NCBI GenBank assembly: GCA_016839765.1
Contig: JAEOTP010000043.1
Span: 1 to 64,000, forward strand
Length of the DNA: 64,000 nt
Direction of reading: 5' to 3'
Source of the DNA: Promethearchaeota archaeon
GTDB lineage: Archaea > Asgardarchaeota > Lokiarchaeia > Sigyniarchaeales > SOKP01
The notes beneath the pieces are model-generated. The model worked only from the letters and a program-made list of their open reading frames with translations. It was not told the origin of the DNA and made no database searches. Position numbers and translations under genes: made by a program. Shown here in pieces: positions 1 through 64,000 of the stretch; the stretch's first letter is position 1, and each line of letters starts with the position of its first letter.

Positions 1-2
1 AT

Positions 3-1133
3 ATTATAAACAGTAATGAAAGAGTAATAGTCGGAATTTCTTTTTTTACCACTCAATTATGGGAAATAAAAGATTTAATTAAAAATTTAAGAAGAATATA
101 CTCAAAAAAAGTATTTCTTATAGCTGGCGGCCCTCATCCTACTGGGGATCCATTTGGAACTCTTAAAATGGGTTTTGATCTTGTTGTTGTAGGTGAAGGT
201 GAGGAAATTATCATTGAAATTATTAAAAAGATTAAAAATGATGAAGATATCTTCAAAATAAAAGGATTATCTTTCTGTAATGCTAATAGTAACTATATTT
301 ATACTGGAAAAAGGCAACCCATAGATTTAGATAAATACCCTCCATTACCTATGAAAAACATCAGGTTTGGAGCAGTTGAAATAACGAGGGGATGTCCCTA
401 TGTATGTTATTTTTGTCAAACTCCTTATTTATCAGGTACTAATCCAAGACATAGAAGTATTGAATCAATATGTAATACTGTGAAATTCATGAAAAAGCAT
501 AATAAAACAGATATAAGATTTATCAGTCCTAATGCATTTTCATACGGTTCAATAGATGGTAAAACTCTGAATCTTACTAAGTTAGAAGATTTATTAAAAC
601 AAATAACTCATATTATTAAGCCAAATGGAAGATTATTTTTAGGTTCATTTCCTTCAGAAGTCCGTCCAGAACATGTAAATAAAGAAACTTTAGGATTAGT
701 TTTAAGGTATGCGGCAAATGATAATATTGTCATTGGAGCTCAGTCAGGGAGCCAAAACGTTTTAGATTTATGTAATAGAGGCCACACTGTTGAAGATGTA
801 TATAAAGCGGTTGAATTAACCATTAAAAGTAACTTAAAAGCTAATGTAGATTTTATTTTTGGATTACCTGATGAAACTGAAGAAGATATAGACTTAAATA
901 TTAAAGTATTAAAAGATTTATCAGACATGGGGGCAAAGATACACACACATACATTTATGCCATTACCTCAGACTTTGTTTGCTAAGAAACCTTTTCAAAG
1001 AATTAACAAAAGAATTAAAAAAGTAATTACTGAATTAAATTCAAAAGGTTTTGCATATGGAGAATGGAAAAAGCAAGAAAAACTGGCTATTAAAATTACT
1101 AAATATTTGAAAAATTTTAATAATTTAACCTGA
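3..1133 (+). CDS. B12-binding radical SAM protein (5' truncated)
   Basis: The reading frame is open from base 3, so the N-terminus lies outside the window; an internal ATG at 168 is not the real start. The part before it looks like the end of a Rossmann-type cobalamin-binding domain (VGISFF, FLIAGGPHPTGD, then VVVGEGEE). The radical SAM cysteines are C-x3-C-x2-C, in codons 393-395, 405-407 and 414-416 (RGCPYVCYFCQ). A TIM-barrel part with GAQSGS and FGLPDET motifs follows. It resembles the MJ1487-type B12/radical SAM family, from memory. The substrate is unknown. The 3' end overlaps the convergent glycosylase gene by 9 bp. Confidence 0.8.
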   Translation: MINSNERVIVGISFFTTQLWEIKDLIKNLRRIYSKKVFLIAGGPHPTGDPFGTLKMGFDLVVVGEGEEIIIEIIKKIKNDEDIFKIKGLSFCNANSNYIYTGKRQPIDLDKYPPLPMKNIRFGAVEITRGCPYVCYFCQTPYLSGTNPRHRSIESICNTVKFMKKHNKTDIRFISPNAFSYGSIDGKTLNLTKLEDLLKQITHIIKPNGRLFLGSFPSEVRPEHVNKETLGLVLRYAANDNIVIGAQSGSQNVLDLCNRGHTVEDVYKAVELTIKSNLKANVDFIFGLPDETEEDIDLNIKVLKDLSDMGAKIHTHTFMPLPQTLFAKKPFQRINKRIKKVITELNSKGFAYGEWKKQEKLAIKITKYLKNFNNLT

Positions 1134-1991
1134 AATTTTATAATGTTGATTAATGTGTTTGATAAACCCTTCTTTTAACATTGTATTTAAAATTTTTTTC
1201 ACTCTCTCTGGATTTTTATCAATTTGTTGAATTATATCCATTTCCTTCAATGCCTTTTCTTTAAGTAGTATTTTTAAAATTGATCCTCTTATCTCTCGAT
1301 TAGATCCTTTGAATTTAGATTGTTTTCGGTAATGAGCACTCTTTTTATTTAGTTCTGGATGGGTCTTTTTAAGCATCACTCCATAATCCATTAAACCGTA
1401 ATACCATTCTCTAGGATTTGAAAGATCTATTACTTTTTTGGCTATTGTTAAAATGTCTTTATCATATACTATACTTTTGTCTTGAAAAAAGAAGTAGATA
1501 TACACTCTTCTAATATTTGTCTCTATAAAATAAGTAGGAATATTAAACGCAAAAGTTAATATTGATGAAGCGGTGTTAATTCCAATTTGTGGAAAAGATT
1601 TGAGAGTTTCAAGATCAGCAGGTAATTTCTCATTATAATTATTAACAATTATTTCAGCAATATTTTTCAAGGCAATAGCTCTTCGATTATACCCTAATCC
1701 CTGCCAAATATTTAAAACAGCCTCAAGTGGGGCTTTTGCTAATGTATTAAAATCAGGAAATTTTTTTATAAATTCCATAAATTTTTCAGATACCCTACTT
1801 GTTTGAGTTTGCTGAAGCATTATTTCTGAAACTAAAATTCTATATGGATTAATATTATTTCTAAAAGGAAAATTTCTCCCAGATTTTTTATAATATGAAT
1901 GAATTATTTCTTGGAAAGTTTGTATTACTTTTTCTGTTAACCCTTCTTTCTTGTAAAGCTTATAAAAATCATGAATTAATATTTTTTAGCA
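1125..1991 (-). CDS. MutY-like HhH-GPD DNA glycosylase
   Basis: Base-excision-repair glycosylase of the A/G-mismatch (MutY) type. The first in-frame ATG (1818-1820) would cut the conserved N-terminus. Reading upstream to a GTG at 1989-1991, just after a stop, recovers the family hallmark NPYRILVSEIMLQQTQ, so I choose GTG, giving 288 aa. Also visible are GLGYNRRA and the helix-hairpin-helix FPQIGINTASSIL. Two oddities: the position of the usual catalytic Asp (LDGNVKR in E. coli MutY) is Glu in FIETNIRRV, and the four-cysteine iron-sulfur loop is missing (the region after MDYGVM has no cysteines). The C-terminus looks like a small winged helix. A related small subfamily without the cluster exists, so exact substrate is uncertain. 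Confidence 0.8.
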
Positions 1992-2031
1992 CCTAGTTTT
2001 CTTATAGATTAGTATATCTTTGAAAAAGTGA

Positions 2032-3942
2032 TTACTTAGTAATATTAAAAGCAAATTCAGTTACTCCACCTTCAATTTTCTTTAAAGTTAAATTAAAACC
2101 AGAAGTATCAATTATGTGCAGCATGGCTTTGTTTTCAAACAAAATTGTGCCTCCAAATGTTTTATAATTCAATTCCCTAGCAATTTTCACTAAATAATTC
2201 AATAAAAATCTTGTAATTCCTAACCCCCTATAATCTTTATGAGTAACAAACGCAAGTTCTGCCAATGTGGGTTTATTAGTTTTGAAGAAAGCACCTAAAG
2301 CTATAATTTTTGATTCTTCTTCTTCTTTTATTTCTCCAACTAAAATCATGTCTGTAGTATAATCAATGTTTACCATTGGTTGGATTTTTTTATGACGAAA
2401 ATCATGTACAGGTATGAAAAATCGATAATATCTATCTTTTTCATCCAAGGAATAGTGAAGTTCTTGAATCTCTCTCTCATCAGTCGGTTTTACAGGTCTT
2501 ATTTTTACTCTTTTACCATTTTTTAAAGCTAAGGAAGTTTCGTATTTTTCTGGGTAAATAGCGATTCTCCCATCAATTGAAATGGGTAATTTTTGATCTG
2601 AATAGACATATTTCCACTTTTTAGCATGCTCTAACAATTCTTCCCGAAAATCAGGGTGAGCAATATTTATCATTTCTAAAACTCTTTCTCTTACACTTTT
2701 TCCATAGAGATAGGCTATACCCCATTCAGAAACAATATAGTGGACATCACCTCGCGTTATAACCACTCCTGAACCTGGTTGAAGATGAGGAACTATTCTG
2801 GAAATAATTTTACCATCTGGTAGTGTTGCTGTCGAAGGGATTACCGTTATAGGTTTTCCATCTTTAGCTCTACCCGCTCCTCTTACAAAATCGACTTGTC
2901 CCCCAATTCCACTATAGAACTGGTGACCTAAAGAATCAGCATTCACTTGCCCTGTAAGATCTACTGTAAGAGCTGCATTAATTGCAACTTGTTTCTTATT
3001 TTGAGAAATTATGAATGGATCATTTGTGTATTCACAGGGATGAAATTCAACCATGGGATTATCATCACAAAAATCGTATAATCTTCTAGTCCCCATTACA
3101 AATGAACAGAGAATCTTGTCTTTATGAATTGTTTTTTTTTTACACGTGACAACTCCTTTTTCTACAAGATCTACAATACCATCTGAAAACACTTCACTGT
3201 GTACTCCCAAATCTTTTTTTCTTTCCAATTCCATAGTTACTGCATTTGGGATTGTCCCAATTCCCATTTGAATCGTTGATTCATCTTCTATTAATGAAGC
3301 GACGAATTCGGCAATTTTAGTTTCGGTTTCACCTGGAGTTCCGTAATCAAATTCAATAATATCATGATCAGAAAGTATGAAAGCATCTATATCATCCATA
3401 TGGATAAAAGAGTCTCCAAGAGTACGAGGCATTTTAGGGTTTATTTCAGCAACAACAAAATCAGCTACCTCAGCTATAGGTTTGACAATGTCTACATTAA
3501 TTCCATAACTACAGAATCCATATCGATCTGGAAGACTTACTTGAATTAAAGCAGTATCTAAATGCATTTTACCAAGCTTAAATAACCAAGGAATTTCTGA
3601 TAAAAGCATGGGAGTATAATCTGCTTGTCCTTCTTTAATATATTTGCGAAGCGACTTTCCTATAAAAAAAGCATTATGTCTGAATAAATCTTCAATACCA
3701 CTCGCGGTTTTATAATAATCAAGATCGCTTAGACTTAAAAAATGCATTATCTCTACATCTGGTAACTCTGGACCAAGTTCTATCAGTTTTTTAGTCAAGT
3801 CTATAGGCTCAGCACACCCAGAATCAATAAATATTCTATCTCCAGGCTTTATATACTTCATAATAGCTTGATTTACTGATACCTTCTTTTTATTATACTT
3901 ATTTAAGAAAAATTTGATATCTTCATCATTTATATTCGACAA
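2032..3942 (-). CDS. Acetyl-CoA hydrolase/CoA-transferase fused to GNAT domain
   Basis: Length is 636 aa. Residues about 1-470 are a class I CoA-transferase of the 4-hydroxybutyrate/acetate CoA-transferase family. The likely catalytic Glu250 sits in GVHSEVFSDG, and the glycine-rich SGIGGQVDFVRGA motif follows. Residues about 480-636 form a GNAT acetyltransferase domain with the acetyl-CoA loop motif YRGLGI. CoA-transferases move CoA between organic acids, and fusions to a GNAT domain are known in this family. The GNAT half could act on a protein or small molecule; nothing here identifies the target. Monocistronic by spacing. The likely role is carboxylic-acid/acyl-CoA metabolism, matching the ADP-forming acyl-CoA synthetase subunit near 62 kb. 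Confidence 0.85.
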   Translation of the reverse strand: MSNINDEDIKFFLNKYNKKKVSVNQAIMKYIKPGDRIFIDSGCAEPIDLTKKLIELGPELPDVEIMHFLSLSDLDYYKTASGIEDLFRHNAFFIGKSLRKYIKEGQADYTPMLLSEIPWLFKLGKMHLDTALIQVSLPDRYGFCSYGINVDIVKPIAEVADFVVAEINPKMPRTLGDSFIHMDDIDAFILSDHDIIEFDYGTPGETETKIAEFVASLIEDESTIQMGIGTIPNAVTMELERKKDLGVHSEVFSDGIVDLVEKGVVTCKKKTIHKDKILCSFVMGTRRLYDFCDDNPMVEFHPCEYTNDPFIISQNKKQVAINAALTVDLTGQVNADSLGHQFYSGIGGQVDFVRGAGRAKDGKPITVIPSTATLPDGKIISRIVPHLQPGSGVVITRGDVHYIVSEWGIAYLYGKSVRERVLEMINIAHPDFREELLEHAKKWKYVYSDQKLPISIDGRIAIYPEKYETSLALKNGKRVKIRPVKPTDEREIQELHYSLDEKDRYYRFFIPVHDFRHKKIQPMVNIDYTTDMILVGEIKEEEESKIIALGAFFKTNKPTLAELAFVTHKDYRGLGITRFLLNYLVKIARELNYKTFGGTILFENKAMLHIIDTSGFNLTLKKIEGGVTEFAFNITK

Positions 3943-4056
3943 GAAATCACCTATCTTATTTGATTTTCACATTTATGAATAGGATTTGAATGATTTTAAA
4001 TATAGGTATATCTAACTATAAATCAATATTTTGGATCTTATAATTTAGAGTTCATT

Positions 4057-4707
4057 TTAAAAATGTGTTGAATCAAGAATTAAATTTACAATGCGATTAA
4101 TATATAACCCTTTTTGAATTTTACAAGTTCGAGCAACTTTATTGAAATTGAATGATTCAGCTAAAGCATCTAAATATGAGATATTATATAAAATCGAAAT
4201 ATTTTTATTATTTTTCATAAATAATTTATCCAATTCTATTTGAATTTGATTTTGATTCATATTATTGGATTTTTGCTTTACTCGTTTAATAATTTCTTTT
4301 ATAGAATCATTAAAGTTAATATTTCGAATACTTGAAATCAAAACACTTAAAACAATCGTATAGAGTATAAGGACATCAAACTCAGTACCATGTAATGCAG
4401 TTAACCTTATTTGAATTTCTTGATATAATTCTTGTAAATGGTTCTCATCTAAACCCTTTATATCCTTGAAAGGCTTAAAGAATTTTAAATATTTTTGCTC
4501 TAAAAATAGATCTATATTTTTGATGAATAAATCTTTAAACCTTTTAACAATTAAACCAGAATTTCTTATTTTTAATGATACCTCAGGAGTTCTTCCAATA
4601 ATGGTATCACTACCACTTAAATAAAATTGTTGCTCAATAAGGTTATCCGTAGCGTTATAGAGTTTTTTTAATTTCATATTTTTTTTTAGAACACTCAAAT
4701 ATCTCAT
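4057..4707 (-). CDS. Hypothetical protein, 216 aa
   Basis: I do not recognise this protein. It is mostly predicted helical, rich in Lys, Ile, Asn and Leu, with no signal peptide, cysteine motif or nucleotide-binding motif. A short hydrophobic stretch around ILYTIVLSVLISSI could be a buried helix rather than a membrane span. The C-terminal part (SFNFNKVARTCKIQKG) resembles a helix-turn-helix-like segment but not convincingly. It is isolated, with intergenic gaps on both sides and a divergent M48 protease gene downstream in coordinates. The frame is long and codon use matches neighbours, so it is probably a real gene. Confidence 0.6.
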   Translation of the reverse strand: MRYLSVLKKNMKLKKLYNATDNLIEQQFYLSGSDTIIGRTPEVSLKIRNSGLIVKRFKDLFIKNIDLFLEQKYLKFFKPFKDIKGLDENHLQELYQEIQIRLTALHGTEFDVLILYTIVLSVLISSIRNINFNDSIKEIIKRVKQKSNNMNQNQIQIELDKLFMKNNKNISILYNISYLDALAESFNFNKVARTCKIQKGLYINRIVNLILDSTHF

Positions 4708-4920
4708 TTCCAGTTTTTTCGGATATATTTACTAAAATATTAATCTTAATTCACTGATTTAATTTTTTTGATAGCGATAAGATCTAATATTTCTATTGGT
4801 TATAATTCTCTACGATAATATTAATTAGAAAATGATACATGTATATCATTAATAAATTATTTCCAAAAAAAACAAATCTAATCCAAGTTTAATTGTAAAA
4901 AAAATATTAACAAAAATTAA

Positions 4921-6651
4921 GTGAAAAAAATGGGATTGAAATTAGCTTCTACAATGGCTATACTTTTCTTGTTTGCAATTATGTATGCTGTAGTATTTGC
5001 GATTGGGATTTGGTTCTTACCTTCAGACTGGACTGGATTATTATTAATGGTCGGTTTTACTATCTTGATTGTACTCTTTCAATATGGGGTATCACCATAT
5101 ATTATACAGTGGATTTATCGAATAGATTGGATTCCATACGAAAAATTTATTTCAATGTATCCTCATTTAGGTACTGCTGTGGAGAAAGTAGTTGCAATTC
5201 AAGGAATTAAATATCCAAGAATGGGGATTATTCATGATTTAAATCCAAACGCATTCACATTTGGTCACACAAAAAACAACGCAAGATTAGTAATTACTGA
5301 TGGCATCTTACATTTTCTTGACGAGGATGAACAGACAGCAGTAGTAGCACACGAATTAGGTCACATAGTACATAGTGATTTTATATTAATGACAATCGTT
5401 TTTGCTATTCCATTAATTCTATTAACAATTGCAAGATGGTCTTATTATGCTGCACGCTTTTCTGGTAGAGGTTCAAGCAAAAAAGACGAAGGAAGTTATA
5501 TATTTTTGGCCCTAATTGTTATTGCGGTGTTATCATATATAGCATACTATATAGGCTATTTGGTTTCTTTAGTAGTAAGTCGAATTAGAGAATATTATGC
5601 GGATCAACATTCTGCAGAACTCACAGAGGATCCTAATACCTTATCTACAGCATTGGTAAAAATAGCTTATGGATTATTAATAGGTGAATCAAAGGAAGAA
5701 GTTATTGAGAAAAAAAAATCCAGAGTATGGGCACTTCGGGGATTAGGTATCTTTGATCCTAAAAAAGCACATCATTTTGCAGCTCAAGGTATTGGTCCTT
5801 CAGGAAAGTATTCTAAGAATGCAATTCAAGCTGTGGCAGCTTGGGATTTATTTAATCCTTGGGCTAAATATTTTCAACTATATAGCACACATCCCTTACC
5901 AGCAAAAAGAATCCAAAGATTAAATGATCAATGTGCGATCTATGGAAAATCTGTGGAAATAGATTTTTCTGAAGCTAGAAAAATTAAAGAGGAACAAGTA
6001 GGCAAATCTCTGATTGGTGAGTTTCTTACAGATATATTTATTAAATCCTTACCCACAATCGTTTTCATAGTTCTAATCGCATTAAGTGCGGTTTGGTTAT
6101 TTGCATACCTAGGATGGCTAAATATTGGAACATTAGCATCTCTTAGTAATCTAACTCTTATGTGGGCTACCGGATTCTTTGTAATGGGGATTAGTTCCAT
6201 ATTGAGAACTGCATTTATGTATAGAAAGGGTTTTGAACCTGCTACTACGCTTGATCTAAAAACTGTGATTAATGTTTCACCTGTACGCCCTATTCCTGCC
6301 ATTATTGAAGGAACTATCATTGGAAAAGGGGTACCGGGGTATTTCCTTAGCGATGATTTATATTTTCAAGACGATACTGGATTACTGTATATCGATTATA
6401 GATTTGGTTTAAGCATTGTCGATTTCTTCTGGGCAATTACAAAAGTTAATAGATTAATAGGACAACGAGTTAGAATTAAAGGATGGTATCGAAGAGGTCC
6501 TGCCCCCTATCTGCAGATTGATACACTAGAAACTGAAACTGGTAAACGTCATCGAAATTATTCAAAACATATGACATATATCCTTGCTGTTGTATTTTTT
6601 ATCATAAGTGCATTAATCTTCTACTACTGGTTTACCACTTTCTTCTTTTAA
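4921..6651 (+). CDS. M48-family membrane metalloprotease with C-terminal OB-like domain
   Basis: Zinc metalloprotease of the M48 (HtpX/Ste24-like) family, 576 aa. Zinc ligands are visible as HELGH (His144, Glu145, His148) and a downstream Glu224 in REYYAD. Two transmembrane helices precede the catalytic site and one or two lie between the zinc motifs; further helices follow around residues 370-440 and at the C-terminus. The catalytic site probably faces the cytoplasm, with a role in membrane-protein quality control. The segment about 455-545 looks like a small beta-barrel/OB-like domain and is not part of a standard HtpX. Start is GTG at 4921; ATG at 4930 is equally possible. Confidence 0.85.
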   Translation: MKKMGLKLASTMAILFLFAIMYAVVFAIGIWFLPSDWTGLLLMVGFTILIVLFQYGVSPYIIQWIYRIDWIPYEKFISMYPHLGTAVEKVVAIQGIKYPRMGIIHDLNPNAFTFGHTKNNARLVITDGILHFLDEDEQTAVVAHELGHIVHSDFILMTIVFAIPLILLTIARWSYYAARFSGRGSSKKDEGSYIFLALIVIAVLSYIAYYIGYLVSLVVSRIREYYADQHSAELTEDPNTLSTALVKIAYGLLIGESKEEVIEKKKSRVWALRGLGIFDPKKAHHFAAQGIGPSGKYSKNAIQAVAAWDLFNPWAKYFQLYSTHPLPAKRIQRLNDQCAIYGKSVEIDFSEARKIKEEQVGKSLIGEFLTDIFIKSLPTIVFIVLIALSAVWLFAYLGWLNIGTLASLSNLTLMWATGFFVMGISSILRTAFMYRKGFEPATTLDLKTVINVSPVRPIPAIIEGTIIGKGVPGYFLSDDLYFQDDTGLLYIDYRFGLSIVDFFWAITKVNRLIGQRVRIKGWYRRGPAPYLQIDTLETETGKRHRNYSKHMTYILAVVFFIISALIFYYWFTTFFF

Positions 6652-6749
6652 ATTAATCCAAATTTTTTTATTCTTTTTTATTTTTAAAAATTTAAATAAT
6701 TCATTACAACAAGTCTTAAATTATTAAATAGAATTAATCAATATTAAGA

Positions 6750-7994
6750 ATGACAGTTTCTAATAATAAGGATGTTGAGTTAATGGCACCACTAAAGAAT
6801 TTCAAGTCTTTAAATGCTGTAATTGGAAAAGCTGATGCTGTTTATTTTGGTGTTGAATCCTTTAATATGAGAATGTTCAGTGATAATTTCAAATTAGAAG
6901 ACCTAAAGAAAATTGTAAGAGTTTGTCATGATAATCATATTAATGCTTATCTAACTACTAATGTAATAATCTATGAAAATGAGATTGAAATATTAGATTC
7001 AATTTTAGATAAAGCAGTAGACGCCAATATTGACGCAGTTATCGTTCATGATATTGGAGCAATTCAATTAGTTAAAGAAAAAGGACTTGAATTCCATATT
7101 TCTACGCAAGCTAGCATTTCTAATTCTTACTCAGCAAGATTTTACGAATCCCTAGGGGCAAAAAGATTAATTTTAGCACGAGAGTTGTCCTTAGAGCAAA
7201 TTAGAGAGATAAAAAATGAACTACAGGTCGCTGAAATAGAAACCTTTATTCATGGAGCTCAATGTACTTCGATTTCTGGTAGATGCTATTTTTCTGCAGA
7301 ATTATGTCAATCTCAAGATTACTCAGCTAATCGCGGTAGATGTGTCCAACCCTGTCGAAGAAAGTGGCGTGTTATTGACGATCAGAATAATGAATTGCTC
7401 TACGATGGCGTTTTCTTTATCAATACTAAAGATCTTTGTATGATTGAGCATATACCTAAATTAATCGAAGCTAAGATTGATGCTTTTAAAATTGAGGGAA
7501 GAATGAGAGATCCAATCTATATTGAAGAAACTACATCATGTTACCGAGAAGCCATTAACGCTTACTATGAAAATACACTTACTCATGAAAAAATCAAAAA
7601 TTGGTTAAAAAGACTGATTAAAGTATACCATAGGGGTTTTTCAACAGGCTTTTACTTTGGTTTACCTACCGGCACTGAAATTCAAAGAGATTTTGATGGT
7701 AACGTCTCTCAATACAAGAAAATTGAAATTGGTAAAGTTTTAAATTATTATCCAGAAAAAAAGGCGGCAAAAATCCTCTTAACCGCTGATAAATTAAAAT
7801 TAAATGATGAAATTTTCATTATTGGTACCCATACTGAAACGTATATCAGGCAAAAAATCAAATCTATCCAAATCAAACAGAAAAAAAATTTAACTGAAAC
7901 ACCTTCAATGTCAACTAATAAAGACCGAATTACTGTTGGGATCACTGTTGACAAACCAGTAAAGAAAAATGATAAAATATTCAAGCTGATTTAA
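6750..7994 (+). CDS. U32 family protein (putative RNA-hydroxylation enzyme)
   Basis: U32 proteins were first called peptidases, but TrhP/YegQ and RlhA-type members act in tRNA or rRNA hydroxylation. The family signature is present: EAxE-like start (ELMAPLKN), FIHGAQCTSISGRC, then NRGRCVQPCRRKW, which supply the four cysteines expected for an iron-sulfur cluster (in GAQC, GRC and CVQPC). FKIEGRMR and YHRGFSTGFY also match the family. Length 414 aa agrees with YegQ-like members. It follows the M48 gene by about 100 bp on the same strand but need not be co-transcribed. Whether the target is tRNA or rRNA cannot be told from the sequence. Confidence 0.85.
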   Translation: MTVSNNKDVELMAPLKNFKSLNAVIGKADAVYFGVESFNMRMFSDNFKLEDLKKIVRVCHDNHINAYLTTNVIIYENEIEILDSILDKAVDANIDAVIVHDIGAIQLVKEKGLEFHISTQASISNSYSARFYESLGAKRLILARELSLEQIREIKNELQVAEIETFIHGAQCTSISGRCYFSAELCQSQDYSANRGRCVQPCRRKWRVIDDQNNELLYDGVFFINTKDLCMIEHIPKLIEAKIDAFKIEGRMRDPIYIEETTSCYREAINAYYENTLTHEKIKNWLKRLIKVYHRGFSTGFYFGLPTGTEIQRDFDGNVSQYKKIEIGKVLNYYPEKKAAKILLTADKLKLNDEIFIIGTHTETYIRQKIKSIQIKQKKNLTETPSMSTNKDRITVGITVDKPVKKNDKIFKLI

Positions 7995-8151
7995 TTATTT
8001 TGGATATTAAAAGCTTCTCTTTTGTCAAATAATTTATGGACGACTTTAGAACGTACAAAATTGATTAATAATAAATTTAAAAAGAATTAAAAAAAATTAG
8101 TATTAGAGAGATATTGTAGAATCTTGGAACCAAATCAACAATTGAGTGATT

Positions 8152-8580
8152 CTATTCAAGTAAATCTTCATATGCTTCTAAGGCGAGCTCAATAATTTCT
8201 TGAAAGGCCATAGCATCTTGAAGATTTCCTTCTACGGTAATATCTCCAGCCATATAAGCGCTAGTGGCATCTACTTCACCAAAAAGCATACCTGCACCTA
8301 CTTCTTTAGCGGCTGAGAAAGTAAAGGATGGATTATCGACTTCACCCTCCCCAAATTCGAGAGTTCCATCATGTGCTTTTAACCAGAATTTTGCATCAGC
8401 ATCAGTAATGTTCATCTGGATTGCAATATCCATGTCTTCTAATTCTTCTTTAAGATCCTCATTCTCTTCAGCAATCTGCTTAAAGAGTTCGAACATTTTA
8501 AGAGTATCTTTAACATCAGCCGCCGCTGCACCGGCGTCGATTTTTCCTTTAATTTCATTTAATAATGCATCATCAACCAT
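8152..8580 (-). CDS. SCP2 sterol-binding-domain protein, paralogue 1
   Basis: Small acidic 142-aa protein with an SCP2-type lipid-binding fold: the run DATSAYMAGDITVEGNLQDA is characteristic (tgt pocket strand plus GxGxxQDA-type helix), preceded by NPSFTFSAAKE. The N-terminal 45 residues are helical (KMFELFKQIAEENEDLKEELEDMD). SCP2 domains bind hydrophobic ligands such as fatty acyl-CoA or sterols. It is the near twin of the gene at 8885-9313, same strand and same length, so the pair is a recent tandem duplication. ATG start. The ligand is unknown. Confidence 0.85.
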   Translation of the reverse strand: MVDDALLNEIKGKIDAGAAAADVKDTLKMFELFKQIAEENEDLKEELEDMDIAIQMNITDADAKFWLKAHDGTLEFGEGEVDNPSFTFSAAKEVGAGMLFGEVDATSAYMAGDITVEGNLQDAMAFQEIIELALEAYEDLLE

Positions 8581-8884
8581 TTTAATTTATCAACCTTTCC
8601 TTTTAATTTCGTATTTAATTCAATTTGTAGTATAAAGAAATACTATTAATTATAACTTTTTACTACATAAAAAGGTTTTATTTCTTCTAATATATAAATC
8701 TTTAAACATTGAAATTTTAACTTATTCTCAATTTTTGTTAAAAATGTAAATTAATTTAGAGTAAGTTTTCATAATTTATTTAAGATGGTCAAGTAAGTAT
8801 CTTAAATTGTACAAAAAAAATGTAAAATATAAAATAAAAAATGTTTTAGTTAATTTTTAATATGGGTATTGAGGTACGCTTATT
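8581..8884. other. Intergenic region between the SCP2 twins
   Basis: About 300 bp, very AT-rich. No open frame with coding character, tRNA or clear inverted repeat was seen. It must contain the promoter of the minus-strand gene ending at 8580 (its 5' end is at 8580), but I could not single out a convincing TATA box because the whole stretch is A/T tracts. Confidence 0.5.
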
Positions 8885-9313
8885 CTAATCTGTAAGATCT
8901 TCAAAAGCTTCAATAGCTAATTCAATAATTTCTTGAAAAGCCATAGCATCTTGAAGATTTCCTTCTACGGTAATATCTCCAGCCATGTAAGCGCTAGTAG
9001 CATCAACTTCTCCAAATAATAATCCTAAAGCAACCTCTTTATTAGCAGAAAATGTGAAGGATGGATTATCCGTTTCACCCTCCCCATACTCAAGGATGCC
9101 GTCGTGAGCCTTCATCCAGGCTTTTGAGTCCACATCAGTGACAATCATTTGGACAGTTATATCCATGTCCTCTAGTTCTTCTTTTAAGTCCTCATTTTCT
9201 TCCGCAACTTGCTTGAAGAGTTCGTACATTTTCAAGGCAAAGCTAATATCAGTCGCAGCAGCTCCTGCGTCTAATTTTTCCTTAACTTCCTTAATTAATG
9301 CTTCATCTACCAT
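8885..9313 (-). CDS. SCP2 sterol-binding-domain protein, paralogue 2
   Basis: 142 aa and almost identical in its C-terminal half to the protein at 8152-8580 (same EGNLQDAMAFQEIIELA block), diverging mainly in the N-terminal third and in NKEVALGLLFGEVD versus AKEVGAGMLFGEVD. Same SCP2-type fold inference: hydrophobic-ligand carrier with unknown ligand. DNA of the two genes is also closely similar, including silent positions in the last 130 bp, so the duplication is recent or the copies are homogenised by gene conversion. ATG start at 9313. Confidence 0.85.
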   Translation of the reverse strand: MVDEALIKEVKEKLDAGAAATDISFALKMYELFKQVAEENEDLKEELEDMDITVQMIVTDVDSKAWMKAHDGILEYGEGETDNPSFTFSANKEVALGLLFGEVDATSAYMAGDITVEGNLQDAMAFQEIIELAIEAFEDLTD

Positions 9314-9505
9314 TTTGGTTTTTCAACCTCTTTTGTGTGTTAACCCTTTTTAATCTTGAATTTTATGTTTTGAATTTTATTAAATATGGTGATTTAAATA
9401 ATGCGTTTTGATTTAAAAAACTTTGAACTTTTAATGAAGTTTTAGCAAAAAGTTTTAATTGATAATTTTCAATAGATTGGATAAAGTATAGAATAAAAAT
9501 TAAAA

Positions 9506-9583
9506 TGGCGCCCACAGCGGGATTTGAACCCGCGTCGCAGGAGTGACAGTCCCGAATGCTAGACCGGGCTACACTATGTGGGC
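9506..9583 (-). tRNA. tRNA-Asp (anticodon GTC)
   Basis: Minus-strand cloverleaf: acceptor GCCCACA/TGTGGGC, anticodon stem CGGGA/TCCTG around loop CTGTCAC with anticodon GTC, T-arm GCGGG-TTCAAAT-CCCGC, discriminator G. A genomic CCA follows the discriminator (9506-9508), unlike the other three tRNA genes here. No intron is seen. It lies between the minus-strand SCP2 twin at 8885 and the plus-strand SCP2-like gene at 9830. Confidence 0.95.
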
Positions 9584-9829
9584 TTAATTTATAATGCTAT
9601 ATCAGAAGAAATAAAGAAAACTATAAAAATTTTATTCTCGTATTTTGCTGTTAGGTAGATGAATAAAAAAAGTTAATAAAGATGATGATTAATTTTTCTT
9701 AAAAAATTTGACAGTTTAATTATAGAAGAAACAAAAATATTTAGAGAAGAACAAATAATTAAGTGTTTAAAGATAATCAATTATAGGTATAAGAAATTTT
9801 GATATAACAATAATAACTTTCATAGAATA

Positions 9830-10264
9830 ATGGCTAATCACGATCCTATTAATTCTTTATTGGATATTTTAGAAAAAGATGCGTCTCAATTTGTAAGAGT
9901 ATTAGATAGAATTATAAAGATTGGGGTAAAAATCTTCAATTCAACTGAAGAACTCCAAGAAGAATTGCTAGGATTTGATGATATTTACCAAACATACATT
10001 ACAGATATGGATTTCAATTACTGGCTCAAAGTTACTAATGGGAAAATTGAATATAAAAGGGGTGTCAATCCAGATGCTCCATTTAAGATGAATTATACAA
10101 AGGATATGATAATTAAGATTCTTAAAAGAGAAATTAGTGGAACTGATGCATTCATGAGAGGAGAGATTAATGTCGAAGGAAGCCTAACTCAAGGTTTAAG
10201 GTATATAAAACTATTTCGTACTTTTTTTAAATATGTACAAAATAGGAATAATTCTAGTAGTTAA
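9830..10264 (+). CDS. Divergent SCP2-like protein A
   Basis: 144 aa. The C-terminal half keeps the SCP2 pattern (APFKMNYTKDM, GTDAFMRGEINVEGSLTQGLRY), aligning with the DATSAYMAGDITVEG block of the twins at 8-9 kb, but most other positions have changed. The N-terminal helix carries KIFNSTEELQEELLGFDD, comparable with the EENEDLKEELEDMD helix of the twins. It is more basic at the C-terminus (FFKYVQNRNNSSS). Likely an older paralogue of the cluster with a different ligand or partner. ATG start; no clear ribosome-binding site. Function not known. Confidence 0.7.
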   Translation: MANHDPINSLLDILEKDASQFVRVLDRIIKIGVKIFNSTEELQEELLGFDDIYQTYITDMDFNYWLKVTNGKIEYKRGVNPDAPFKMNYTKDMIIKILKREISGTDAFMRGEINVEGSLTQGLRYIKLFRTFFKYVQNRNNSSS

Positions 10265-10384
10265 AAGATTCTTATCATCGCTATATTATATCGTAATATA
10301 TAGAACGAATTTTTAAATGATCATAAGTTAAATGATATTACAATCCCTAATATTAAAATTTAATCTGGAAGTTGACTTTAAGAT

Positions 10385-10825
10385 ATGACAACTGACACGA
10401 AAGTACTTTATTCAATGTTGCATACACTTGAATTAGCTGATGATGCATTTAAGACGAATATTGATAAATTAATTAACATAGGTATAAAGATCGCTAATAA
10501 ATCAAGAGATTTTCAGGATGAATTAAGATTATTTGGTGATATTCTTTTCCACCTTTATTTAAAAGATATCGATTTTAATATTTGGATTAATAATTCAGAT
10601 GGAAGTTTAGCATATAATACTAGTTTTTATGAGCCCGAATCTGAAAATACGAGGACAATTCATTTTATTCTTACTAAAAATATATTAAAAAAAATATTCA
10701 CTAAAGATTTGGATGCCGCAGAGGCTTATATGAAAGGTTTAATTGAATTTGAAGGAAGATTCTCGGATGCAATGATAGCAAAAAACATATTAAAGACTTA
10801 TTTTTACTATCTGGAACATATTTAA
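10385..10825 (+). CDS. Divergent SCP2-like protein B
   Basis: 146 aa, same domain layout as the gene 120 bp upstream: N-terminal helices, central strands (DIDFNIWINNSDGSLAY), then DAAEAYMKGLIEFEGRFSDAM, which is the SCP2 signature region. The central loop carries a 10-residue insertion compared with its neighbour. Probably co-inherited with the upstream gene as a tandem pair on the plus strand. A TATA-like run lies before the start, so it may have its own promoter. The family relation is clear; the ligand is not. Confidence 0.7.
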   Translation: MTTDTKVLYSMLHTLELADDAFKTNIDKLINIGIKIANKSRDFQDELRLFGDILFHLYLKDIDFNIWINNSDGSLAYNTSFYEPESENTRTIHFILTKNILKKIFTKDLDAAEAYMKGLIEFEGRFSDAMIAKNILKTYFYYLEHI

Positions 10826-10898
10826 TCAGTTTATTTCTGATTATAAAAAAATTTTTTAGAGATAGTATATGATAATATTCATAGATTCTTAATTTTTA

Positions 10899-11003
10899 GG
10901 GCCTATAATCTAGTCTGGATTTGATTTTCCATTCATGAAAATTGACAGAAAGGGTGCCCGGCTTCGGACTGGGATGTCGCAGGTTCAAATCCTGCTAGGC
11001 CCG
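10899..11003 (+). tRNA. tRNA-Arg (anticodon TCG) with a 30-nt insertion near position 25/26
   Basis: Acceptor GGGCCTA (10899-10905) pairs with TAGGCCC (10996-11002). D-stem ATC/GAT is 10908-10910 with 10923-10925. Anticodon stem CCCGG/CTGGG encloses CTTCGGA, anticodon TCG at 10964-10966. T-arm GCAGG-TTCAAAT-CCTGC. Between the D-stem end and the anticodon stem there are about 30 extra bases (10926-10955). Removing them leaves a normal 75-nt tRNA, so this looks like a non-canonically placed intron. The insertion contains TTTTC/GAAAA (10925-10929 with 10937-10941), a small hairpin. No CCA is encoded. Confidence 0.85.
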
Positions 11004-11019
11004 CTCTTTTATTACTCTT

Positions 11020-11127
11020 TTAAAAGGAAAGTACAATAAATATGTAAGCTAAATAAATATCTATAATTGAAACTATTAGACTAATTATACCGGCAATTAA
11101 AGCTATTATACCAAGTGTTTTACCCAT
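11020..11127 (-). CDS. Putative 35-aa hydrophobic membrane peptide
   Basis: A short minus-strand frame from ATG at 11125-11127 encodes one long hydrophobic helix beginning MGKTLGIIALIAGIISL. It resembles the beginning of the 97-aa membrane protein at 42588 (MGKALGVVALICSLSGI), which supports coding. It sits 17 bp downstream of tRNA-Arg on the opposite strand. It may be a single-span peptide or a truncated member of that family. No functional prediction is possible. Confidence 0.45.
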   Translation of the reverse strand: MGKTLGIIALIAGIISLIVSIIDIYLAYIFIVLSF

Positions 11128-11277
11128 ATTTATTTCTCTATGGATTTCTTTTTTTTTTAATTTAATAATTTATAGTGTTAGTAATAGAACTACTAATTTT
11201 CTTTTGAATCTAATAATCTATAAGGATTATACTTAAATGTTAAGCTGATCCAAAAAGTTATAAAAAAGATATGAAAA

Positions 11278-11457
11278 ATGCGTGTAATTATCGTTTATAA
11301 ATCTTCCAGCTCTTTTTTATGGTTGGTGTTCCGGAAAAAAGGGGTTCTAATCAATAATTTTCGATTAGATACAGGTAAAGAATCAGTTTTTCTATCATAT
11401 CCTGATTTTGAACCATATAGAAAAATTCTACTAAAAAACAAAAAGAGTAAGAGATAA
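11278..11457 (+). CDS. Possible 59-aa small protein
   Basis: Open frame with ATG at 11278, preceded by a TATA-like TTATAAAAAAG about 20 bp upstream, which would fit a leaderless or short-leader message. The translation (MRVIIVYKSSSSFLWLVF, then LDTGKESVFLSYPDFEPYRK) is not low complexity and ends in a Lys-rich tail. No homologue is recognised. Given the AT-rich background a chance frame of this length is possible, so this is tentative. Confidence 0.3.
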   Translation: MRVIIVYKSSSSFLWLVFRKKGVLINNFRLDTGKESVFLSYPDFEPYRKILLKNKKSKR

Positions 11458-11522
11458 TTTATGAAACTCAACTACTAATTCTTATAAAATAATAGGAAAA
11501 AAAGTTTATAACAAAAGAAATA

Positions 11523-11544
11523 TTGAGATTTTCTAAAATCTCAA
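11523..11544. terminator. 10-bp stem hairpin, possible terminator
   Basis: Perfect inverted repeat TTGAGATTTT-CT-AAAATCTCAA. It covers the last codons of the minus-strand frameshifted gene that ends at 11533 and is followed on the plus strand by a T-rich stretch. A two-base loop is tight, so the folded form would have a slightly shorter stem. It may instead be incidental to the coding sequence. Confidence 0.35.
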
Positions 11545-11831
11545 TTTTATTTCCAAATGAGATTTGAACTTACTATTTAAATCCTTTCCTAACAATAATT
11601 CCCAAAATTGCTCAATTATTTCTCCAACGTCAGAATAATATTGGAGATTTAGCCTCTCTTCTGAATTGTGAGACTTTGAATTATAAAAATTATAAAGATT
11701 TTCAATAAAATCAGAATATTCTTTTGAATTGAGTAGGTTATTTATAAAATCTATAGAATTTAATTGAATTTTTTCTTTTTTCTAAATTGGCTTATATAAT
11801 GTTCTAAATTGAAATCTATCATTTGTTCCAT
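11533..11831 (-). pseudogene. About 100-aa gene split by a -1 frameshift at an A-rich run
   Basis: From ATG at 11829-11831 the minus strand encodes MEQMIDFNLEHYISQFRKKK and then meets a stop. Shifting by -1 within the A6-G-A6 run (plus-strand T runs 11769-11774 and 11776-11781) opens a second coding-looking stretch, ending at the stop codon 11533-11535 (NNLLNSKEYSDFIENLYNF, DVGEIIEQFWELLLGKDL). The run contains A AAA AAG in the starting frame, the classical bacterial -1 slippery heptamer. Options are a recent indel, a sequencing or assembly error in the homopolymer, or programmed frameshifting. The protein itself is not recognised; it looks helical. Confidence 0.4.
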
Positions 11832-12155
11832 ATAAATATCCCCTGTTTTAGATTATTTTTAATTAATGAGTTTTTTATAACAAATAATGAAAAATAAGAA
11901 AATTATATAAAATTAATTTTCCTTTAAATATACGATTTCCTATTATGTACGGGTGAAACAGAATAGAAATAATATTTAAATATTTAAATTCAATTAAAAT
12001 TTTAAACAATTAATAAAAAGTGATTAACACAAATCATTTTGATTTTTTGTACACAAATAGATATTATTAACACAAAAGTTTATAAATATGAATATGATAT
12101 TTATTTGTTAGCAAACAAAAAAAATTATTTACACAATAATAATCCTTAAAAAATT
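11832..12155. promoter_or_regulatory. Upstream region with repeated TTAACACAAA and TATA box
   Basis: No gene is seen in these 324 bp. Two exact copies of TTAACACAAA lie at 12024-12033 and 12067-12076, 43 bp apart, with related TACACAAA and TTACACAA runs nearby. A good archaeal TATA-like element TTTATAAATA is at 12079-12088, 68 bp before the ATG of the longin-like gene. The repeats directly upstream of the TATA box could be activator sites; this is inference only. Confidence 0.35.
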
Positions 12156-12956
12156 ATGATTGTTGTAGAAAGCTCCATTCCCGAAATAATTGAGAGTTAT
12201 CATCCTCTAGAAATGTTGGGGTTAGGCTTGGTATCTATAAAATTGAGAAATCATAATGTAATTTTTCGCAAAGGGATTGGAACCCCTCTCCTAAATAAAT
12301 TGATTAAAGTTTATAAAAAACAGATCATTGAAATAAAAGAAGGTAAAATTATCGAATTGGTAGGTAGTTTTACTGTTTATATTCACTTTTATGAATTAGA
12401 AAGAGAAATTGTTGCCATTTTCTATGTGAACGAAAAGGATAAATTAATAAAATATGAGGAGTTATGTTCAATTTCTAATATATTGTTGAGATGTTATTGT
12501 TCTAATGTTTCAGATTTAGAACTGAATCGTATTTGTAATAAAATAATCCCCTGTGTTAAAGGAATTTCTGCTCTATTTATTGTTTATAGTTCTGGACACG
12601 CTTTATTTGCAAAAGTTAATAAAGACAAGAAGTTCCTAGCAAAAAATTATATCCAAGTTAGTGGATTTATTTCAGCAATTTTAGCATTCTCGAAAGAAGT
12701 AATAGGAAAAGAATCAGGAGAAAGTCTACAAGCAATTAATTTTGAAAATGAAAAGTTTTTTGTCCACTTAAGAGGTGATATTATATTTGCATATCTTATT
12801 GATAAAAAAAATGAGCCAAAAAATCTTGAAAGATTCATACATTTAATCGCAGATGAATTTATAGAAAGATTTGATGATAATTTAAAAGATTTTCATGGTG
12901 ATGTTACCCCTTTTAGTGAGTTCGAAAGAATTGTTGATAACTACTTATTAATTTAA
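12156..12956 (+). CDS. Longin/Roadblock-like protein, 266 aa
   Basis: Predicted soluble alpha/beta protein. Residues about 135-225 (GISALFIVYSSGHALFAK, then LRGDIIFAYLIDKK) have the strand-helix rhythm of a longin or Roadblock domain, and residues about 1-110 may be a second, more diverged copy. The C-terminal helix is acidic (EFIERFDDNLKDFHGD). Asgard genomes carry many longin and Roadblock proteins thought to serve small GTPases, and the next gene is a clear Roadblock-type protein. No GTPase is encoded nearby. Assignment is by pattern, not by a diagnostic motif. A TATA box is at 12079-12088. Confidence 0.5.
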   Translation: MIVVESSIPEIIESYHPLEMLGLGLVSIKLRNHNVIFRKGIGTPLLNKLIKVYKKQIIEIKEGKIIELVGSFTVYIHFYELEREIVAIFYVNEKDKLIKYEELCSISNILLRCYCSNVSDLELNRICNKIIPCVKGISALFIVYSSGHALFAKVNKDKKFLAKNYIQVSGFISAILAFSKEVIGKESGESLQAINFENEKFFVHLRGDIIFAYLIDKKNEPKNLERFIHLIADEFIERFDDNLKDFHGDVTPFSEFERIVDNYLLI

Positions 12957-13076
12957 AAGTATTTCATTTCCAAAGCTCAAATTAAAATGATATAGTTTAA
13001 CCTATGTATAGATTTTATTGCTTAGATGTTTTTTTAGCAAAAATATATAAGGTTCTGAGATATAAATTATATAGTT

Positions 13077-13433
13077 ATGACGGTTTTAATAGATTTGGAC
13101 TTAATTTTAAAGAATCTAATAAGTGAGTTAGGATCGTCAGTCTATTTTATTCTAATCTCCTCAGAAAATGGAGCTGTTATAAAATCGTATATAAATGAGG
13201 AAGAATTCAATAAAGCTTCAATATCACTGAATATATCACAACTTTATGAGCTAGCTGAAGAGACCGCTGAATCAATCGGCTTACACAATCCAGATTTTAA
13301 TATTATTCACTCAGATAATTATTACATTTTATCAATTAAAATTCTTGAAAAATTAATAATACTCTTAACTGTAGATCAAATAAGAGTTAAAGAAGTGTTT
13401 AGGATAATTAATAATTCGATAAATCCTCCATAA
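13077..13433 (+). CDS. Roadblock/LC7-domain protein
   Basis: 118 aa, the size of a single Roadblock/LC7 domain. Long N-terminal helix (LDLILKNLISELGSSV), central strand pair with the turn ISSENGAVIKS, a middle helix (QLYELAEETAESIGL), and C-terminal strands YYILSIKILEKLIILLTV. In bacteria (MglB) and eukaryotes (Ragulator, dynein light chain) such domains dimerise and regulate Ras-like GTPases; Asgard genomes are rich in them. It follows the longin-like gene by 120 bp on the same strand. The partner is not identifiable here. Confidence 0.7.
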   Translation: MTVLIDLDLILKNLISELGSSVYFILISSENGAVIKSYINEEEFNKASISLNISQLYELAEETAESIGLHNPDFNIIHSDNYYILSIKILEKLIILLTVDQIRVKEVFRIINNSINPP

Positions 13434-13716
13434 CGAGCTTTCTCTTTTCCTTTCATGAGTAAGATAAAAAAGTAGAAAAAAATATGAATATTTATTACAA
13501 ATAAGTTTTTGGTATAGGGATTTATTATAATGGCGGAGTAAAAAAGTTTCACAACTTGTATACCTGTCGCATTAATAATTTAATTATCTTTATTTATATT
13601 TTAATCTTCATGGATTATTTTTTCTTTTTTTCTTAATCAATAATGCAAAAATTGGACTCTTGAAAAAATATATACTTTTGAACTTTTTATAAATCAAAAC
13701 AATTATAAAAACTATA

Positions 13717-14217
13717 ATGAAGTATTCTCAAAACCAATATAATCAAGGATTTTCAATTTGTGCCTTAATAATCGCAGGAGTGTTTTTTTATTGGGGAATT
13801 AGTGCATTTCTTAATATTGTCTGGCATTTTGGATTCAATTGGATGGGTTTTGTTTGGTTTGGTCTTGGAGCAGCAATTCTGGGCAGCCAAATAGCAGCAT
13901 TAGTTAATAGAAGTAAATTAAGAAATATAGTATTACAGGAACATCGTCATAATCCAAATATCTCTGTTGAGGAGATTAGTGCTAATACTGGAATATCAGT
14001 TAGAGATGTGAGAGCGATAATTTTAGATTTAAAAGCTAATGGAATGTTAAGAGGTCAATTTTCATCTTCCACTGGAGAAGCTAAATCAATGGAAGTAGTT
14101 CCAAAATTAGACAAAGAACTGGTTACTCAAGAAAAAAGTAGGTATTGCTCAAATTGTGGTACTCCGATTGAAAGTGAAAACGCAGCATTCTGTGCCTATT
14201 GTGGCTCTAAATTATAA
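13717..14217 (+). CDS. Membrane-anchored winged-helix/zinc-ribbon protein
   Basis: 166 aa. Two transmembrane helices (about residues 12-32 and 37-60) are followed by a cytoplasmic helix-turn-helix-like segment (NPNISVEEISANTGISVRDVRAIILDLKANGML) and a C-terminal zinc ribbon with two C-x2-C knuckles (YCSNCGTP and FCAYCGSK). The combination suggests a membrane-tethered regulator or adaptor; proteins that join two N-terminal spans to a DNA-binding-like domain and a zinc ribbon are common in archaea but mostly uncharacterised. TATA-like sequence upstream. It stands alone between the Roadblock gene and the sugar symporter. Confidence 0.7.
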   Translation: MKYSQNQYNQGFSICALIIAGVFFYWGISAFLNIVWHFGFNWMGFVWFGLGAAILGSQIAALVNRSKLRNIVLQEHRHNPNISVEEISANTGISVRDVRAIILDLKANGMLRGQFSSSTGEAKSMEVVPKLDKELVTQEKSRYCSNCGTPIESENAAFCAYCGSKL

Positions 14218-14391
14218 TTTTTTTATGAGTTTTTTTTATTTTCTATTATATGTGAAAGCTGCGGGTTATACTAGATTTACATACTCGTAAATATCATTAG
14301 AGATTAAATAAAACTTTGCTAATTGAATTTTTGATATAGTGTTTTAAATTTTAAAATGAAAATATATAAAAAAAGAATTATAATTTATTTT

Positions 14392-15795
14392 TTATATGGA
14401 GCCTAGCTTCTTTTTATGCAACTCAGTCAACTTCTTTCGATTTTCAGCCAATTTTGCCCCTTTAATTGGATAAAAGTATAAACCGATAAAGGAAAGTACT
14501 AAAACTATTGCAGGATATATACCCATAAGTACTCTTAGGCCCACGATAACATCAACTCCCGGATTTGGTGTATAATTATACCAATCAGTTGATGTAAATA
14601 CAATCCCAATAATAACGAAATTTAGAATCATTGATAACCTAATTAGGAAGTTAAGAACTGCATAATAAATACCAGATCGTCGCACTCCGTATGTGATTTC
14701 ATCCTCATCGATTATTTCTGCAATACACTGATCATAAAAATATAAACCACCCCCTAAACCGAATCCCATAAATATCATAAAAATTAGTGCCATTGGAAAA
14801 GTATTTGAAAAAGCAAAAAATAATACTGTTACTATCCATACGGCAGTTCCTATCAACCCACTCATTCTAGCTCCTTTCTTAACTCTAATAATTTCCCATA
14901 ATGGTGTAGATAAAGCAGCAACAAGAAGATTAACTAATAGCAGTATCCCAATTAATTCAGCATCTGTAATACCAACTGCATAAGTAAAAAATAGTGGTGC
15001 TAATGTTGGTAGAATATTAATTACAAGCCAGGTACCTAAAGCTGGGAATAAAAACCACTGAAAAGATTTGTGCTTGAGTGTAAATTTTAGGGTTTTTATG
15101 AAAGGCATAGCAGTTTCTGCATCTTTTGAAATATGTTTGGGGTCCTTGACACCCCATTTCAATATTAGAAAGTAAAAAATAAATATGATGATTGCTGCTA
15201 CAATTCCAACAATTAGATATTGAGTTAATGTTGTGTTAACGTTTGCAGGATTACTATTTGTTATATCTTCAATAATAAATGTGGGAAATGCCAAAGCAAA
15301 CGCTGTAGCAATTAAAACAAACATGATACGAATTCTACCAGTTGAACTACGTACTTTCATATCAACAAACATTTCAGAAAAAAGAGCGTTATAATTCAAG
15401 TTGAATGCTGTATATACAATATCAAAAAGGATGAGGATTATCATAAAGTAGATGAAAACTGATTGATTCACATTATAAGTAGATGGGGGAGTAAATAGTA
15501 GGATCATTAAAATTCCAAGTGGTATAGTAGCACCTATCATCCATGGAATCCGACGTCCCCACCTGCTTTTAGTCCTATCAGAAAGATATCCGATTAAAGG
15601 ATCATTAATAGCATTCCATAATGCCCAGAATATAAAACCTAGTGTCATTATGGGGGTAGGTATTCCCACAACAGCAAAATAAAAAGTAAAAATTAGAAAA
15701 GTAAATGTGTTTAACGCCATATTATCTCCAACTTCGCCGCATGCAAACGCAAGTCTCCTACCTAAAGACATTTTTCGAGGTTTTTCCTCATTCAT
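14392..15795 (-). CDS. GPH-family (MFS) sugar:cation symporter
   Basis: 467 aa with about 12 predicted membrane helices. The start has the family hallmark FACGEVGDNMA and the loop between helices 2 and 3 shows NDPLIGYLSDRTKSRWGRRIPWM, typical of glycoside-pentoside-hexuronide:cation symporters (MelB/XylP/UidB group). It would import a glycoside, pentose or uronide with a cation. The divergent gene at 15957 is a zinc dehydrogenase, so the pair may form a sugar or polyol utilisation unit, with a shared intergenic region of about 160 bp. Substrate cannot be told from sequence. Confidence 0.85.
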   Translation of the reverse strand: MNEEKPRKMSLGRRLAFACGEVGDNMALNTFTFLIFTFYFAVVGIPTPIMTLGFIFWALWNAINDPLIGYLSDRTKSRWGRRIPWMIGATIPLGILMILLFTPPSTYNVNQSVFIYFMIILILFDIVYTAFNLNYNALFSEMFVDMKVRSSTGRIRIMFVLIATAFALAFPTFIIEDITNSNPANVNTTLTQYLIVGIVAAIIIFIFYFLILKWGVKDPKHISKDAETAMPFIKTLKFTLKHKSFQWFLFPALGTWLVINILPTLAPLFFTYAVGITDAELIGILLLVNLLVAALSTPLWEIIRVKKGARMSGLIGTAVWIVTVLFFAFSNTFPMALIFMIFMGFGLGGGLYFYDQCIAEIIDEDEITYGVRRSGIYYAVLNFLIRLSMILNFVIIGIVFTSTDWYNYTPNPGVDVIVGLRVLMGIYPAIVLVLSFIGLYFYPIKGAKLAENRKKLTELHKKKLGSI

Positions 15796-15956
15796 ATAAT
15801 CAACTTTTTTTAAAATTTTTATCTATTAAAACAGATTGTTTTTTTAGTTTTAAAAATTAAAAACAAATGTGATTTACTATTTGTTATTCCACTTTAAAAA
15901 ACTTTCTAAAAATAAAAATTTGGCAATAATGCTAATTTTAACAGAGAGGTGAATAA

Positions 15957-17006
15957 ATGGAAAAAATGCTAGCAGCTGTATTTCATGAAAATGAAAGTGG
16001 CGGTGGTGAAGTCAAGTTAGAAGAAGTAGTTATACCAATAATTATGAAAAATGATCAGATTCTTATTGAAGTAAAAGCATGTGGTATCTGTGGTACTGAT
16101 TTAAAGATTATTGAGGGCGGACATCCTGCTAATGATAATACTATTATAGGACATGAATTCGGTGGAGTAATCAAAGAAATAGGTAAAGATGTAAAAGATT
16201 TAGAAATTGGTGATAATGTAGTAATTGATCCGAATGAAAAATGTGGTTATTGCATTAATTGTAGAAGAGGTTTTTCAAATCTTTGTGATTTTATGGCTTT
16301 AGGTACGACCTTCGGTATTTTTCAGAATGGTGGATTCGCAAAATATTGTATTATCCCAAAGAGTGCGGCCTTTAAACTTCCTGATAATATAGACATGAAT
16401 GCTGCTGCATTAATAGAACCATTATCTTGCGCGGTGCACTGTCATAATATAGCCAATGTTAGAGAATCTGATAATGTGGTAATAATTGGAGCTGGACCTA
16501 TGGGATTGATTATAGAATCTGTAATTAGAAAACATCCAATAAAGAATTTAATTTGCGTTGAATTAAATGATTGGCGTAGAGAAAAAGCTATGGACCTAGG
16601 TGCCGATTTTGTAATAAATCCTAACTCTCAAAATGTCAAAAAGGAAATTATGAGAATTACTAATGAAAACGGAGCAGATGTTATTATCGACGCAGTTGGG
16701 CTTTCAGAAACTTTCGAAATGGGATTAAGTATGTGGGCTCCAGGCGCTAGATTAGTATGTTTTGGACAGGATTATCGTGCTGAAGCTAAAATAAAACCTA
16801 ATGATATTGTAAGATATCAAAGAAAAATTTTAGGCTCTTATATAGGTTATGCTGAGGATTTTTTAGATGCTATTGAATTAATCAATAATAAAGTTATTGA
16901 GATTGAAAAATTAATAACTAAAATAATACCCCTAAACCAATTGATTACAACTGGTTTTCATCTAATGAAAGAGCGAAAATGTGTTAAAATAATCGTCAAT
17001 CCTTAA
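15957..17006 (+). CDS. Zinc-dependent medium-chain dehydrogenase
   Basis: 349-aa MDR-family enzyme. Catalytic zinc ligands are in CGICGTDLK and the GHEFGGVI motif; structural zinc cysteines are in EKCGYCINCRRGFSNLC. The Rossmann fold reads VVIIGAGPMGL, followed by CVELNDWRREKAMDLGAD; the acidic ELN end suggests NAD(H). It belongs with sorbitol, threonine and glucose dehydrogenase relatives; substrate is open. A strong ribosome-binding site GAGAGGTG precedes the ATG at 15957, one of few such sites in the window. It is divergent from the GPH symporter gene, suggesting joint polyol or sugar oxidation. Confidence 0.85.
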   Translation: MEKMLAAVFHENESGGGEVKLEEVVIPIIMKNDQILIEVKACGICGTDLKIIEGGHPANDNTIIGHEFGGVIKEIGKDVKDLEIGDNVVIDPNEKCGYCINCRRGFSNLCDFMALGTTFGIFQNGGFAKYCIIPKSAAFKLPDNIDMNAAALIEPLSCAVHCHNIANVRESDNVVIIGAGPMGLIIESVIRKHPIKNLICVELNDWRREKAMDLGADFVINPNSQNVKKEIMRITNENGADVIIDAVGLSETFEMGLSMWAPGARLVCFGQDYRAEAKIKPNDIVRYQRKILGSYIGYAEDFLDAIELINNKVIEIEKLITKIIPLNQLITTGFHLMKERKCVKIIVNP

Positions 17007-17093
17007 TATAGTTCTAAATTTAAACTTTTTATTGAAACAAGAATTATTAAAAAACAAGAAGTTAATATTTTAAAATCCTTAGTTTGAATTTTT

Positions 17094-17639
17094 ATGTCTT
17101 ATGATATTTCTGCTTTGAAAGTTTTAATCAAAAAAATTTTTCCACCTAAAGAATCCGTATATATAGTTGATTCTAATGGCGATGGAATCATGGATTCTAT
17201 TGTTATAAAAGCATTAAATGTATTTATGCCAATTGAAATCCCAGAAAAAATTGAGATCGGAGGCTTTAATACTGAAAATTTTGATCTCTCTAATTTTGAT
17301 TTATCTGAATACGGAAAGCTTTATCTCGATGATAATCCTATCCATATTTCGAAAAAAGATTTTGATATTGAAAAATTAAAAGAACGCTTTTTAATATATC
17401 ATAAAGGTGAAAAATTCAGAATAGATGATTTAATAAGTGGGAAATTAGCAGGAAGATTGATTGCATTAGGAGATAGCATAAATATTCTTATAAAAATAGA
17501 TAAAGACGCAATAAAAAAATTTTCAGAAGGTAAACATAAACTTACAATTGAATCGGAATTAATACCAAAATTAGAATTTTATTTTGAATTAACCAAAAAG
17601 AATCTGGATAAAAAATTAGAAGATATTATTTCTTTCTGA
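17094..17639 (+). CDS. Hypothetical protein with one EF-hand-like loop
   Basis: 181 aa, not recognised. Near the N-terminus is DSNGDGIMDSI, which matches a dockerin/EF-hand calcium loop (D-x-N-x-D-G-x-x-D), but only one such loop is present and no cohesin partner is seen. The middle is rich in Asn-Phe-Asp repeats (NFDLSNFDLSEYG), then helices and strands at the C-terminus. No signal peptide or membrane span. It could be a lineage-specific protein with a calcium-stabilised loop. ATG start, unlinked to the preceding dehydrogenase by about 90 bp. Confidence 0.5.
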   Translation: MSYDISALKVLIKKIFPPKESVYIVDSNGDGIMDSIVIKALNVFMPIEIPEKIEIGGFNTENFDLSNFDLSEYGKLYLDDNPIHISKKDFDIEKLKERFLIYHKGEKFRIDDLISGKLAGRLIALGDSINILIKIDKDAIKKFSEGKHKLTIESELIPKLEFYFELTKKNLDKKLEDIISF

Positions 17640-17746
17640 TTAATTAAGATTTTGGATTTTGTTTTTATTTCGCACTATTCAAATTTTTCTATTTATTAAA
17701 GGAGTTTTTATTTCTCAATCTAAAATATTTATTGAGGAGATATAAA

Positions 17747-18361
17747 GTGGAAGTTATTGAAGAGAAAATTCAAGCACAAAAGAGTGAATCAACTGAATTT
17801 ATACAAATTATGATAAAATGTCCAGTATGCAAATTAAAAAAAAAGTTAAAATTTCCTAAATCAGTTATCAATTATACGAAGCAGCTTACAACTATATCTA
17901 TTCCAAAAGGCTTAGTATGTGAACATCATTTTCAAGCGTTTGTAGATAAAAATTTCATGGTACGCGGATATCAAAAAGTAGATTTTGAATATGCTTCTGA
18001 GTTAGTTAAATCCAAAAAATTAACCCAGAAAGACGGTAATGGTAAAGATAAAGAATTTTCTGAGTATATAATCATTGAAGAAAATTACCTTGCGTATAAA
18101 CCAAAAGAAAATCAAATTATAATCGAAAGAAAGTATAATAACAATGACCTAAAGAAGGCAATCGAGAATAAAGCAAATTCAGTAGATATAAAAAGTACAT
18201 TATTAAAAAGAAATACTAAAAAACTTATTGATAAGAAATCAAAAATGAAACTTGAAGATATTTACGATGAGTTTTGGGATTTTATTGACGAGAATAATAA
18301 AGATTTTCAAAAACTTATCCAGGATGATCACAGACGTGAAACTTTAACAAATAATTTTTAA
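17747..18361 (+). CDS. Cys/His-motif protein, probably Asgard-specific
   Basis: Start is set at GTG 17747 because a GAGGAG ribosome-binding site ends 7 bp before it; a TTG at 17732 overlaps that site and is rejected. The protein (204 aa) has CPVCKLKKKLKFP (C-x2-C) followed 35-40 residues later by GLVCEHHFQAFVDKNF. This could form a small zinc site. I have seen similar cysteine-pair plus CEH-type segments only in Asgard-like proteins, from memory. The C-terminal half is charged and helical and lacks recognised domains. Function unknown; DNA or protein interaction is a guess. Confidence 0.55.
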   Translation: MEVIEEKIQAQKSESTEFIQIMIKCPVCKLKKKLKFPKSVINYTKQLTTISIPKGLVCEHHFQAFVDKNFMVRGYQKVDFEYASELVKSKKLTQKDGNGKDKEFSEYIIIEENYLAYKPKENQIIIERKYNNNDLKKAIENKANSVDIKSTLLKRNTKKLIDKKSKMKLEDIYDEFWDFIDENNKDFQKLIQDDHRRETLTNNF

Positions 18362-18440
18362 ACGAATCAAATTATTTTTTTTCTCTTTAAATCTTCTTAT
18401 TGATGTGAAATAATCTTTATTAAACAATTATATTTTGTAA

Positions 18441-18581
18441 TTATTAAAAGCAATTATTAAAAAAATTGAAGAAGCCCTCACTTATAATCTAAATTATACG
18501 GGACTTAAGCGTGAGAAAATGAAAGAATTAAATATTTATGGCAATAAATTAGTAAACGATTTAAGGAATTATTTAAGTTAA
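18441..18581 (+). other. Possible start-less micro-ORF (about 40 aa)
   Basis: Frame open between stop codons at 18438-18440 and 18579-18581, encoding KAIIKKIEEALTYNLNY and then YGNKLVNDLRNYLS. It looks like an amphipathic helical peptide rather than random translation. It has no ATG, GTG or TTG before the helix, though ATT codons occur (compare the S26e and TFB starts). A direct repeat AATTATTAAAA sits at its beginning. Could be a fragment of a larger lost gene. Confidence 0.25.
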
Positions 18582-18619
18582 CTATTGAGAAGTAATAAGT
18601 GCCAAGGGCGAGATTTGAA

Positions 18620-18650
18620 TTCGCGATTCATCGCAAATCGCGATGAAATT
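18620..18650 (-). other. Intron-like insertion at the T-stem/T-loop junction of tRNA-Phe
   Basis: 31 nt between T-stem strand GCGAG and T-loop TTCAAAT. The RNA strand begins AATTTCATCGC and contains a perfect 8-bp hairpin TTCATCGC-GATTT-GCGATGAA, then TCGCGA, which is self-complementary and repeats exon sequence at the variable-loop/T-stem border. This fits an archaeal bulge-helix-bulge intron at about position 53/54, known from some Thermoproteales. Exact splice sites were not determined. Confidence 0.6.
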
Positions 18651-18686
18651 CTCGCGATACCCAGATCTTCAGTCTGGTGCGTTCCT

Positions 18687-18717
18687 ACCCAAAATGGAGG
18701 GTAAAGCTCCCATGATT
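18687..18717 (-). other. Intron-like insertion in the D-loop of tRNA-Phe
   Basis: About 31 nt follow the conserved GG of the D-loop (bases 18718-18719). The RNA strand folds as ATGGGAG-CTTTAC-CCTCCAT, seven pairs with one G.T wobble and one mismatch. Boundaries are approximate because the D-loop length varies by a few bases between species; without the insertion the D-loop would be about 13 nt. Confidence 0.55.
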
Positions 18718-18820
18718 CCGGGCTACGCCACCTTGGCTCTTTTGGAATTTTAAAATTTTTGGGGTTTCAAAATTCGTAATTTAAAAAGTATAAAATATCA
18801 TATAAAGTTTTTTAGAACAT

Positions 18821-19564
18821 CTATTTTTTTAATATTTCTGCCCTCTTTTCCATCACAAGTTTTTCGCTAGCATATCTGAGGATTAAACGAGTAAATCTAT
18901 ACTTATTTTCCATTAGATATTCATAGATTAATTCGGGTTTATACTTTGAGCATGTTTTAAGAAGCCAGCCTATACCCTTCTCAATATAATTTTCATTAGA
19001 AAATTCTAGCATTTTTTGCACAAGGTTATATACATAATCCTTGTCAAATTCCTTTCTTACCATGATAATTTTAAGTAAAAGAACCATAGAACCCCGTTTT
19101 ATCCAAAAATTTTTAGAATTAGCCCATTCATTAATGGTTCGCTTAGCTAATTCTTCATTTCCTTTTTTAGCTAAAAATGGACCTAAAACTCTTATACAAG
19201 AACTATCTAAAACGCTCCAGGTATGGCAATTTTCTAAAAGTTCATCATGAAAAAGTTTAATTGTATTTTGAGTAAAAAATTTCTTAAATCGATTTAGAAA
19301 AAGAAATCCTGCTAATTTTTCTTCCTCGATGTTAGATCTTATTAACTCTTTATAAATCTCAGCGGCATCATTGTAAGTACAGTCAAAGTTATCTGAAACT
19401 GTTTTAACAATCTTATCAATTGTAGCAACTCTGATGCCATATATTTCATAATTATCATTATCAGGGTTTATTATTTTATACATTCGATTCATTTGTTCTT
19501 CCGTTAAATTAGATTTATTCTGTAATAATAACTTTCTTATTTCTTTAACGGCTTTTTGTATCAT
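18821..19564 (-). CDS. AlkD-like DNA alkylation repair protein
   Basis: 247 aa of HEAT-like helical repeats. The family region YGIRVATIDKIVK near the start, LAGFLFLNRFKK, then ENCHTWSVLDSSCIRVLGP, WANSKNFWIKRGSMV and EKGIGWLLKTCSKYKPELIYEYL match the AlkD/AlkC-type DNA-glycosylase superfamily (PF08713), which removes bulky N3- and N7-alkylpurines by encircling DNA. AlkD uses Trp and Asp residues around the lesion; the equivalent Trp in WSVLDSSC and ENCHTW is consistent. It lies 59 bp from the next gene on the same strand (19624), a radical SAM repair-type enzyme, so the two may form a DNA-repair operon. Confidence 0.8.
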   Translation of the reverse strand: MIQKAVKEIRKLLLQNKSNLTEEQMNRMYKIINPDNDNYEIYGIRVATIDKIVKTVSDNFDCTYNDAAEIYKELIRSNIEEEKLAGFLFLNRFKKFFTQNTIKLFHDELLENCHTWSVLDSSCIRVLGPFLAKKGNEELAKRTINEWANSKNFWIKRGSMVLLLKIIMVRKEFDKDYVYNLVQKMLEFSNENYIEKGIGWLLKTCSKYKPELIYEYLMENKYRFTRLILRYASEKLVMEKRAEILKK

Positions 19565-19623
19565 CGAAATTTCATAATCTCTTATTTTAATAAAATAATA
19601 AATGAAATAATAAATCGGTTTAA

Positions 19624-20775
19624 TTAATTAATAAATCTTTCTAAAGTCGTTTTTTCGTGTGTCAATTTAAGCTTTTCTAAATAGGGCTTTACAAATTCAA
19701 TGATTTCCTTTGAAAAATTTTTTAACTTAGATAACTCATCTCGTTTATATACATCAATAATTGACACATCAAGATTATTGAGGTTTAGACCTGCCCATTT
19801 CATATTATTATTTGATTTTCCTGTAGTTATTGCGTCAATGTACTCCTTATTTAGTAGTAGTTCAGCTATTTTATAATTCCATTTTCTATAATCATTTGGA
19901 ATCCAACGTTTAACGCGAACTGCTAACTTATATTCCTGGCATAAGTTATATAACTTTGAATTTAATTTTCGAACATAATTTGCTGGAGGATTCGTTAGCC
20001 CTTTATATAGCTCTAAAAGTGGTTTGACAATATAGTTATATTTACTATTCTTTAATTTTTTAATAAAGAATTGAGCTTGGGCATCTCTTAAAGTTAATCC
20101 TGGAGCAAATAATACAAATTCTGCACCAGCCTTTTTTGATTGTTTAATAACATCTTCGAGACTTGCGTCGTCATCCTCTAAAAAAGGAATAATAGGCATA
20201 AAATATATACCTACTTGTATTTCTGGAGCTTTTATTTTGATAGTATGCAATGCTTTTAAACGTTCAGAAGGGTTTGATGAATTTGGTTCTAATAAATTTG
20301 CTAATTCTTCATTTACTGTAGAAATAGAGAAACCAACTGTACTCCAAGTCTCCTTAGCTATTTCTTTTAAAATATCAACATCTCTCGTAATTAAACTTGA
20401 TTTGGTTGCGATATTAACTGGAAATTCATGTTTTTTTAATACTTCTAATATTTTTCTTGTATTTTTTTGAGTTTTTTCTACGGGTTGATATGCATCGCAT
20501 ACGCCTCCCGGTCCTATAACATCTGGTAAGAGTGTTCGTGCTCGTTGTATTCTTTGTTCTAATTTTTTATCAGTATTTATCTTTACTACAATTTCATTTT
20601 CAAAATCTTGTTCTAAATAATATCTTTCACTTCTTGCATCGCAATAAATACAAGTATGAGCACAACCAGAATAAGGATTAATTGTGTATCGTGCCCAGAA
20701 CCATGAATCAGGATACTTTAATTTGTTTAATGCTGATTTAAATTCCTTATGAATTATTTTAAAACTGTTTCGCAT
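19624..20775 (-). CDS. SPL-family radical SAM protein
   Basis: 383 aa. NPYSGCAHTCIYCDARSE carries the C-x3-C-x2-C cluster motif of the spore photoproduct lyase/Rv2578c group. Later motifs PGGVCDAYQPVEK, NIATKSSLITRDVDIL, FSISTVNEELANLLEPNS and GIYFMPIIPFLEDDD fit that family. These enzymes include photoproduct lyases and uncharacterised relatives, most often next to DNA repair genes. The C-terminal part lacks a helix-turn-helix. It precedes the AlkD-like gene in transcription order. A photoproduct-lyase activity is not established: many relatives have unknown substrates. Confidence 0.8.
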   Translation of the reverse strand: MRNSFKIIHKEFKSALNKLKYPDSWFWARYTINPYSGCAHTCIYCDARSERYYLEQDFENEIVVKINTDKKLEQRIQRARTLLPDVIGPGGVCDAYQPVEKTQKNTRKILEVLKKHEFPVNIATKSSLITRDVDILKEIAKETWSTVGFSISTVNEELANLLEPNSSNPSERLKALHTIKIKAPEIQVGIYFMPIIPFLEDDDASLEDVIKQSKKAGAEFVLFAPGLTLRDAQAQFFIKKLKNSKYNYIVKPLLELYKGLTNPPANYVRKLNSKLYNLCQEYKLAVRVKRWIPNDYRKWNYKIAELLLNKEYIDAITTGKSNNNMKWAGLNLNNLDVSIIDVYKRDELSKLKNFSKEIIEFVKPYLEKLKLTHEKTTLERFIN

Positions 20776-20856
20776 TTTTCATACAAAGATTTTGATATTG
20801 CTAAATAATAATTAAAAGAATTTAAGATTATCCTTCAAATATTCCATTAAATTTAA

Positions 20857-20940
20857 GAAAAAACGCCCTTTTCATATAAATATTGAAGTGATGAAAATAT
20901 GGAAATGGAAAAGATATTCTTATATCAAGGGCGTCTTTTC
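20857..20940. repeat. Hairpin repeat copy A
   Basis: Outer stem CGCCCTT (20864-20870) with AAGGGCG (20927-20933), flanked by A-run and T-run that extend the pairing with one bulge. Inside lies ATTGAAGTGATGAAAATATGG and a run AAATGGAAAAGATATTC shared with copy B at 21934-22006. Copy A is longer than copy B because both arms gained a matching ATATAA/TTATAT segment, so the stem is extended compensatorily. It lies between the SPL gene and the ATC-hydrolase gene. It is not a tRNA, not a CRISPR unit and no known RNA family I can name. Confidence 0.6.
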
Positions 20941-21018
20941 AACTAATGCATAAATATTTTTTGTTTTTTTTACAAATAATGAGCAAAAATTATACGTAAA
21001 TAAATCTTAAAAAAAAAA

Positions 21019-21756
21019 TTACTCAAATTTGCCGGTATACTCAGGAAAACTTTCTGGTGGCCATGCTTTAGGAGTATTACCAATTCGAGAGTAGCGGTGA
21101 TCACAACCAGGAGCCCCATTTGCAAGGGATTGAGTACGCGATAGACCAAATCCAAGGACATGTGCTTGAGCAAAATCAATAAGACATGCGAATGGAGCAT
21201 ATTTTTCTGCTCCTAATTTTTTATATGCTTTATGAATCGCACATTCAGATACATTCAAGCCGTAATCGAAATCTTCATTTTTACCATCCACGAATTCCAT
21301 AACCCAATTATCAGGATATTTCCTCTTCAATGTATCATTACAATGTGTCTTTGCAGAATTAATAAAAACATCATCAAAGTAAAGATCTAATAGATTCATC
21401 CCTTTCTTTTCTGCTCGTTCTATAGCATTTTTTATTTCTATCTCAGTAAATTTATTAGCAAAATCCCCAATTTCTCGATATGTATATCCTTCCTTTTCAA
21501 GTATAAAAAACATTGCTAATAATGATACTTTATCTGTAATTATTGAGATAAAGAGGTTCCTTTTTCCTCCGACATCGATCATTTTGGTTAAAATGTCTTC
21601 ATATTCCTTTCGCATTTGAGTGATTAGATCCTCTGATTTAGATTCATCAAATCTCTCCATTAAGAGATCCTTAGCAATTTTTAGAGAATATCCAAACCTT
21701 TTCATCAATTTTGATTTATTTTTTACATAATAATCTTTAACACTTTTATTTGACAT
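21019..21756 (-). CDS. L-2-amino-thiazoline-4-carboxylate hydrolase-like protein
   Basis: 245 aa. The C-terminal half carries the family pattern: FVDGKNEDFDYGLNVSECAIHKAYKKLGAEKYAP, then CLIDFAQAHVLGFGLSRTQSLANGAPGCDHRYSR. In bacterial ATC hydrolase (PF14196-type) this protein opens the thiazoline ring in cysteine biosynthesis from DL-ATC; many relatives are of unknown use. The two cysteines in ECAIHKAY and PGCDHRY are conserved family residues. The N-terminal 80 residues are helical. It is bracketed by two hairpin repeats (20857-20940 and 21934-22006) and has no operon partner. Confidence 0.75.
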   Translation of the reverse strand: MSNKSVKDYYVKNKSKLMKRFGYSLKIAKDLLMERFDESKSEDLITQMRKEYEDILTKMIDVGGKRNLFISIITDKVSLLAMFFILEKEGYTYREIGDFANKFTEIEIKNAIERAEKKGMNLLDLYFDDVFINSAKTHCNDTLKRKYPDNWVMEFVDGKNEDFDYGLNVSECAIHKAYKKLGAEKYAPFACLIDFAQAHVLGFGLSRTQSLANGAPGCDHRYSRIGNTPKAWPPESFPEYTGKFE

Positions 21757-21933
21757 TTAATATCACTTTTAATGAGATTAGGTTTATTTATTGATTAATT
21801 CAAAAGAAAGAAAACTAATTTTTAAATTTAGACTAAAATATTGTTAACAAGCCACTGAGATTATTCAAAAATCGTATAAAGCTTATATTAATCCTTTTAA
21901 ATCTTGAAATATATTAAAAAAATCATGAATAAA

Positions 21934-22006
21934 GGAAAAAACGCCCTTTTATTGAAGTGATTAAAATATGGAAATGGAAAAATATATTCTCAAGGGCGCT
22001 TTTTCA
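21934..22006. repeat. Hairpin repeat copy B
   Basis: Outer stem CGCCCTT (21942-21948) with AAGGGCG (21992-21998), with A/T flanks that extend the stem as in copy A. The interior keeps ATTGAAGTGAT, AAAATATGGAAATGGAAAA and TATTCT as in copy A but lacks the additional ATATAA/TTATAT pair segments. It lies upstream of the ATC-hydrolase gene's 5' end; copy A lies beyond its 3' end. Most likely a mobile or regulatory structured element; orientation is the same in both copies. Confidence 0.6.
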
Positions 22007-22183
22007 ATACATTCATACAAATATGTACATATAACTCTTTGCATTTTTATGCCCGTTTTTTATTAAAAAATCGAAATATTTTTAATAATTCTCATAATAA
22101 AAACGAAGAAAGAAGCAGATTTACTTACAATCTCTAAAATTATGACTTATTACTTGATTAAATCAACCTTATTTAATGTTGTA

Positions 22184-22211
22184 ATTTCGTGAAATCATCG
22201 TTTCACGAAAT
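22184..22211. promoter_or_regulatory. Perfect 11-bp inverted repeat
   Basis: ATTTCGTGAAA-TCATCG-TTTCACGAAAT, an 11-bp stem with a 6-base loop, 42 bp downstream of the 3' end of tRNA-Gly. No T-run follows on either strand, so an intrinsic terminator is not obvious; an operator for a dimeric regulator is possible. The 11-mer TTTCACGAAAT recurs at 58696-58706 in another intergenic stretch. Confidence 0.4.
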
Positions 22212-22252
22212 GTTTACCTGAGATTTTTTATTTAACATTGATAGAATTAGAA

Positions 22253-22323
22253 TGCGTCGTCCGGGGATCGAACCCGGGTCACTGGCTTGGAAGGCCAGAA
22301 TCCTACCGCTAGACTAACGACGC
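22253..22323 (-). tRNA. tRNA-Gly (anticodon TCC)
   Basis: Acceptor GCGTCGT/ACGACGC (22317-22323 with 22254-22260), anticodon stem CTGGC/GCCAG around CTTCCAA (anticodon TCC, 22289-22291), T-arm CCGGG-TTCGATC-CCCGG. Total 71 nt with discriminator A at 22253. No intron and no encoded CCA. It precedes nep1 in the minus direction by 54 bp. Confidence 0.95.
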
Positions 22324-22377
22324 TATGGTATGATCAAAAAGAAAACATTTCTTATAACTTTACTGCTTTCTCGGCTT

Positions 22378-23052
22378 TTATTTGATATCATTTATTATTT
22401 CATAAAAACTAATAATTTTACCCACAACAATCCAAGCATCTAAAGAATATTGGGAAATTGAAATAATTCTATTACTCAATTCCAAGGTTTCTTTTGAAAA
22501 AGTGCCTTTTTGGAAACCACCTATTATTATAATATAATTTTTAGAAGTATCTTTTTGGAAGATATCTAAATGATGTTGGATTAAACCTCCCCTGCTTGAA
22601 AATAGTAATACTTCTTTCTTTTTAATTATTTTTATTAATTCTCTGAGATTTTCCTTGAGTTCTTTAATTAAATAGCTTTTTTCGAATTCAATCTTACCAT
22701 CTATTAGGAGTTTTGCAATCAAACCTTTAAATCTGTTGTAATTTCGGGTGATTCTTATTTCAGGATTTAATTCAAAGATACGATTATTTACGGTATGAAA
22801 ATAAATTTTGAGTTGTTTATTTTTATTTAATGGAGAGCCTAATGCATTAAGTAGACAATTATGAAGAATATCAGGACGCCCTCTTTTTTCGAAATTATTT
22901 AGCTTTACCATAGCAGAGTGGTGTAGAGCATTATCTAAAAGTTGGGATGAATAATTCTTACTTCTGATATTTTTCTTTACAGAAGGATGATCTCTAATTT
23001 CTTTTGGAATGAGTTCTAATCCACACTCTGCTATAATTAAGGTTAGAGCCAT
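22378..23052 (-). CDS. nep1: Ribosome biogenesis N1-pseudouridine methyltransferase Nep1
   Basis: 224 aa SPOUT methyltransferase. Start MALTLIIAECGLELIP, LLDNALHHSAM, KRGRPDILHNCLLNALGSPLNK and IIIIGGFQKGTFS are strong Nep1/Emg1 features; the last region forms the knotted SAM site. In archaea it methylates N1 of pseudouridine in 16S rRNA (position 914 in Methanocaldococcus) and assists small-subunit assembly. Its neighbours on the same strand are an RNase P subunit (51 bp) and a CRM-domain protein, giving a compact RNA-processing operon. ATG start at 23052. Confidence 0.9.
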   Translation of the reverse strand: MALTLIIAECGLELIPKEIRDHPSVKKNIRSKNYSSQLLDNALHHSAMVKLNNFEKRGRPDILHNCLLNALGSPLNKNKQLKIYFHTVNNRIFELNPEIRITRNYNRFKGLIAKLLIDGKIEFEKSYLIKELKENLRELIKIIKKKEVLLFSSRGGLIQHHLDIFQKDTSKNYIIIIGGFQKGTFSKETLELSNRIISISQYSLDAWIVVGKIISFYEIINDIK

Positions 23053-23103
23053 AATCTTAAATTAAATTTATGTAATTTTTAAAAGGAAATTAAATTCTTT
23101 TAA

Positions 23104-23436
23104 TTATATACTTTTTGTTTTAATATAATAGCGTGTAATTTTATTGCAATCCAGACATATCATTGATATATGAGTTGCTTTTCCAAGTGAATGTAATCTT
23201 ATTCTACAGTTTAACCCTGGATAAAGAAAATTCTTACATTTATGACATATTCTTTTCTTCCAAATTGGAGGAATCTTAATTTTTGCTCTTTGAGCATATT
23301 TCCTTGCTAAAGATATGTATCGGTTCGCTAAATCTTTTTGACTGGGAAAAATTTCATGAGCTCGCTTAAATAGAAAGTTTATCCTTGTTTTTGCTATTTG
23401 TTTAATAATTCCTTTATTAATTTTCTTTTTAGGCAT
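23104..23436 (-). CDS. rnp4: RNase P protein component 4 (Rpp21)
   Basis: 110 aa. RNase P subunit Rpp21 promotes substrate recognition and catalysis in tRNA 5'-end processing. Visible: basic N-terminus, YISLARKYAQRAKIKIPPIWKKRICHKCKNFLYPGLNCRIR, then CLDCNKITRYYI. The zinc ligands are the cysteines of CHKC and CLDC, as expected for Rpp21 (C-x2-C twice). It shares an operon with nep1 and the CRM-domain gene, separated by 7 bp from the latter. Confidence 0.9.
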   Translation of the reverse strand: MPKKKINKGIIKQIAKTRINFLFKRAHEIFPSQKDLANRYISLARKYAQRAKIKIPPIWKKRICHKCKNFLYPGLNCRIRLHSLGKATHISMICLDCNKITRYYIKTKSI

Positions 23437-23443
23437 AATTTGT

Positions 23444-23734
23444 TCATTTATTAGAACTTTTCAATTCTTTTTTATTAATGGGAAATTTTGATAATATAAT
23501 TTGTTTCCCTCGTAAATCTAAAACATTTGAATTCGTTAATTTTGAAATTTTTTCTGATAAAGCTGCGATATTTGATTTAGTTGCTACTGATCTCAATGCC
23601 TTAATTTTAATGAATTTATATCTTTTTAATAAACTAGCTACATGCGTTATAAAGTCATCAGTAATACCATTTTTTCCCAAAATACAATGCGGTCTTGATA
23701 ATAATACTTTTTTATATTCTTCTCGGTAATCCAT
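23444..23734 (-). CDS. YhbY/CRM-domain RNA-binding protein
   Basis: 96 aa, a single CRM domain: HCILGKNGITDDFITHVASLLKRYKFIKIKAL is the classical IGKxGITD...LK.ELIKIK pattern, followed by LRSVATKSNIAALSEKISKLTNSNVLDLRGKQIILSK. YhbY-like proteins bind ribosomal RNA during large-subunit assembly. It is the first gene of the minus-strand RNA operon and is divergent from S19e, with about 100 bp of shared upstream sequence. Confidence 0.85.
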   Translation of the reverse strand: MDYREEYKKVLLSRPHCILGKNGITDDFITHVASLLKRYKFIKIKALRSVATKSNIAALSEKISKLTNSNVLDLRGKQIILSKFPINKKELKSSNK

Positions 23735-23831
23735 TATCCCAAAATACTTAAAATACCAAAAAATTTTTAATTTATTTAATCTTTTTACATCTATTATAAT
23801 ATATTAAAGAATAATTGAATTAAAGATTAGC

Positions 23832-24251
23832 ATGTCTATATACATCGTTGAACCGGCAAAACTCATTAAAACTATTGCAGATAAATTAAAGGAATACCCT
23901 GAAATTAACCCTCCAGAAGGAAGTCAATATTGGAAAACGGCATTTTTTAAAGAATTAGCCCCTTTAGATTCAGAAAATTTTTGGTATATTCGTTGTGCTT
24001 CAATATTGCGAAAAGTAAGAAAGTTTGGGCCTATAGGAGTTAATAGACTTAGAAAACATTATGGAGGGAAAAATAGAAAAGGCTCTGGATTAAATCATAG
24101 TGGAAGAGGAGGCGGAAAAATTATTAGACTAGCGTTGCAGCAATTAGAGGATGCTAACTTACTAATGAAGAAAGAAAAAACAGGAAGAATAGTCTCACCC
24201 GAAGGAATTAGCCTTTTAGAAAGAACTGCTCATAGTATTTTGAGAAAATAA
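23832..24251 (+). CDS. rps19e: 30S ribosomal protein S19e
   Basis: 139 aa, the usual length. MSIYIVEPAKLIKTIADKLK, WYIRCASILRKVRKFGPIGVNRLRKHYG and GGGKIIRLALQQLEDANLL are diagnostic of the archaeal/eukaryal S19e family, a winged-helix protein of the small subunit. First gene of the plus-strand S19e-PDCD5-L39e-L31e block, which is a conserved archaeal gene order. ATG start. Confidence 0.95.
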   Translation: MSIYIVEPAKLIKTIADKLKEYPEINPPEGSQYWKTAFFKELAPLDSENFWYIRCASILRKVRKFGPIGVNRLRKHYGGKNRKGSGLNHSGRGGGKIIRLALQQLEDANLLMKKEKTGRIVSPEGISLLERTAHSILRK

Positions 24252-24289
24252 TAATTATATGTATATTAAGTTTTATTTAGGGATTTTAA

Positions 24290-24628
24290 TTGAGTGATGA
24301 AGAAGAACTGGAAACCATTAGGAAAAGAAAATTAGAACAGTTAAAGCAACAAGCAATTCAACAACAATTAGCAGAACAACAACAAAAAGATTTTGAAAAT
24401 AAAAAATATCAATTAATGAGGTTAATTTTGAGCCAAGAGGGAAGACAAAGATTAGAAAATATCAGAATGGTAAAACCCCAATTTGCTGAACAAATAGAAA
24501 TACAATTAATTCAGTTATTTCAGGCAGGACGATTAAAGGGAGCTGCTCCATTATCAGATAATGCATTTAAGAAATTATTAACACAAATATCCTCTAGAGG
24601 AAAAAAAGAATTTAATATTAAAAAGTAA
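24290..24628 (+). CDS. PDCD5-family DNA-binding protein
   Basis: 112 aa starting at TTG 24290. The order is a disordered charged helix (EELETIRKRKLEQLKQQAIQQQLAEQQQKDF), then the triple-helix core with ILSQEGRQRLENIRMVKPQFAEQIE and a basic tail. PDCD5/TFAR19-type proteins are abundant archaeal DNA-binding or ribosome-linked proteins, nearly always between S19e and L39e. The Gln-rich run at residues 25-35 is in line with the family. The precise role in archaea is unclear. Confidence 0.9.
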   Translation: MSDEEELETIRKRKLEQLKQQAIQQQLAEQQQKDFENKKYQLMRLILSQEGRQRLENIRMVKPQFAEQIEIQLIQLFQAGRLKGAAPLSDNAFKKLLTQISSRGKKEFNIKK

Positions 24629-24645
24629 ATCTTTGGTGAAGAAGT

Positions 24646-24807
24646 ATGGCAAGAAATAAAGACTTACCTTCGAAATTGAGAAGGGCTAAAAATTCGAAAC
24701 AAAATAGGTCTGTACCTAATTGGGTTATAAGAAGAACGAAGGGCAGTATAAGAAATAGTCCATATTCTAGAAGAGAATGGCGAAATAGTCGTTTAAAGAG
24801 AGATTAA
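24646..24807 (+). CDS. rpl39e: 50S ribosomal protein L39e
   Basis: 53 aa, very basic: MARNKDLPSKLRRAKNSKQNRSVPNWVIRRTKG, ending RREWRNSRLKRD. The W-V-x-R/K and RRxWRxxxL ending are family hallmarks. L39e lines the nascent-peptide tunnel exit. It is two residues longer than the usual 51 aa. ATG 17 bp after the PDCD5 stop and 2 bp before L31e, so translation is likely coupled. Confidence 0.95.
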   Translation: MARNKDLPSKLRRAKNSKQNRSVPNWVIRRTKGSIRNSPYSRREWRNSRLKRD

Positions 24808-24809
24808 AT

Positions 24810-25271
24810 ATGGCAAAAAAGAAAGGTAAAGAAGTAAGCTTAGATGATTTAGAAAAGGAACTCTCAGAAGATGAATTGGAAGAAATAGCAGAACCAATAG
24901 AAGAAAACATTGAAGAAATTGAAGAATTTAGCTTAGACGAAATCGCTGAAGAAGAAGAAGTTAGTGAAGTTTTTGAAGAAGCAGTAGAAGAAATTGAAGA
25001 AGAGGCTCCCAAAGAAGAAATAATTGATGAAAGAATATATATAATACCTTTAGCAAAAGCACGAAAGGGTCCACGTACAAAATGGGCTAAAAAAAGTGTG
25101 AGATATCTCAAGGAATTTATGGAGCGCCATTTTAAACCAGAATCTTTAATTATTTCACAAGAAGTCAATGAACAAATATGGTCACGTGGAATTCAAAAGC
25201 CTCCAAGAAAGTTAAAAGTAAGAGCTACCAAAAATATTGATGGCTTAGTAGTGGTTTATCTCCAGAAATAG
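24810..25271 (+). CDS. rpl31e: 50S ribosomal protein L31e with long acidic N-terminal extension
   Basis: 153 aa. The last 83 residues are a standard L31e: DERIYIIPLAKARKGPRTKWAKKSVRYLKEFMERH, then WSRGIQKPPRKLKVRATK. The first 70 residues are an unusual, strongly acidic, mostly Glu-rich segment (KKGKEVSLDDLEKELS and EEIEEEAPKEE), predicted coiled or disordered. Normal L31e proteins are 80-95 aa. The extension is in frame with no internal ATG between the acidic part and DERIY, and its ATG is 2 bp behind L39e, so it appears genuine. Confidence 0.9.
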   Translation: MAKKKGKEVSLDDLEKELSEDELEEIAEPIEENIEEIEEFSLDEIAEEEEVSEVFEEAVEEIEEEAPKEEIIDERIYIIPLAKARKGPRTKWAKKSVRYLKEFMERHFKPESLIISQEVNEQIWSRGIQKPPRKLKVRATKNIDGLVVVYLQK

Positions 25272-25328
25272 GTATATTAGATTTATAAATTAATCAAAAA
25301 GCTTTTTCTTATAGTTTTTAAAAAAAAA

Positions 25329-27575
25329 TTAAAAAAGTGTGTGAGTAGTACTCACGTTTACTAATCTCGGCAGTATAATACTTGAATTATATTTAGGCCC
25401 TACAAGTAAAGTATTATTTGCAATATTGTAATTTAAATAACTCTGGGCTAATGGAACACCTGTATTTGGATTAATAGCAAAACGAGGATAATTAGAACTT
25501 GAAATTGCTATGCGTATTCTATGCCCTGGTGCAAAATAGTAAGCACTTGACCAGCAATCTACCATTAATTCATATACATCTAGGTGGTTACCTGACATAA
25601 AAACATCTGTTGTATAATTATATCGGCTCCTAACTGTTAAGGAACCATCAGTTACCAACATTGAACGGTTATCTGGGTATACATCTGTTAATTTTAATGT
25701 GAAATCTGTATCTGTACAGTTAGAAGATACAAATAAATGCCCCCAAATCCTTCCAACTGTTATTACTGGTTCGGTTAGGATTGGTGTTTCGAATACCAAA
25801 ACGTCACTTCTATTTTCAATACTTCGTTGGTCCATTGGTCCTGCTAAATCAAATGGTTGGTTTTGTCCTCCAAGATTTGGAATAGGATTGCGAGGATCAA
25901 ATAGGTAAGAAAAGTTTTTATTAATTAAACCAGCTGATACATTACTTAATCTTCCATCTGCTGTGAAGTACCATTCATCATTCACATGATCAAGAGGCCA
26001 ATCATATGCGTAACGCCAATAATTCCACTTATCTGAGGTTTCTATCGTAGAGCCCATTAAATAATAGGCAACTCTAGCACCATCCCAACTTGTTGGATTA
26101 TTAAGTAAAGCCTCATCAAAAACTTCATATTCCCAATTTAATATCAAATCAAAACCGTTCGAATTATCTGGATATAATAATTCTCCTTGTTTACCCCCAT
26201 AAATTGATCCGTGTGTCCATGGTCCCATTATTAATTTTTGATGTTCTTGAGCTCTTGTTGTTCCATAATCATCATATCCTATGTAACCATCTATAGTACC
26301 TTGAAGAAAGTGGTCATACCACCCTCCAACATGAATTCCATAAACTGAAATTTTAGAATAATTTGGTCCGGTGGGATTAGATAAGGAAGTAGAATTATAC
26401 ATTAATTCATCTTTAGGCATGTATTTAAAAATAGTTTCAAGTTGATAGTGCCAGTTATTTGGGGATGTACTTTTTACCCATGTCTCAACTGATGACTTAT
26501 GGTACGATCCTTGATAAATAGCGTGATCATATAATTCAGGAGTTCCAAACCAAAGTTGTTGAGCCATTAATCCTTCAGGGTTCATTCCAGCATAAAAGTA
26601 TTGATTAATACAGAGTGCAGAAACTCCTGCACTGGCGATTTTTCCGTTAGACCACTGTTGATCAAGTATCCAATTTATAGTATCAACACCATCATGATAA
26701 GATTCGATAAAAAGTAAAGATTTATCCCCTCCTTCAGAATTATGAGTTCCTCTTAAATCTTGTATAACTACGTGATAATCTTGAATTAAATAGTAAGGGA
26801 GATATAAATCATCTGCCCAACCTGATTTACCATATGGGGTTCTTATTAAAATCACGGGTTTTGGCCTACCAAAAGATCCAGGAGCAAAATATACATCTGT
26901 AGCTAAATGAATTCCATCTCGCATAGGAACCATATATGTAATTTTATCTGGAACGTTGTATATAGCAGTACTACCAATTATAAATATAGGTAAAGTAATC
27001 ATAAAAATTAGACCTACGTATTGTAATTCTTTTGGAAGTTGATTGATCTTTCGCTTTTTGTATTTCTGTAATAATGAAGAAAGAGAGAGTGATGAAATTT
27101 TTATTCCATAATATAAAATCATAATGATACTTAATCCTATTGCAGCTAAAGCATAATAATTCGGATTGATAAAAGTGTACCAGATAATACCCATAATTGG
27201 TACTATTATACTAATAAGAATACCAGTAATTTTTAATGAGGTAATATTCTTCTTTCTGCTTAATTCTTTAAAGTAATTTCCAGCCATCATTAGAGAATAA
27301 AATGAAATAAATAAGGCAATAGGAAAGTACAGTATCCCTAATAAAATTAAAATTAATTGCTTCATACTGAAATAGAGGGTTTCAGTTTTATTGAATAATT
27401 GTTCTTTTTTTAGAAGTTCATTATTGTAACCTTTAATGTAATTAAGAACATAGCTGGAAATATATAATCCTCTACAAATTAGTAATAGCGGTAAATTGAA
27501 AGTTAACATTTGTTCTAGACTTAAAATACCATATGAGTCAAGAAAATAGAAAAAGGCGAGTATCCAATTAATCAT
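25329..27575 (-). CDS. Membrane-anchored CocE/NonD-family hydrolase
   Basis: 748 aa. Residues about 1-215 hold six or so transmembrane helices. The soluble part starts at YMVPMRDGIHLATDVYFAPG and contains PVILIRTPYGK, VVIQDLRGTHNSEG and GKIASAGVSALCINQYFYAG, where the GxS region supplies the likely nucleophile; then a C-terminal jelly-roll (FTLKLTDVYPDNRSML). This is the X-Pro dipeptidyl peptidase/cocaine-esterase alpha/beta-hydrolase family; the substrate is not predictable. It lies on the opposite strand between L31e and eIF6, splitting a gene block that is contiguous in many archaea. Confidence 0.8.
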   Translation of the reverse strand: MINWILAFFYFLDSYGILSLEQMLTFNLPLLLICRGLYISSYVLNYIKGYNNELLKKEQLFNKTETLYFSMKQLILILLGILYFPIALFISFYSLMMAGNYFKELSRKKNITSLKITGILISIIVPIMGIIWYTFINPNYYALAAIGLSIIMILYYGIKISSLSLSSLLQKYKKRKINQLPKELQYVGLIFMITLPIFIIGSTAIYNVPDKITYMVPMRDGIHLATDVYFAPGSFGRPKPVILIRTPYGKSGWADDLYLPYYLIQDYHVVIQDLRGTHNSEGGDKSLLFIESYHDGVDTINWILDQQWSNGKIASAGVSALCINQYFYAGMNPEGLMAQQLWFGTPELYDHAIYQGSYHKSSVETWVKSTSPNNWHYQLETIFKYMPKDELMYNSTSLSNPTGPNYSKISVYGIHVGGWYDHFLQGTIDGYIGYDDYGTTRAQEHQKLIMGPWTHGSIYGGKQGELLYPDNSNGFDLILNWEYEVFDEALLNNPTSWDGARVAYYLMGSTIETSDKWNYWRYAYDWPLDHVNDEWYFTADGRLSNVSAGLINKNFSYLFDPRNPIPNLGGQNQPFDLAGPMDQRSIENRSDVLVFETPILTEPVITVGRIWGHLFVSSNCTDTDFTLKLTDVYPDNRSMLVTDGSLTVRSRYNYTTDVFMSGNHLDVYELMVDCWSSAYYFAPGHRIRIAISSSNYPRFAINPNTGVPLAQSYLNYNIANNTLLVGPKYNSSIILPRLVNVSTTHTLF

Positions 27576-27721
27576 GATTAATTATTAGATTGTCTATATT
27601 TATAAAGATTATTTATTAGAAAAAATACACTATAAGCAAAAGCCTTTTAGGAATTCTATGAAAAAATATTTATGGTTTGTAAGTTTATTTTACCAAACAG
27701 TATTTTATTTACTTCTTATAA

Positions 27722-28402
27722 ATGTCAATTCTCAAGTATCAACTTTACGGAAAAAACTCTGTTGGAGTCTATCTTACTGTTAATAATTCATTTGGTCTCT
27801 ATCCAACTACATTATTAAACTTTGCAATAAAAAAAATAAAAAGTACATTTAAAGAACCTTTTTTTCCGTTATCTATTAACAACTCAACTCTTTTAGGAGT
27901 GTATGCTGCCAGTAATAGGTATGGAATTATTGTACCACATATTATAAGAGATGATGAGCTCAATATTTTAACCGATTATACTAAAAGTATTAATGATAAT
28001 TATCAAATCGGAGTAATTAAATCTATAGATAATGCTTATGGAAATTTGATTTTATGTAATGATAAGGGAGCTATTATTAGTTCTTTATTAAAGGATTTCA
28101 AACATGAAATTGAGAATATTTTGAATGTAGAAACCGAAATTTTTGAGTTTGCGGAAAATTATTTACCGGGATCTATTGGATTAGTAAATAATTGTGGTTG
28201 TGTTGTCCATCCACTAACTACTGACGAAGAAATAGAGCATGTTTCTTCATTTTTAAAGATTGATGAAATAGATGTATCAACTGTCAATAGAGGAATTCCA
28301 TATCTCTCCTCAGGAGCTATCGTGAATGATAATAGTGGTATTTTTGGATTAGCTTGCACTGGACCCGAAATGATGCGAATGACAGATATCCTTGGGCTTT
28401 AA
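27722..28402 (+). CDS. eif6: Translation initiation factor 6
   Basis: 226 aa, full length. Repeated five-fold pseudosymmetric units show as YGKNSVGVYLTVNNSFGLYP, GVYAASNRYGIIVPHII, IDNAYGNLILCNDKGAIIS, LPGSIGLVNNCGCVVHP and SSGAIVNDNSGIFGLACTGPEMMR. aIF6 binds the 50S subunit and prevents association with the 30S. Next genes are L18a and prefoldin alpha on the same strand, matching a common archaeal order. Preceded by TATA-like sequence. Confidence 0.95.
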   Translation: MSILKYQLYGKNSVGVYLTVNNSFGLYPTTLLNFAIKKIKSTFKEPFFPLSINNSTLLGVYAASNRYGIIVPHIIRDDELNILTDYTKSINDNYQIGVIKSIDNAYGNLILCNDKGAIISSLLKDFKHEIENILNVETEIFEFAENYLPGSIGLVNNCGCVVHPLTTDEEIEHVSSFLKIDEIDVSTVNRGIPYLSSGAIVNDNSGIFGLACTGPEMMRMTDILGL

Positions 28403-28564
28403 GGCAATTTCTTAGAGTATCGTTAGAAATTTTTTACGATTTTTTTATTTAATTAGGCTTTTGAAAGAGTATAATTTCATGAAGTTTAAAATTAAAAAGA
28501 AAAATTTAATATTTTTAAAATATTATCAACTTTAAGCTCGCTGATACAAGGGATTTGATATATT

Positions 28565-28792
28565 ATGTCAGAGATAAAAATTTATCGCATTATTGGTATT
28601 TATTATAAGAATCATAAGAAATATTTATTTCGAAAAGAAGAACGCGCATTAAAAAGAGAAGACGCATTAGAAAAAGCCTTAAGTCAAATAACTTCTATTG
28701 GTATTCTTAGGAGACAGATAAAGATTCAAGAAATAAAGGAAATATCTCCAGAAGAAGCTCAAGATTACCTCATTCGTGAATTATCGCAATAA
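28565..28792 (+). CDS. rplX: 50S ribosomal protein L18a/LX
   Basis: 75 aa. MSEIKIYRIIGIYYKNHKKYLFRKEERALKREDALEKALSQI is the typical LX (L20e/L18a) pattern of a small, basic beta-alpha-beta protein. Archaea usually encode it between eIF6 and prefoldin alpha, as here. ATG at 28565 with a weak ribosome site. The N-terminal strands and the RREDA-like helix match the family. Confidence 0.9.
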   Translation: MSEIKIYRIIGIYYKNHKKYLFRKEERALKREDALEKALSQITSIGILRRQIKIQEIKEISPEEAQDYLIRELSQ

Positions 28793-28824
28793 ATCTTATA
28801 TATATTTTTTTATGGTTAATAAAA

Positions 28825-29247
28825 ATGGAAAAGAATCAAAATCTTCAAAACCAGCTATATCAACTAAGGATTCTTAGGGAACAATATGATATGTATCAAG
28901 GGCAACTAGAAATAATAAATGCCTCACTTGGAAACTATCTTAATACAAAATATACACTCCAAAATTTAAAAGGGGGAGTCAAAGAGGATGATGAAATCTT
29001 AATTCCTATTGGAGGTATAGTAGGAGTTAAAGCCTCAATTCAAGATACTCAAAAGTTTTTATTATTTATCGGAAAAGATACTGTAATTGAAAAAAGCGTT
29101 GATGAATCCATTGAATATATTGAGAAACTTATTCAACAACATAAAGAGCAAATAAAATCCATCTCTGAAATTGTTCAGAAATTGGATTTGAACATTCAAG
29201 GAATGTCTCAATCAATTCAGAATAGCTATTCAGAAAAACCACCTTAA
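28825..29247 (+). CDS. pfdA: Prefoldin subunit alpha
   Basis: 140 aa with the two coiled-coil arms (residues about 2-45 and 92-135) and a central beta-hairpin GGVKEDDEILIPIGGIVGVKASIQD. Archaeal prefoldin is a hexamer of two alpha and four beta subunits that captures unfolded proteins for the thermosome. Followed by ftsY in the common order LX-pfdA-ftsY. ATG start, 32 bp after LX. Confidence 0.9.
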   Translation: MEKNQNLQNQLYQLRILREQYDMYQGQLEIINASLGNYLNTKYTLQNLKGGVKEDDEILIPIGGIVGVKASIQDTQKFLLFIGKDTVIEKSVDESIEYIEKLIQQHKEQIKSISEIVQKLDLNIQGMSQSIQNSYSEKPP

Positions 29248-29300
29248 GAAAGCTACTTTTATAGAGAAAGGTTTTGTTAATATATTAGGTGAATCTATTC

Positions 29301-30206
29301 ATGCTCGAAAAATTAAAGGATGTATTTTCTAGTTTTGTAAAAAAGACGTTATCTGATGATAAGATTGATAAAGCCTTGCATGAATTAAATCTGCTTTTAA
29401 TAAGTAATGATGTTGCGGCAGAAACTGCTGATGTGCTATGTAATAGTATTAAGGATTGCTTAAGGGGTGAACAAATTGGGAGACTATCATCAAAACAGAA
29501 GTATTTATTTGAAATTTTAAAAGAAACAATTACTGATATTTTGACACCCGATCAAGAAATAAGTCTATTAGATGAAATAAAGAAAAAAAAAGCTAATAAC
29601 TTACCATATATAATGGTATTTCTTGGAGTCAATGGAACCGGGAAAACAACTACTATTGCAAAAATAGCATATTATTTAAAAAAAAATAATATTAGCTCTG
29701 TTGCTGCAGCCTCAGATACTTTTCGAGCAGCTGCTATAGAGCAATTAACCTATCATATGGAAAGGGTCGGGATAAGAGTAATTAAGCATAGCTATAATTC
29801 AGATCCTGCGAGCGTTGCATATGACGCAATTCAGCATGCCACAGCAAAAGGAATTGATGTAGTATTAGTTGATACTGCCGGTAGACAAGTTAGTAATAAA
29901 AATTTAATAATAGAGCTGCAAAAAATTGTTAGAATTGCCGAACCAGATTTAATTGTTTTTGTTGGTGATAGCCTTGCTGGTAACGATGCTTTAATTCAAG
30001 CTAAAGAATTTAAAAATAATGTTGGAATAGATGCTAATATTTTAACCAAACTTGATGCAGATGCTAAGGGAGGAGCTGCTTTATCGATTTCTTTCGAAAC
30101 AAAAAAGCCAATACTATTTGTAGGAACAGGACAAAATTATGATGATCTAAAACCTTTTGATAAAAATTATTTCATTTCAAATATACTAGAGTTGAATGAA
30201 AGCTAA
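29301..30206 (+). CDS. ftsY: Signal recognition particle receptor FtsY
   Basis: 301 aa from ATG 29301; a GTG at 29289 would add four residues (GGTG at 29288 lies 9 bp before the ATG and could be the ribosome site, so ATG is preferred). N domain (MLEKLKDVFSSF), then the G domain with GVNGTGKTTTIAKIA, DTFRAAAIEQL, VDTAGRQ and TKLDADAKGGAALS. It receives SRP-ribosome complexes at the membrane. It lacks the acidic A domain of bacterial FtsY, usual for archaea. Followed by SecE. Confidence 0.95.
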   Translation: MLEKLKDVFSSFVKKTLSDDKIDKALHELNLLLISNDVAAETADVLCNSIKDCLRGEQIGRLSSKQKYLFEILKETITDILTPDQEISLLDEIKKKKANNLPYIMVFLGVNGTGKTTTIAKIAYYLKKNNISSVAAASDTFRAAAIEQLTYHMERVGIRVIKHSYNSDPASVAYDAIQHATAKGIDVVLVDTAGRQVSNKNLIIELQKIVRIAEPDLIVFVGDSLAGNDALIQAKEFKNNVGIDANILTKLDADAKGGAALSISFETKKPILFVGTGQNYDDLKPFDKNYFISNILELNES

Positions 30207-30262
30207 ATAAAATTGTTCTTGATATTAGTTAACTTTTTTAAATATTCAGTTTTAACTTATTT

Positions 30263-30514
30263 GTGTCAAAACAATACCCAAAATATGATAAATACGAAAA
30301 ATTCGATAAAAAGAAAAAACCAAGTTTATATGAAAGGATTGGAATTTTTTTTCGGAACACTAAGCGTATATTAAAAATTGCCAATAAACCTGGAAGAAAA
30401 GATTATTTTCTTGTTTTTAAGATATGTACCATTGGATTAGTAATTCTAGGTGCTGTGTCTTACGTAATTCAATTAATTTTTACGATTATAAATGATGCTT
30501 TAGGTATAAGGTAA
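30263..30514 (+). CDS. secE: Protein translocase SecE/Sec61 gamma subunit
   Basis: 83 aa. Basic amphipathic stretch KYEKFDKKKKPSLYERIGIFFRNTKRILKIANKPGRKDYF followed by a single C-terminal transmembrane helix (VFKICTIGLVILGAVSYVIQLIFTI). This is the compact archaeal SecE, which clamps SecY. GTG start at 30263. The N-terminal Lys/Tyr-rich extension before the family core is about 20 residues longer than minimal SecE. Placed next to ftsY, as expected for protein targeting genes. Confidence 0.85.
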   Translation: MSKQYPKYDKYEKFDKKKKPSLYERIGIFFRNTKRILKIANKPGRKDYFLVFKICTIGLVILGAVSYVIQLIFTIINDALGIR

Positions 30515-30562
30515 AAAGTTACTTATTTATATTAATTAATTTTTTAAACTCTCTTAATAATT

Positions 30563-30985
30563 ATGCAAGTAAATTTAAATCATCTTAAAGATCTACATTT
30601 TAAAGCATCTGCTAGAAACTTTAAGAGTATTGATCTAGATGAACCTGAATCATTTCACGGAACAAATTTAGGACCAAGTCCAGTTGAATATTTGCTGATA
30701 GGAATAGGCGGGTGTTTGGGAAGTTCTTTTATGTTTTGTTTAGTTAAGCATGGTATAGAAATCGAAAATTTAGAAATTATAGTAGATGGAAAGATACATC
30801 ATAAACCTCCAACGATGAGATTAAAGTTAGCGCAAGTTGATGTTAAGATTATGTATCTGTTAAAGGATCTATCTCAAGCTGAGAAAATTGAACAATGTAG
30901 AAGTAAATTTATGAAATATTGTGTAGTCTCAGATACATTAATCAATGGGATTCCAATTAATGTTGAATTTCAAAAAACAGACTAA
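30563..30985 (+). CDS. OsmC-family protein
   Basis: 140 aa with the OsmC/Ohr fold: GPSPVEYLLIGIGGCLGSSFMFCLVKHGIEIENLEI, then RSKFMKYCVVSDTLINGIPINVEF. The two family cysteines (GGCLG and KYCVVS) are present; in OsmC and Ohr these reduce organic peroxides. It lies at the end of the plus-strand translation block, and convergent dnaG follows 20 bp away. Stress response is probable; exact substrate is unknown. Confidence 0.85.
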   Translation: MQVNLNHLKDLHFKASARNFKSIDLDEPESFHGTNLGPSPVEYLLIGIGGCLGSSFMFCLVKHGIEIENLEIIVDGKIHHKPPTMRLKLAQVDVKIMYLLKDLSQAEKIEQCRSKFMKYCVVSDTLINGIPINVEFQKTD

Positions 30986-31005
30986 AAAAAAGTAAAAAAG
31001 AAGTT

Positions 31006-32230
31006 TTAGAAATAATAAACGTTAATTTGTTCTGGAATGGTTAATTCTTCTTCTTTATTTTTACATGCTATGAATTTGATTTTCATATTCATTACCAGTG
31101 TTAGAAGACGTTTAGACAGAATTCCATCAATAATTATAAATTCAGTTTGGTTGTATTTTGATATCTCCTCAAATAATTTGCCTGCAGTTAAATCAAATAA
31201 TTTCTCAAGTTTATTATTAAATCCGATACTATGGCCTGATGGAATTGTCTTTAATGCTTGTGTTATGATTGATTGATTTTTCACTTTAAGTTTTCTTAGT
31301 AACTTACTAAGCTTTGTTTCTGTAACTTTTTTCTCCATAACAGAAGATGTTTCTCCTGGTTTTTCTAAAGATTCTGTTGTAGATCTCTTATTCTGGAGAG
31401 ATTTTATCATCTGTTTCCTGGTTAATTCTTCTACTTCATATCCATCAGGAGCGTGAGCAATAAAGTCTACATTAATTAACTGCATTAACTCTTTTGTAAT
31501 TAATTCTCCGCCCCTATCTCCATCGCAGAATATTGTTACTCTCTCTTTTTTTTTCGCTAAATCTATAACTGATTTAGGAATATGGGTTCCTTGGACGGCT
31601 ACAGTATTTTTTATCCCTATTCTAAGTAGGTTTAAAACATCAGCTCGCCCCTCGACAATGATTAAATCATCATCACTTTCAACGTTTGGTCCAGCTGGTA
31701 ATCCTTCAGGACCCCATTTTATAATTTCACCAAGTTTAATATCTGTATCTATTTTTTCTTCAATTTCACTAGGTTCAAGAGATTTTTGATCCCATTCTTT
31801 TAATAATTCTGCTGCACGTTCAATGATTTTTTTGCGCTTTCTTTCCCTTACATCTCTAATCTCAATGAGACGGATTTTAGCTTCACAAGGTCCAACACGG
31901 GTAACAGTTTCAATAGTTGCCGCCAATAATGCAGTCTCCTTTCTAGTTAAAGAAGATGGAATTTTAATAATACCAGTAGAAACACCCTCCTTAGATTCGT
32001 TTTCTACTTCAATTCTTCCGATTCGTCCTGACTTTTGAAGATCTCTTAAATCGAGATCTAAAAGGAGACCCTCAGTTTAGCCGATTTAGCCGAAATGGCT
32101 TTAAAATTTACCTTTGACCAAATATGGCGCCAACTATATCGCTTTTTTCAACCACTCCCTTAATTTCAAATTTTGTTTCAATAATATATTTTGTAGTAAA
32201 ATCTACCTGATTATTTGTAATCTTGATCAC
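31006..32230 (-). CDS. dnaG: Archaeal DnaG primase/exosome subunit, interrupted by a 37-nt insertion
   Basis: Read as two segments: 32230-32114 (GTG start; VIKITNNQ, YIIETKFEIKGVVEKSDIVGAIFGQ) and 32076-31006 (TEGLLLDLDLRDLQKSGRIGRIEVE, then the TOPRIM motifs IVEGRADVLNLL and FCDGDRGG). Joined they give 395 aa, a normal archaeal DnaG, which belongs to the RNA exosome and can prime DNA. The gap removes nothing: AIFGQ and TEGLL are adjacent in other DnaG proteins. The region holds in-frame stops, so the gene appears spliced. The first ATG-like start within segment two (31926, TTG) is not the real start. Confidence 0.8.
32077..32113 (-). other. 37-nt intron-like insertion in dnaG
   Basis: Inserted exactly between the codons of GQ and TEG. 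It contains stop codons and is not a multiple of three. Because both boundaries carry AAA, the insertion can be removed at any of four equivalent positions with the same product. On the RNA strand it folds into AGCCAUUU-CGGCU-AAAU(C)GGCU, eight pairs with a one-base bulge (32079-32100). A tandem near-repeat CGGCTAAAT/CGGCTAAAC lies inside. I could not draw a canonical bulge-helix-bulge with flanking exons by hand. Confidence 0.7.
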
Positions 32231-32436
32231 TTCCGTATTACTTAATTAAAATTTATTTCTTTATTTTTATGAGATAATTATAATCTTAAATGATTTCAAA
32301 CATTTTAAATTGAAAATATGATTTTTAGTTCAGTTTTTTTTGTGTATTTTAATTTTAAATGCTTTTAAGTCATCAATAAATAGATGATCAATTTAAATAA
32401 ATAATTCTTTCCATTTATTTTTTGCTGAATAAAAAG

Positions 32437-32454
32437 GCAAACAAAATTGTTTGC
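32437..32454. promoter_or_regulatory. Short 8-bp inverted repeat
   Basis: GCAAACAA-AA-TTGTTTGC, an 8-bp stem with a two-base spacer, in the 277 bp between dnaG and the small gene at 32508. It is symmetrical like an operator. No homology or function known; nothing else in that gap was recognised apart from AT-rich promoter-like tracts. Confidence 0.3.
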
Positions 32455-32507
32455 AGCCATAACATCTCCATAGGATATTTATTTTTAAAGAAAATATTTA
32501 ATAGATA

Positions 32508-32702
32508 TTGATGAGTCTTTATTGGAATAATATGCTATTAAGAAGGTTTTCAAATTTAAATAAAAAGAAAATCAAATTCAAATTGAGTACTAATATAGGG
32601 CGATTTTATTTTTACTTTGAAAAAGAAAATAATGAAAATTCTTCTGTTAATGGTAAAATCATATTTTTCCCTAAAGATGTCGAAATTACTCAACAGTTAT
32701 AA
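32508..32702 (+). CDS. Hypothetical 64-aa protein
   Basis: Starts at TTG 32508 or ATG 32511 and reads LYWNNMLLRRFSNLNKKKIKF and TNIGRFYFYFEKENN. Mixed basic and aromatic, no recognised family. Could be a real small protein; the frame is modest in length and the region AT-rich, so a chance reading frame is possible. Confidence 0.3.
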   Translation: MMSLYWNNMLLRRFSNLNKKKIKFKLSTNIGRFYFYFEKENNENSSVNGKIIFFPKDVEITQQL

Positions 32703-32802
32703 TATAATTTGAAATGATTAAAATTCAAATAATTATATTATTATAATAGAACTTAATTCTCTTCTATGTTTTAATTCATCTTAAGATTATCAAGTTAATA
32801 CA

Positions 32803-33858
32803 ATGATTGATAAAATAGTTGTGTTTGGAGGCAAAGGCGGTGTTGGAAAAAGCTCAATTAGTGCTGCAACAGCCGTAAAGCTTTCGGAATTAGTTCCCAC
32901 TAAAAAAATTCTATTAATTTCATTTGATATTGCACATAATTTAACTGACATTTTTGGAATCACTATAAACAGTAAAATAACTCCTATTACGGATAACTTA
33001 TGGGCAATTGAACCTGATCCAAATCTTTATGCTGAAAAATATACAAAAGATTTAGTGGAAAAAATGAAAACTCTTATAAAACAAATGCCTATCATTGGAA
33101 ATTTACCTCAAATCGAGAAGTTTATTAATACGACATTCACAGCAGATTCTATCCCATTGGCTTTAAAAAATGCGATGTTTTTCCAAAAATTACTAGATGC
33201 AGAAGATCTTGATACTCAAGAAATTCAATTTGATATCATCGTAGCAGATTTTCCTCCCACAGGAAATATGGTGGCTCTTTTCGAAATTCCCGAAGATCAA
33301 GTTAAAGTTGTTTTGAAATATTCTTTAAATTTTTATAATTCAATTAGAGGGGCAATTAGAAATTTCTCTAAAATGTTTAGACAGCTAATTAAACCTTTTG
33401 ATGATGGAAGCTATGAAAAAAGAAGAGAATTAGGAAATGAAATTTTTAACATGGTAGTAGAACTTGAAAAACGTGGAGAAAGAATAAGCGAATTAATTCA
33501 TAGTGTAGGATCCTTACGATTGGTCACTATCGCTGAAAGACCTAGTTTTGAAGAAATAAAAAGAGCACGAGATTTAACTAAAAGATATATTTCCCTTCAT
33601 GCTGTTCATATAAACATGTTAACTCCCGAAGTAAAAAAATGCGAATACTGTAAAAAGATGAGATCTAACCAATTAAAATTTACATCAGAAATTAAAAACG
33701 AGTTTAAAAAATTAAGAATTTGGGAATCAGATCGCCTTATTGATGAACCAATTGGATTAGACGGGATAAAAAAACTCGCCACGGAAGTGTATGGAAATGT
33801 TACTGCAAATGAAATTTTGAATCCTCTAGTTAAGATGAAAAAAATGAATAAAATTTAG
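32803..33858 (+). CDS. Get3/ArsA-like ATPase
   Basis: 351 aa, SIMIBI-class. Deviant Walker A GGKGGVGKSS (residues 8-17), switch I LISFDIAHNLTDIF, switch II VADFPPTGNMVAL and a CEYC pair (zinc-site-like as in Get3). In Get3/ArsA proteins switch I is DPAHN and switch II DTAPTGH; the Pro-to-Ile change in DIAHN and the D-F-P-P-T-G-N variant are unusual. ArsA pumps arsenite; Get3 inserts tail-anchored proteins. With ftsY and secE nearby, targeting is plausible but not proven. The 3' end overlaps ahcY by 4 bp (convergent). Confidence 0.8.
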   Translation: MIDKIVVFGGKGGVGKSSISAATAVKLSELVPTKKILLISFDIAHNLTDIFGITINSKITPITDNLWAIEPDPNLYAEKYTKDLVEKMKTLIKQMPIIGNLPQIEKFINTTFTADSIPLALKNAMFFQKLLDAEDLDTQEIQFDIIVADFPPTGNMVALFEIPEDQVKVVLKYSLNFYNSIRGAIRNFSKMFRQLIKPFDDGSYEKRRELGNEIFNMVVELEKRGERISELIHSVGSLRLVTIAERPSFEEIKRARDLTKRYISLHAVHINMLTPEVKKCEYCKKMRSNQLKFTSEIKNEFKKLRIWESDRLIDEPIGLDGIKKLATEVYGNVTANEILNPLVKMKKMNKI

Positions 33859-35123
33859 GTCCCTTCAAGGTATCCATGGATATAATTGTATTGTTCCCCA
33901 GTCAGTTCATCAATTTCAATGCCCATTGATTGTAATTTTAAATATCCTACTTTATTATCTATTTCTGTTGGAATCTCGATTATACCAGGTTTGAAGGACC
34001 CTTTATTTTTAACAATATACTCAGATATTAATGATTGTAAAGCAAAAGACATGTCCATTACTTCACTTGGATGACCTTCAGATAATACTAAATTAGCTAA
34101 TCTTCCTTTAGCAAGTAAATAAATCTTTTTACCACCTGGCAGAGTCAATTCTTCTACATGTTTTCGTATTGGTTTTACTTCTTTAGCATAGTCATATAAT
34201 TGTTTAGTTGGAATTTCAATATCAAAATGACCTAAATTCCCAAGAATGACACCATCCTTGAATGTGTCAAATATTTCAGGTTTAGGTGGAATAACATGCT
34301 TACATCCTGTAGCTGTTAGAATTACATCTGCCTCTGGAAGAGTTTTAAGAATAGGTTTTACATCAAATCCTGCAAATTTGGCTTGTAAGGCTTTTATTGG
34401 ATCCACCTCTGTTACAGTCACATTTGCACCTAAACCTTTTGCTCGTAATGCCATCCCTGAAGAACAATGACCATATCCTGCAATAACAACATCCTTTCCA
34501 GCAAATAGTATATGCATTCCATATATTGCTGAAATGACCCCTTGTCCTGTGCCTAGCTCATTATCAAATTGATTTTTGCATCGCGCATCATTGACTGGAA
34601 ATAATGGTACTTTTAATACACCCTGTTTATCCATAGCTCTGAAGCGTTTTACTCCGGTTGTAGTTTCCTCTTGACATCCAATTATAATACCTTCTTCAAT
34701 TAATTCAGGAAATTCTTTATGTGCCGTTACAATCATATCTGCTCCATCATCTATCAAAATATTTGGTTTTGCTTTCAAGCATTGTCGTATACACCAGTAA
34801 AACTCTTCATCAGTATTTCCATGCCAAGCAAATACATTAACTCCCTCTTCAACTAAAGCTGCAGCTACATCGTCTTGGGTTGATAATGGATTGCTGCCAC
34901 ATAAATAAACCTCTGCTCCTCCTGCTTTAAGTGTACGTGCGAGATTTCCAGTTTCTTTAGTAATGTGTAGGCATCCCGCGATGACCACACCCTTCAATGG
35001 TTTTTCTTTTGTAAATCTTTCACGAATAATTTTAACCGTTACTGGCATTTTTCTTTCTGCGATATATAATGCTTCTTTTCCCTTTTCAGCTAATGATTCA
35101 TCAGCAACTTTATAATTTACCAT
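33855..35123 (-). CDS. ahcY: Adenosylhomocysteinase
   Basis: 422 aa. Hydrolyses S-adenosylhomocysteine, the product of all SAM-dependent methyl transfer. Family motifs include GVVIAGCLHITKETGNLARTLKAGGAEVYLCGSNPLSTQDDVAAAL, VNDARCKNQFDNELGTGQG, the NAD-binding VVIAGYGHCSSGMALRAKGLGANV and LGNLGHFDIEI. It ends like archaeal/bacterial AhcY with YNYIHGYLEGT rather than the eukaryotic YRY ending. Minus strand, divergent from the Lrp-TBP-Lrp gene. Confidence 0.95.
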   Translation of the reverse strand: MVNYKVADESLAEKGKEALYIAERKMPVTVKIIRERFTKEKPLKGVVIAGCLHITKETGNLARTLKAGGAEVYLCGSNPLSTQDDVAAALVEEGVNVFAWHGNTDEEFYWCIRQCLKAKPNILIDDGADMIVTAHKEFPELIEEGIIIGCQEETTTGVKRFRAMDKQGVLKVPLFPVNDARCKNQFDNELGTGQGVISAIYGMHILFAGKDVVIAGYGHCSSGMALRAKGLGANVTVTEVDPIKALQAKFAGFDVKPILKTLPEADVILTATGCKHVIPPKPEIFDTFKDGVILGNLGHFDIEIPTKQLYDYAKEVKPIRKHVEELTLPGGKKIYLLAKGRLANLVLSEGHPSEVMDMSFALQSLISEYIVKNKGSFKPGIIEIPTEIDNKVGYLKLQSMGIEIDELTGEQYNYIHGYLEGT

Positions 35124-35199
35124 TTAAAGTTCACTTTCAAAGTTTTACTTTTAATAATTTTAATTAACTAATAAAGATATTTTTGGTTAAATGCAAATA

Positions 35200-35210
35200 T
35201 TTATATATTT
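35200..35210 (+). promoter_or_regulatory. TATA box of the Lrp-TBP-Lrp gene
   Basis: TTTATATATTT, a textbook archaeal TATA-like element 34-44 bp before the ATG at 35244. The transcription start should fall about 25 bp downstream, near 35230, giving a leader of about 15 nt. Confidence 0.5.
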
Positions 35211-35243
35211 AATTTGACAATTAATTAATAATATACAAGAAAA

Positions 35244-36494
35244 ATGCAAAATTGTAATATTATGAGTAGTAGTAAAGATCGAGTGGAAGCCCAACACTTT
35301 ATAAAGAATTTAAGTGGAAAAACCAAATTTGTTATATCAAAAAATTCACGTGCGATAGGACTCTCTAGACAAACATATCAAAACAAACTTGATAATTTGA
35401 GATACCAAAAAATAATTACCAATTTTACAATTAATATTAATCCAAATATTCGCCCAAATAATTTGAAATATGTAATGATTGAAATAAAAACTAACCCTAA
35501 AGAACCTGAATTAGTCGAAGAACTCTTAAAAATTCCGCAATTAAGAATGTTAGATGGAATATTTGGAGATTTTTCTCTGTTTGCATTATTTATTTTTAAA
35601 TCTCCCGAGGAATATTATCAGATATTGAATAACATTGATAAAACTATGTCAAAATCATATTTTAAGAAATATCAGATAATCGAAACTATTAAGGTGTTTA
35701 AAACAAATGGAATTAGCTTGAGAGACTCAAAAATCTCATTTACTCTTGGAAAAAAAATCAATTTAAAAGAAATTGCTAAAAATTCTGCGAATATCGAATA
35801 TAACCCACAGAAATTTCCGGGCGTTGTTATGAAGATAGAAGATCCAAATGCTACAATTTTGATTTTCTCAACTGGTAAAATAGTAGTAACTGAATTTAGA
35901 AAAGAAATAGGAGCTAAACAATTAATAGATAAAGTTGCCCAAGAGATAAGAAAAACAGGAATTCAACTAGAGAAGAAGATTAGTCAAAATTTTTATATTG
36001 ATGAGATAGATTACCTTATTTTAAAAATATTACAAGATGACCAAGGATTAAGACCAATTTCTACATATGAAATCAAAGATTTGCTAAATGAAAAGTATAG
36101 AATGACTTTAAAGTCTCTGAACAAAGACGATATTTCACAATCAACTATTCATAACAGAATTAAAAAACTCGAACAACAAGGTGCTATCTTAAATTATACA
36201 GTGAATTTTTGTCCAAAAAAAATAGGCTTTAAAGGCAAATATCTCCTTCGTATTAAACCAAAAGATCCATCAAAATATAATGAACTTGCTCTTAAACTGG
36301 ATATGCACAAAAATATTACTGATTTATTTCGAATAGGCGAACAATATGGATTATTTGCGATTGTTAGAGTGGAAAAAATTGAAGATTTTGCCTCTTTTAT
36401 CAAGGATCTATATAGTTCAGAAGAAATTGAAGATACATACACAAGCTTTGTTTTAGATGAGTTGAAACCTTATACTAATTTTATCCTTTTTTGA
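35244..36494 (+). CDS. Lrp/AsnC - single TBP lobe - Lrp/AsnC fusion regulator
   Basis: 416 aa with three parts. Residues about 10-62 form a helix-turn-helix (NSRAIGLSRQTYQNKLDNL) and 73-150 a RAM-like ligand/dimerisation domain. Residues about 163-243 are one TATA-binding-protein lobe: LGKKINLKEIAKNS, EYNPQKFPGVVMKIEDP, then ILIFSTGKIVVTEF and a QLIDKVAQEIRKTGI helix. Residues about 250-320 are a second helix-turn-helix (DDISQSTIHNRIKKLEQQGA) and 328-405 a second RAM (GKYLLRIKP, LFRIGEQYGLFAIVRV). TBP normally has two tandem lobes on one chain; this has one. A Lrp-type dimer would bring two lobes together, so it may recognise TATA-like DNA. I do not know this architecture. ATG 35244 or 35262. 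Confidence 0.8.
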   Translation: MQNCNIMSSSKDRVEAQHFIKNLSGKTKFVISKNSRAIGLSRQTYQNKLDNLRYQKIITNFTININPNIRPNNLKYVMIEIKTNPKEPELVEELLKIPQLRMLDGIFGDFSLFALFIFKSPEEYYQILNNIDKTMSKSYFKKYQIIETIKVFKTNGISLRDSKISFTLGKKINLKEIAKNSANIEYNPQKFPGVVMKIEDPNATILIFSTGKIVVTEFRKEIGAKQLIDKVAQEIRKTGIQLEKKISQNFYIDEIDYLILKILQDDQGLRPISTYEIKDLLNEKYRMTLKSLNKDDISQSTIHNRIKKLEQQGAILNYTVNFCPKKIGFKGKYLLRIKPKDPSKYNELALKLDMHKNITDLFRIGEQYGLFAIVRVEKIEDFASFIKDLYSSEEIEDTYTSFVLDELKPYTNFILF

Positions 36495-36591
36495 AATTCA
36501 AATGATTTTAAATTAGTTTTCCAGAGAGTTTTTAAAAAATTTAAAGAATATTAATTTATTTACTTTAGAATCATTTTTTTATTTGTATATT

Positions 36592-38673
36592 ATGAATTAT
36601 TTTTATGAAATCTTAAATAAACGGATAGGTTATTCTAGAGTCGGGAGAATCAAATTATCGAAGGAACCTAAGAAATATGTAAAGACTCCTAACGTTATTC
36701 TCCCTATGCGAAATTTTCTATTGAAAAATGTTAACTTCTTAGAAGAGTTTGAAGACCATGAAATTTTTTTAATATCAAAAGAAGTTTTCCTAAAAATAGG
36801 TTTTTTGCGCGATAAGTTTAGAAATACAGCTTTTATTTTCACCCATACAGGTACACTACAAACATTTATAGAAATTTTAGAGAATAATATTGACATCTTC
36901 TCGGAAGATAATATTATTCTTCTAATCCCTTTCAATATCCCAACGACAATTCTTGATGAAAATTTTGCTAAAAATGAAATCTTATATCATCTTAATTCAG
37001 TAAAAAAACTCTTAGAAAATTTTCCAAATCTTAATTTTGGGTTAAGTATTAAAATATTTGAACATCCACAATTCCTTGATCTATATAGTCCATTAATAAA
37101 AGAAAATAAAAATATTAAAATATTAAATTTAATTGACTTTTTCACTGCTAATACTAATTTTAGAAATGTCTTGGATTTAATTATTAGCATTAAACAAAAC
37201 TTTGATAATAATTTAGTTTTAATGGCTTCAGGACGGATTATCCCAAAGTATTTTCCAATTTTAATTTACTTAGGTATCGATCTTATTGATAGCTCATATT
37301 TACTTTATTTAACTTCAGAGAATTTCTATGATACAATAGAATTTTTACTTCCAATTTATAAAGTAAAGTATTTTCCTTGTTCATGTGTAGCTTGTCAAAC
37401 AAAATTAAAGAACTTCCAAAGTATGAAATATTCAGATGAAATATTTGAATATTTGTGTCTACATAATCTAATAACAGCAAAAACTTATATGAATAAAATA
37501 AAACAATATTTAAGGACAGAGGATTTCCGAGCATTTGTAGAAAAGACCTCATTTGATGATGTTCTAATCGTTTCAATATTAAAAGTATTAGATAGACAAT
37601 ATTTTGATTTAATAAAGTATGAGACTCCGATAACAGATTCTTTCTCGACAGTTAAATGCTTTGGTCCATCTTCTTACTATAGGCCAGACTTTCATCAATT
37701 TAGGGAGAGGTTAATAAAATATTTTTTACCTGAACCGTGGACAAAATTGATTATAATTTTTCCTTGCTCTGCAAGAAAGCCATATTCAGCATCAAAATCT
37801 CATAAGAAATTTCACAGTGTTTTAAGGAAATTTCCGGATTTCCCGGATTTTCAAGAAATTATTCTTACTTCCCCTCTTGGAGCTATACCACGACAGTTAG
37901 AAAATGTCTATCCTGTAAATTCATATGATATATCTGTAACTGGATTTTGGGATAATGAGGAGATTGATTTAGCTTCTCAAATGTTGGTTGAACTACTTAA
38001 GAAGTATAATACAAAAATCCCTATTATATGTCATGTAAGTGATAAAGGATACAAGGAAATTGTTTTAAGAGCACAAAAACAACTGTCTAACCAATTTTAT
38101 TTTACAGAGGTCTACAAAAATCTTACAACTTCTGATTCATTGAAGTCGCTGGAGAACATCGTAAATAATTTAAAAGATATTTTTATTTTAAAGGAAAATA
38201 TACCAAAGTCGAAGTATTATTCAAAATCGTGGGTTCGAAAATTAGTTAAAATTGCTGATTATCAGTTTGGTTCTAATATTGGTATGAAAATCTTTTCAAA
38301 AGGAATAAGAGTCAAGAAAAATAATGTGAGTAAAAATTTAGATATTATTGATATTGAAAACAAAAAATTATTAGGAAAATTTTTGGTTAAGACGGGTCAA
38401 ATTGAATTAACATTAATTGGAGCAGAAATTTTATCAGCCATTGACAAAGAATTTAATATTTTGGTCTTTGATGGAGATTTAATAAAGGGAAATACTCTTT
38501 TTAGACCAGGAATTGTTGAATTTAGTCAGAATCTTATCCCAAATAATTATGTTATTATTTTGGATAAAAGTAAAAAAAGTGTGATTGGACTTGCCAAATT
38601 AATTGTTGGTTCAAATTATATAAAAAACTCAAGTAATGGAAGGATTGCTAAAGTTTATGAAAAAATCAGTTAA
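36592..38673 (+). CDS. arcS: Archaeosine synthase (ArcS/TgtA2)
   Basis: 693 aa from ATG 36592. The C-terminal half has the diagnostic IIIFPCSARKPYSASKSHKKFHSVL, LTSPLGAIPRQLENVYPVNSYD and a terminal PUA-like RNA-binding domain (IDKEFNILVFDGDLIKGNTLFRPG). The N-terminal half is a degenerate tRNA-guanine-transglycosylase-like domain, longer than usual. ArcS works on preQ0 at tRNA position 15, making archaeosine with glutamine/lysine; with RaSEA (next gene) the lysine adduct is converted to archaeosine. The reading frames of the two overlap by 17 bp. A TTG at 36583 is unlikely. Confidence 0.9.
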   Translation: MNYFYEILNKRIGYSRVGRIKLSKEPKKYVKTPNVILPMRNFLLKNVNFLEEFEDHEIFLISKEVFLKIGFLRDKFRNTAFIFTHTGTLQTFIEILENNIDIFSEDNIILLIPFNIPTTILDENFAKNEILYHLNSVKKLLENFPNLNFGLSIKIFEHPQFLDLYSPLIKENKNIKILNLIDFFTANTNFRNVLDLIISIKQNFDNNLVLMASGRIIPKYFPILIYLGIDLIDSSYLLYLTSENFYDTIEFLLPIYKVKYFPCSCVACQTKLKNFQSMKYSDEIFEYLCLHNLITAKTYMNKIKQYLRTEDFRAFVEKTSFDDVLIVSILKVLDRQYFDLIKYETPITDSFSTVKCFGPSSYYRPDFHQFRERLIKYFLPEPWTKLIIIFPCSARKPYSASKSHKKFHSVLRKFPDFPDFQEIILTSPLGAIPRQLENVYPVNSYDISVTGFWDNEEIDLASQMLVELLKKYNTKIPIICHVSDKGYKEIVLRAQKQLSNQFYFTEVYKNLTTSDSLKSLENIVNNLKDIFILKENIPKSKYYSKSWVRKLVKIADYQFGSNIGMKIFSKGIRVKKNNVSKNLDIIDIENKKLLGKFLVKTGQIELTLIGAEILSAIDKEFNILVFDGDLIKGNTLFRPGIVEFSQNLIPNNYVIILDKSKKSVIGLAKLIVGSNYIKNSSNGRIAKVYEKIS

Positions 38674-39754
38674 GTCTAGTTCAATTGTCGAAAATATTAA
38701 AGAAATTAGAGACAAAACAATTTTAAAGAGGAAAAATTTTACAAGCGATCAATTAAATAAACCAGTTAGTTTTTGGATAAAGGATGATCGCCTTTTAAAT
38801 GAAAAAGGAAAGGAATTTACTATTATCTTAAGAACTAAAGGGTGCAGCTGGGCATTAAGCGATAGTGGGGGATGTTCAATGTGTGGATATATAAATGATT
38901 CCAGTATTGAAAGTATAGACGATAAACATATTATCAATCAAGTAAATCATGCTTTTCAATCAAAATTGGAAGAAATTAGAATTGAAAGAAAGAATTTTAT
39001 ATTTAAGATTTTTAATTCTGGGAGTTTTTTCGATGAGAGTGAAATCTCTGAAGAAGTAAGGAACCATATTTATCAGAAAGTATATGAGAGTGATAGGATA
39101 CAAGAATTTGTTATTGAATCTCGCTTAGAATATATTTCAAAAATGAAATTAATAGATTTAAAAAACCAACTAAATGATAAATATATTGAATTAGCGATTG
39201 GCCTTGAAACGGTTAATGATTATATTAGAAACACTTATATAAATAAATCAATGTCTTATGATGATTTTATAAAAGTTTTTCGCATTTGCAAAGAAATTGG
39301 AATCGGAGTGAGGGTATATTTACTATTTAAACCCCCCTTTTTAAATGAACAAGGTGCTATAGACGATTGCGTCAGATCTATTATAAATCTAATTAATTTA
39401 GGAGTAGAAACGGTATCAATAAATCCTATAAATATTCAAAAAGGTACATTATTAGAATATTTATGGTATCAAAATCGTTATAGACCTCCATGGTTTTATT
39501 CTCTTTTTAAAAGTTTACGCAAAATCCATGAATTAAAAAAAGATTCAACATTTCCTCGTCTAATTTCAGATCCATCTGGAGCTGGAACGAAACGAGGGAT
39601 TCACAATTGCCTAAAAAGAGAATGTAATCAAAAAATGATAAGCATTCTTCGAAATTTTGTATTATCACAAGATTTTAACTATTTAAATAAAAAAGATGCA
39701 TATTATGATTGTGATTGTTTGACAAGATACCGTCTTCAAAAGAATTTCCATTAA
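38657..39754 (+). CDS. raSEA: Archaeosine biosynthesis radical SAM protein RaSEA
   Basis: 365 aa. Radical SAM enzyme that acts with ArcS to form archaeosine from the lysine-preQ0 adduct. The cluster motif is C-x8-9-C-x2-C in TKGCSWALSDSGGCSMCGYIN, and a partner region LAIGLETVNDYIRNTYINKSM, VRVYLLFKPPFLNEQGA is present; a C-terminal zinc-like motif (NCLKREC, YDCDC) completes the family profile. Start chosen at ATG 38657 (17-bp overlap with arcS); ATG 38636 would give a 38-bp overlap. Both genes are translated together. Confidence 0.9.
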   Translation: MKKSVKSSSIVENIKEIRDKTILKRKNFTSDQLNKPVSFWIKDDRLLNEKGKEFTIILRTKGCSWALSDSGGCSMCGYINDSSIESIDDKHIINQVNHAFQSKLEEIRIERKNFIFKIFNSGSFFDESEISEEVRNHIYQKVYESDRIQEFVIESRLEYISKMKLIDLKNQLNDKYIELAIGLETVNDYIRNTYINKSMSYDDFIKVFRICKEIGIGVRVYLLFKPPFLNEQGAIDDCVRSIINLINLGVETVSINPINIQKGTLLEYLWYQNRYRPPWFYSLFKSLRKIHELKKDSTFPRLISDPSGAGTKRGIHNCLKRECNQKMISILRNFVLSQDFNYLNKKDAYYDCDCLTRYRLQKNFH

Positions 39755-39986
39755 ATATTAGTAATAGTTTATCCAAAGATCGGGATAAATTATTAATTTT
39801 CGAAAAACAAACAATTTTATAGTTTTCCTTAAAAAAAAAATTTATTTTCATTTTCAATAATTTTTTCAAGAGAAATTAATGAAAATATTCATACCATTTT
39901 TGTAAAAATTCACCCCAAAAAGGTTATATTTAAATATTGCCTTTCAATTTTCTACTCTATATTTTATTAGTTAAGTAGGGTTATTC

Positions 39987-40235
39987 TTGAAAAACTGGAT
40001 TAAGCTAAACCTATTCTATCTCGGAAAATCTAAGAAGCATTATATTTTCAGAGCTAAAAGATGGAATAAAAATTTTGAGACTATATCACATAAATCAGTT
40101 TTCAATGAGAATTATGAAGAGGTTGGTAACATCAAAGAAATATTTGGTCCTATCAATATGCCATTTGTCTCTATAAAATCTTTACCAGATATGCAGTTTG
40201 GTTTAGAAAATAAGTTTTATATTAAAAATCGTTAG
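39987..40235 (+). CDS. gar1: H/ACA ribonucleoprotein Gar1-like protein
   Basis: 82 aa. Short beta-barrel protein with YEEVGNIKEIFGPINMPFVSIKSL, matching the Gar1 core (VGKVxDVFGPVxxPYVSVK). Gar1 assists pseudouridylation by H/ACA guide RNPs. TTG start at 39987 after AGTAGGG (ribosome-binding site). The adjacent tfb gene is also the usual archaeal neighbour of gar1. About half the length of many homologues, so the C-terminal tail is reduced. Confidence 0.85.
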   Translation: MKNWIKLNLFYLGKSKKHYIFRAKRWNKNFETISHKSVFNENYEEVGNIKEIFGPINMPFVSIKSLPDMQFGLENKFYIKNR

Positions 40236-40283
40236 CAAACTTATAGAATTTTTAGCAATTCACAATTTTAAAAGGTGTAAAGT

Positions 40284-41243
40284 ATTTCGAGTTGGAATTA
40301 TATAGAAGTTCTACCAAAAAAAGAAATTTCTATTGAAGATGATAATTGTACCGAATGTGGTAAAAAAATCATAAAAAATTCTGATTCACTTTTGGTTTGT
40401 GAAGAGTGTGGCTTAGTCCATTCGGGAAATCATATTGATCGTGGTCCTGAATGGAGAGCATTTGATGCTGATCAGAAGAAAAAGAGAACTCGAACTGGAG
40501 CGCCAATGACTTATATGATTCATGATAAAGGTTTAAGCACAATGATTGATTGGAAAAACAGAGACATTTTTGGCAAGGAAATTCCCGCAAAATCAAGGGG
40601 ACAAATCTATAGATTACGCAAATGGCAAAGTAGAATAAGGGTATCCGATGCAACAGAGAGAAATCTGACTTTTGCACTAAGTGAATTAGATCGCATGGCT
40701 TCAAATTTAGATCTCCCTAAAAATCTTCGTGAGTGTTCCGCAAAAATATATAGGGATGCGGTCGATGCTCACCTCATAAGAGGACGAAGTATTGAGGGTG
40801 TAGCTGCAGCAAGTTTATATGCCGCTTGCAGAATGTATAAAATACCTAGAACATTGAATGAAATTGCCGAAGTTGCTCGGGTGGATAAAAAGGAGATAGG
40901 AAGATCTTTCCGTTTTATATCCAATGAATTGGTCCTTAATTTGAATCCAACTAAACCCCTCGATTTCCTTACCAGATTTATTTCTGAGCTAGAACTAACA
41001 CATGATTGTCAAAAAGCAGCTAAAATAATTATTAAAATAGCAGAAACTCGTGGGTTGACGTCAGGAAGAGGACCGACAGGAGTTTGTGCAGCAGCCATTT
41101 ATGCTGCAAGTATTTTGACCAAAGAAAGAAGGACACAAAGAAAAATTGCTAAGATTAGTCAGGTAACTGAAGTTACTGTCCGTAATCGATTCACAGAGCT
41201 TATAGAGAATTTAGATTTGGGCATCTCATTAAAAAAGAAATAA
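40284..41243 (+). CDS. tfb: Transcription initiation factor TFB (ATT start inferred)
   Basis: 319 aa from ATT 40284. The zinc ribbon ([28 protein letters not shown]), B-reader/linker ([34 protein letters not shown]) and two cyclin folds (residues about 115-210 and 215-315) are all present. TFB recruits RNA polymerase and binds TBP. The in-frame sequence from the upstream stop (40278-40280) to the ribbon has no ATG, GTG or TTG; the first TTG (40392) would delete half the ribbon. ATT at 40284 sits 6 nt behind GGTG, so ATT initiation is the simplest reading. Alternatives: ATA start or a spliced 5' end. Confidence 0.85.
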
Positions 41244-41378
41244 ATTTCTATTTTTAATTTTCTTTTTTATTTTTCCACTTTAATAATAAAAAAAATGTTA
41301 TCCTAATAATACAACATTTAAAGATTCATTTCTATCACTTCTATCATATCAGTATGCATTATTGATAGGTCAGATTTT

Positions 41379-41729
41379 ATGAAGATGGAAAAGACAAAGT
41401 TAATAAACCAAACTGAAGTCAATTATTTTTTACATCGAGTAAAAAAACACTTTCCCAATTTTGTCGCCGGAGTTATTACAGACCGTAATGGTTTTCCAAT
41501 TGGTTCAAGTATCTCAAGTAGATTATGGGTACATGAAAATACATTAGCTTTAGGTGCAATATCAAAACATAAAGAAAAAATAATAAAAGATCCAAACCTA
41601 GTCCAATTAAAATTTGATATTGATAAGAATAAGAGATATAAACTATTTATATTATTAGAGAAAACTAAGAGCTATAAAGATGGAATTAAACCATTAAAAG
41701 AAATTATTAGATCGCAAGAATTATTCTAA
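41379..41729 (+). CDS. Roadblock/LC7-like protein
   Basis: 116 aa. HRVKKHFPNFVAGVITDRNGFPIGSSISSRL shows the strand-turn-strand GVITDxNGxPIG that starts Roadblock domains, followed by helices and a C-terminal strand YKLFILLEKTK. It lies between tfb and another Roadblock-type gene on the same strand. Such proteins regulate small GTPases in bacteria and eukaryotes; partner unknown here. Confidence 0.6.
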   Translation: MKMEKTKLINQTEVNYFLHRVKKHFPNFVAGVITDRNGFPIGSSISSRLWVHENTLALGAISKHKEKIIKDPNLVQLKFDIDKNKRYKLFILLEKTKSYKDGIKPLKEIIRSQELF

Positions 41730-41892
41730 TGCATTTAAGCCATTCTTGTTTTACTTTTTAGATTTTATTCGTAGCGTAAGACAGACCATTAATATGCGAA
41801 TTAAATTTTTATAGATGAAGCTATACTTAGTAAGTAAGAAAGATTGAATTTTATGTGATTTTTAAATAAATTCTTTATAATATATTCTGAGG

Positions 41893-42372
41893 TTGAGGCT
41901 ATTGAGTTATTCTCAAGATGAGGCATTATTAAAGAAAATAGTACATGATCTAATCAATAGCACGCCTGGATTAAAAAATGTTATTCTTATTGATGATACT
42001 GGAATAACAATAATGAGTGAGGCTAAATTTACGTTTTTAAATGAAGATGATATTTCTGTTGAGAAAATTGGGGCAATAGGAGGAGCAGTCTTTACAGCAG
42101 GAGAAGAACAAGGGCATATTTTAGGATATGGAGAGATAGACCTCCAATTTACGGAATATTACAAGGGTATGATATTCTCAGTTAAAGTTGGTAAAGGAAT
42201 TCTCTGTATCGCAACAGATAAAAATGTACAAATAGGATTTGTACGTGCAATTATGAAAAAATATGCTCCAAGAATAACAACAATTTTAAACCACTATCTT
42301 CAAGCAGATCAGGGTGAAATTAATAAAGAGTTAAAAGAATTATTTAGCTCAGATACCCTCGGTTTATTATAA
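41893..42372 (+). CDS. Roadblock/LC7-domain protein, 159 aa
   Basis: Helix (ALLKKIVHDLINSTPGL) then strands KNVILIDDTGITIMSEAKF, a GAIGGAVFTAGEEQGHILG segment, KGMIFSVKVGKGILCIATD and a last helix. This fits a Roadblock/LC7 fold with a C-terminal tail (ELKELFSSDTLGLL). TTG start at 41893 or 41902; a GAGG just before the second gives it a slight edge. It follows the 116-aa Roadblock-like gene by 160 bp. Confidence 0.6.
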   Translation: MRLLSYSQDEALLKKIVHDLINSTPGLKNVILIDDTGITIMSEAKFTFLNEDDISVEKIGAIGGAVFTAGEEQGHILGYGEIDLQFTEYYKGMIFSVKVGKGILCIATDKNVQIGFVRAIMKKYAPRITTILNHYLQADQGEINKELKELFSSDTLGLL

Positions 42373-42386
42373 TATAATTTTGTTGC

Positions 42387-42470
42387 TTAAAACACTAACT
42401 CTTTTTTATCACGTAATGGATAACCCATAAAATCAAAAACCATTCTCGTGTTAGGCGAATCCTTAGCTCT
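42387..42470 (-). pseudogene. Decayed coding fragment, copy 1
   Basis: Minus-strand translation NTRMVFDFMGYPLRDKKELVF between stop codons. It aligns with HERAFLIFMVFPLNDKKELVY of the second fragment 600 bp away, and the DNA of both places shares a run of CACTAACTCTTTTTTATCA. This looks like two remnants of a duplicated gene; the intact parent is not in the window. Confidence 0.35.
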
Positions 42471-42587
42471 CTAAAAATGAAATTTCCAATTATGATCTAG
42501 AAAAAAATTTATACAATCATGTCAATACTATAATTTGCAATAAAAAGTGTTAAAAAATTAGAAAAAGAAATCTATGGTGAGAAAAAT

Positions 42588-42881
42588 TTGGGCAAAGCGC
42601 TTGGTGTTGTGGCTTTAATTTGTAGTTTATCTGGAATATTTATTTTATATCTATTTTATATTGTATGTTATGGTTATTCTTCTGGTCCGACACAACAACA
42701 AATGATTATAATCTATATAGTACCCCCGCTTCCAATCGTAGCGATAATTTGTGGGGCAATTCAAATGTTGATAAAGGATGTGCCTGGCGACAGAAGCAAA
42801 ACTGCAATAGCAGGAATAGTGATTGGAACTGGAGCAATATTATTTTATGTATATCTTCTTTTAGTAATAATAACTACATAA
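42588..42881 (+). CDS. Small membrane protein, 97 aa
   Basis: Three hydrophobic segments: residues about 4-27, 40-58 and 73-94, with only a short charged loop (KDVPGDRSK) between the last two. No signal peptide. TTG start at 42588, MGKALGVVALICSLSGIF; the first helix resembles the micro-ORF at 11020-11127. Unknown family, probably of DUF type. Confidence 0.5.
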   Translation: MGKALGVVALICSLSGIFILYLFYIVCYGYSSGPTQQQMIIIYIVPPLPIVAIICGAIQMLIKDVPGDRSKTAIAGIVIGTGAILFYVYLLLVIITT

Positions 42882-42923
42882 ACAACATCATTAAAGCGTA
42901 AAGGATCCTCACTCGTTATGTTT

Positions 42924-43169
42924 CTATAATTTTAATTTTGAATCCAAAAAAAAGTAAGAGTAAGCATAGAATGTCGCCTGATACACTAACTCTTTTTTAT
43001 CATTTAATGGAAACACCATGAAAATCAAAAAAGCTCTCTCGTGAAAGGCAGTAATCTCTATGCCGTTTTGGGACATAATCATATCTGCAATTAGGGTTGC
43101 TGACTCGAACCTCATCGCATTGGAGTATACCTTTGCTTGGTTAAGAGCCCGTATTTTTTGCAGTTTAAA
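42924..43169 (-). pseudogene. Decayed coding fragment, copy 2
   Basis: Open minus-strand frame between stops; ATG at 43113-43115 gives 63 aa, but the frame continues upstream with KIRALNQAKVYSNAMRFES, then ATLIADMIMSQNGIEITAFHE. It looks like the middle or end of a larger protein without a start. The part from FHERAF shares sequence with fragment 42387-42470. Could be a truncated gene or chance; no family recognised. Confidence 0.35.
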
Positions 43170-43360
43170 TTATTGATTATTAAATTCAGGATGTTCGCAT
43201 TTTTTTGCACATATAATCATCATAGTCATATATGTCCTCGATAATGCAATTACTCCATCATTATTTTCCCAATAATATAATAAAACAATATAGCTAAAAA
43301 GTTTATATATTTTTTTTGATAAGGCTCAATATTTCATCATAAGAACCAAGAATTTGTTGA

Positions 43361-43400
43361 ACCTTAGGAAGGATTTAATAACCTTAGGAAGGATTTAATA
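43361..43400 (+). repeat. 20-bp tandem duplication
   Basis: ACCTTAGGAAGGATTTAATA is repeated exactly twice head to tail, just downstream of the convergent end of cobN (43418). Probably a replication-slippage duplication; no sign of a CRISPR array or larger repeat. Confidence 0.7.
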
Positions 43401-43417
43401 ATATTAAAATTTAATTT

Positions 43418-46400
43418 TTATTGATAAATTGTTTCAACCCAATTTTCTAACTCTAAATATAATTTTTTTAACTTATTGATCTGTTCTTCTGTTGCATCCC
43501 AGTAATTTCTATTTTCTGCTTGTAACATATTTCTAATTATATCCATCATTGCAAATCTATTATTTTCAATAAGTGCCTCTCGAATTTCCTCATTTTCTAC
43601 ATATTGTTGATAGCTTTTATCCCAAATCCAATTATCTACAGCATGAGCTGTTGCTGCGAGTCCTAAAACATTCTCAACACGTTCAGCGACTTTTTGACCA
43701 CCATGATATTTATGCTTCAGCAAGGATTTTATCCATTGAGGATTCAAGTTACGCGTAATTGCTCCTTCTTTTATACTTTTTTCCAGACGATCTACTTGAA
43801 TTTTTTTTCTTGAGGTGTCAGCAATATATACATTTGCTTTTTCACCACTAAGGTGTTCATGAGTTCTGGCTAAACCTCCTGTAAATTCATAATAATGGTC
43901 TAAATCTGTAATATGATATTCGCTTGAGTCTCTAATCTGACTCATTAAATTGATTTTACTTACTGTTTGAGAAAATGTTTTTGGGCTCTTTTTAACATTT
44001 TGATTTTTCATGTATGCAAAACTCATATTATTAATATAATCATCAACGAGTTCTTGTTCTTCTTTCCATTTTCCAGCAGAGATTATATTAGTAAGATTAG
44101 TATTGTATTTTCCTGGAGGAGGACCAAACACCCTTGCATTGGGAACCTCAACTTCCTGATTTTTAAGTTCTATATACGTTTTTTTAACAAAATTCTTGTC
44201 TAGAGGCTCATCTAATTCTGCTACAGTCTCAATTACGTGATTAATCAACTCTAATAAAAAAGGAAAAGTATCTCTAAATATTCCGCAAATTGTAATAAGA
44301 ACATTAATTCTTGGATGAGTCATTTCTTCTAAAGGAATTACTTCAAATTCAGTAGTCCAAATAGATTTATTTTTTATTGCTCTTACACCTAAATAATTAA
44401 AAATTTGACCTATTGTTTCGCCACCAGTTTTCATAGTCTCAAATGCCCATAAAACCACGCTAACTGTTTCAGGATATTTATTATTTTCATTATAATATTT
44501 TTTTAATAGTCTCTCTGCGATTATTGATCCTCTTTTATAAGCAGTGGTATTAGGGATTAATCTGGGATCAAAACCATAAGAATTTCTACCTGTTGGGAAG
44601 ATATGAGGTGAACGGATGGTATCTCCACCCAATCCTGGTTCAATATACCCTCCTTCTAACGCATGGACCAAATTTTCCATTTCCATAGAGTTATCCATTC
44701 TGTATATAAGATCAATGATCCAATTCACGAAAAATTTCTTTTCTTGATCGGTAATTTGAAAACTTAATACAAGAGAACTTGATATTCTATCTATATTAAA
44801 ATTATTTATGTTCGCGGAGGCGTTAATTTGATTTAATATTTGGTTAATAATACCATTAAGTTCATCTGACGCATTTTTTTTTTCTTTGAATAATTTTGAT
44901 ATAAATGTGTCGATTTCCTCTGGTTTTTCTACAGAATTTAATAGTATCATATTAATAATATCTTTTTTCTCCTGATCATTGTATTTTTTACCCAATATGT
45001 GTAAACCCATAGGAATTATCGATGTTTTATACCGATATAATATATCCTCTAATTCGGAAACACTATTATACTCTAATTCTAACTTTTCTGCTAAGTCTTT
45101 TATTTCTTTTTCTAAATCTTCAATTCTTTCGGATTTTACATGATCAGAAGAATTTTTAAGATTAAAATCGAATTCAGATTGGTATTCCTTTATCAATGTT
45201 TCTAAATTTTCTAATTCTTCATATAAATCAGAATTTTTGAATGATGGACCAGCATGATTAATAATTAATGCATTTCCCCTCCTTTTAGCAATTGCAGATT
45301 CACTGGTATTAGTAATATGATAATAATAGAGATTTGGAATATCCCCTAATAAATTCATAGGGTAATCCCATAAACCACCAGCACATTCCTTACCTGGTAA
45401 AAATTCTTCAGTTCCATGTGTTCCAATGTTTATAACAGCATCTACATCTAGTATTTTTTCAAGATATCTATAAAAGGCTATATATTGATGATGTGGTGGC
45501 AAATTTTTATCATGATATTCATTCGGATCTCCAGTAACAGTACTTCGGGATGGTTGTAAGCATAAATACAAATTATTTAACTTTATAATTGGTAGTTTTA
45601 TGTTTGAATTTTCGGTCATGATTTTACCAATGGGAGTACCCCAGAATTTATACGTATCATGCTTTAATTGCTCTGGCAAATCGGAAATTAAATTTAAATA
45701 GTTCTCTTTATCTAAGATAATTCCATTGAAGTTTGGAGCCTTAATGTGTTTTACTTTATTTACTGAGCCTCCTTCAATAAAAATATCAGCAAGGTTTTTA
45801 TCCTCAGGGATATTTTTTACATTATATCCTTCATTAGCGAATTGATTAATTAGATTGCGAACTGATTCAGATACATCTAAATAGGCTGCGTTTCCAATCT
45901 TATCTTCGCCAGGAGGATAATTATAAATAATTAGAGCAATAATTTTTTCTGAATTTAATTTAATTCTTAATTTTAACCACTTTCTAATTCTATTACATAC
46001 TAAAGATATATTTTCAGTTATAGGAGCAACTTCTAGTACATCTGAATGAATTTTTTCAGAATATCCCAGGTTTTTGATACATCCAACAGTGATCATCTCA
46101 AATCTACCATCAAGTTCAGGCATTACAATAGCAATAATTTGATTGATGGGGATAATTCCTTCTTTGGATTCTACATATTTTTCTAAAGGCATATCAAATT
46201 GAATAATTGGATTGAAATGAGGAACATCCATTTTTTTAAAAAGATCTAATGTAACAGAACCGTCTCCGCCAAAAGGACCTCCATTTAGTTGAAAATATTG
46301 AAGATTTATTACACCACTTACAATGCTTTTATTATTTTGCAAGAAAAACTTTTGATAGGCTTCCAAATTCGTTAATACATCTGAAAATACAGGAATAACA

Positions 46401-47227
46401 TTAAAATCTGTTAAATTCTTAATAAACTCTTCTACTATAGGGAGTGATTGCTCAAAATACAATCCGCCATAAAAAAATAAGCCAAGTGTTTGTTTTTGTA
46501 AATTAATAGGTTTAACTTTAAAATAATCTTCTAAATTACCAAAGTATCGATTCAAATTGATATCATAAATTCCAAATGAAGGAATTTTGAGAGGCTTTTG
46601 GACTTTTAGGTCTTTATACCCCATGTAATGTTTTAGTAAAAAAAGTATCATATTTTTATGATTTTCGGCCAAACCACCAAGACCGTAAACCCAATAATCC
46701 ATCATTAAACCCCAATATCTAGCATGTCTCAATACTTTAATAGGAAAAATTTTACCCATCGTTTTCATTAAATTAGTCATTTTTTGCCCGAATCTTACAC
46801 CATTAGTTATATCAGGGATTTCATCTATTCCGTATTCTGTTTGTTGAGGTGAAGGGATTCTTCGTGCAAAGAATGGGCCCATTTTGGTTAACCTCCTGAT
46901 TTCACTATTTCCTCCTACTAAAGCTATGATGGTTTTTGAGTTAAACAATTTAGGATTTTCATTTTCCATTTTTTTATAAGTATCCACTAATAGCTCAACT
47001 GTTGGACAATTCCCTCTAATATCAATCAGCATAATTCGTGATTCGTAAATTTCTTTTATGAATTCATCTTTAGTTGTTTTACCAGAATCAACATCATTTA
47101 AAAAATATACTTTAAAATCAAATTGCTTTCCAATTTCTCTATAAATCTGAGAAATACACTCTGTTAACCATTTTGTAAATACACTAGCTGAAATTAGTGT
47201 AATTTTAGGAATTTTTTTACTAATCAT
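43418..47227 (-). CDS. cobN: CobN/BchH-like large chelatase subunit
   Basis: 1269 aa. CobN/ChlH large subunit, the metal- and tetrapyrrole-binding part of an ATP-dependent metal chelatase. Visible marks are DAVINIGTHGTEEFLPGKECAGGLWDYP, LLGDIPNLYYYHITNTSESAIAKRRG, GGDTIRSPHIFPTGRNSYGFDPRLIPNT and LEKSIKEGAITRNLNPQWIKSLLKHKYHGG, each with well conserved positions of the cobN family. Cobalt insertion for corrinoids is the likely role, given the CODH/ACS gene and B12-radical SAM gene; Mg is improbable. It partners with the ChlI/D gene 24 bp upstream on the same strand. Confidence 0.85.
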   Translation of the reverse strand: MISKKIPKITLISASVFTKWLTECISQIYREIGKQFDFKVYFLNDVDSGKTTKDEFIKEIYESRIMLIDIRGNCPTVELLVDTYKKMENENPKLFNSKTIIALVGGNSEIRRLTKMGPFFARRIPSPQQTEYGIDEIPDITNGVRFGQKMTNLMKTMGKIFPIKVLRHARYWGLMMDYWVYGLGGLAENHKNMILFLLKHYMGYKDLKVQKPLKIPSFGIYDINLNRYFGNLEDYFKVKPINLQKQTLGLFFYGGLYFEQSLPIVEEFIKNLTDFNVIPVFSDVLTNLEAYQKFFLQNNKSIVSGVINLQYFQLNGGPFGGDGSVTLDLFKKMDVPHFNPIIQFDMPLEKYVESKEGIIPINQIIAIVMPELDGRFEMITVGCIKNLGYSEKIHSDVLEVAPITENISLVCNRIRKWLKLRIKLNSEKIIALIIYNYPPGEDKIGNAAYLDVSESVRNLINQFANEGYNVKNIPEDKNLADIFIEGGSVNKVKHIKAPNFNGIILDKENYLNLISDLPEQLKHDTYKFWGTPIGKIMTENSNIKLPIIKLNNLYLCLQPSRSTVTGDPNEYHDKNLPPHHQYIAFYRYLEKILDVDAVINIGTHGTEEFLPGKECAGGLWDYPMNLLGDIPNLYYYHITNTSESAIAKRRGNALIINHAGPSFKNSDLYEELENLETLIKEYQSEFDFNLKNSSDHVKSERIEDLEKEIKDLAEKLELEYNSVSELEDILYRYKTSIIPMGLHILGKKYNDQEKKDIINMILLNSVEKPEEIDTFISKLFKEKKNASDELNGIINQILNQINASANINNFNIDRISSSLVLSFQITDQEKKFFVNWIIDLIYRMDNSMEMENLVHALEGGYIEPGLGGDTIRSPHIFPTGRNSYGFDPRLIPNTTAYKRGSIIAERLLKKYYNENNKYPETVSVVLWAFETMKTGGETIGQIFNYLGVRAIKNKSIWTTEFEVIPLEEMTHPRINVLITICGIFRDTFPFLLELINHVIETVAELDEPLDKNFVKKTYIELKNQEVEVPNARVFGPPPGKYNTNLTNIISAGKWKEEQELVDDYINNMSFAYMKNQNVKKSPKTFSQTVSKINLMSQIRDSSEYHITDLDHYYEFTGGLARTHEHLSGEKANVYIADTSRKKIQVDRLEKSIKEGAITRNLNPQWIKSLLKHKYHGGQKVAERVENVLGLAATAHAVDNWIWDKSYQQYVENEEIREALIENNRFAMMDIIRNMLQAENRNYWDATEEQINKLKKLYLELENWVETIYQ

Positions 47228-47251
47228 TTTTTTAAAATAAGAAATGTGATT

Positions 47252-49228
47252 TTATGATAAATCTTTAAGAATTCCTTCTATTGATAAAACTTGATTTAGA
47301 TTTCTTTCATTTAAATGATCTAGATGATGATAAATAGCATTAGCAGCTTCTGAAAGTTTTTTATTAATTTCTAATTTAACATCTGAATTTTCAGTATCTA
47401 TAATAATTATATTTATTTCATTATTTGCAATATATTCTCCAGTTTTAATAATATCTTCAATAGGATCATTGAAATATACATTACCTCTCGCATCAGTTAA
47501 AAGAATGATTAATGGTATATATCCAGTATTTTTACGATTTTCTTCGAGAGCAATATCTACTGCCTTCATTAATCCTGCAACCAATGGAGTTGTTCCTCCA
47601 GTTGGAACATCTTTTAATAACTTATATGCTAAATCCGTGCTCCTTGTCGGAGGTAATATGACTTCAGCTTTATCTTTTCTAAAGACTATAAGAGATACTT
47701 TATCCCTATAGACATAATTACTTTTTAGAATTGAAAATATTGTACCTTTAACAGATTTCATTCGCTCATTAGCCCCCATAGAGCCAGATGCGTCAACACA
47801 GAAAATAACTAAATAGCTAGATTTTCCTCTCCTTTTTTTAATATGAATATGATCTTCCTTAATTAGGAGATGCTCTCCATTTTGTACCAATAATTGATTT
47901 TCTGAGTCTAAGGCAGCACTATTTATAGTTTCATTAATGGCAATATCACTAGCTTTTGAAAAATCAAACTTACGAGGTTTTCTACCGCCTAAATATTTAG
48001 CTTTTGAATCTCTGGTAGGGTGAGTAACTCTCTGGCCTGAGACATTCAATAATGCCCTCCTTTTTTGATCTTTTATCAAATCTCCTGTTTTAATAGAGGT
48101 ATCTATCTCAAAAATTTCTTCCTGATTGTTGAAAATTTGTTTATCCTTAAGGGAATCTTCAAATGGTCCTTGATTTTCAGTGAAATCAGAAGTTTCCCGT
48201 TCATTGAATAAATCTTCAATATCTTCTTCATTTAAGGTTTGTTCTTCGAATGGAAGTCTTCTTAGCCTATGATTGAGGGCGAGTTTAGCTGCTTTTTTTA
48301 TGTCTTCTTCAATTACCTCATCTCTTCCTTCAAATGCTGCTAAAGTTTTAGCTGTACGAGTAATTGTTATATCTGCTCTATGACCATCTACTTGAAAGGC
48401 AATACAGATTTTTGCAATTTTTTTTAAAAAATTTTCAGAAATAACAACTTGATTTAAAAGCTTTTTAGCATTAATAATCTTGCTTCTTAATTTCTTTTGT
48501 TCTTTTTCAAACTTTTTTAAGAAATTATGAGGATTATTTTGAAATTCCTCAACATGTTTAACAATCTGAACACGCTTGTCAATATCTTTAATTCTTTCTA
48601 CATCAACACTTAATCCAAATCGGTCTAGTAACTGAGGTCTTAGATTTCCCTCTTCAGGATTCATTGTTCCAACTAAAATAAAATTAGAAGGATGATGAAA
48701 ACTAAGACCTTCACGCTCAATTATATTTAATCCCATAGCAGCACTATCTAAAAGAATATCAGCAACATTATCCGCTAAGAGGTTAACTTCATCAATATAA
48801 AGAATATTTCTATGAGCTTCAGCTAAAATTCCTGGTTCTAAAGATTTTAATCCCTCCTTTAATGCTCTCTTAATATCGATTGTACCTACAACCCTATCTT
48901 CAGTAGCATTTATAGGAAGAGTAATAACCCTCATCTTTTTACTATCGATATCATTTTGATTAATTTGATTGTTTTGGTATTTTTCTAGGCAAGAATGACA
49001 CATTTCTTTTTGATCGTAAGGATTGCAATTAAAAGTACAAGATTTGATATATTCTATTTCTGGTAATATATCAGCCAAAGCTCTAACTGCTGTTGATTTA
49101 GCTGTTCCTTTCATTCCACGTATCAATACTCCTCCAATTTTTGGATTTACCGCATTTAAAGTTAGTGTTAATTTCATTAAATCTTGACCAATTATCGCGG
49201 TAAAAGGATAAACAATTTTATGAGTCAT
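47252..49228 (-). CDS. chlID: Chelatase ATPase fused ChlI-ChlD (AAA+ plus VWA)
   Basis: 658 aa. Residues 1-340 form the AAA+ ChlI-type ATPase with Walker [10 protein letters not shown] (residues 38-46), an inserted cysteine cluster ([18 protein letters not shown]) and YIDEVNLL as Walker B. The C-terminal part is a VWA domain with [18 protein letters not shown]. Together they power metal insertion by the CobN/ChlH-like subunit encoded next. Order chlID-cobN on the minus strand fits an operon with translation of both from one mRNA. ATG at 49228. Confidence 0.9.
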
Positions 49229-49416
49229 ATTAAAAATTAATTTAATTATTTTTAGAATTCATACTAAATTATAATTTTTTCATATCGAATAAGTTTTTAA
49301 AAAATTTAAGAATTTCTTTTTTAAATTATATAGAAGTAGGTGCGAATATTTTTCAAATAAATCTTAAGCGAGGCTGGAAAAAATATCAAAAGTAAGAGAG
49401 AAAAAAAATAAATTTT

Positions 49417-50961
49417 CTACTTTTTAAATTTATTAAAAGCTTTTATACCTATTACGAGTATTATAGTAGAATATAGCGTTAATAGACCCAGATTCAATAA
49501 TGTATCTGGATGACTTAAAGGAAGCCCATTCAGCAGTAGATTTTGTAAAGCAACAACAGCAAATCTAGTGGGAAGCCAAGCAGCTATAGCCTTCATAGTT
49601 TCGCCAAAAAGCTCAATAGGTACGAAAATACCACTAACCATTGCTAATGGAATTATAATTATCCATACGCCTCCACCTGCAGAATCAGGATCTTTAAATA
49701 CAGGTGCTAATGCTAAAGCTAGAGCCAATAATAAGAAGGAAAATAAGAACATAGTTAAAATAATCCCTAAGATACCGTCAAGCAACGAATACATGATAGG
49801 ACTCCACCCAAATAAACCCAGGATTAAGGCTCCAATTCCAAATTGCATAAAAATCAGAATAATATTTGAAGCAATATTTGAAATTATTATTTCCCAGTTA
49901 GTCACTTCTGTTGAGGCAAGACGCTTATATATCCCATCTTTTTTTTCTCCAGTAAGAATCACAAGTGCAAATGAAAGAATTGTCATTGGACCATAAAGTA
50001 GATATCCTGGAGCTGAAAACGTGATGTTATTTACAACTTGTCCAACAGTGCTTTTTTTCCCATGTGGCAATTCAATTTCTAATGGATTATTGTTAATGAT
50101 GCTTGATAACACTTGTACGAAAATATTTTCGATTGTAGCTTGTACAGCTGGAGATACTGTTTGAAGAAAATAGATTTCAAAACTTAGCGTGGAAAAAGGA
50201 GTTGAATTAGGAATCATGTAATTATATTTTAAAGGGATAGTAATGTTTGAAGTGGCGTTTAATATATGAAAATAATTATTTGCTAATGACAGAAACGTAC
50301 CAATTATGTAATAATTTTTTGAGAGTGAGGTACCATTACGGAATAAATAACTCATATTAACGTCCCACGAACCATCTAAGCCTTTTAAGAAATTTTGGTT
50401 AATTATTAGCATTCCATCGTAGTTATAATTGTTAAAGTCCGATAAAATGTTATTTCCTTCAGTTTTATTATAGTATGTGAATTTAAATAAATGGGAAGTA
50501 GTTGAAACTAAAGATATGTAAAAATCCAATATTGAAAAATTTGCTGAGGTAGATGTATCATTGTTCCAAAAAGCTATATTCACAAAAGATCGATTTTCAA
50601 GATATGATTCGTAACCTTCAGGAAAATAAAGATATGCTGTAATAGTTCCTTCTAAAGCTGCTTGTTTGGCTTCTTCTAAAGATGAATAATTAACTAAATT
50701 TATTCCGTTTATCTCATCAGTAACTTCATAGATATAACTCAAATTAAATTGTGGGTGTATGCCATAATTTGCATTAGTAGTATCATCATCAATCCAACCA
50801 ATATTATAGGTTGTAGTTGTATCACTGAAATCTATGCCTCCAAAAATCAATCCTAATAATAAATAATATATAACGGGTATTAATATTAAAAATCCAAGAG
50901 TTTTTGGATTTCTAATAAATCTCATAAGATTTTTTTTAATAAGTACTATTAATCTTGACAT
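49417..50961 (-). CDS. ABC-2 type transporter permease
   Basis: 514 aa. First membrane helix (residues about 20-40), then a large external domain of about 280 residues, and five to six helices at the C-terminus (ILSFALVILTGEKKDGIYKRLASTEV, IGIKAFNKF end). YhgE/ABC-2 family organisation. ATPase gene 16 bp upstream is transcribed first. Probably exports a lipid, drug or polysaccharide; the external domain has no recognised motif. Confidence 0.8.
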   Translation of the reverse strand: MSRLIVLIKKNLMRFIRNPKTLGFLILIPVIYYLLLGLIFGGIDFSDTTTTYNIGWIDDDTTNANYGIHPQFNLSYIYEVTDEINGINLVNYSSLEEAKQAALEGTITAYLYFPEGYESYLENRSFVNIAFWNNDTSTSANFSILDFYISLVSTTSHLFKFTYYNKTEGNNILSDFNNYNYDGMLIINQNFLKGLDGSWDVNMSYLFRNGTSLSKNYYIIGTFLSLANNYFHILNATSNITIPLKYNYMIPNSTPFSTLSFEIYFLQTVSPAVQATIENIFVQVLSSIINNNPLEIELPHGKKSTVGQVVNNITFSAPGYLLYGPMTILSFALVILTGEKKDGIYKRLASTEVTNWEIIISNIASNIILIFMQFGIGALILGLFGWSPIMYSLLDGILGIILTMFLFSFLLLALALALAPVFKDPDSAGGGVWIIIIPLAMVSGIFVPIELFGETMKAIAAWLPTRFAVVALQNLLLNGLPLSHPDTLLNLGLLTLYSTIILVIGIKAFNKFKK

Positions 50962-50977
50962 TTCTTGATCCCTCCCG

Positions 50978-51964
50978 TTACTCCCTTAAAGATCTTCCTG
51001 TTAATGCTAAAAATACATTTTCTAGACTATTTCTCTGAATACCAACATCAACAACTTGTAATCCGTTATGCGTAAAATTTTTTATAATTTTACCTATTTT
51101 TCCAACTCCGTCCATTGCACTTACTCTTGTCTCCATTTCTTCTTCAAGGTAAAATGCATCTAGGACATACTCATTATTCTTTACTTCTTCAATGGATTTT
51201 AGAAGCTTTTCTCTTGTTCCTTCAATTTTTAGAAATAACATATCCCCTTTACCTATTGTCTCTTTTAAGTGTTCTGGGGTACCCTCAGCAATGATCTTTC
51301 CATAATCAATTATCGCTAATCTATCTGAAAGTATATCTGCTTCGTCCATATAGTGAGTCGTTAAAAATATTGTCTTATCACGTTTTTTCAATTCAAAGAT
51401 ATAATCCCACATTAACCTTCTCGTTTGAGGATCTAATCCTGCTGTAGGTTCATCAAGAAATAGGATGCTAGGATCATGAACTAATCCAATAATTAAATTT
51501 AACCTTCTTTTCATGCCACCACTTAATTTTCGAGCTTTAGTTTTACGTTTTTCCTCCAATCCAACTTTATTAATTAGATTATTGGCTCTTTGCTTAAGAA
51601 TTGACGAATTAACCGTATACATTTTTCCGAAGAACATTAGATTTTCATATACAGTAAGTTCTTCATAAAAAATGTTTTCTTGTGGTGCTATTCCTATAAG
51701 TTTTTTTACTTCTGTTGCTTCTTTTACAACGTCAAAATTATTTACTCTACCTTCTCCGCTTGTCGGTTTTAGGTAACAAGAAAGAATATTAATAGTTGTT
51801 GTTTTTCCGGCACCATTAGGTCCTAAGAATCCAAAGCATTCTCCCCTGTTTATTTTAAAAGAAATCTCATCTACTGCCTTTACATCTCCAAAATATTTCT
51901 TTAAGTCTTTAACCTCAATTGCAACATCATTGTTATTTACTTTTTCAAGTTTTGCAGATTCCAT
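50978..51964 (-). CDS. ABC transporter ATP-binding protein
   Basis: 328 aa. Walker A GPNGAGKTT, Q-loop PQENIFYEEL, signature LSGGMKRRL, Walker B LFLDEP, and H-loop TTHYMDEAD. A C-terminal extension of about 90 residues (LKETIGKGDMLFLKIEGTRE, ISAM-like DUF4162 type) follows. It pairs with the ABC-2 permease at 49417. ABC-2 type exporters of this kind often move drugs or glycolipids. Confidence 0.9.
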   Translation of the reverse strand: MESAKLEKVNNNDVAIEVKDLKKYFGDVKAVDEISFKINRGECFGFLGPNGAGKTTTINILSCYLKPTSGEGRVNNFDVVKEATEVKKLIGIAPQENIFYEELTVYENLMFFGKMYTVNSSILKQRANNLINKVGLEEKRKTKARKLSGGMKRRLNLIIGLVHDPSILFLDEPTAGLDPQTRRLMWDYIFELKKRDKTIFLTTHYMDEADILSDRLAIIDYGKIIAEGTPEHLKETIGKGDMLFLKIEGTREKLLKSIEEVKNNEYVLDAFYLEEEMETRVSAMDGVGKIGKIIKNFTHNGLQVVDVGIQRNSLENVFLALTGRSLRE

Positions 51965-52158
51965 TTTTTATATCTCTTTTTTTTAGATTTTTTTTGGTTT
52001 CATCTTTGAGTAACCCATATTCTTTATTAAAAGGTTTTTTAGACCAATTTTTAGTTAATATAGTAAAAGTATTTAGATATTTATAACAGAAAGTTAGAAC
52101 TTTTTTAGTTAAGAAATTTTTACTATATTTTTTTTAAAGGAATCATTTTTAATTTTTG

Positions 52159-52758
52159 ATGGAAGTACTTTTCTTCATTAAATCTAGCAGTGTAGACATT
52201 ACAAATTATACAATTAAAGATATTCCTGGTTCATCCGGAAGATTAGATGTAATTTCTAGATGTATTCTTGCTGCCTTATTGAACCTAAAAGGATTTAATA
52301 ATAATATCCAAATTTGGGTATTTTTAGAAAAATATGGTACTTTTATATTTAACCCTGAATCATTTGATGAGGAGGTATTTCCAAAAAATGAAATTCTACT
52401 TACAGAATATTTTGTAGATTTAATCCTAAATAGAGCAGGTCAGCTAAGGTATAGTAAAAACCCTTTAAAAAGGATTAAATACATTAATCAAGATATCTTT
52501 AATACATTGAAAGCCTATAAAAAGCAAAAATATTCTATATATGTTCTAGACGAGAGTGGACAAGATTTCTTTAAATACATAAAAGAGATATCATCACAAG
52601 AGCACATTATTTTCGTTATTGGCAGTCAAACAGGTGAAATATTAAAATCAATAGAATTGATTGAGTTAAATCTACCAAATTTAAGTTTAGGAACTCAATC
52701 ATATTTAGCTTCTTCCGTAATTCGATTAATAAGATTAAATTTAAAGTTATTAATATGA
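52159..52758 (+). CDS. trmY: tRNA (pseudouridine54-N1)-methyltransferase TrmY
   Basis: 199 aa from ATG 52159. SPOUT family: FFIKSSSVDITNYTIKDIPGSSGRLDVISRCILAALLN, IIFVIGSQTGEI, then LSLGTQSYLASSVIRLIRLNL. It methylates pseudouridine 54 in the T-loop of many archaeal tRNAs, made by the Pus10 enzyme. The DIPGSSGRLD motif and the SAM knot region IGSQTG are family marks. Lies 17 bp from a CDP-alcohol phosphotransferase gene on the same strand. Confidence 0.85.
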   Translation: MEVLFFIKSSSVDITNYTIKDIPGSSGRLDVISRCILAALLNLKGFNNNIQIWVFLEKYGTFIFNPESFDEEVFPKNEILLTEYFVDLILNRAGQLRYSKNPLKRIKYINQDIFNTLKAYKKQKYSIYVLDESGQDFFKYIKEISSQEHIIFVIGSQTGEILKSIELIELNLPNLSLGTQSYLASSVIRLIRLNLKLLI

Positions 52759-52774
52759 AAAATTTTTTATTTTA

Positions 52775-53506
52775 ATGAATGTTAAAATTATAATATCTCT
52801 AAATTCGAAAGCGGCAATAAAAGTGAGTGAAAAAGAAAAAGCGAATATCAAGAGACAAAATCAAAGAAAGCTACTTGATAAATTTATTGATCATCCAGTG
52901 AGGCTTTTAATTAAGCATAATGTCTCTCCTAATTCTCTTTCTTTTATTGGTTTTATATTTTCTATTGCTGCTGCTTTTTTTATTTCAATTGGGGGGCTCC
53001 ACTTTCCAATATGGTCGGCTTGGATTGTACCTTTTCTAATGTTTTGGGCTGGAGCTTTTGATGTTTTTGATGGGGAAGTTGCTAGAAGAACTGGTCATAA
53101 TTCAAGAGCCGGAGCATTCCTAGATTCAAATTTAGATAGATTATCTGATGCTGTAATTATTTTAGGTTTGATATTTGGAAATTTAATCGATTATCTATGG
53201 GGTTATATCCTTCTCTTTTTAGTAATAATGATTTCTTATATAAGAGCGCGCGCTGAAAATATGGGAATTGAAATGGAAGGGGTAGGATTTATGGAAAGAG
53301 CTGAAAGACTTATAATTTTGTGGTTCGCTTTTATTACTGAGTTTTGGATCTTTTATTTATCTAATCTTATATATGGCTCTCATTTCAAAGAATTTTTTCC
53401 TATTTTCATTATAATATATACAGGATTACTTGTTTTTACCATCCTCCAGAGGCTTTTATATTCATTTAAATCGTTGCATGAAATTGATAAAGAAAAATTG
53501 AAATAA
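52775..53506 (+). CDS. CDP-alcohol phosphatidyltransferase family protein
   Basis: 243 aa with six or so membrane helices. The family motif is complete: DGEVARRTGHNSRAGAFLD, continued by SNLDRLSD, with all four metal-binding Asp and the Gly. The substrate may be inositol phosphate, glycerol phosphate or serine (archaetidyl-transfer); archaetidylinositol-phosphate synthase is a good guess. Start may instead be GTG 52823, which removes a basic leader. Shortly follows trmY. Confidence 0.8.
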   Translation: MNVKIIISLNSKAAIKVSEKEKANIKRQNQRKLLDKFIDHPVRLLIKHNVSPNSLSFIGFIFSIAAAFFISIGGLHFPIWSAWIVPFLMFWAGAFDVFDGEVARRTGHNSRAGAFLDSNLDRLSDAVIILGLIFGNLIDYLWGYILLFLVIMISYIRARAENMGIEMEGVGFMERAERLIILWFAFITEFWIFYLSNLIYGSHFKEFFPIFIIIYTGLLVFTILQRLLYSFKSLHEIDKEKLK

Positions 53507-53646
53507 AGAAGTTCTTCTAAAACAATACATTAAAATCACTCGATATTGTTGAAAATTTGAGAGAAAGAATAAATTTTTTAAGCTTTATCTTATTCAAATA
53601 ATTAGAACTAATTTCATCTAAAACGATACTAAAAAGGCTGATTTTA

Positions 53647-53919
53647 ATTCCTAAAAAGAGAAAAAGTGGCGGTAAAAGCGGTTCAAGTAAAGGTCAACAC
53701 TCAAAAGTTCAGTGTGCTAAATGTGGGCGCTTTGTTGCTCGAAGTAAAGCTAAAGCTGTGACAAGAAGAGTACCATTAGTAGATGGAAGAATGTATACAG
53801 AGCTTAAAAAATCTGGAACAATTATTCAAGCTCCCACTAAAACGAAATACTATTGTATTAGCTGTGCTATTCATTCTCATCAGATAAGTCAACGAGATAA
53901 GAGTTTAAGGAAAGATTAA
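53647..53919 (+). CDS. rps26e: 30S ribosomal protein S26e (ATT start inferred)
   Basis: 90 aa. The reading PKKRKSGGKSGSSKGQH, VQCAKCGRFVARSKAKAV and YYCISCAIHSHQISQRDKSLRKD matches S26e with both C-x2-C zinc pairs. There is no ATG, GTG or TTG upstream in frame before a stop at 53599-53601, and no ATG at all in the preceding 120 bp. S26e proteins typically begin M-P-K-K-R-K, so ATT 53647 stands where Met should be. The stop is one base from the end of the convergent PIN gene. An ATG/GTG/TTG-only gene caller would miss this gene. Confidence 0.85.
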   Translation: MPKKRKSGGKSGSSKGQHSKVQCAKCGRFVARSKAKAVTRRVPLVDGRMYTELKKSGTIIQAPTKTKYYCISCAIHSHQISQRDKSLRKD

Positions 53920-53920
53920 G

Positions 53921-55915
53921 CTATAAATTAAGTGCTTTAAAGAACGAGGGTAAGGAGTATATTATTTCACAACCATTTTTACCTAAAACTTCAATTATCG
54001 CACGTATTAAGAAACTATCTTTTAACTCATCTGTGGGATTATATATTTTGACTTTTGCATTTGATTTTAATTTTAAAGAATAATTTTCGGCAATTCCAGT
54101 AAGATTATCATCAGTTCTTACAATTATCCCTAATAACCCTAACTCATAATGAGATACAATGAATAAATATTGAATCTCCTTTTCAGTATCTAGTTTTTCA
54201 AAATGAACAACTTCCAAATAATCTTCTTGAAGCTCTTTAGGTAATTTAAGGAATTGTATATGTGTTTTTTTTCCAGATATGTATGGAAAGGGAGTGTAGA
54301 ATAAAATGTTAAAGCTTGAAATTTTTTTAATCTGTTCATTATACTTCTCAATGTTTTTCACGGAATAAGCTTTGTCTAATAATAAATCCAATTTATCAAC
54401 CATCATGTCTTCTGCTGAATATCCGTTCACTACGGTTGCAATATATGCTCTTTTTAATTTTTCAATCAGAATGTCACTTCTAACTTTCAGTTTATAATCA
54501 ATACTAATTTCTAAAGCTTCATTATAAAGGTTTGCAGCAAGTTGCGAATGACCCAGGGCTAGGAAATAATCTCCCAATTCACCAAAAACGATTATTGCAT
54601 CTAAAAAGTTTTTTTCAAAATCCATATTTGAAACTTCTTCCATTATTCCCATCGCAGTTTTAGTCTCCTTTCCTTGAATATATAATGCAATAGCTTTACC
54701 TATTAGACATTTCAATTTTAGTTTATCATCCTTATAAATATCTGCTAGTTCTTCAGTAAAATTATAAGCCATAATTGCATTATCGTAAAGTCCATGAAAC
54801 AGTAGGATAAGTGCTTTAACATAATTTAGAGTTAAGCATGTTTGGTGATTATGTATTATGGTTGAGAATAATGCAGCTCTTTCAAGTGAATCTATAGCCG
54901 TGTTAACTCTTCCTAAGGAGACTAAAATAAAAGCCCGTAAAAACTCCATCTTAGATATCTCAGAGCAAATGAGAGATTCTACAATCTCATAACTTCTTAG
55001 TTTAGTTAATTCCCCCGCTGCTAACTGTAATAATGAAATTAAAAATCTATTACCTTTTTTTAAAAGCTTAGCAGCCTCATTAGATTCATTTTTAACAATA
55101 GATTCACGCGCTCTCTTAAGATATTCTCTTGAAATCTTTAAATTTTCTAAAAAATTTTGAATTTCATGAATTTTTTCTTCCTCACTCAAAGGTAATTTTT
55201 GATCTTCAATAAATTTTTCTGCAATAGCGATTTCTTGAGGATATTTGCTAACTCCGATTTCAAATTTCATTTGTTCCTCTCTTTTATCAAGAGAATGAAC
55301 GTCTTGAGTTAATATAGAGTCTTGAGTAACATTTATAGCTTTTTCGATTAACCATTGTATTTTCTGTTCAGCAGGGTAAACATGGGCTCGTTCTATCATA
55401 TAATGTAAAGTATAATTCAAACTTTTTCTCCATAAAGTCTTAAAATAATTTCTCATTTGTTTATTCGGTATTGTCCTATTGATTTTAAGGAGAAAGCTTG
55501 AAAGAGATAAAATATTGACTTTATTTTTCAAGATAGATGCCGTATTTTTTGCTAATTTAAAATCATCTGTAACTATATGTATAGTCGAATCGTCATCCAT
55601 CAATCTTTCACTCAAAGCTATTAATGACAAATCAGGATCTTGAGCAGGGAACTTGATGTTCGATTTGTTTAACTCGTCCTTTATCATCTGAATTTCGGAT
55701 CGCAAAATTTTTTCAATATTTATAAAAGCTTTAAATCTTTCTTTAAAAGTATGAGGTGCTTTAATCTCGTTAAATACCCTTTCGGAAATATAATAATCAA
55801 GTCCTAATTCCTTTCCTGCATGGTCTAAATTTTTCAAAAAGTTCTTAGCTCTGATTGAGATGGCACAAATAAAAAAATTAGCATCGAAGACGATCCTTTC
55901 TTTTGTTTCAACCAT
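53921..55915 (-). CDS. PIN-domain nuclease fused to TPR-like repeats
   Basis: 664 aa. N-terminal PIN domain (about 1-150): FDANFFICAIS, ERVFNEI and VTDDFKLAKNTA supply the acidic positions of a Mg-dependent RNase. The rest is helical with TPR/SEL1-like repeats, such as FLRAFILVSLGRVNTAIDSLERAALFS and SQLAANLYNEALEISIDY. The last 140 residues look globular. PIN RNase activity is inferred, with the repeat region perhaps binding partners. Divergent from MobB by 194 bp; convergent with S26e. Not a small VapC toxin, and no antitoxin gene is adjacent. Confidence 0.7.
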   Translation of the reverse strand: MVETKERIVFDANFFICAISIRAKNFLKNLDHAGKELGLDYYISERVFNEIKAPHTFKERFKAFINIEKILRSEIQMIKDELNKSNIKFPAQDPDLSLIALSERLMDDDSTIHIVTDDFKLAKNTASILKNKVNILSLSSFLLKINRTIPNKQMRNYFKTLWRKSLNYTLHYMIERAHVYPAEQKIQWLIEKAINVTQDSILTQDVHSLDKREEQMKFEIGVSKYPQEIAIAEKFIEDQKLPLSEEEKIHEIQNFLENLKISREYLKRARESIVKNESNEAAKLLKKGNRFLISLLQLAAGELTKLRSYEIVESLICSEISKMEFLRAFILVSLGRVNTAIDSLERAALFSTIIHNHQTCLTLNYVKALILLFHGLYDNAIMAYNFTEELADIYKDDKLKLKCLIGKAIALYIQGKETKTAMGIMEEVSNMDFEKNFLDAIIVFGELGDYFLALGHSQLAANLYNEALEISIDYKLKVRSDILIEKLKRAYIATVVNGYSAEDMMVDKLDLLLDKAYSVKNIEKYNEQIKKISSFNILFYTPFPYISGKKTHIQFLKLPKELQEDYLEVVHFEKLDTEKEIQYLFIVSHYELGLLGIIVRTDDNLTGIAENYSLKLKSNAKVKIYNPTDELKDSFLIRAIIEVLGKNGCEIIYSLPSFFKALNL

Positions 55916-56109
55916 AATTTAAAATTTTCAACAAATAATTTTTACTAAATTCATGAAAAAAAATTTTAACAATTATATTATAGATTAATTGTTTATATTG
56001 TTTTATTATGATTATTGAGGCTTCAATTTTTTTAGAACTGGAAAATTAAAAAATGAGAATTAATTGAATGGATTATCTTTTGATACTTAATATAATTATG
56101 TGAATTTTA

Positions 56110-56613
56110 ATGAAAATTATAAGTGTTATTGGTTATTCTGGAACTGGCAAAACTTTCTTAATAGTAAAGGCCATTATTTTATTAAAGCAACAGTTAAACT
56201 ATAACTGTTCAGTAATTAAAAATATTCATGAGCATAGAATAGATACACAGGGAAAAGATTCATATAAATTTACCGATGTTGGTGCTCAATATTCTATATC
56301 TAGAAATAAATTCAATGAAAATGTTATCTTCATTAAAAAGGATATTGAAATTCATAATATAATTGAATGGGTTGATGATGGTCCGTTAAAAACAGATGTA
56401 TTATTCATTGAAGGATTTAGAAATTTATCTTTTCCAACAATACTTTGTATAAATGATTTATCAGAAATCAAACCTCAGTTAACTAATCAGGTTAAAATGA
56501 TATCTGGTTTAATTACAACTAAACCAAGCGAACTTCAGGAAGAAAAAGGGATTCCAATAATAGATATTCATAAGGAATTTGACAAATTTCTGAATATTTT
56601 TAAATTAATATAG
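56110..56613 (+). CDS. mobB: MobB-like P-loop GTPase
   Basis: 167 aa. Walker A GYSGTGKTFL near the N-terminus, VIKNIHEHRIDTQGKDSYKFTDVGAQ, VLFIEGFRNLSFPTILC; these match MobB, which assists molybdopterin guanine-dinucleotide assembly for molybdo- or tungsto-enzymes. It stands between two long minus-strand genes. ATG at 56110, 12 bp after a stop-rich stretch. Confidence 0.85.
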   Translation: MKIISVIGYSGTGKTFLIVKAIILLKQQLNYNCSVIKNIHEHRIDTQGKDSYKFTDVGAQYSISRNKFNENVIFIKKDIEIHNIIEWVDDGPLKTDVLFIEGFRNLSFPTILCINDLSEIKPQLTNQVKMISGLITTKPSELQEEKGIPIIDIHKEFDKFLNIFKLI

Positions 56614-56637
56614 TATTGTAAAAGGTAAAGGGAAGAT

Positions 56638-58575
56638 CTAGGATTTATGCCAATAAGGTGTAAGTTGTTGACACATTAGTTTGAAGTTTTCTTTTACATC
56701 CTTATTCTTATTAGAAATTTGGTCTAAAAAATATTTGTTTAATTTAGAATAAATCTCATTTTTATCTTTTGGATTTTTAATTAATAATCTAATTTCAGAT
56801 ATAAAGTCATTTAATGGGGAAATAAGCTCATTTATTAACCATTCTTCAAATGTAATTTGATCTTTGTAGGATATGAAATTGTAAGTTATAACAAATCTAG
56901 CGATATCCGTAAAATTATAAAATTTTTCGTCGAATTTTGATGAATGAACTTCAACTTTATATGACTTTAAATCTTCCATTAAGTAATTTCTATTCATACT
57001 AATAATATAATCTGGCCAAACATCATCTGATACGTTTAGATCCTGGAAAATGAATAATTCTAATACTCTTAAAGCGATATTTTTACCAATATATCTACTT
57101 CGAGGGTCAATAAAATTTTTAGATGCTTGGTTTGGATTAGTTTTAATGAATATTTTATCAATTAATGTATATAACATACGACAAACGTGATCTATTATAA
57201 TTGTGAATGAAAAAGGTTTATTTCCAGGATTTTCTGCTATTGATTTATTTTCTTGATCGATTAATGATAAAATCCTCAAATTTAAACTCCTAAGGAAGGT
57301 TTTAAAAAACTCATAATTTAAATGATTAATTTGTTTATGGAAAATTTTCTCAAAAAGTAGATCAAAATTATCAAAATTAGAAATGATTGAAAAGTAATCT
57401 AGAAAAACTTCAATGTCTTTAATAGCAGATGCATTAATTAGGTTTTTTAATTTTTTATTGCTTTGATTCAATTTTGATTTAAATTCTTTGGGTAAAAATA
57501 GCAAATCACCAACTTCAAACGCTTCTAAACTTCCACTACCAAAATAATACTTCATATATAGTAAGAATAAATTAAATTGCGATTTCACCGATGGTAAATT
57601 ATTCGCTTGAAAGGTGGAATATAAAGTGGATTTTTTATCAATAAAGTCGAATATTTTAATAAGAGCATTCTTCTTTTCTTCTGTGTAATTAAAATTCGCT
57701 AAAAAATCTCTTTTTATAACATCAATTTTTGAAAAAACTGAATCTTCAACACGCGCACAAACGAAATTTAAGAAATCTAATAATGGAGAAAAATTTTGTA
57801 ATAAATTACATTTTTTATAAAAATAATATAATAAATCTACCAATTTCTCTTTAGCAAATGGATATTCTTCCAAAGCAATTTGATATAGTCTTTCTCTTCC
57901 TTGTAATAATCTCTCATAATATTCATCTGGGATCCCTTTAAAATGTTTTAGAAAGTAATAAAGAAACATATAGTAATAACTTTCGAACATTTCATCATGG
58001 CTGTTCTTAATCACAATTAAAAAGTTGATAGTATTATTAACTTCACCATTTTTTATTACAGCCCCATCCAGGATTATATGAAACTTTTCTTGGAGTAGTT
58101 TTCTTAAAACAACTCCTAGTATTGAAACAATCAAATAAATATATCCGAAAGGTGAGGTTATACCATTGATATTGTTATTAGTTTTTCTCTTGAATTCATT
58201 AAAGTATTCTAGTTCTTCATTTGACAAAGAATAATTATATTCCAGAAATACAGTATCTTCTGATATTTTTTCTTTAATTACTAAATCTAAAGAATTGATA
58301 TTAAAACCACAAAAATTTAGTAAAAAATACTTAAAATACTCATGAAACTTTTGATAAAAAAATGAACTATATGTTTTGGTAATAATTCTTCTCTGATTCT
58401 TTATTCTAAACTCGTCCCATTCCGATTTGATTTCTTGTTTAAATTTGTTAAATTTATCTTCATTTTGGTTTAAAATGTCAAAAAAAATGTTTGAAGTGAG
58501 TTTAAGAGTAAATCTATCTCCCTTAAAATTTTCCCTTATTAATTCTAAAATATTACTTAATTCTATATTTTCCAA
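56638..58575 (-). CDS. Hypothetical protein, 645 aa
   Basis: Not recognised. Almost entirely helical, Lys/Asn/Phe-rich. A hydrophobic segment around FGYIYLIVSILGVVL may be a membrane helix or buried core; the remainder has none. Residue patterns such as YYYMFLYYFLKHFKG and LLYMKYYFGSG suggest helical repeats. No cysteine or nucleotide motifs. Convergent with mobB by 24 bp. A lineage-specific protein is likely. Confidence 0.55.
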   Translation of the reverse strand: MENIELSNILELIRENFKGDRFTLKLTSNIFFDILNQNEDKFNKFKQEIKSEWDEFRIKNQRRIITKTYSSFFYQKFHEYFKYFLLNFCGFNINSLDLVIKEKISEDTVFLEYNYSLSNEELEYFNEFKRKTNNNINGITSPFGYIYLIVSILGVVLRKLLQEKFHIILDGAVIKNGEVNNTINFLIVIKNSHDEMFESYYYMFLYYFLKHFKGIPDEYYERLLQGRERLYQIALEEYPFAKEKLVDLLYYFYKKCNLLQNFSPLLDFLNFVCARVEDSVFSKIDVIKRDFLANFNYTEEKKNALIKIFDFIDKKSTLYSTFQANNLPSVKSQFNLFLLYMKYYFGSGSLEAFEVGDLLFLPKEFKSKLNQSNKKLKNLINASAIKDIEVFLDYFSIISNFDNFDLLFEKIFHKQINHLNYEFFKTFLRSLNLRILSLIDQENKSIAENPGNKPFSFTIIIDHVCRMLYTLIDKIFIKTNPNQASKNFIDPRSRYIGKNIALRVLELFIFQDLNVSDDVWPDYIISMNRNYLMEDLKSYKVEVHSSKFDEKFYNFTDIARFVITYNFISYKDQITFEEWLINELISPLNDFISEIRLLIKNPKDKNEIYSKLNKYFLDQISNKNKDVKENFKLMCQQLTPYWHKS

Positions 58576-58854
58576 ATTTACCCCAATTCAAACTTAAAAT
58601 AATAACGCTATTATCTAATAACCCTTAATAATATACCAAAGGTATATAAATACAATGAAAATTAGGAAATAAAAATGTTAACTTCGTAATTAAAGTTTCA
58701 CGAAATTTCTATTTAGAGGTGTTTTTTAGGCGATTTATACTAATAACATAAGTGGTGCATTGTTTAATTACAGAAGGAGTGAACATTTAATTAATTTTAA
58801 TTATTACTTCATAGAAATAGATAGATCATTAAAGAAATAAACGGATACTTGTTT

Positions 58855-59895
58855 TTAATTAAAGATTTTTGTTATTTCATCAATTTCAGAATAAGTAAAG
58901 GGTTTTTTGATCCCTTCTTTATCTATAATTACGTTTTTTTGATTCTCAGTGGTAAATTTGCCAATAATTTCAGCCGTTACCTTTTTTTTTTTTAAAAATT
59001 CAACTAAATCCAATGCATATTCATTTTTAATTGAAATAAGTAGTGATCCAGAAGATATAGTACCCATTGGGTTTAAATTAAATACTTTACTTAACTCTAA
59101 TGGCTCTGGTAAAATTAATATTTTTTCTTTTTCCACTAAAACTCCTTTATTTGATGCAATAGTCAGTTCGGCAATACCTGTAGAAAGACCTCCTTCTGTA
59201 GGATCGTGCATTGCATTTATTTTAAAGTTTTTATTAGCTAAAAGGGCTTCATTAAAAATACTAATACCAGGATTAAATAGGTAATTTTTGCATTTATCTA
59301 TGAAATTTTTATTATATCCCTTCTGTAATAAAAGATCTTCTTTTTCTCTCCCAATGATCGAAGTTCCTTCAATAAAAATGCCTTTTGTTAAAATTAGTGA
59401 ATCATTTGGTAATACACCAGAAGATTTTACTAATTTTTCTTTTTCAACCTCTCCCAACAAGGATCCTATTACAATTGGCCTGTCAATTCCAACGGTCACC
59501 TCAGTATGGCCTCCTATCACTGATATATCTAATGAATCACATGTATCATGAATACTTTTGAAAATTTCCTCTATTAATTCTTCGTTAGTTCTTTTTTCTG
59601 GTAATAAAATAGTTGATTGAAACCATTTGGGGGTAGCTCCAGTGCATACTACATCATTAACATTAATAATTACAGAATAATAACCTATCTCGTCTGTAGC
59701 AAAAGTAATAGGATCAGTTTTTGCAACTAGATATATATCTCCCATATCAATAACAGCTGCGTCTTCACCAATTTTAGAGCCTAAAATTATCCTTTTATCT
59801 TTATTTTCAAAATCTGTAACAAAATCCTTAAGGATATTATTCAAGAATTTATGTTTTATTTTTCCAATGCTAAAAAATCTATTAGTTTTTTCCAT
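58855..59895 (-). CDS. HypE-like AIR-synthase-family protein
   Basis: 346 aa with the AIR synthase/HypE fold: GSKIGEDAAVIDMGD, KTDPITFATDEIGYYSVIINVNDVVCTGATPKWF, IGGHTEVTVGIDRP, MHDPTEGGLSTGIAEL, and GTISSGSLLISI. HypE makes the thiocyanate donor for NiFe-hydrogenase. The usual HypE C-terminal PRIC cysteine tail is lacking (ends SEIDEITKIFN), so this is a HypE-like paralogue or other ThiL/PurM-related protein rather than a certain HypE. Confidence 0.75.
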   Translation of the reverse strand: MEKTNRFFSIGKIKHKFLNNILKDFVTDFENKDKRIILGSKIGEDAAVIDMGDIYLVAKTDPITFATDEIGYYSVIINVNDVVCTGATPKWFQSTILLPEKRTNEELIEEIFKSIHDTCDSLDISVIGGHTEVTVGIDRPIVIGSLLGEVEKEKLVKSSGVLPNDSLILTKGIFIEGTSIIGREKEDLLLQKGYNKNFIDKCKNYLFNPGISIFNEALLANKNFKINAMHDPTEGGLSTGIAELTIASNKGVLVEKEKILILPEPLELSKVFNLNPMGTISSGSLLISIKNEYALDLVEFLKKKKVTAEIIGKFTTENQKNVIIDKEGIKKPFTYSEIDEITKIFN

Positions 59896-60030
59896 TTATT
59901 TACAACTCTTATAAGAAGGGAAGGAGAGTTTTTTTATTGAATAGGTTTAAATTATTATTCTAATCAAACAGTTAGATACAATATTTAGAATTAAGTAAAA
60001 ACAATATTTGGTCTTAAATAAATTTAAATA

Positions 60031-60041
60031 CTTATAAAATT
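60031..60041 (+). promoter_or_regulatory. TATA box of the membrane gene at 60091
   Basis: CTTATAAAATT with A-rich flanks upstream. A start about 25 bp downstream (near 60060) supports ATG 60091 rather than TTG 60040, which falls inside this element. Confidence 0.45.
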
Positions 60042-60090
60042 GTATTTATACATAAATTCATTTATAAAGCTTATAAAGAGACTGACAAAA

Positions 60091-60609
60091 ATGGGTTTTG
60101 GTAAAGCATTCGGATTTAGTTTACTAGCATATATAGGTTTAAATTTTCTATTTTTAATAATTGCTTATACTATAAGTGGAGAGCTAAATTTACTTTTTCA
60201 AGCTATTTCAAATCAACCACTAATACTTTTTGGATTGTTTTTAGGACCAATATATTTTTTCCCAGGATTAAATATATTGGGAATTTATTCATCAATCGCA
60301 ATAGGATCAACACCAGACGTACTAATCCTTGCTATTGGATCTGTGGTTTCTCCTTTTGTAGCATCGCTTATTGCCGGTAAAATGGGAGAAAATAAAGTTG
60401 GAAGTTTTGGAGGTTGGTTCGCCACAAGTATTCTCTGTTCAATAATTCTTGGAATATTTGCCTTTGTAGAACCGTTAGTATTAATCTCTTATGGCATCCC
60501 CTTTATAGATCCAACATCAACTTTTATAATATCTATAATGAGCGGAGCTGTAAGTGGAGTATTTTATGGCGCTTTTGCATTATTATTTACAAAAACAGAA
60601 TATTTTTAA
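60091..60609 (+). CDS. Polytopic membrane protein, 172 aa
   Basis: Start ATG 60091, chosen because the TATA box at 60031-60041 lies over the alternative TTG. Four to five hydrophobic segments: FGFSLLAYIGLNFLFLIIAY, ILFGLFLGPIYFFPGLNILGIYSS, VLILAIGSVVSPFVASLIAG, FATSILCSIILGIFAFVEPLV and FIISIMSGAVSGVFYGAFALLF. No family identified; small-molecule transport is a guess. Charged residues are few. Confidence 0.55.
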   Translation: MGFGKAFGFSLLAYIGLNFLFLIIAYTISGELNLLFQAISNQPLILFGLFLGPIYFFPGLNILGIYSSIAIGSTPDVLILAIGSVVSPFVASLIAGKMGENKVGSFGGWFATSILCSIILGIFAFVEPLVLISYGIPFIDPTSTFIISIMSGAVSGVFYGAFALLFTKTEYF

Positions 60610-61012
60610 TTTTTTTTAATTCTTATTATTTTTTCTTTTTCTAGAAGTCTGAAAAATATTCAATAAATTAGTACTTTTTAGTAAATTGCTAAAAATTTCT
60701 TTTAAATTTCTCTATTTTAAAAAATTATGCTAGTTTTTATAGAGATTTTTAAGAGTATAAGAAATACCACGAATCTATTATTTTAAATATTATTATATCA
60801 AATGATATTAACTGGTTAACATTCATTACGTTGTGAAATTAATATAAGATTAACAATAGTATATGTAAAATTCGACTAATTTACTTTGAAATACAATGAT
60901 TTTGAGAAAAATAATTGATAATTTATGCGACAAAATTTCAGAAATCATTTTTTACATTATAAAAGTCTACTAAAGGCAATTTTTATATGATAATAATAAG
61001 TGATAAAAAGAT
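60610..61012. other. 403-bp intergenic region
   Basis: No open frame over 25 codons with coding character, no tRNA and no strong inverted repeat was found. A TATA-like ATTATAAAAG at 60956-60965, 48 bp before the ATG at 61013, probably drives that gene. The rest is A/T tracts. Confidence 0.4.
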
Positions 61013-61291
61013 ATGAGCTCAGGGAAAATTCTCAATACTTACCAATTTAAAGTGAGTAATAAATTTGACTTAAGTTCAGATTTTATTTATAAGGAAGAAA
61101 ATTTGATTAGTAATCCTCTGGTTCTTGAACCATACATTAATAGTCTGGAGAATATTCTTTATAGAATAATTGAGATTCACTTTTTATTAAAGACTAATCC
61201 AAACTTATCTAATAATCAAAGATTAGATTATTGTAAAGCTGAAAGGAACTTAATGATCCAATATTTAAAAGAAGTTGTAAAAAAGGTTTAA
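61013..61291 (+). CDS. Hypothetical protein, 92 aa
   Basis: Mostly helical C-terminal half (SLENILYRIIEIHFLLKTNPN, RLDYCKAERNLMIQYLKEVVKKV) following a short beta-like start (LNTYQFKVSNKFDLS). Not recognised. Convergent and only 4 bp from the end of the acyl-CoA synthetase gene. Its own TATA box sits at 60956-60965. Confidence 0.5.
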   Translation: MSSGKILNTYQFKVSNKFDLSSDFIYKEENLISNPLVLEPYINSLENILYRIIEIHFLLKTNPNLSNNQRLDYCKAERNLMIQYLKEVVKKV

Positions 61292-61295
61292 ATAC

Positions 61296-62738
61296 CTAAT
61301 CAATTTCAAAATTATGAAATTTTAAATAGTCTATATAGTTACAATATAAAGATAAACTAATGGCAGCATCTCTTAAAGAAAAGTAATAAAGAATTCGTTC
61401 CTCATGTAATACTTTTTTAGTGGATGAAAATCTTTGTGACAATTCAAGGGAATCTGCTATGCTTGGTAAACATATTGCAAAAGGTTTATCTGTTGTTTTT
61501 TTTACCTTCACCAATCTTTTAAACACATGATTATAGATAAAATGTTGCCATAAAGGTATTATTAAAATATCAATATTAGGATCCGCTTTAACTATTTCAA
61601 TACATTCTATAAATACTTCCACTACGAAACCAAGAGCTCCTAAATCTACTGGATTTCTTATGTTTACATTCTCATATGGAAGTATATTACTGAGTTTTTC
61701 TTGCGAAGTTTGAGTTAATTCGGGCACTCTTAAATTATGGGATGAAAATAAATCTGTGGAATTTACTGAATTGCCTCCACCAGGAGTAATAATTCCAATA
61801 TTTCTCCCATTAGGAATGTGTTTGTGATATAATAATTCAAAAGTTTTTATTGCATTCCAAAATTGTTCATTATCCTTAACTAAAGTCGCACCTGTCTGTT
61901 TAGCCATTGAATTCCAAAATCTCAAATCGCTTGCAATCGCACCTGTATGGGAAAAAGTTGCACGAGAACCATCTTTCGTATATCCTCCTTTCCATATAAT
62001 TACAGGTTTTTTTATTGTTGTTTTTTTTAATTCTTCAAAAAAAATGTGCCCGTTACCTGAACCAAAAGACTCTAAGTATGCAGCTATGACTTTAGTTTTA
62101 ATATCTGAACTATAATGTTTAATGAAATCAATACAATTCAAATCTATTTGATTGCCGAATGAAACCCCATATCTAAGTCTCATATCTCTTTTAGAACTAG
62201 CTTCTATTAATTGATTTAAATGACCTCCCGATTGAGACATAAATGATATAGATCCAGGAACTACAAAAGGAGTGCTAAATGAGAATGCCATTCCTGTATC
62301 TGCGTTATAAGGCCCTAAACAATTAGGGCCAATAATCCGGGTTTCAGATCCATTAATTATATCTTTTATTTCTTGTTCTAATTGTAACCCTTCAAAATCA
62401 CCTGTTTCTGAAAATCCTGATGAAAAGATAATTACCCATGCAACTTTTTTCTCAACACATTCTTTTAAAACCTTAGGGATGATTTTTGTTTTTACAGAAA
62501 TATATACGGTATCAATGGGATAAGGTATATCTAATATTGAAGCATAACATTTCCAATCTAGAATTTTATCATACTTTGGATTAACTGGGTAAAAGGTTGT
62601 CGTCCATTTTGATTCTTTAAAAACACTTAAATACAACATTGAACCAAATTTGGAGTTTTCAGAGGCTCCAATAAAGGCTATATGCTTTGGGTAAAATAAG
62701 GTGTTAAATTTTTCAAAGTTGTATTCTGTTGAAACCAT
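61296..62738 (-). CDS. ADP-forming acetyl/acyl-CoA synthetase alpha-type subunit
   Basis: 480 aa. CoA-binding domain (HIAFIGASENSKFGSM) and succinyl-CoA-synthetase-like domains; the catalytic His is in FSHTGAIASD, and GPNCLGPYN and SFMSQSGG are family motifs. It conserves energy by making ATP from acyl-CoA and ADP, typical of archaeal organic-acid metabolism. The beta (ATP-grasp) subunit is not in the window, so it must be encoded elsewhere, or this is a stand-alone paralogue. With the CODH/ACS gene next door it points to acetyl-CoA metabolism. Confidence 0.85.
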   Translation of the reverse strand: MVSTEYNFEKFNTLFYPKHIAFIGASENSKFGSMLYLSVFKESKWTTTFYPVNPKYDKILDWKCYASILDIPYPIDTVYISVKTKIIPKVLKECVEKKVAWVIIFSSGFSETGDFEGLQLEQEIKDIINGSETRIIGPNCLGPYNADTGMAFSFSTPFVVPGSISFMSQSGGHLNQLIEASSKRDMRLRYGVSFGNQIDLNCIDFIKHYSSDIKTKVIAAYLESFGSGNGHIFFEELKKTTIKKPVIIWKGGYTKDGSRATFSHTGAIASDLRFWNSMAKQTGATLVKDNEQFWNAIKTFELLYHKHIPNGRNIGIITPGGGNSVNSTDLFSSHNLRVPELTQTSQEKLSNILPYENVNIRNPVDLGALGFVVEVFIECIEIVKADPNIDILIIPLWQHFIYNHVFKRLVKVKKTTDKPFAICLPSIADSLELSQRFSSTKKVLHEERILYYFSLRDAAISLSLYCNYIDYLKFHNFEID

Positions 62739-62963
62739 TTAACTAGAAAAAATATCGAATAGTTAAATTCTTTTTGATAGAATTCAGATACAAGTTAAAA
62801 TTCATCAATAGGAGGTTTTACTTTTCGAGTTAGTTTAATATTTTAACTTAATACTATTTAGGTTTTACATATTTATGTAAAAAACCAAATTTTTAATGTT
62901 AAATATAATTAGAGTACACATAATATTTCAAAATACAATAATTAAAAATAGTGAAGTTATAGA

Positions 62964-64000
62964 ATGGCAAGACCAAGCCCATTAGAAGTTTATGCCCTTC
63001 TTGATAAATCAAACTGTAAGGATTGCGGATACGATACTTGTATGGCATTTGCTACAGATTTACTCGAAAGAAAGATTAGGGTAAAAGATTGTACTCATTT
63101 AATTCAAGATCCTAAACAAGCAAAAAATCTTAATAAATTGATAAAAGTAGTAACTCCTCCTCAAAAACCCGTAATAATTGGTACAGGAGAGAGACAATGT
63201 GAGATTGGAGGTGAAGAAGTGTTAATGCGTCATCAACTCACATATTATAATCCCACTGCCCTATTTTTAGAAATAGCTGATGAGGATCCTAATATAGAAG
63301 ACACAGCAAAATATTTAACAGATTTAAAGATTGAAAGAATTGGTGATGTTTTAACTCTTGATGGTATTGCATTAAGATGTGTATCCGGGGATTCAGAACA
63401 ATTTAAACTAGCTGCTAAAAAATTAACAGAAGCTTCAAACCTTCCAATTATGTTATGTTGCTTAGATCCGGATTTATTATTAGCAGCAGCTGGAGAAATT
63501 AAAGAAAAAAAACCTTTGTTATATGCTATTACAAAAGATTCTTGGGAAAAAATAGGAACTTTTGCAGTTCAAAATGGTTTGCCTGTAGTAGCAGTCTCAA
63601 ATAATTTGGATGAATTAATATCTATCAGCGCTACATTGAAAAAATTAGGGGTTAAGGAAATAGTTTTAGATCCTGGTACTTTTTACGGCCCAGGTAAATT
63701 AGCTTACACCTATGATAAAATAATGCAAATTAGAAAAGCAGCGATAGATAATGAAGATGTTAATGCGGGATGGCCAGTAATGGGAGTACCTGCTGCATAT
63801 TGGAGTCAAGTTAAAGTAGAAAGCGATAAAGACCTTTGGTTACATCAATATCAAGAAGTAATTATGGGTGCAATCATGGAATCAATCGATACATCTTTAA
63901 TCGTACTACATACAGGCCAGAAAAAAGAGGAAATCTGGGCTTTATTAGCTCTGATGACTTTAAGACAATCTGTTTTCAGCGATCCTCGTGTGTATCCTGC
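62964..64000 (+). CDS. cdhE: CODH/ACS gamma subunit (large corrinoid iron-sulfur protein), 3' truncated
   Basis: Begins MARPSPLEVYALLD and continues off the window end (345 codons seen, no stop). The N-terminal 4Fe-4S motif is CKDCGYDTCMAF with the last Cys in KDCTHL. The middle part is a TIM-barrel methyltransferase-like domain (VLTLDGIALRCVSGD, LDPGTFYGPGKL, VMGVPAAYW). This subunit transfers a methyl group to the acetyl-CoA synthase site through a corrinoid. It supports a Wood-Ljungdahl pathway, and the corrinoid demand explains CobN/ChlID. Confidence 0.95.
   Translation, partial: MARPSPLEVYALLDKSNCKDCGYDTCMAFATDLLERKIRVKDCTHLIQDPKQAKNLNKLIKVVTPPQKPVIIGTGERQCEIGGEEVLMRHQLTYYNPTALFLEIADEDPNIEDTAKYLTDLKIERIGDVLTLDGIALRCVSGDSEQFKLAAKKLTEASNLPIMLCCLDPDLLLAAAGEIKEKKPLLYAITKDSWEKIGTFAVQNGLPVVAVSNNLDELISISATLKKLGVKEIVLDPGTFYGPGKLAYTYDKIMQIRKAAIDNEDVNAGWPVMGVPAAYWSQVKVESDKDLWLHQYQEVIMGAIMESIDTSLIVLHTGQKKEEIWALLALMTLRQSVFSDPRVYP

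Follow-up and report, generated by a model that had tools for sequence, protein, structure and literature searches.

Two predicted non-canonical introns in the probably only tRNA-Phe gene of a Lokiarchaeia archaeon, and a homing endonuclease relic at its 3' border

The closest described counterparts of the gene analysed here are tRNA genes of the Thermoproteales (Pyrobaculum and others), where several short non-canonical BHB introns per gene occur together with an (alpha-beta)2 EndA; the intron sites listed for them include 53/54 and 59/60 (PMC4090602). In the present case the host is an Asgard archaeon, and that list, closing with 'etc.', does not name the sites 19/20 or 15/16. Among Asgard archaea, Atabeyarchaeia and Freyarchaeia, which belong to other classes, have introns in 92-95% of their tRNA genes, many of them non-canonical and over half of the genes multi-intron (PMC11291895); neither endonuclease types nor flanking nucleases are treated in the accessible part of that report. 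Two-intron tRNA genes are already known from Thermoproteales and from other Asgard classes (PMC4033280, PMC11291895). The published maximum is three introns per archaeal tRNA gene (PMC8450103, PMC4033280), whereas seven genes in the relatives considered below have four each. For Lokiarchaeota, a T-arm intron has been reported in tRNA-Sec (PMC5330540), a different tRNA from the one treated here; the tRNA-Sec of the present genome (L028) is uninterrupted and fits the family model over 89 nt. The mechanism of tRNA intron transposition was called unknown by a 2014 review (PMC4090602).

We analysed a stretch of 64,000 nt of contig JAEOTP010000043.1, called the window below. The tRNA-Phe gene in it consists of the following features.

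18600-18737, minus strand: tRNA-Phe(GAA) gene, 138 nt including the discriminator A73, without an encoded CCA
18737 and 18600, minus strand: ends of the gene, G1 and discriminator A73, respectively
18718-18737, 18651-18684 and 18600-18619, minus strand: the three exons
18661-18677, minus strand: anticodon arm CCAGACTGAAGATCTGG, uninterrupted, with the anticodon GAA at 18668-18670
18685-18717, minus strand: D-loop intron, 33 nt, between positions 19 and 20 (G19/G20)
18620-18650, minus strand: T-arm intron, 31 nt, between positions 53 and 54 (G53/U54)

Read on the minus strand from 18737 to 18600, the gene is GCCAAGG UG GCGU AGCCCGG (33 nt) GA ACGC A CCAGA CUGAAGA UCUGG GUAUC GCGAG (31 nt) UUCAAAU CUCGC CCUUGGC A. 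All stems are completely paired (acceptor 7 bp, D 4 bp, anticodon 5 bp, T 5 bp), and excision of both inserts gives a perfect 74-nt tRNA that ARAGORN calls tRNA-Phe(GAA), a call that it makes for neither the unspliced nor the half-spliced forms. The spliced sequence equals that of an intronless relative (L098) except in the T-stem. The same two excisions were chosen by an unsupervised search that combines the BHB rule with a cloverleaf score (14 tRNA genes of the window's genome). A preliminary description of the window had placed a GAA tRNA with two non-canonical insertions at 18600-18737, and this holds to the exact coordinates. Chance is not the explanation, since the spliced 74-mer is called as Phe and the exons recur in relatives. 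Its expectation that standard scanners would miss the gene is also borne out: neither ARAGORN nor Rfam at the gathering threshold reports it. Annotations of such genomes will therefore miss single-copy tRNAs. The fold of the precursor is 4 s.d. better than those of shuffled sequences. For very short introns taken alone, such tests are weak, and no conclusion is based on them. When the whole precursor is folded, its minimum-free-energy structure lacks the cloverleaf with both BHBs.

A single Phe anticodon arm occurs in the genome, and no other tRNA-Phe was found, so that the second, uninterrupted copy named in the preliminary description as part of a refutation did not turn up; the completeness of the MAG is 96%, which leaves room for a further Phe gene outside the assembly.

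Both introns show the archaeal BHB arrangement, that is, a 4-bp central helix with 3-nt bulges on both sides and the cut after the second bulge base, and their excision leaves a canonical tRNA by the ARAGORN call. Two exceptions to the strict form are seen: the inner bulge of the D-loop intron is enlarged, and the outer helix of the T-arm intron is missing. In the D-loop intron, the central helix is GCCC/GGGU and the cleavage bulges are GG^A and AG^G; in the inner part, the internal loop is enlarged and leads into a hairpin in which one G is bulged, and the intron can also form a competing internal helix. Because of the enlarged inner loop and the competing helix, we class this motif as a relaxed BHB. 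In the T-arm intron, the central helix is CGCG/CGCG, the bulges are AG^A and AA^U, and the inner helix has about 9 bp with one bulged U; lacking the outer helix, it is of the HBh' type.

These details refine the first reading of the inserts. The 31 extra bases do lie between T-stem and T-loop, exactly between GCGAG and TTCAAAT, and no insertion is present at 37/38, as had been stated. A D-loop of 44 nt had been described, which is correct for a 3-bp stem; with the 4-bp D-stem the loop is 9 + 33 = 42 nt. Each insertion had been credited with its own hairpin. That of the T-arm insert, UUCAUCGC/GCGAUGAA, is perfect, but the D-loop pairing proposed at that time, ATGGGAG/CCTCCAT, contains a mismatch and is best replaced by AUGG(G)AG/CUCCAU with a bulged G.

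The genome encodes two EndA proteins (PF01974), one alpha and one beta, and two copies are the rule among relatives. The alpha subunit has the Tyr/His/Lys triad that is required of the (alpha-beta)2 type, and the solved structures closest to it are the EndA chains of A. pernix. A lysine equivalent to A. pernix K44 in the Crenarchaea-specific loop (CSL) is present in all 19 aligned Asgard alpha proteins; in the 201-aa protein of the window's genome it is Lys59 by our count. The M. jannaschii EndA homotetramer is without the loop in the alignment. The beta proteins lack the loop and have an incomplete triad: the catalytic His is lost in 17 of 17, whereas Tyr is kept in 15 and Lys in 16 of the 17. 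The EndA type to which the literature attributes relaxed substrates is the type found here (PMC12397907, PMC4090602). One RtcB is encoded (match at 1e-170). The preliminary description had predicted a heteromeric or relaxed endonuclease and had suggested inspecting the EndA family; a catalytic alpha with the CSL lysine and a beta without His are what the genome encodes, in agreement with such an enzyme.

The gene, its exons, the BHB geometry, its single copy and the coding of both EndA subunits and RtcB can be read from the sequence itself. Taken together, the geometry of the inserts, the perfect spliced tRNA, the sole Phe copy and the presence of EndA alpha, EndA beta and RtcB argue strongly that this is a functional spliced gene of a known kind. 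We are thus confident that, as judged from genomic evidence, it is the functional and probably the only tRNA-Phe of this archaeon, with two non-canonical BHB introns that would be removed by heteromeric EndA and exons that would be joined by RtcB. In this process, a 138-nt precursor would be transcribed, alpha, with its Crenarchaea-specific-type loop, and beta would assemble as (alpha-beta)2 and cut within the bulges, at the junctions of the D-loop intron with G19 and G20 and of the T-arm intron with G53 and U54, and RtcB would ligate the exons into the 74-nt tRNA and presumably circularise the introns. The range of multi-intron tRNA genes, described above all in hyperthermophilic Crenarchaeota, would then extend to Lokiarchaeia with a matching two-subunit, loop-bearing EndA. 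The link to Crenarchaeota drawn in the preliminary description is right as to the kind of introns but not as to the host, which belongs to the Lokiarchaeia (Asgard). A crenarchaeal host is ruled out because, if a few bacterial matches due to chance are set aside, the exact tRNA-Phe pattern matches that carry organism names come from Lokiarchaeota MAGs.

For comparison, we collected 41 distinct tRNA-Phe genes, the window's included, from exact pattern matches and up to 96 related genomes. When the predicted introns are excised by the same rule, all 41 genes yield 74 nt with 5 of 5 T-stem pairs, and their mean identity to the spliced exons of the window's gene is 97.6% outside the T-stem. Introns of one site share about 50-80% identity, compared with 93% for exons. 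The set contains 100 introns at about nine sites, with zero to four per gene: 15/16, 19/20, 22/23 (one intron), 30/31, 37/38, 51/52, 52/53, 53/54 and 59/60, where 58/59 and 59/60 are counted as one ambiguous site. At one extreme, the gene of L098 is intronless with the same exons; at the other, seven genes (L245, L247, L229, L231, L235, L236 and L115) have four introns each and use 191-203 nt to encode a 74-nt tRNA. The 19/20 site is occupied in 19 of the 41 genes, and a 53/54 intron with a CGCG/CGCG helix is also found in another genus (L117). The central helix covaries with the exon, being CACC/GGTG or CACT/AGTG at 30/31 and TCGG/CCGA or TCAG/CTGA at 52/53, although many of the CACT cases retain a G-U pair instead of a compensating change in the intron.

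These regularities bear on the idea that the window's gene is a pseudogene inactivated by two insertions. Such a reading would account for insertions in two conserved arms of a gene that standard scanners miss, but every stem is intact, the gene is the sole tRNA-Phe found in the genome, and across the 41 genes the intron sites are conserved and the exons constant while the intron interiors vary; we regard inactivation as highly improbable. Within a single genus, the exons hardly differ, but introns may be present or absent, sit at different places and have different sequences, which makes tRNA-Phe a natural experiment on intron gain and loss. In a small endA gene tree, the sister pair formed by the window's genome and its close sister (G000/G023) is fully supported, and the deeper forks are mostly weak; nonetheless, every common intron site requires several changes on this tree.

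A hairpin core, GCGATTCGC or GCGAATCGC, is common to introns at three T-arm sites, 52/53, 53/54 and 59/60 (L175, L117, L047, L069, L177). All 8 of its occurrences in the 556 kb of DNA searched lie within tRNA-Phe T-arm introns, a pattern that hints at site shifting of one intron family. The hairpin core TGCGATTCGCA is absent from the window's genome.

The 3' flank of the window's gene, which the preliminary description passed over although its reading of the gene and introns stands, has the following features.

18441-18581, plus strand: LAGLIDADG_3 homing endonuclease relic, a 46-codon C-terminal piece, convergent with the tRNA gene, with 18 nt between its stop and the 3' end of the tRNA
17732-18361, plus strand: host gene, located directly after tRNA-Phe in many relatives and separated from it by the relic in the window
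18436-18822: segment in which long matches to the sister genome (G023) are lost; only 18655-18737 of the tRNA gene aligns inside it

The relic aligns with the C-terminus of a protein encoded beside tRNA-Phe in G030 (L068) with a score of 118, the best of 1000 shuffles being 55, and with the corresponding protein of G034 with a score of 65; by tblastn, it is found at E 2e-8 with 50% over 40 aa. It lies outside the LAGLIDADG domain, which is present in the intact G034 and G030 proteins, both assigned to LAGLIDADG_3 (PF14528). The sister genome is 92-95% identical to the window up to 18435 and 88% from 18823 on. Its tRNA-Phe has the T-stem GAGGG and an intron at 59/60, whereas that of the window has GCGAG and an intron at 53/54, so that the T-arm has been replaced between the two, also a point overlooked before.

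Nuclease genes are frequent at this position. A LAGLIDADG or PD-(D/E)XK gene, intact or decayed, lies 3' of tRNA-Phe in 11 of the 41 genes; otherwise, the usual neighbour is the homologue of the ORF at 17732-18361. Both the window and G008 have the nuclease between this gene and the tRNA. The proteins at tRNA-Phe in G028 and G010 belong to PDDEXK_5 (PF11645). In 97 Asgard genomes, homologues of this PD-(D/E)XK family occur in nine, in eight of them beside tRNA-Phe (L209, L210, L211, L212 and L213 intact; L214, L216 and L217 with internal stop codons), so that the PF11645-type family is almost confined to the 3' side of this gene. Some tRNA-Val and tRNA-Thr genes with introns likewise have a LAGLIDADG gene no more than about 150 nt away (L188, L191, L192, L194, L203). 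In total, LAGLIDADG homologues are near tRNAs at 8 of 30 loci, against about 0.1 expected by chance under the assumption of independent loci, which related genomes are not.

One possible origin of the window's allele, compatible with the functional, spliced gene described above, is homing: a LAGLIDADG enzyme would have cut the resident allele, and repair would have copied the donor's T-arm with its 53/54 intron, perhaps the whole gene, together with a nuclease gene that has since decayed. The T-arm swap relative to a sister that is 92-95% identical next door coincides with the inserted relic, and in G034, where tRNA-Phe shares this T-stem and the 53/54 intron, an intact LAGLIDADG gene lies at a distance of 1 nt. 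The repeated presence of two unrelated nuclease families at the site, including PD-(D/E)XK in eight of its nine genomes, points the same way. Co-conversion of short hairpin BHB introns by a neighbouring homing enzyme is known from the 16S rRNA of Pyrobaculum oguniense (PMC4496867). It does not fit so well that the relic is nearer to the protein of G030, whose gene is 9 nt from a tRNA-Phe without a T-arm intron, than to that of G034, or that many T-arm introns have no adjoining nuclease. The association between nuclease and T-stem introns is weak (Fisher p = 0.03, phylogeny uncontrolled), and a simple association with T-arm introns of any kind falls short of significance (p = 0.23).

We consider homing with co-conversion about equally likely as turnover independent of the nuclease, in which ordinary recombination or intron transposition would account for the gain, loss and shifting of introns, and the flank 3' of the tRNA would be no more than a safe place for nuclease genes to settle. 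Turnover is high even at sites and in genomes without an adjacent nuclease. In G008, two tRNA-Phe alleles (L187/L177 on C61 and L047 on C71), of which one is separated from the host gene by a LAGLIDADG gene and the other is not, have identical intron sites, 15/16 and 59/60; they may represent a strain mixture. In Heimdallarchaeum, the HeimM2 homing-enzyme element lies between the 16S rRNA and tRNA-Arg genes (PMC8813620). What this leaves unexplained is the coincidence of T-arm swap and relic in the window's species.

An integrase-bearing element that attached at the tRNA 3' end and left its own 3' half is unlikely. The model has been published for another archaeon, for the tRNA-Thr of Caldiarchaeum (PMC3293823), and tRNA 3' ends are common attachment sites; the flanking proteins, however, match LAGLIDADG_3 and PDDEXK_5 rather than integrases, and no duplicated tRNA fragment was noticed in passing.

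Returning to homing, we tentatively propose that the short, non-coding tRNA introns of Lokiarchaeia may spread and relocate through free-standing LAGLIDADG and PD-(D/E)XK genes at the tRNA border, with a decayed footprint of the process in the window. If true, this would explain in concrete terms how archaeal tRNA genes gain introns, and the flanking genes make it specific enough for in vitro tests. In P. oguniense, a short hairpin BHB intron is co-converted by a homing enzyme encoded next to it (S1205, S1213), but the gene is an rRNA gene and the enzyme lies inside a second intron rather than beside the gene (PMC4496867). In phage collaborative homing, a free-standing homing enzyme likewise serves an intron without its own ORF, but the introns are self-splicing group I introns instead of BHB introns (PMC3984707). 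In the open full-text literature, we came across no paper that connects the tRNA introns of archaea with homing enzymes in the flank; the nearest is that on HeimM2, where a homing-endonuclease-like gene lies exactly between the 16S rRNA gene and tRNA-Arg(TCT) of an Asgard genome, in an 8-kb element and, in the accessible part, with no tie to tRNA introns drawn (PMC8813620).

Several minor observations concern other genes. In a survey of the window's genome with the Rfam model, 15 of the 28 detected tRNA genes have introns, and 11 have one or more non-canonical introns by our tally; this census is a lower bound because the model itself misses tRNA-Phe. A tRNA-Glu(TTC) gene (L024, 1501-1641) carries two introns, one of 35 nt in the D-loop and one of 31 nt near the T-stem, the latter again with CGCG/CGCG as its central helix. 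A tRNA-Arg(TCT) gene (L019, about 1494-1598, minus strand) has a 30-nt D-loop intron of repeated CCAG/CTAG units, and is reported by ARAGORN as uninterrupted with a different 5' end. The window also contains an ORF at 58855-59895 on the minus strand that resembles selenophosphate synthetase. In the tRNA-Phe of G030 (L253), the 5' acceptor strand GTAAAGG pairs incompletely with CCTTGGC and the introns look intact; decay or editing is a possible cause of the mismatch.

Follow-up and report, generated by a model that had tools for sequence, protein, structure and literature searches.

A single TATA-binding protein lobe between the two Lrp/AsnC units of a putative regulator in Lokiarchaeia

Archaea combine regulators of bacterial type with a basal transcription machinery of eukaryotic type, and, to our knowledge, few cases have been described in which it is clear how these two are connected. 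The window, i.e., the whole stretch of 64,000 nucleotides of contig JAEOTP010000043.1 (Promethearchaeota archaeon) analysed here, encodes a protein in which a regulator and part of a basal factor are joined in a single chain, and its host belongs to the archaeal phylum that is closest to eukaryotes. The question raised by this locus is what a lobe of TATA-binding protein (TBP) contributes to a protein of the Lrp/AsnC type. The protein and its parts are as follows.

35244..36494, plus strand: Lrp-TBP lobe-Lrp protein, 416 aa; architecture also found in 12 other genomes
35295..35699, plus strand: Lrp unit 1, aa 18-152, winged HTH and RAM domain (PDB phmmer, PF01037)
35721..35981, plus strand: single TBP lobe, aa about 160-246 (PF00352, AF2, Foldseek, N-lobe ancestry)
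35991..36458, plus strand: Lrp unit 2, aa 250-405, HTH and RAM domain (PF01037, HTH_24, HTH_AsnC)

The initial annotation had placed one TBP repeat at residues 163-243, between two Lrp units, and Pfam, PDB, AF2 and Foldseek all agree with this arrangement, the boundaries being right to within a few residues. The lobe (aa 165-237) matched PF00352 with E=1.3e-21, covering positions 10-84 of the 85 in the profile, and as this was the only PF00352 stretch in the protein, the lobe is single. In phmmer searches against the PDB, the lobe segment matched archaeal TBP chains down to 1.1e-29. The TBP fold, for which a structure prediction had been suggested as the check, was indeed adopted by the AF2 model of the lobe fragment (pLDDT 77.5, pTM 0.69; predicted order beta-alpha-beta-beta-beta-beta-alpha), and the 44 PDB matches of this model in Foldseek with E <= 3.1e-5 were TBP chains without exception. 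The model of the full-length chain (pLDDT 55) was too weak for domain-domain geometry. The C-terminal unit is, by its predicted HTH and RAM domains, a clear Lrp unit (RAM/AsnC domain, 1.3e-12; HTH_24, 6.5e-6; Pfam). The N-terminal unit, likewise with predicted HTH and RAM domains, is a diverged one: its RAM match (PF01037, 3.8e-4) falls under the Pfam cut-off, among PDB chains, phmmer aligns it best with the Lrp protein PH1519 (aa 18-131, 3e-5), and the weaker PDB matches are mostly Lrp proteins as well. The host genome also encodes an ordinary two-lobe TBP (contig C67), to whose N-lobe the fused lobe is 53% identical. An in-frame ATG at 35262, kept in many relatives, offers an alternative start; at the site of the first ATG (35244), several relatives have TTG instead.

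Within the GTDB family, the Lrp-TBP-Lrp arrangement is encoded in a single open frame by 13 of the 65 genomes, distributed over five genera, with proteins of 417-443 aa; most other genomes of the family encode a double-Lrp protein of 312-351 aa that has no lobe. A profile of the 13 proteins detected the arrangement in none of the 163 other Asgard genomes (228 genomes in total). In a pattern scan across 84,980 species, all matches were to Lokiarchaeia apart from one remote bacterial Lrp match, the patterns being located in Lrp unit 1 and hence blind to other Lrp-TBP architectures. Since the open frame recurs in 12 other MAGs, the architecture is no artefact; an assembly chimera or a frameshift was rejected on the basis of the single open frame and the conserved flanks seen in 13 MAGs. 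Each of the 13 members has a single lobe per chain, with a PF00352 match and the Y-x-P-x-x-F-P core retained in every case. The annotation had named absence of the segment from orthologues as evidence against a genuine lobe, and here the outcome was divided: most orthologues do lack it, but 13 genomes possess it. At L069 and related g8 loci, the linker from the first RAM domain to the lobe has about 20-30 additional residues (EEELLDQLVNKLSEK...) and looks amphipathic-helical; this stretch is missing in the window protein. Many Loki genomes (e.g., G031 and G002) contain two or three canonical TBP genes, which are arranged in tandem in L089 and L093.

The neighbourhood of the gene comprises the following features.

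33855..35123, minus strand: ahcY, adenosylhomocysteinase, divergent neighbour (TIGR00936, 7e-156; synteny)
35124..35243, no strand: divergent intergenic region of 120 bp common to ahcY and lrp (alignment of 18 loci)
36583..38673, plus strand: ArcS-like archaeosine synthase subunit (NF040592, 6.2e-93, under its cut-off; synteny)
38636..39754, plus strand: RaSEA, archaeosine radical SAM protein (TIGR01210, 3.5e-94; synteny)
40392..41243, plus strand: transcription factor B (TFB), TFIIB homologue (NF001658, 1.5e-134; synteny)

In nearly all loci on a sufficiently long contig, ahcY is located divergently upstream, with and without the lobe alike; arcS follows downstream in most loci, and raSEA and the TFB gene come next where the flank suffices. 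Because proteins with and without the lobe occupy the same syntenic site, the lobe must have been inserted into a pre-existing regulator gene, the TBP-free double-Lrp protein at this site being the ancestral form. Further downstream, a cobaltochelatase CobN/ChlH-like large subunit of 1269 aa (43418-49228, minus strand), read by eye from the translation, adjoins a ChlI/ChlD-like AAA+ protein, possibly forming a metal chelatase pair in this Lokiarchaeon.

In the tree of the Lrp parts, every protein with a lobe falls into one clade (bootstrap 100 / 99), within which five TBP-free proteins are nested with strong support. A mixture-model tree gave the same picture, with at least three changes, and an exclusive clade of lobe-containing proteins was rejected (AU test, p=0.016), which argues for losses of the lobe. 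These trees are most simply explained by a single gain of the lobe, followed by at least two losses. In the TBP-free g8 proteins, the linkers are short and similar to the start of the linker in lobe-containing proteins. In the tree of the lobes, the fused ones group with the N-terminal and not with the C-terminal lobes of Loki TBPs (SH-aLRT 97.7, bootstrap 99), a placement that traces them back to a canonical Loki TBP and, within it, to the N-terminal lobe. The proposal that the single lobe might preserve an ancestral state of TBP was therefore abandoned, given this grouping inside rather than outside the N/C split and a derived distribution restricted to one family, in which the lobe was gained once and lost at least twice. 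The fused lobe of L049 lies outside the other fused lobes, with weak support; in view of its placement, repeated capture or replacement of the lobe is possible.

A second family of proteins with a single TBP lobe occurs in seven genomes of the same genus (L034-L040; e.g., L036:1312-2277, minus strand, and L035:1043-2014, plus strand). These proteins of about 320 aa consist of an N-terminal domain that matches no Pfam family but, by eye, loosely resembles AbrB, and a C-terminal TBP lobe of N-lobe type (PF00352, 1e-20) in which Asn69 is replaced by Lys in all seven. In the Pfam analysis they contained no Lrp domain, and they were therefore dismissed as another Lrp-TBP fusion. Relatives of about 228-248 aa lack the TBP lobe, and one of them is encoded in the window's own genome (G000:C57:124241-124903), which is why the second family seems to have acquired its lobe in a separate event.

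For the fused lobe, the initial annotation had put forward that dimerisation through the RAM domains could pair two lobes, and that the rebuilt TBP saddle could bind TATA-like DNA or compete with TBP. The TBP fold found by AF2 and Foldseek is what such a saddle would need, and Lrp proteins are known to form dimers and octamers (PMC2995911). To judge the surface of the lobe, residues were counted from an anchored position in 34 canonical Loki N-lobes and the 13 fused lobes, in the numbering of yeast TBP, whose sequence we took as the assumed reference. Asn69, Val71 and Thr73 occur in 34 of 34 canonical N-lobes; among the fused lobes, Asn69 is present in one of 13, and Val71 and Thr73 in none. 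The window protein has Leu at the Asn69 site and Asp at the Val71 site, and strand S1 of the g8 relatives carries acidic residues. Asn69 and Val71 are presumably the central minor-groove contacts in TBP-TATA structures, and strand S1 is what we take to be the lobe-lobe seam of the saddle, so that the contacts at the seam appear to be lost. Phe99, in contrast, is retained in 13/13 fused lobes and Phe116 in 10/13, the pair being complete in ten including the window protein and Phe116 having been lost in three. Lys120 (or Arg) is present in all 13, Val122 in eight and Thr124 in six. The phenylalanines of TBP kink DNA (PMC4041446). The retained pair suggests some function of the concave face, and it is possible that the lobe makes some contact with DNA through these residues. 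The residues of S1 thus speak against the saddle proposal, and the persistence of the Phe pair in ten of 13 lobes keeps the model conceivable. Further points against it are the two RAM domains per chain, which may pair within the chain, and the fact that the lobe has repeatedly been lost from a gene that itself persists together with its promoter region. We regard a rebuilt saddle as highly improbable.

The remaining features of the lobe also differ from those of a canonical N-lobe. The N-stirrup motif R-I-x-x-P-R/K is found in only one of 13 fused lobes. Counted from the D81-equivalent onward, the net charge averages +6.7 in canonical lobes and +3.9 in fused ones. The mean identity among fused lobes is 48%, compared with 80% for their Lrp parts and 82% for canonical N-lobes, and dN/dS is 0.15-0.70 for the lobe versus about 0.1 in the Lrp parts. 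Pooled independent pairs nevertheless gave pN<pS for the lobe (Fisher p=0.002), demonstrating at the codon level a purifying selection that is weak but real. The lobe is thus folded and constrained but, with the S1 contacts and most of the stirrup lost and its evolution fast, the constraint is not that expected of a TATA-binding surface.

Such rapid divergence could also mean that the lobe is a neutral passenger, tolerated in a permissive linker, drifting, and deleted without consequence. Its omega of up to 0.7, the identity of 48% as opposed to 80% in the Lrp parts, the changes in Phe116 and stirrup, and at least two losses all fit this explanation. It is less easily reconciled with the excess of synonymous changes (pN<pS, p=0.002), although selection for fold or solubility only would give the same signal, and with the facts that 13/13 copies are still recognized by Pfam as TBP, with the Y-x-P-x-x-F-P core, and that the lobe has been kept in five GTDB genera. 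A neutral passenger is rather unlikely, if well worth considering.

The lobe might instead heterodimerise with, or otherwise bind, the TBP or TFB of the organism itself, and so recruit the basal machinery directly, as an activator would. Its descent from a Loki TBP N-lobe, with 53% identity to the N-lobe of this genome, agrees with such a role, as does the recruitment of TBP by archaeal Lrp activators (PMC2995911). The N-stirrup, however, is preserved in one lobe only. The presence of a TFB gene in the same conserved cluster seemed to point in the same direction; it was dropped as a pointer to the function of the lobe, because TFB is found equally in the conserved neighbourhood of TBP-free loci and the linkage is uninformative on the lobe. 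Direct binding of TBP or TFB for activation is, in our estimate, quite improbable.

The reading we prefer, with the chances for and against it about evenly balanced, is that of a tandem Lrp regulator with an optional TBP-derived module for protein contacts rather than for TATA recognition. The double Lrp/AsnC protein would control the ahcY promoter and its own, ahcY being a likely target judging from its position alone. Its two Lrp units would bind an operator and sense a small ligand. In the simplest history, the linker between them was invaded once by the N-lobe of a Loki TBP, in an ancestor within one family of Lokiarchaeia, and the TBP-like face of the lobe would be turned towards a protein partner instead of TATA DNA. 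Against a protein-contact module, it has to be said that between genera the lobe shows little conservation at its surface (48% mean identity), which would be unusual for a fixed protein interface.

In archaeal Lrp activators such as Ptr2, it is the RAM domain that makes the contact with TBP, activation by Ptr2 is hampered by TBP mutations, and members of the family act via recruitment of TBP or exclusion of RNAP, assembling as dimers and octamers (PMC2995911). By analogy, the lobe could be a built-in TBP decoy for the RAM surface, tuning how the genuine TBP is recruited to the ahcY promoter; we hold this refinement to be distinctly unlikely. In a broader version, a single chain would read the operator, sense the ligand and directly control how TBP is recruited at ahcY by means of a captured half-TBP serving as decoy or dock, and perhaps touching promoter DNA with its Phe pair, the second Loki family having been captured independently; this scenario, too, is on the unlikely side.

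The divergent intergenic region (35124-35243) is strikingly conserved for AT-rich non-coding DNA. Throughout the clade, in relatives with and without the lobe, the 120 bp show strong conservation; they contain TTTTTGGTTAAATGCAAAT (35180-35198) and the TATA-like TTTATATAT (35200-35208). Lrp dimers bind imperfect inverted repeats, and the element TTTTTGG-N5-GCAAA, flanked by two TATA-like elements, is a candidate operator. A search of more distantly related double-Lrp loci did not recover, in their intergenic regions, the pattern TTTG-N8-CAAA that is conserved in the clade of lobe-containing proteins; for this reason no operator is claimed, and the intergenic elements are best described as possibly having an operator role.

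Orthologues with and without the lobe thus occur naturally at the same locus, behind a near-identical promoter region, which makes the contribution of the half-TBP directly testable. These orthologues also show that single parts of TBP can be co-opted for other functions, and the lobe described here looks like a borrowed accessory part rather than a rebuilt or an ancestral TBP.

With the archaeal Lrp/AsnC (feast/famine) regulators Ptr2, LrpA and FL11/PH1519, the window protein shares the HTH and RAM units; ordinary Lrp proteins, however, are single units of about 15 kDa, whereas here two units enclose a TBP lobe. Siroheme decarboxylases AhbA/AhbB are derived from Lrp and can consist of two Lrp-like units in one chain (NirDL-type). 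They are alike in having such a double chain, but were rejected as the identity of the window protein, which scored far under the NCBIfam cut-offs (19.2 versus 125 bits and 18.2 versus 140 bits). The N-lobe of canonical TBP (PF00352) resembles the fused lobe in sequence, fold and ancestry, with Phe99 and usually Phe116 kept; the canonical protein forms a two-lobe saddle, whereas the fused protein has one lobe, has lost Asn69/Val71 of S1 and the stirrup, and carries that lobe inside a specific regulator in an organism that retains a normal TBP besides. In the literature searched, no description of an Lrp-TBP fusion was found. RNase HIII and other proteins of the TBP superfamily likewise join one TBP-type lobe to another module, and the TBP-type domain of RNase HIII is called ancestral to TBP (PMC7289017, citing Brindefalk et al. 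2013). Domains of the RNase HIII type are deep, diverged members of the superfamily, whereas the fused lobe is a recent derivative of a true archaeal TBP. A single lobe fused to another module is thus already known from RNase HIII; what had no counterpart in the literature searched is a recently derived, true TBP lobe within an Lrp regulator.
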